Part shown: positions 1 to 10,933 of the stretch, one piece after another | How positions within the stretch are numbered: the stretch's first letter is position 1 | How the letters are laid out: every line of letters begins with the position of its first letter | Position numbers and translations under genes: made by a program | Notes under the pieces: model-generated | Seen by the model: the letters and a program-made list of their open reading frames with translations, nothing else | Database searches by the model: none | What the model was told of the DNA's origin: nothing | Assembly: GCA_020850915.1 (NCBI GenBank) | Contig: JADZDV010000190.1 | Coordinates: forward strand, 1 to 10,933 | DNA from: Chloroflexota bacterium | Lineage (GTDB): Bacteria > Chloroflexota > UBA6077 > JADZDV01 | Reading direction: 5' to 3' | Length of the DNA: 10,933 nt

Positions 1-143
1 GCCGGATACTGGCCGTCCCCGATCGGTCGATAGACGTCGGCGCGCAGGACAATGCCGTCGTTCATCGGGATCGGTACGTGGAAGTCGACCGTCATCCCAT
101 CCCGGATCTCGGTTCGCTCGTTGACCTGGACCGTCTGGCTCAC
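1..143 (-). CDS. CocE/NonD-type alpha/beta hydrolase, N-terminus (partial)
   Basis: Only the first 47 codons are in the window; the gene runs off the left edge. The reverse strand reads from a GTG at 143 into the segment VPIPMNDGIVLRADVYRP (residues 23-40), followed by IGDGQYP. This matches the opening of the CocE/NonD family (cocaine esterase, X-Pro dipeptidyl-peptidase S15 domain, alpha-amino-acid ester hydrolase), where a beta strand with 'DGxxLRADVYRP' precedes the alpha/beta-hydrolase core. A GGAG lies 8 bases upstream of the GTG and supports it over the in-frame ATG at 95, which would remove 16 residues. The catalytic Ser, Asp and His lie outside the window, so activity and substrate (ester or amide) cannot be judged. 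No signal peptide is visible, so the protein is probably cytoplasmic. Family call from recognition of the N-terminal motif only. Confidence 0.72.
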   Translation of the reverse strand, partial: MSQTVQVNERTEIRDGMTVDFHVPIPMNDGIVLRADVYRPIGDGQYP

Positions 144-714
144 AGTGACAACTCCAACCCCACCCGACGAGCGGGCAGCTTGCAGGTGGTCCGAGCGGGC
201 GATCCTGGCATGGGAGCGCCGACTGGTGGGTGTCAGGCGCTCGGACGTCGCGTGGAATTGTAGAGTCGTCAGCCTGGACCCGAACAGGCGATCGAGCGCG
301 CGTCTGCCCGGGCCAGCCATCGCAAGCGCCGATGCGCCGCCGTGAATGCCGTCGATGCCAGCCCCGCGGCGGCCGCTCGTCACCGCTTGAAGTCCTCCGG
401 ACGCATTCGAGTGCCAGTCCTCCAGGAGAGCGCATCGTGGGACTGGCGCCGGGATCTGCCGCGCCCATGGCCAGGCGGTGCCTCCATGGCGGAATCGTGA
501 CGAGCAGCAGCCGAATTCGGCAGGTCTCGCCTCCCAGCCGGTACGGGACTTGCGCTCGTCTCGGGCGAATTGGCAGCGCGTCGCCCCGCGCCCGAGCGGT
601 CGCGGCGCACGCTGGTGACTGGCAGTGGTCGTATCTCGTGTTCGGAACCCGCGATGCGCCTGGTCGGAGGAGGGCGTCCGCGTGGTGAGTTCGTATCGGT
701 CGGTGGAGGATCCT
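144..714. other. 571-base gap without a convincing gene
   Basis: Reading frames here (for example 230-688 on +) translate to Arg/Ala/Ser-rich sequence with no recognisable domain and look like GC-driven open frames. A TACAAT on the reverse strand (257-262) could be a -10 box for the hydrolase at 1-143, about 110 bases from its start, but I find no good -35 for it. Towards 660-710 there are two purine-rich Shine-Dalgarno-like runs that belong to the gene starting at 715. I see no RNA gene, terminator or repeat. Confidence 0.5.
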
Positions 715-1536
715 GTGCTTCGTTGGTCTGTCCTCATCATCTCCACCCTGGCGCTCGCCGGCGCCACGGCGTTCGCCGGGCGACCGGCGCCCGCCGAGGC
801 GCAGCCGGCAGGCTGCATCTTCCAGCTCGGCTTCGAGACCCTGCACGACATGATCCCCGACATCGTCGGGGACTGCATCGAGAACGAGTGGCACAACGCC
901 GAGAACGGCGACGGGCTCCAGCGCACCACGCACGGCCTCGAGGTGTGGCGCAAGTCCGACAACTGGACCGCCTTCACCGACGGCTACATGACCTGGGTCA
1001 ACGGCCCCTTCGGCCTTCAGGCGCGTCTGAACACCGAGCGCTTCCCATGGGAAGGTGACGCGGCAGTGCCCGCGCTGCCGAGCAGCGCTCCTTCGAGCGG
1101 CGCTGGCGCGGCCACCGGCGGCGCGGCCGGTGGCGGCACGACGGCCACGTCGACGCCAACCACCAGCGATAATCCGCCCGACCTGGACCTCCACCTCTCG
1201 GATGACACTGTCGATCAGAACGCGACGTTCCAGCTCCGCCTGACGGCGACCGACGACGATGGCGTCGACGCGATGTGGTGGTGGGCGACCAGCACCAGCG
1301 ACCAGAGCCTGCGGGACACCCACACCATCGATTGTCACGGTGCGACCCCTTGTCGCCAGACCTTCAATCTGAGCACGAGCGACACCGGCACCATTACATT
1401 CCACGCCGTGGCGCGTGACATGGCCGGCAACACACGAGACGAAGTCGTTGACGACCTCCGTGTTCGCTCGGCTGCCGCGACCGCCACACCGACCCCGACA
1501 CCCGTGCCGACCGCGACGCCCACCAGGACGCCTTGA
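715..1536 (+). CDS. Secreted protein: Chloroflexota-type domain plus Ig-like domain
   Basis: The 273-residue product has a signal peptide (residues 1 to about 29, hydrophobic core 6-21, AEA before Gln30). A compact Trp-rich domain (about 34-113) follows, with two Cys (34, 54), the stretch HDMIPDIVGDC and the ending RLNTERFPWE. I associate this domain with exported proteins of Chloroflexota; its function is not known to me. A Ser/Ala/Gly/Thr linker (about 114-152) leads to a beta-rich segment with 'TATDDDGVDAMWWWA' and 'FHAVARDMAGNTRDE', which resembles Ig-like or PKD-like extracellular folds. The C-terminus is a Thr/Pro repeat. There is no LPXTG motif or C-terminal membrane helix. Start: GTG at 715 with GGAGG 5 bases upstream. 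GTG at 682, also with a good Shine-Dalgarno, would add 11 residues before the signal peptide and is the main alternative. It ends convergently with the DUF922 gene. Probably an extracellular binding or adhesion protein, by inference only. Confidence 0.72.
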   Translation: MLRWSVLIISTLALAGATAFAGRPAPAEAQPAGCIFQLGFETLHDMIPDIVGDCIENEWHNAENGDGLQRTTHGLEVWRKSDNWTAFTDGYMTWVNGPFGLQARLNTERFPWEGDAAVPALPSSAPSSGAGAATGGAAGGGTTATSTPTTSDNPPDLDLHLSDDTVDQNATFQLRLTATDDDGVDAMWWWATSTSDQSLRDTHTIDCHGATPCRQTFNLSTSDTGTITFHAVARDMAGNTRDEVVDDLRVRSAAATATPTPTPVPTATPTRTP

Positions 1537-1571
1537 CCAGGACGTCCGAAGCGCGCGACGACCGCGTCCCA

Positions 1572-1603
1572 GAACAGCGCCTCCCCCTCCGGAGGCGCTG
1601 TTC
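1572..1603. terminator. Bidirectional hairpin between convergent genes
   Basis: A perfect 13-bp inverted repeat (GAACAGCGCCTCC at 1572-1584, its complement at 1591-1603) with a 6-base loop lies between the tail-to-tail genes ending at 1536 (+) and 1656 (-). It has no T-run, so termination efficiency is uncertain, but its position and perfection fit a terminator shared by both genes. Confidence 0.6.
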
Positions 1604-1655
1604 CGCTGCCCAGCGAGGGTGAGGACCCGGCGTTCCCGGCGCCGCGGGCGCGGGG

Positions 1656-2480
1656 TCAGGGGAAGACAGCCCCCTGCGTTGCGCCGTGTTCGGTGTCCCG
1701 GTCGTACGCCGCCTGGAGATCCGAGTAGCGCGCGACGACCGCGCGGCCGGCCGAGTCGGCGGCGCGGTCGAGGTCGCCACACGACAGGTACATGCCGAGG
1801 CCGCTCAGCGCTTTCAGCAGCTCCGGCCCGGCTTGCAGCGCGATCGTCTCGTGGCCAGCTTCGTGATCCCGCAGTCCGCCAAGGAAGCGATCCCAGCGAT
1901 CAACCAGTCGCCGCGAAGCTGACGAGGGCTCCGTCCAGCGCGGCAGCGTCGTGATGACGCTGAGCTTGACCGTCATCGGTCCAGCAGCGCAGCGGCTGCC
2001 CAGGTCCACGTGCGGAAACGTCCAGGTCGCTCCCCAGTCGACGCTCGCCGACCACTCCTGACCGTCTTCACGCGGGCCGCCGCGGTTCATCCGCTCCAGG
2101 AGCTGCCGCTCGTTGGCACCGGTCACGTCGTAGTACGTCGTCGCGCGGCTGACCTGCACCGTCCCGGCGCCTCCGGCGCCAAACGCGGGCGCCTGGACCG
2201 GGTACGCTGGCCCGCCTCGGTAAGGGGGACCGGTGAGCGTCGTCGAAGTCGTCGCTGGCACGGTCCAGCTCCCCTGTCCGGAAGCATCAACCGTCGCGCC
2301 TGATGACGTAGCGGATTGGTCCTGGTCAGAGCCAGGCTCAGCGCTGGGCGGCGCGTCGCTCCCCGAGGACTGCGCGAGGGCTGGCACCCCCGCGACGCCC
2401 GAGAAGAGCGTGACAACCGCGAAGAGTGAGGACAGGACGAGCCTGGGCTCGAAGCTGCGCACCCGCCGGGACCCTGTCAT
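1656..2480 (-). CDS. DUF922 predicted secreted zinc protease
   Basis: The 274-residue product has a signal peptide (core about 14-32; PALA before Gln37) and a low-complexity Ser/Asp/Gly/Pro-rich spacer to about residue 105. The rest fits the DUF922 family (predicted secreted Zn-dependent protease): TYYDVTG (115-121), NxxGP (132-136), a central LPRW (179-182), the zinc-binding HEAGH (206-210) and a C-terminal YDRDTEHG (259-266). His206 and His210 would bind zinc with Glu207 as general base; His265 in the conserved TxHG is a likely third ligand. Cys164 and Cys234 could form a disulfide outside the cell. Start: ATG at 2480 with GAGG 5 bases upstream. It is divergent from the cupredoxin gene and convergent with the secreted-domain gene. 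Substrate unknown; proteolytic activity is predicted from the motif, not demonstrated for this protein. Confidence 0.85.
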   Translation of the reverse strand: MTGSRRVRSFEPRLVLSSLFAVVTLFSGVAGVPALAQSSGSDAPPSAEPGSDQDQSATSSGATVDASGQGSWTVPATTSTTLTGPPYRGGPAYPVQAPAFGAGGAGTVQVSRATTYYDVTGANERQLLERMNRGGPREDGQEWSASVDWGATWTFPHVDLGSRCAAGPMTVKLSVITTLPRWTEPSSASRRLVDRWDRFLGGLRDHEAGHETIALQAGPELLKALSGLGMYLSCGDLDRAADSAGRAVVARYSDLQAAYDRDTEHGATQGAVFP

Positions 2481-2581
2481 TGGAACCTCAGGCCGTCAGA
2501 CCAGACATCGGCACTCCGGTTCCTACGCGGTCCGCCAGCCATCGTGGCGCACAGTCCCGGGAGTCGGAAGGGCCGTGCGTC

Positions 2582-2646
2582 ATCATACACCGATCCAGGG
2601 GACGACCGTCCAGCGGCCCGTGAGTCAGTTGGTCGCACGCTAGAAT
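2582..2646. promoter_or_regulatory. Divergent promoter region (two -10 candidates)
   Basis: The 205-base gap between divergent starts contains a TATGAT on the reverse strand (2582-2587), facing the DUF922 gene, and a TAGAAT on the forward strand (2641-2646), facing the cupredoxin gene about 40 bases from its start. Both match the sigma-A -10 consensus at 5 of 6 positions, but neither has a good -35 at 16-18 bases, so they are weak or activator-dependent at best. Confidence 0.3.
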
Positions 2647-2685
2647 CGGCTGGAAGCGCCGCCCGCGACGGCCACCGGAGCGAGA

Positions 2686-3318
2686 TTGAAGCACGTGCCC
2701 ATCCCGTCACTGTCTGGAGCCCCGCGTCTGACGCGCCGCCGGCTGCTCCGCCTGGTTGGGATCGCCGCGGCCGCCCTCGCCAGCAGCCTCGCGGCCAGTT
2801 GCATCTCCTACGTGGGCCGCGAGCCCGTCACACCGAGCCCTCCGCCGAAGCCGGTCGTGCCGCCACCGCCCACCAGCGCGAGGCCCTCGCCAGTCGCCGT
2901 GCCCAGCCCCAGCCCGGGCCCCAGCCCTACGCCGATCCCAGGGCCGTCTGGCATCTTCAGCGGCAGCGCCCCGCTCGTCTCGCGACCGTCGCCCGGCGCC
3001 AGCGGCAGCGAGCGGTTCGTAACGATCCGCCTGACGGACACGCTGCTGTTCGTGCCTGGCAATCAGACCGTCCCGGTCGGCACGACGGTCCTCTGGGTGA
3101 ACTCCAGCGCCCAACCCCACACGATTACCGCCGACCGAAGCAAGGCGGCGGACCCGGCCCACGTGGAGCTGCCGCCCGGCGTGGAGCCATTCGACGCCGG
3201 ACAGGTAGCCCCTGGTCAGACGTGGTCCCGTCTGTTCGACGTGCCCGGTCAGTATGCTTATGTCTGCCTCAATCATGAAGCGTTCGGCATGCCCGGCCGA
3301 ATCACGGTCACCGGCTGA
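2686..3318 (+). CDS. Exported type I copper protein (plastocyanin/azurin-like cupredoxin)
   Basis: The 210-residue product starts at TTG 2686 with GGAG 5 bases upstream; no better start keeps the signal. The N-terminus has a Tat-like twin-arginine region (TRRRLLRLVGIAAAAL, residues 16-31) ending in a Cys (LAASC, Cys39) that could be lipidated, although Ala at -3 is a poor lipobox. A Pro/Ser-rich spacer (about 47-105) precedes a cupredoxin domain (about 109-209). All four type I copper ligands are visible: His145 in QPHTIT, then Cys194, His197 and Met202 in YVCLNHEAFGMPG. The C-x2-H-x4-M spacing is the plastocyanin one. It is likely a small extracytoplasmic electron carrier or copper-binding protein tethered to the membrane. 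No partner oxidase or reductase is in the window. It is convergent with the nitrile hydratase operon across a strong hairpin. Confidence 0.88.
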   Translation: MKHVPIPSLSGAPRLTRRRLLRLVGIAAAALASSLAASCISYVGREPVTPSPPPKPVVPPPPTSARPSPVAVPSPSPGPSPTPIPGPSGIFSGSAPLVSRPSPGASGSERFVTIRLTDTLLFVPGNQTVPVGTTVLWVNSSAQPHTITADRSKAADPAHVELPPGVEPFDAGQVAPGQTWSRLFDVPGQYAYVCLNHEAFGMPGRITVTG

Positions 3319-3371
3319 GCGCGGCGACGCCCTGCCGCGGGAGGTGTACCAGGGACCAGGCGTCGCCGCGC
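3319..3371. terminator. Perfect 13-bp convergent hairpin
   Basis: GCGCGGCGACGCC (3319-3331) is exactly complementary to 3359-3371, leaving a 27-base loop with further small pairings (CCCTG 3330-3334 with CAGGG 3350-3354 in an alternative register). It starts immediately after the cupredoxin stop codon and ends 4 bases from the stop of the nitrile hydratase alpha gene, so it can serve both strands. No U-tract is present. Confidence 0.6.
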
Positions 3372-3375
3372 GCAC

Positions 3376-4032
3376 CTATACCCTGACGGCGCTCGGCTCC
3401 AGCGGCTGGGTCACGCCGACCAGACTGTCCCGCGTCACGAGCCTCGCGAGCTCCTCCTCCGACCAGCCCTCCGTCCCCGCCGGGCGGACCGGCAGGACGA
3501 GGTAGCGGAGGTCTGCCGAGCTATCGCAGACCCGGACCTCCACGTCGTCAGGGACGGTCTGGCCAAACTCGGCCACCACCGCCCGCGGCTCCACGACAAC
3601 GCGCCGTCGGTAGTTCAGGCTCTTGTACCAGTCTGGTGGCCGGCCCAGGATCTGGCGCGGATAGCAGGAGCAGAGGGTACAGACCACCACGTGGCGCAGC
3701 TTGTCCGTGTTCTCCAGGATCATGAACTCGTTGATCCCGCTGGCGTCGATCCCCATCTCCAGACAGGCCGTCTTTGAGTCGGTGAGCAGGCGCTGCTTGA
3801 ACGACGGATCGACCCAGGCGCGGGCCACCAGGCGGGCGCCGTTGAGCGGCGAGCGCGCCTCGATATAGTCGATCTCCTGCTGAATGTCCTCCTCGGTCAC
3901 CAGGCCCCGCTCGACGAGCAGCTCGCGGATCGCGTAGATCCGCTTGCCCCAGAACGGGACCACGTTCCTCGGATGCGGGTGGCCGTGCTCGTCGCGGCCC
4001 GTTTCGTGGCCGTTGCCATGCTCCCCACTCAC
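3376..4032 (-). CDS. Cobalt-type nitrile hydratase alpha (or thiocyanate hydrolase gamma) subunit
   Basis: This 218-residue subunit carries the metal centre that hydrates a nitrile to an amide (or hydrolyses thiocyanate in the sister enzyme). The signature VCTLCSC (117-123) places Cys118, Cys121 and Cys123 as ligands with Ser122. Thr119 in place of Ser indicates cobalt rather than iron. In the family the second and third Cys are oxidised to sulfinic and sulfenic acid. Other family blocks: FWGKRIYAIRELL (27-39), LGRPPDWYKS (129-138), VVEPRAVVAEFG (146-157), RVCDSSADLRY (167-177), LPVRPAGTEGW (180-190) and LVTRDSLVGV (198-207). After the centre it reads CYPRQ, where the nitrile hydratases I recall have CYPWP. 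The N-terminus is His-rich (residues 5-20), which is unusual. ATG at 4032 overlaps the upstream stop by 4 bases (ATGA), implying translational coupling. It is the last gene of the operon; no activator gene follows it here. Confidence 0.93.
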   Translation of the reverse strand: MSGEHGNGHETGRDEHGHPHPRNVVPFWGKRIYAIRELLVERGLVTEEDIQQEIDYIEARSPLNGARLVARAWVDPSFKQRLLTDSKTACLEMGIDASGINEFMILENTDKLRHVVVCTLCSCYPRQILGRPPDWYKSLNYRRRVVVEPRAVVAEFGQTVPDDVEVRVCDSSADLRYLVLPVRPAGTEGWSEEELARLVTRDSLVGVTQPLEPSAVRV

Positions 4033-4340
4033 GCCGCCCCTCCTTCGTCCACTGGCTCCAGCCAGCTCTCGAACACATCGACGAACAGCTTGTCACCATG
4101 CGCCGGCGCGCCCGGACCCCAGATCTCCTCCTGACGGAACCCAACCATGTAGAGCGGCGTCTCCGGCAGCCCGCTGCGCGCGTAGGCCAGCTCCTCCGGG
4201 TGGGGGAACGCGCCGTGGTAGTGCTCGATCCAGCCCCGCTTGCCGCGCACATAGAACGGCGTCCGGATGTGCCCCGGCGGATCAGCGAACCTCACGCGCA
4301 CCGCCTCTCCCAGCTTGAAACGCGCCGCCACCGTACTCAT
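4029..4340 (-). CDS. Stand-alone C-terminal half of nitrile hydratase beta subunit
   Basis: The 103-residue product corresponds to the C-terminal, SH3-like beta-barrel domain of nitrile hydratase beta. It contains FKLGEAVRVRF (8-18), PPGHIRTPFYVRGKRGWI (21-38), FPHPEE (45-50), the LYMVGF strand (63-68) and VDVFESWLEP (87-96). Arg26 in GHIR corresponds to the beta Arg (Arg141 in the Rhodococcus iron enzyme) that hydrogen-bonds the oxidised cysteines of the alpha subunit. Full-length beta is usually a little over 200 residues in one chain; here the N-terminal half is a separate upstream gene. Start: ATG at 4340, overlapping the upstream stop in ATGA; an in-frame GTG at 4352 is less likely. Downstream it overlaps the alpha gene by 4 bases. 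Split beta chains are known in thiocyanate hydrolase (ScnA) and some three-subunit nitrile hydratases. This one keeps the nitrile-hydratase-like GHIR motif. Confidence 0.88.
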   Translation of the reverse strand: MSTVAARFKLGEAVRVRFADPPGHIRTPFYVRGKRGWIEHYHGAFPHPEELAYARSGLPETPLYMVGFRQEEIWGPGAPAHGDKLFVDVFESWLEPVDEGGAA

Positions 4341-4645
4341 GGCTCCCCCCACCGCGCCTCGAGGTCGGCCGTCTTCCGATCGATCTCTTCCTTCGTCAGA
4401 TAGCCCTTCTCGATCAGGATCGCCTCGATGCCGTAGATCCAGCGCTCGTAGTAGGTGATGTCCGGATACAGGTCCGGCGGCATGTCCTCCCGTGCGCGCC
4501 GATGCTCGTCGAGGTTCCTGATCCCCCGCGCGTACAGCGCCATCGTGAGACCGTCCGCCAGCACCTCCCAGTCCGCGAGCTGGTGCTCAGAGCGGTCGAT
4601 GGGGCCCGGTCCGGGCCGCCCACCCTGGTCGTGCGCTCTCGCCAT
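4337..4645 (-). CDS. Stand-alone N-terminal half of nitrile hydratase beta subunit
   Basis: The 102-residue product starts with AHDQGGRPGPGPIDRSE, the pattern of the nitrile hydratase beta N-terminus (HDxGGxxGxGP). A Trp-Glu follows (WE, 26-27), then the helical region NLDEHRRAREDM (44-55) and YYERWIYGIEAILIEKGYLT (65-84). The first Arg of DEHRR (residue 49) aligns with the conserved beta Arg56 of the Rhodococcus enzyme, which contacts the modified cysteines. It ends at the point where the C-terminal domain would begin in a normal beta subunit. Start: ATG at 4645 with GGAGGT 9 bases upstream; a TTG at 4678 would add 11 residues but has no Shine-Dalgarno. Nitrile hydratase activator proteins (P14K/NhlE type) also resemble beta N-termini, but the HDxGG start and the adjoining C-terminal-half gene favour a structural subunit. 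First gene of the operon; ATGA overlap with the next. Confidence 0.85.
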   Translation of the reverse strand: MARAHDQGGRPGPGPIDRSEHQLADWEVLADGLTMALYARGIRNLDEHRRAREDMPPDLYPDITYYERWIYGIEAILIEKGYLTKEEIDRKTADLEARWGEP

Positions 4646-4771
4646 CGCCCGTCCACCTCCAACCGACGGCTCGCGCAAGCCGTCGAGATGCCGGTGATCC
4701 TAACAGGGTGAGGATGCGCTCTGGCGGAACTCCGGCCAGCCACGCAGCCGCTCACGGGCCACGCAGCTCCC

Positions 4772-4801
4772 TTGACCGGTCCCTCTGGGCAGGGCTATCG
4801 T
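4772..4801 (+). promoter_or_regulatory. Sigma-A-type promoter for the flavin reductase
   Basis: TTGACC (4772-4777, 5 of 6 to consensus) is followed after 18 bases by TATCGT (4796-4801, 4 of 6). Transcription would start near 4808, giving a leader of about 75 bases before the GTG at 4884. It lies in the gap shared with the divergent nitrile hydratase operon, for which I see no comparably good promoter. Confidence 0.5.
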
Positions 4802-4883
4802 GCCCTCTCCGGGCGCTCGCCGCGACGATCCGGCGCGCGCATCGTCTCCGCGCCCCGGCCACCTTTCCCCTGGAGCCAACATC

Positions 4884-5387
4884 GTGGATCCGAACGCGAG
4901 GAAGACCGCCCTACGGATGATCCCCTACGGCCTGTACATCCTGACCGCCCAGCGCTCGGATGGCGAGGTGACCGCGGCCACCGTGAACTGGGTCACCCAG
5001 GCCTCCTTCGAGCCGCCGCTCGTCGCCGTCGGCGTGAAGACCGACTCGCACGGTTACGGCATCATCAAGGAGACCGGCGCGTTCGCCCTGAACGTTCTGG
5101 GTAAGGGTCAGCAGGGGCTCGCCTTCGCCTTCTTCAAGCCCGCCGAGCGCCAGGGCGACACGATCTCCGGCGAGCCGTTCCACGCCGGCGCAACAGGCGC
5201 CCCGATCCTGGAGAACACCCCGGCCTTCGTGGAGTGTCGCCTGGTGGAGTCGATCGAGCGCGGCGACCACGCCGTCTTCGTGGGTGAGGTCGTGGACGCG
5301 GGCGTCGCCAGCGCGCCGGAGGGCCGTCCGGACGACGCCACCCTCCTGCTGAAGGATCTCGGCGAACGGGTTTTCTACGGCGGCTGA
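4884..5387 (+). CDS. Flavin reductase-like FMN-binding protein
   Basis: The 167-residue product belongs to the flavin reductase-like family (split-barrel FMN-binding fold). Visible blocks: IPYGLYILTA (13-22), ATVNWVTQASFEPPLVAVGV (32-51, the FMN phosphate/isoalloxazine region), GAFALNVLGKGQ (65-76) and, later, ERGDHAVFVGEVVDAG. Members reduce free FMN/FAD with NAD(P)H for a partner oxygenase, or bind FMN for other redox work. No oxygenase partner is in the window. Start: GTG at 4884 with TGGAG 8 bases upstream. Frames opening at 4800 would add a Pro/Arg-rich tail unlike the family, so the shorter form is preferred; its length is normal for the family. It is divergent from the nitrile hydratase operon and convergent with the next gene, 16 bases apart. 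A functional link to nitrile hydratase is possible but not shown. Confidence 0.88.
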   Translation: MDPNARKTALRMIPYGLYILTAQRSDGEVTAATVNWVTQASFEPPLVAVGVKTDSHGYGIIKETGAFALNVLGKGQQGLAFAFFKPAERQGDTISGEPFHAGATGAPILENTPAFVECRLVESIERGDHAVFVGEVVDAGVASAPEGRPDDATLLLKDLGERVFYGG

Positions 5388-5394
5388 GCCGACC

Positions 5395-5412
5395 ACTGGC
5401 GCCCTAGCCAGT
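5395..5412. terminator. Short hairpin at the convergent junction
   Basis: ACTGGC (5395-5400) pairs with GCCAGT (5407-5412) around a 6-base loop. It sits in the 16-base gap between the flavin reductase stop and the end of the reverse-strand gene, overlapping that gene's stop codon. The 6-bp stem has no U-tract, so it is a weak candidate. Confidence 0.3.
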
Positions 5413-5967
5413 CTGCTTCGGTGCCCGCTCCTGGAACGCGCGGTCGAGCAGCCTGTCGATCCGCGCCTGCAAGGTCTGCAGCCGTGTCTTCTCCTGGTCC
5501 GCCGTCAACCGGCCCTTCTGCACCAGCCGGTCCAGGTGTGCCTGCCTGGCGGAGAGGATGGCCGACCGGATCGCCTCGCGGCTCTTGCCGTTCTCCGCGC
5601 CGATCTGCGCGATCGTCTTGCCCTGCTGCAAGCCCTTCACGATGGTGTCGGCCGACGTGCCGAGAATCGGCGCCAGCCGGTCCGCGTGGGTTGCCAGCCG
5701 TGCCTGGAACATCGCGTCGCGAAGCTTGTCCTGGGAAATGCCGAGCGCCGTGGAGAGATGCCCCAGGAAGCCCTGCTGACCCGCGCGCTGTCCGCGCTTC
5801 TCCCCTGCGCCCTGCTGCTTCGCTGAAGGCGTCGGCGTCGCCGCGGCAGTCGCGCTGGTTGCCTGTGCCGCGACCTGCCGCGACTGCATAAGAAAGGGAG
5901 CGGCTCCGCCGCTGACAACGAGCACCGCGCCCAGAACGGCCGCTGTCTTACTACGCCACGATTTCAT
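5404..5967 (-). CDS. Small exported helical protein of unknown function
   Basis: The 187-residue product has a Lys/Arg n-region (MKSWRSK), a hydrophobic core (about 9-27) and AQA before Thr37, a typical Sec signal. A Thr/Pro/Ala and Lys/Gln-rich spacer (37-65) precedes a helical domain (about 67-178). The domain contains 'LSTALGISQDKLRDAM' (71-86), 'GLQQGKTIAQIGAENGKSREAI' in two overlapping pieces (112-133), and a final amphipathic helix 'KTRLQTLQARIDRLLDRAF' (160-178). The pattern 'GISxDKL ... GKTIAQIGxxxGKS ... GRLTADQ' resembles small secreted proteins of Gram-positives and Chloroflexota that repeat a short helix-turn-helix unit; I know no function for them. Start: ATG at 5967 with GGTGG 7 bases upstream. 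The frame opens at 6036, but that start would bury the signal peptide behind 23 polar residues. Confidence 0.72.
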   Translation of the reverse strand: MKSWRSKTAAVLGAVLVVSGGAAPFLMQSRQVAAQATSATAAATPTPSAKQQGAGEKRGQRAGQQGFLGHLSTALGISQDKLRDAMFQARLATHADRLAPILGTSADTIVKGLQQGKTIAQIGAENGKSREAIRSAILSARQAHLDRLVQKGRLTADQEKTRLQTLQARIDRLLDRAFQERAPKQTG

Positions 5968-6026
5968 TGACGGACCACCGATCTCCGAACCTGCCGAATT
6001 GAGCGCTCCCCGTTCGAGGGCCTCTT

Positions 6027-6048
6027 CAGAGAGCATACGAGCCCTCTG
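6027..6048. repeat. Imperfect inverted repeat, operator-like
   Basis: CAGAGAGC (6027-6034) pairs with GCCCTCTG (6041-6048) at 7 of 8 positions around a 6-base centre. It lies about 60 bases upstream of the exported-protein start (5967, reverse strand), where an operator could sit. No regulator is identified. Confidence 0.3.
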
Positions 6049-6305
6049 TAAAACAACTGCTAAACGCCGGTCAGATTCTCATAAGACTCCCACCTTCGGC
6101 AATCGTTAGAGAGCACCCGTTGTGCTGGCCCATCGCCCACTCTATCGCTCTCGAAGCTGTTCATCCTGCCCGCCGACGCCCGGCCGCTCAGCCGCTACGC
6201 CCCCAAGCTCCCTCTGGCCTGCGCGCTGATCGCCCGCGCATTCGGCAGCTCGCCCACGGGCGCCAGATGGCGGCGCCGTCAGACCGCGCCATTCCCGCTT
6301 TACCA

Positions 6306-6411
6306 CGGGTGCGACCGACTTGTGTTGAAGCCACCGGTAGGGGCGGAGCAACGACACGGCAACATCTTTCGGGCTCACCCCTGTGCCGGGTGCGACCGAC
6401 GTGTGTTGAAA
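6306..6411. repeat. Two direct copies of a 25-base repeat
   Basis: Copies at 6306-6330 and 6387-6411 both begin CGGGTGCGACCGAC, differ at one internal base (T versus G), then share TGTGTTGAA and differ at the last base (G versus A). The spacing start to start is 81 bases. They sit in non-coding sequence and look like members of a dispersed intergenic repeat family. Only two copies with unequal flanks are seen, so this is not a CRISPR array. Confidence 0.65.
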
Positions 6412-6427
6412 CGGCCGTTGTAGGAGC

Positions 6428-6496
6428 GGCGCTTGCTGCGCCCGTGCAACAGCGGAGACGACTGTATCGGGGCCTGCAGGCGCAGCAAGCAGCGCC
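6428..6496. repeat. Long inverted repeat with nested hairpins
   Basis: GCTTGCTGCGCC (6431-6442) is exactly complementary to GGCGCAGCAAGC (6479-6490), with a 36-base loop. Each arm also folds on itself: GGCGC/GCGCC around TTGCT at 6428-6442, and GGCGC/GCGCC around an 8-base loop at 6479-6496. The flanks (TAGGAGCGG on one side, CGCCCCTGCC on the other) extend the similarity imperfectly. This fits a REP- or MITE-like mobile palindrome; the orientation is undetermined. Confidence 0.6.
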
Positions 6497-6555
6497 CCTG
6501 CCGATCTGGCGACCACGCTGCAACATGGTTCGGGCGCAACACCTTGCCGCTTTGC

Positions 6556-6584
6556 TTGACAGGTCGTATTCATCTCCCTATGCT
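6556..6584 (+). promoter_or_regulatory. Near-consensus sigma-A promoter of the Rid operon
   Basis: TTGACA (6556-6561) matches the -35 consensus exactly. After an ideal 17-base spacer comes TATGCT (6579-6584), 4 of 6 to the -10 consensus with T1, A2 and T6 conserved. Transcription would begin near 6591, leaving a leader of about 113 bases before the ATG at 6704. No operator is obvious, though the inverted repeat at 6428-6496 lies just upstream. Confidence 0.75.
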
Positions 6585-6703
6585 AGGAACGACCCCCAGC
6601 ACCCAGACCAGAACGCGCGGAGTGTTCGGTGGATCCACGTTTGACGATCGCGGGAGGTAGGCTCACGGACGGTTAGTACGCCGATAGACCAGGGGAGGGC
6701 GAG

Positions 6704-7984
6704 ATGGATGTCCAGTTCCTGTACAGCGCGGAGCTGCCACGACCGGCCACGCACCAGCCTCACGCCACGCGGGCCGGCGATTTCATCTTCACGTCGTCAA
6801 TCTACCCGCTCGATACGGAGAGCGGACTCGTCGTCCAGGCGGACGAGACATACCAGTACGTGCGCGAGTCGCACGCTGAAGCGCAGTCCAGACGCTGTCT
6901 GGAGACGCTGCGCAAGACCCTTGAAGGGACGGGTTCATCCCTCAGCAATGTGCTGAGGGTGGAAGTCCACCTGGCGCGACCAGAGGATTTCCTCGATTTC
7001 AAGCTCGTCTGGCAGGAGTACTTTCCCAGCGAGCCCCCGGCGCTCACGGCCACCGAGGTTGGCGACGAGCATATCTACCCCGGCGCCCTGCTGAACCTTC
7101 ACGCCGTCGCCCTGGCGAACGACTCCAGCTACCGCCGCGAGGTGATCCGCGCCGACGACGCCCCGAGCCTGAGCGATGCCATGGGCGCCTCGCAGGCGGT
7201 CAGAGCCGGCCCGTTCGTCTTCCCGTCCGCGGTCCCCGCGACCGACTTCGTCAGCGGCATCGCCGCGGGGAGGCGCCCCGGGTTCCCGAACTACGGCTCT
7301 GACGCCGAGATGCAGGCTCAGTACCACTTCCAGCAGCTCAACAGAGTCCTCGCGAAAGCCGGCACCTCGCTGGAGCAGGCGGTGGAAGCGCAGCTCTACG
7401 AGCCCGACCTCAGCACCTTCCACGATGTCGACGGCATCTGGGGCCAGTCTTTGCCAACCCCGCCGCCGCGCAGCTCGATGGGCATGAAAGGCCTGCTCGT
7501 CCCCGGCGCCCTGATGGTCGCGAACCTCATCGTCCTGGTCCCAGACGCCGAGCATCAGAAGACGGAGTCGCGCGCCGGGATCCATTACCACCCGGTGGAC
7601 GTCCGCAAGGTCAACTTCTCGCCGACCATCAAGGCGGGCCCCTGGCGGTTCCTCGCCGGCCAGGTCGCCACTCCGGACATGATGTCGGTTCACAACGCCC
7701 CGCCAGGCCTGCCCTACTATTTCTCCGACATCGAAGTCCAGACGCGCTTCACCATGGGTCGCCTCAGGGAGCAGCTCGAGGCGAACGACAGCGATCTCGC
7801 CCACGTCTTCGACGCCAGAGTGTTCCTGCTCTATCCGCGCAGGGATTACCGCGGCTTCGAGCGGGCCTGGCGCACCTTCTTCCCCAACCCGGACCGGTCG
7901 CCGGCCCTGGCCCTCATACCATCGACCGGCATCATGTTCCCCGGACCGATCATCGAGATCGACCTGTCTGCCGTTGCACGCTGA
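6704..7984 (+). CDS. Triple RidA-domain protein with degenerate active sites
   Basis: The 426-residue chain is three RidA (YjgF/YER057c/UK114) domains in tandem: about 5-138, 144-281 and 297-425. RidA proteins deaminate reactive enamines/imines as homotrimers. Each domain keeps structural marks (RAGxFIF or KAGPWRF near the start; a GTSLEQAVEAQ-like helix; VWQEYFP or AWRTFFP; a final PGAL/PGPI strand). The catalytic pair equivalent to E. coli Arg105 and Glu120 is broken everywhere. Domain 1 has Ala113 and Asn131. Domain 2 keeps Arg256 in PPPRSS but has Val272 for Glu. Domain 3 keeps Glu418 in IIEID but has PALAL where Arg is expected. The Tyr17 equivalent is also lost (His20 in domain 1, Phe305 in domain 3). 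Start: ATG at 6704, GGGGAGGG 4 bases upstream. First gene of the operon, 43 bases before its paralogue. It may be a binding, regulatory or partner subunit rather than a deaminase. Confidence 0.88.
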   Translation: MDVQFLYSAELPRPATHQPHATRAGDFIFTSSIYPLDTESGLVVQADETYQYVRESHAEAQSRRCLETLRKTLEGTGSSLSNVLRVEVHLARPEDFLDFKLVWQEYFPSEPPALTATEVGDEHIYPGALLNLHAVALANDSSYRREVIRADDAPSLSDAMGASQAVRAGPFVFPSAVPATDFVSGIAAGRRPGFPNYGSDAEMQAQYHFQQLNRVLAKAGTSLEQAVEAQLYEPDLSTFHDVDGIWGQSLPTPPPRSSMGMKGLLVPGALMVANLIVLVPDAEHQKTESRAGIHYHPVDVRKVNFSPTIKAGPWRFLAGQVATPDMMSVHNAPPGLPYYFSDIEVQTRFTMGRLREQLEANDSDLAHVFDARVFLLYPRRDYRGFERAWRTFFPNPDRSPALALIPSTGIMFPGPIIEIDLSAVAR

Positions 7985-7987
7985 CTC

Positions 7988-8008
7988 TCGCTCGTCTGGA
8001 ACGAGCGA
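7988..8008 (+). other. Small perfect hairpin between the two Rid genes
   Basis: TCGCTCGT (7988-7995) pairs perfectly with ACGAGCGA (8001-8008) around CTGGA, 4 bases after the first Rid gene's stop. It lacks a U-tract and sits directly before the next Shine-Dalgarno (GAGGAGGG, 8017-8024), so it is better read as an mRNA-stability or partial-attenuation element than as a full terminator. Confidence 0.4.
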
Positions 8009-8027
8009 TCGGAGCTGAGGAGGGCTG

Positions 8028-9332
8028 ATGACGATGATGCCGACGACGTTGCGGAAAGAGACGATCACTTCGGAGCGCGTCCCGAAGCCGCTGGCCAACT
8101 ACTGCCAGGCGGTCCGGGCCGGGCAGTTCCTGTTCCTGGCTGGCCAGCTCGCCAGCGACTACCAGACGGGCATCCCGGCAGAAGCTCGACGCAATCCCGA
8201 GTTCCCCTCCTATGGCTCGGACATCGAGCTCCAGACGCGCTACATCCTGCGCAACATCGGAGAGGTGCTGGAAGCCGGCGGCAGCTCTTTCGACCAGGTG
8301 GTCAAGGCGCAGGTGTTCCTCCAGGACCGGCGCGACTTCGATGGCTTTGACCGGGTCTGGAAGGAGTTCTTCGGCGACAATCCGCCGCCTCGAACGACGA
8401 TCCAGATGGGTCGACCGGCCCTGCTGGTGCCCGGCGCGCTGGTCGAGATCGATCTGATCGGGCTAGTGAAAGACAGCGGCGTGAAAAAGGAGGTCATCCG
8501 TTCATCCGACCTGGTAATGCCGCTGGTGAACTACGTGCCGGTCGTGCGAGCTGGCCAGTTCGTCTTCGCGGCGGGACAGGTCGCTTCGGACTTCAAGACG
8601 GGCGTGGCAGCAGCCGCGAAGGTCCCGGAGGCCTTTCCCTACTACGGCTCCAGCATCGAGCGCCAGACCCGCTACACCCTGGAGAACCTCAAGCGGACCT
8701 TTGCCGCCGCGGGCAGCTCGCTGGACAACGTCGTGAAGGCCCAGGTGTTCCTCACCAGCCTGGCGTTGTTCGACGAGTTTGACGACGTCTGGAATGAGTA
8801 CTTCCCCTCCCCACCGCCACGGACGACGGTGCAGTGCGGCGCCATTCTGAACCCGGACTGTCTGCTCGAGATCGATCTGATCGGGATCGTGCCCGGCAAC
8901 GGGGTGCAGCGGGAGGTCATTCGAGCAGAGGGCTGCCCAGCGCCGCTCGCGAATTACGCCCAGGCGATCAAAGCCGGCCCGTACGTCTTCCTGGCCGGGC
9001 AACTGGCCAGCGACTTCCAGCACGGCGTTGCGCCCGAGGCGCGGGTCGACCCGAATTTCAAGTGGTATGGGTCAGACATCCGCAAGCAGACCGAGTACAT
9101 CCTGAGGAACTGCGAGAAGGTCCTGACCGCCGCTGGCAGCAGCCTGGACCAGGTTGTCAAGGCGCAGGCGTTCCACACCAACCTGGACAACTTCTATCAG
9201 TTCGACCGAGTCTGGAAACGGTTCTTCCCGGCGCCGCCTCCCAGGACGACCATCCAGACCGATGGCGACGGTCTCCTGGTGCCCGGCGCGCTGGTGGAGA
9301 TCGACCTGATCGGCCTCGCGCCAGGCGGCTGA
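8028..9332 (+). CDS. Triple RidA-domain protein with three intact catalytic pairs
   Basis: The 434-residue chain has three RidA domains (about 9-148, 152-288, 294-432), a repeat period of about 142 residues, each unit opening with K/R-E-V/T-I. Each keeps the RidA catalytic Arg in PPPRTT (Arg122, Arg265, Arg406), the Glu equivalent to E. coli Glu120 in V/L-EIDLIG (Glu140, Glu281, Glu424), the Tyr17 equivalent in NY (Tyr25, Tyr169, Tyr310) and the Gly31 equivalent in AGQ (Gly39, Gly183, Gly324). E. coli Asn88 is Asp in all three and Cys107 is Thr, so the substrate may differ from 2-aminoacrylate. Repeats 1 and 3 share a 20-base identical stretch (8424-8443, 9276-9295), a sign of internal duplication or gene conversion. 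Start: ATG at 8028 with GAGGAGGG 3 bases upstream; ATG at 8034 or 8037 has more usual spacing. It probably acts in the cytosol as an imine/enamine deaminase; the substrate is unknown. Confidence 0.92.
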   Translation: MTMMPTTLRKETITSERVPKPLANYCQAVRAGQFLFLAGQLASDYQTGIPAEARRNPEFPSYGSDIELQTRYILRNIGEVLEAGGSSFDQVVKAQVFLQDRRDFDGFDRVWKEFFGDNPPPRTTIQMGRPALLVPGALVEIDLIGLVKDSGVKKEVIRSSDLVMPLVNYVPVVRAGQFVFAAGQVASDFKTGVAAAAKVPEAFPYYGSSIERQTRYTLENLKRTFAAAGSSLDNVVKAQVFLTSLALFDEFDDVWNEYFPSPPPRTTVQCGAILNPDCLLEIDLIGIVPGNGVQREVIRAEGCPAPLANYAQAIKAGPYVFLAGQLASDFQHGVAPEARVDPNFKWYGSDIRKQTEYILRNCEKVLTAAGSSLDQVVKAQAFHTNLDNFYQFDRVWKRFFPAPPPRTTIQTDGDGLLVPGALVEIDLIGLAPGG

Positions 9333-9402
9333 GGCCACCACAGCGCCCCGGCGACGCGTGGTCCGCATCGCCGGGGTCCGAGCGGTCAAGACGGTGGCCG
9401 TC
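9333..9402 (+). other. Nested hairpins between Rid and binding-protein genes
   Basis: In the 104-base gap, CCCCGGCGA (9346-9354) pairs perfectly with 9368-9376 around a 13-base loop. An outer pair GGCCACC (9333-9339) matches GGTGGCC (9393-9399). A competing small hairpin GACGG-TGG-CCGTC (9390-9402) shares the outer right arm. There is no U-tract. Such structures before a binding-protein gene commonly set segment-specific mRNA stability or partial read-through; that role is an inference here. Confidence 0.45.
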
Positions 9403-9436
9403 AGGCCCCCCAACGGGACGACGAAGGAGGACTCCC

Positions 9437-10750
9437 GTGCGTCGCTCAACTTCCCCACTGCTCATCCTGAGCTCGATCCTGGCTCTCACCCTGATCCTGG
9501 CCGGCTGCGCGCCCGCCGCGGCGCCGAGTCCAGCGCCAGCCTCCAAGCCGGCGGCCCCTCCGGCCGCGGCGCCCGCCACCTCCGCGCCCGCCACCGCGGC
9601 GCCCAAGCCGGCGGCGGCACCTCCCGCCGCCCCGGCAGCGCCGGCGGCACCCGCCGCGACAACCGCGCCCGCCGCGGCCAAGCCTCCCGCCGCGGCAGCG
9701 GTCACCGGCCCGATCAAGATCGGCCATTTCGCTCCGATGAGCGGCGACGCCGCGGTTGACGGGCAGAACGCCAGGGACGGCGTCAACCTGTACATCGACG
9801 AGGTGAACGCCAGCGGTGGCGTGCTCGGCCAGAAGATCGAAGTCATTCACGAGGACGACGCCGGCAAGCCGGAGCAGGCGGTCAACATCTGCAACAAGTT
9901 CGTCAGCCAGGACAAGGTCGCCGTGGTGATTGGCGGCGTCAGCAGCCCCACCTCGCTGGCCTGCTCCGAAGTCACCAGGAAGGCTGAGACACCTCAGATC
10001 ATCACCTCCGGCACCGCCGCGCGGATCACACAGCTCGGGAACCCATTCATCTTTCGCATTCCCGCGCCAGACACCCAGCTCGGCATCGACGTCGCTCAAT
10101 ACGCCAAGAAGCGAGGCTGGGCGAAGATCGGCATCATCCACGTCAACGACGACTTCGGCAACGGTGGCGCCAAGGCCGTGACCGACGAGGCCGAGAAGCT
10201 CGGGGGATCGGTGGTAGCCAACGAGTCCTACGCCCGTGGAGATAAAGACTTTACCGCTCAGCTCGCCAAGATCAAGCGCGCCCAGCCGGACGTGCTCGTG
10301 GACTGGTCCCGCTACACCGAAGGATCGCTCATCGCCAAGCAGAAGCTCGATCTTGGCATCTCCGCGCCGCTCATGAGCAGTGAGAGCGCCGGCTCGCCCG
10401 CGTACTTGCAGCTCGGCGGTGACGCCGCCAACGGCGTGATTTTCGCGACCCACTGGTACCCCGGCTTGCCCGAGCCGACCTCGAAGGCGTTCATCGACGC
10501 CTTCCAAAAACGGTACAACCGCATGCCAGACTACTCCGCCGCCCAGGCGAACTCGGCGTCGCGTGCCGCGGTCGACGCGATCAAGCGCGCCGGCTCGATC
10601 GATCACCAGAAGATCCGGGATGCGCTGGCCGCGACCAGCAATCTGGAGACGCCCAAGGGCAAGCTCTCGTTCAAACCGAACGGGGATCCCACGTACGGCT
10701 CGTTCATCGTCCAGATCAAGAACGGCACGATCGTCAAAGTCGACGACTGA
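9437..10750 (+). CDS. ABC transporter substrate-binding lipoprotein, branched-chain amino acid type
   Basis: The 437-residue lipoprotein has positively charged MRRS, a hydrophobic core and a clean lipobox LAGC (Cys24). A 66-residue Ala/Pro/Lys/Thr linker (25-90) tethers a type I periplasmic binding fold of the LivK family (Peripla_BP_6), about 92-437. Characteristic blocks: IKIGHFAPMSGDAAVDGQ in its first strand, 'GGVLGQKIEVIHEDDAGKPE', 'VVIGGVSSPTSLACSEV', 'WAKIGIIHVNDDFGNGG' and 'AFQKRYNRMPDYSAAQANS'. The family binds branched-chain amino acids, amides, urea or aromatic acids; the sequence does not decide which. Start: GTG at 9437 with GGAGG 6 bases upstream. The same frame stays open back to 8834, but that is read-through inside the Rid gene. 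A LivH-type permease follows after 23 bases, and the Rid gene precedes it by 104 bases, so it is in the Rid operon. Confidence 0.93.
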   Translation: MRRSTSPLLILSSILALTLILAGCAPAAAPSPAPASKPAAPPAAAPATSAPATAAPKPAAAPPAAPAAPAAPAATTAPAAAKPPAAAAVTGPIKIGHFAPMSGDAAVDGQNARDGVNLYIDEVNASGGVLGQKIEVIHEDDAGKPEQAVNICNKFVSQDKVAVVIGGVSSPTSLACSEVTRKAETPQIITSGTAARITQLGNPFIFRIPAPDTQLGIDVAQYAKKRGWAKIGIIHVNDDFGNGGAKAVTDEAEKLGGSVVANESYARGDKDFTAQLAKIKRAQPDVLVDWSRYTEGSLIAKQKLDLGISAPLMSSESAGSPAYLQLGGDAANGVIFATHWYPGLPEPTSKAFIDAFQKRYNRMPDYSAAQANSASRAAVDAIKRAGSIDHQKIRDALAATSNLETPKGKLSFKPNGDPTYGSFIVQIKNGTIVKVDD

Positions 10751-10773
10751 GCTCACACGGAGGGGCACGCCGG

Positions 10774-10933
10774 ATGGACGAGATCCTGCTGCAGCAGATC
10801 ATCGGGGGCATCGCGATCGGCGTCATCTACGGCCTGGTCGCGGTCGGCTTCAGCATGCTCATCCGGGCGATGGACCTGATCAACTTCGCCCAGGGCGAGA
10901 TGCTGATGATCGGCGGCCTGGTTGGCTATACGC
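10774..10933 (+). CDS. LivH-type ABC permease, N-terminus (partial)
   Basis: The first 53 codons are present; the gene runs off the right edge. It opens MDEILLQQIIGGIAIGVIYG (1-20), then a first membrane helix continuing to about residue 30 and the family signature INFAQGEMLMIGG (37-49), equivalent to the 'INFAHGE' of LivH-like inner-membrane permeases of the branched-chain amino acid/urea ABC class. ATG at 10774 has GGAGGGG 8 bases upstream. It lies 23 bases after the binding-protein gene. The LivM permease and the LivG/LivF ATPases would be expected next, outside the window. Confidence 0.92.
   Translation, partial: MDEILLQQIIGGIAIGVIYGLVAVGFSMLIRAMDLINFAQGEMLMIGGLVGYT

What the first reader, a model, noticed from the sequence alone, without database searches (positions are those of the whole stretch)
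6704..9332. Two adjacent proteins, each three RidA domains in one chain
RidA proteins are normally about 130 residues and form homotrimers whose active sites lie between neighbouring subunits. Two consecutive genes here each encode three such domains in a single chain (426 and 434 residues). The simplest structural reading is a covalent pseudo-trimer per gene. Tandem triple Rid fusions are not an architecture I know as characterised, and having two side by side suggests fusion, then gene duplication and divergence.
Basis: partly seen in the sequence, partly recalled or inferred. Interest (0 to 1): 0.82.

Follow-up and report, generated by a model that had tools for sequence, protein, structure and literature searches.

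The report
Fused three-part RidA enzymes, paired
Two neighbouring bacterial genes each encode a RidA-type protein whose usual three separate copies are joined in one chain; the joined form is already in print, but one of the two appears to have kept only one complete active-site pocket out of three.

The parts
6704..7984 (+). P1: 3x-Rid protein, 426 aa, asymmetric type. Arg half in domain 2 (D243, R256, S258), Glu half in domain 3 (F305, G319, E418); domain 1 has L114 in place of Arg
   Evidence: model pTM 0.90
8028..9332 (+). P2: 3x-Rid protein, 434 aa, symmetric type. Tyr/Gly/Asp/Arg/Glu in all three domains (R122, R265, R406; E140, E281, E424)
   Evidence: model pTM 0.93
9437..10750 (+). 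substrate-binding protein of a branched-chain-amino-acid-type ABC transporter (Peripla_BP_6), downstream on the same strand
   Evidence: scanned from 9440; 46% identical over 346 residues to the binding protein next to the P1-type gene of G001; start codon read by eye from the sequence printed
10774..10933 (+). start of a LivH-type permease gene, cut by the window end
   Evidence: NF008011, E 1.6e-8; below its curated cut-off, as only about 58 residues were scanned
4800..5387 (+). flavin reductase (PF01613); possible but unproven partner

Best explanation
Each gene encodes a single-chain RidA pseudo-trimer. P2 keeps all three inter-domain pockets with the RidA set (Tyr17, Gly31, Arg105, Glu120 equivalents; Asp for Asn88) and most likely works as a RidA-like imine/enamine deaminase with three sites. 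P1 belongs to a family in which pocket halves were lost in a complementary way, so that one inter-domain pocket is complete, most likely the one between domains 2 and 3 (Asp243, Arg256, Ser258 from domain 2; Phe305, Gly319, Glu418 from domain 3). P1 most likely works as a one-site enzyme on one specific carboxylate-bearing enamine, imine or enol intermediate, its other two interfaces being mainly structural. Both serve the breakdown of a nitrogen-containing or amino-acid-like compound brought in by the ABC transporter encoded just downstream. Shown by sequence: the domains, the residues, their conservation, the gene order. Inferred: fold closure (predicted models), which two domains form the P1 pocket, the chemistry, the link to the transporter's substrate.
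Confidence: 0.55

Rival explanations
1. P1 is a catalytically dead or structural/regulatory pseudo-enzyme (or a small-molecule sensor) and P2 alone does the deamination.
Against: Six pocket positions of domains 2 and 3 (88, 105, 107; 17, 31, 120) hold one residue in 119-120 of 120 listed relatives, which is not expected of a dead site.
Confidence: 0.2
2. Both proteins are ordinary RidA-type detoxifiers with a fused chain; the asymmetry of P1 is neutral decay because one or two sites, or Arg-only sites, are enough.
For: P2 is over the curated cut-off of the Rid detoxifying hydrolase model TIGR00004 (215 bits against 106). Glu and Tyr are largely dispensable in Salmonella RidA.
Against: In the P1 family the losses are nearly the same in all listed members and complementary (Glu halves gone from domains 1 and 2, Arg half gone from domain 3). 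P1 falls below the TIGR00004 cut-off (76 against 106).
Confidence: 0.25
3. One reading: one fused gene duplicated in tandem, then diverged.
For: The genes are adjacent with the same architecture. In a 32-row tree all 27 fused domains lie on one side of a branch from five single RidA sequences (99/96). Grouping same-position domains is not rejected (AU p 0.151-0.480).
Against: Same-position domains of P1 and P2 do not group in either tree; P2-type domains of some lineages group within their own protein, as in G1_P2 (100/100), which points to repeated triplication or homogenisation. In the 75-row tree P1-type domain 1 lies beside the single RidA sequences (92/79). The two types are at separate loci in G001.
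Confidence: 0.2

Closest known systems
3x-RidA (Niehaus et al. 2015, PMC4433059; example EF_0115 of Enterococcus faecalis)
   Same: three RidA domains in tandem in one chain, proposed there as covalently linked trimer units
   Different: in the passages that I read there is no residue-by-domain analysis, function or gene context of 3x-RidA; whether EF_0115 is of the P2 kind was not tested
RidA / TdcF / UK114 homotrimers
   Same: domain fold and pocket residues; P2 keeps Tyr17, Gly31, Arg105 and Glu120 in every domain
   Different: one chain instead of three; Asp for Asn88, Ala for Ser30 and Thr for Cys107 in P2; P1 keeps one complete pocket at most
FkbO/Hyg5 chorismatases
   Same: single-chain three-fold RidA-like arrangement with the catalytic Glu at the Glu120 position of the third domain
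   Different: 12-16% identical in the structural alignments; no TIGR04444 hit for P1 or P2 at E 1; domain 2 lacks the RidA Arg (by eye)
RutC (3-aminoacrylate deaminase) and the Rut pathway
   Same: Rid domain; a flavin reductase lies nearby in the window, and luciferase-like monooxygenases lie on the contigs of some 3x-Rid genes in G002
   Different: both proteins score below the RutC cut-off; none of the ten window proteins scanned with Pfam is a luciferase-like monooxygenase

Membership tests
Rid superfamily (PF01042) | Ribonuc_L-PSP domain above the curated cut-off | tested here: met
   P1 111.8 bits, P2 243 bits against a cut-off of 27.3; 3 stretches each
3x-RidA (Niehaus 2015) | three RidA domains fused in tandem in one chain | tested here: met
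   both proteins
RidA-type imine deaminase (P2) | catalytic Arg105 in each domain | tested here: met
   R122, R265, R406
RidA-type imine deaminase (P1) | catalytic Arg105 in each domain | tested here: not met
   only domain 2 (R256); domain 1 L114, domain 3 L402
Rid family detoxifying hydrolase TIGR00004 (P2) | score over the curated cut-off (106.25) | tested here: met
   215.2 bits
Rid family detoxifying hydrolase TIGR00004 (P1) | score over the curated cut-off (106.25) | tested here: not met
   76 bits
RutC TIGR03610 | score over the curated cut-off (169.1) | tested here: not met
   P1 60.1, P2 145.7
FkbO/Hyg5 chorismatase | TIGR04444 match | tested here: not met
   not among the NCBIfam hits at E up to 1
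Single-chain RidA-like pseudo-trimer fold | three domains closed around a pseudo three-fold axis | tested here: inconclusive
RidA-type imine deaminase | hydrolysis of imines/enamines | not testable with these tools
   -

The most novel reading that the evidence does not exclude
The P1 family is an unrecognised class of one-site enzymes that arose from a fused RidA trimer by complementary loss of pocket halves, in parallel with chorismatases. It performs a specific committed step (not general detoxification) on a compound taken up by the ABC transporter with which it is encoded. A third sampled family with yet another asymmetric residue pattern (119 proteins) suggests that this route has been taken more than twice.
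Probability: 0.3. Interest if true: 0.62.

Novelty: new variant of a known kind. Interest (0 to 1): 0.45.

Why it matters
RidA trimers have three identical pockets, so evolution cannot change one without the others. Fusion removes that limit. The P1 and P2 proteins side by side give an asymmetric and a symmetric version of the same fused trimer and would let one test directly whether fusing a trimer leads to a specialised one-site enzyme, as may have happened in chorismatases. It would also say what part of a large group of proteins, named only 'RidA family protein' where they are named, does.

Tried and rejected
Own genome: none is held for the window, so copy number and the rest of the operon are unknown.

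Plasmid records: P1 found nothing at E 1e-20. P2 matched RidA genes in 980 records; the 20 listed places span 327-471 bases. I opened seven: six are annotated with 122-131 residues, the seventh (L054) is unannotated. None of these is a triple.

Viral contigs: no relative.

Genome surveys: P1-type matches at E 1e-60 only in the centre genomes themselves (1 of 400 in the phylum of G002, 1 of 398 in the phylum of G001, 1 of 300 in the order of G001; the order of G002 gave G002 alone; 0 of 385 in the class of G003, an empty answer without positive control). P2-type: 1 of 299, again G001. In some searches only 4 to 6 first-look candidates per genome were scored, so misses are possible. No larger set of gene neighbourhoods could be collected, and the context argument stays thin.

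Domain trees: order of fusion and duplication not resolved; one clade of all P2 domains (p 0.343) and one of all P1 domains (p 0.200) are not rejected either.

Covariation in the P1 family to choose the pocket: uninformative. The Lys73 pattern and the third family argue for the opposite pairing.

A nitrile-hydratase link: those genes are on the other strand, about 2.0-3.3 kb from P1; no paper of the library holds both 'RidA family' and 'nitrile hydratase'. I did not build the explanation on it.

Chorismatase as the identity of P1: rejected, no TIGR04444 hit.

Rows dropped before counts: P0003 (four domains) from the P2 per-domain counts; one four-domain protein from the third-family counts. 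The lists are the best 120 of 1675, 457 and 530 matches, each from the 7996-7997 candidates scored, so they are biased to close relatives. The first report draft had confidence 0.60 and novel-case probability 0.35; I lowered them to 0.55 and 0.30 because searches report that the Glu matters little or moderately for known RidA enzymes, which the draft had left out.

Full report
WHAT IS THERE. Window 6704-7984 and 8028-9332 (both +) encode proteins of 426 and 434 aa, here P1 and P2, 43 bp apart. Pfam finds three Ribonuc_L-PSP/RidA stretches in each, and a domain model built here from these and single RidA sequences places three domains of about 140 residues end to end in each. The P2 domains are 53-62% identical to each other; the P1 domains are 22-24% identical to each other and 26-43% identical to those of P2.

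SURROUNDINGS. Downstream on the same strand lie a substrate-binding protein (9437-10750, Peripla_BP_6) and the first residues of a LivH-type permease: the start of a branched-chain-amino-acid-type ABC transporter. Upstream are a small protein on the other strand without a Pfam hit over its cut-off (5404-6036), a flavin reductase (4800-5387, +) and, on the other strand, nitrile hydratase alpha (3376-4032) with a beta subunit in two separate overlapping reading frames (4029-4352 and 4337-4678). One sigma-70-like site (6556-6584) is found between 6400 and 9600, where shuffles give 0.2 on average; that is a consensus match, not evidence of use.

RELATIVES. P2 has 1675 and P1 457 protein matches at E 0.001 among the candidates scored; the 120 best of each were listed, all but P0003 (557 aa) between 385 and 450 aa; where an organism is named, they come from uncultured Alphaproteobacteria, Burkholderiales, Binatia or Rokubacteria. 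All 120 listed P1 relatives and 119 of 120 listed P2 relatives have three domains; P0003 has four. In sampled species genomes matches were found only in the genomes from which the searches started (few candidates per genome were scored). P0122 (P1-type) and P0004 (P2-type) both list 10339 as longest contig, so the pair probably recurs there, but I could not read that contig.

KNOWN ARCHITECTURE. Niehaus et al. 2015 (PMC4433059, passages) state that a subset of RidA proteins, '3x-RidA', has three RidA domains fused in tandem (example EF_0115), presumably covalently linked trimer units, and that fusions of two or four are rare. One paper of the library holds the term 3x-RidA, this one. Of the five papers found for EF0115 I saw the others in the listing only. 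So the central idea of the finding is in print, in brief.

POCKET RESIDUES. In TdcF seven conserved residues line each inter-subunit pocket: Tyr17, Gly31, Asn56, Asn88, Arg105, Pro114, Glu120; Arg105 bonds to all ligands seen, Asn88 may orient Arg105, and Glu120 bonds to the main chain of residue 107 across the interface (PMC1884159, passages; a first look-up with other spellings found nothing). In plant RidA the Glu comes from the neighbouring subunit, and changing the Arg to Ala leaves 2.2% of activity (PMC4960622, passages). Each pocket thus has an Arg half (88, 105, 107) from one subunit and a Glu half (17, 31, 120) from the next. In the P2 family all three domains carry both halves (Y, G, D, R, E in all three in 100 of 120 rows). 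In the P1 family domain 1 has Arg105 (117 of 120) with Lys88 (118) but no Tyr, Gly or Glu at 17, 31 and 120; domain 2 has Arg105, Asp88 and Ser107 (120 each) but no Tyr or Glu (Gly31 in 35; position 120 unread in 5); domain 3 has Phe17 (119), Gly31 (120) and Glu120 (120) but Leu, Met or Val for Arg. Nine full-length copies from G002 and one from G001, reached through genome scans, show the same split: 10 of 10 have Arg in domains 1 and 2 and none in domain 3; Glu of domain 3 reads in 9 of 10, with a gap in one (G2g). As only domain 3 has a Glu half, at most one interface of this family can bring an Arg half and a Glu half together, whichever way the domains are arranged. The window's P1 has moreover lost the domain-1 Arg (Leu114), as have P0123 (Ile) and P0124 (Leu). 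Against reading too much into this: Ala at the Tyr17 and Glu120 equivalents had little effect in Salmonella RidA, and plant E180A kept at least a quarter of activity, so an Arg-only interface need not be dead.

WHICH INTERFACE. If the Arg half of domain i faces the Glu half of domain i+1, the P1 pocket is domain 2/3 (Asp243, Arg256, Ser258 with Phe305, Gly319, Glu418) and is intact in the window. If it faces i-1, the pocket is domain 1/3 and the window's P1 has lost its Arg. For the first: (a) a chorismatase homologue from genome G492 (L057; 209 bits with TIGR04444, under its cut-off of 325; E 6e-44 to FkbO) has its C-terminal VEID at the Glu120 position; Hyg5 Glu334 is reported essential, and Nat-hyg5 Gly164, a subfamily-typical residue (PMC7170507, passages), corresponds by a constant offset of 9 to Hyg5 Gly173 in FPAATGIG, which I read as position 107 of the second domain. 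That this Gly lines the pocket is my inference. (b) Covariation between interface positions (sets of my choice) favours i+1 in the third family (mean difference 0.370; 0 of 2000 random sets and 3.5% of shifted sets as large; top-20 measure 0.6% and 3.5%) and weakly in the P2 family (0.107; 1.0%, 2.7%; top-20 13%, 18%); the P1 family does not decide (0.048; 20%, 30%; top-20 62%, 57%). Against: Lys73, whose plant counterpart bridges to the neighbour's Glu at position 122, is kept in P1-type domain 1 (117 of 120) and is Glu in domain 2 (114 of 120); and the third family conserves a Glu half in domain 1 and an Arg half in domain 2, which would form a pocket under the opposite pairing; under i+1 its domain-2 Arg would face a Glu at position 17 of domain 3 (117 of 119). 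I put the domain 2/3 pocket at about two to one.

HISTORY. Two domain trees (75 and 32 rows) show P1-type domains 1, 2 and 3 as three long, well-supported branches, while P2-type domains often group within their own protein or lineage, as expected from repeated triplication or from homogenisation. Grouping P1 and P2 domains by position is not found, and not rejected. In G001 the two types are on different contigs and have other neighbours. The two genes may be two old families brought together rather than a local duplication.

LIKELY WORKING. In G001 (MAG titled Betaproteobacteria bacterium isolate LLD_097) the P1-type gene stands inside a transporter operon: binding protein, P1-type, two BPD_transp_2 permeases, ATPase, second ATPase (the last judged by eye from its sequence start). 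Its binding protein is 46% identical to the window's over 346 residues. In G002 (MAG titled Dehalococcoidia bacterium isolate Dino_bin39) nine near-full-length and four partial P1-type matches include three and two in a row (L039, L040). Of the six G002 loci with full-length copies that I read, three have an NMT1-type binding protein beside them (L039, L041, L043) and three carry a luciferase-like monooxygenase (L003, L040, L041); cyclases and amidohydrolases lie on L041 (neighbours scanned selectively). These are neighbours of uptake and breakdown of small organic compounds. The best-supported reading is that P2 removes imine/enamine intermediates with three sites and P1 acts with one site on a particular intermediate of the same path. 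The substrate is not known.

VERDICT. Observation confirmed; architecture already named in print; pseudo-trimer supported by prediction, better for P2 than for P1; duplication story open. New here, as far as the listings of ten library searches show, is the complementary, conserved loss of pocket halves in the P1 family. That is a new variant of a known kind, of moderate interest.

Noticed in passing
window 4029-4352 and 4337-4678 (-), 3376-4032 (-): Nitrile hydratase beta subunit is split into two separate overlapping reading frames (N part PF21006, C part PF02211), next to an alpha subunit that passes the NHase alpha cut-off and not the thiocyanate hydrolase gamma one. The split resembles the separate alpha and beta subunits of thiocyanate hydrolase (recalled). 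A sequencing frameshift is not excluded.
   Followed up: partly
L046:7623-8978 and proteins P0241-P0360: A third large 3x-Rid family with a different asymmetric pattern: domain 1 Y/G/E with Ser for Arg, domain 2 with both halves, domain 3 with Glu at the Tyr17 position and Ser for Arg (119 proteins counted).
   Followed up: partly
L039:5524-9781, L040:6709-9414, L041, L042, L043, L003: One Dehalococcoidia MAG (G002) holds nine near-full-length P1-type genes, three in a row at one place: an expansion.
   Followed up: partly
P0003 (557 aa): A relative of P2 with four RidA domains in one chain.
   Followed up: no
window 9437-9700: The ABC binding protein has a lipobox-like LAGC and a long Ala/Pro-rich stretch before the ligand-binding domain (read by eye).
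   Followed up: no
window 1656-2480 (-): DUF922 family protein with a signal-peptide-like start (PF06037, E 6.2e-38).
   Followed up: no
window 2686-3318 (+): Putative exported cupredoxin (PF00127, E 6e-11).
   Followed up: no
P0122 and P0004: A P1-type and a P2-type relative both list a longest contig of 10339 bases, so the adjacent pair probably recurs; the contig could not be read.
   Followed up: no
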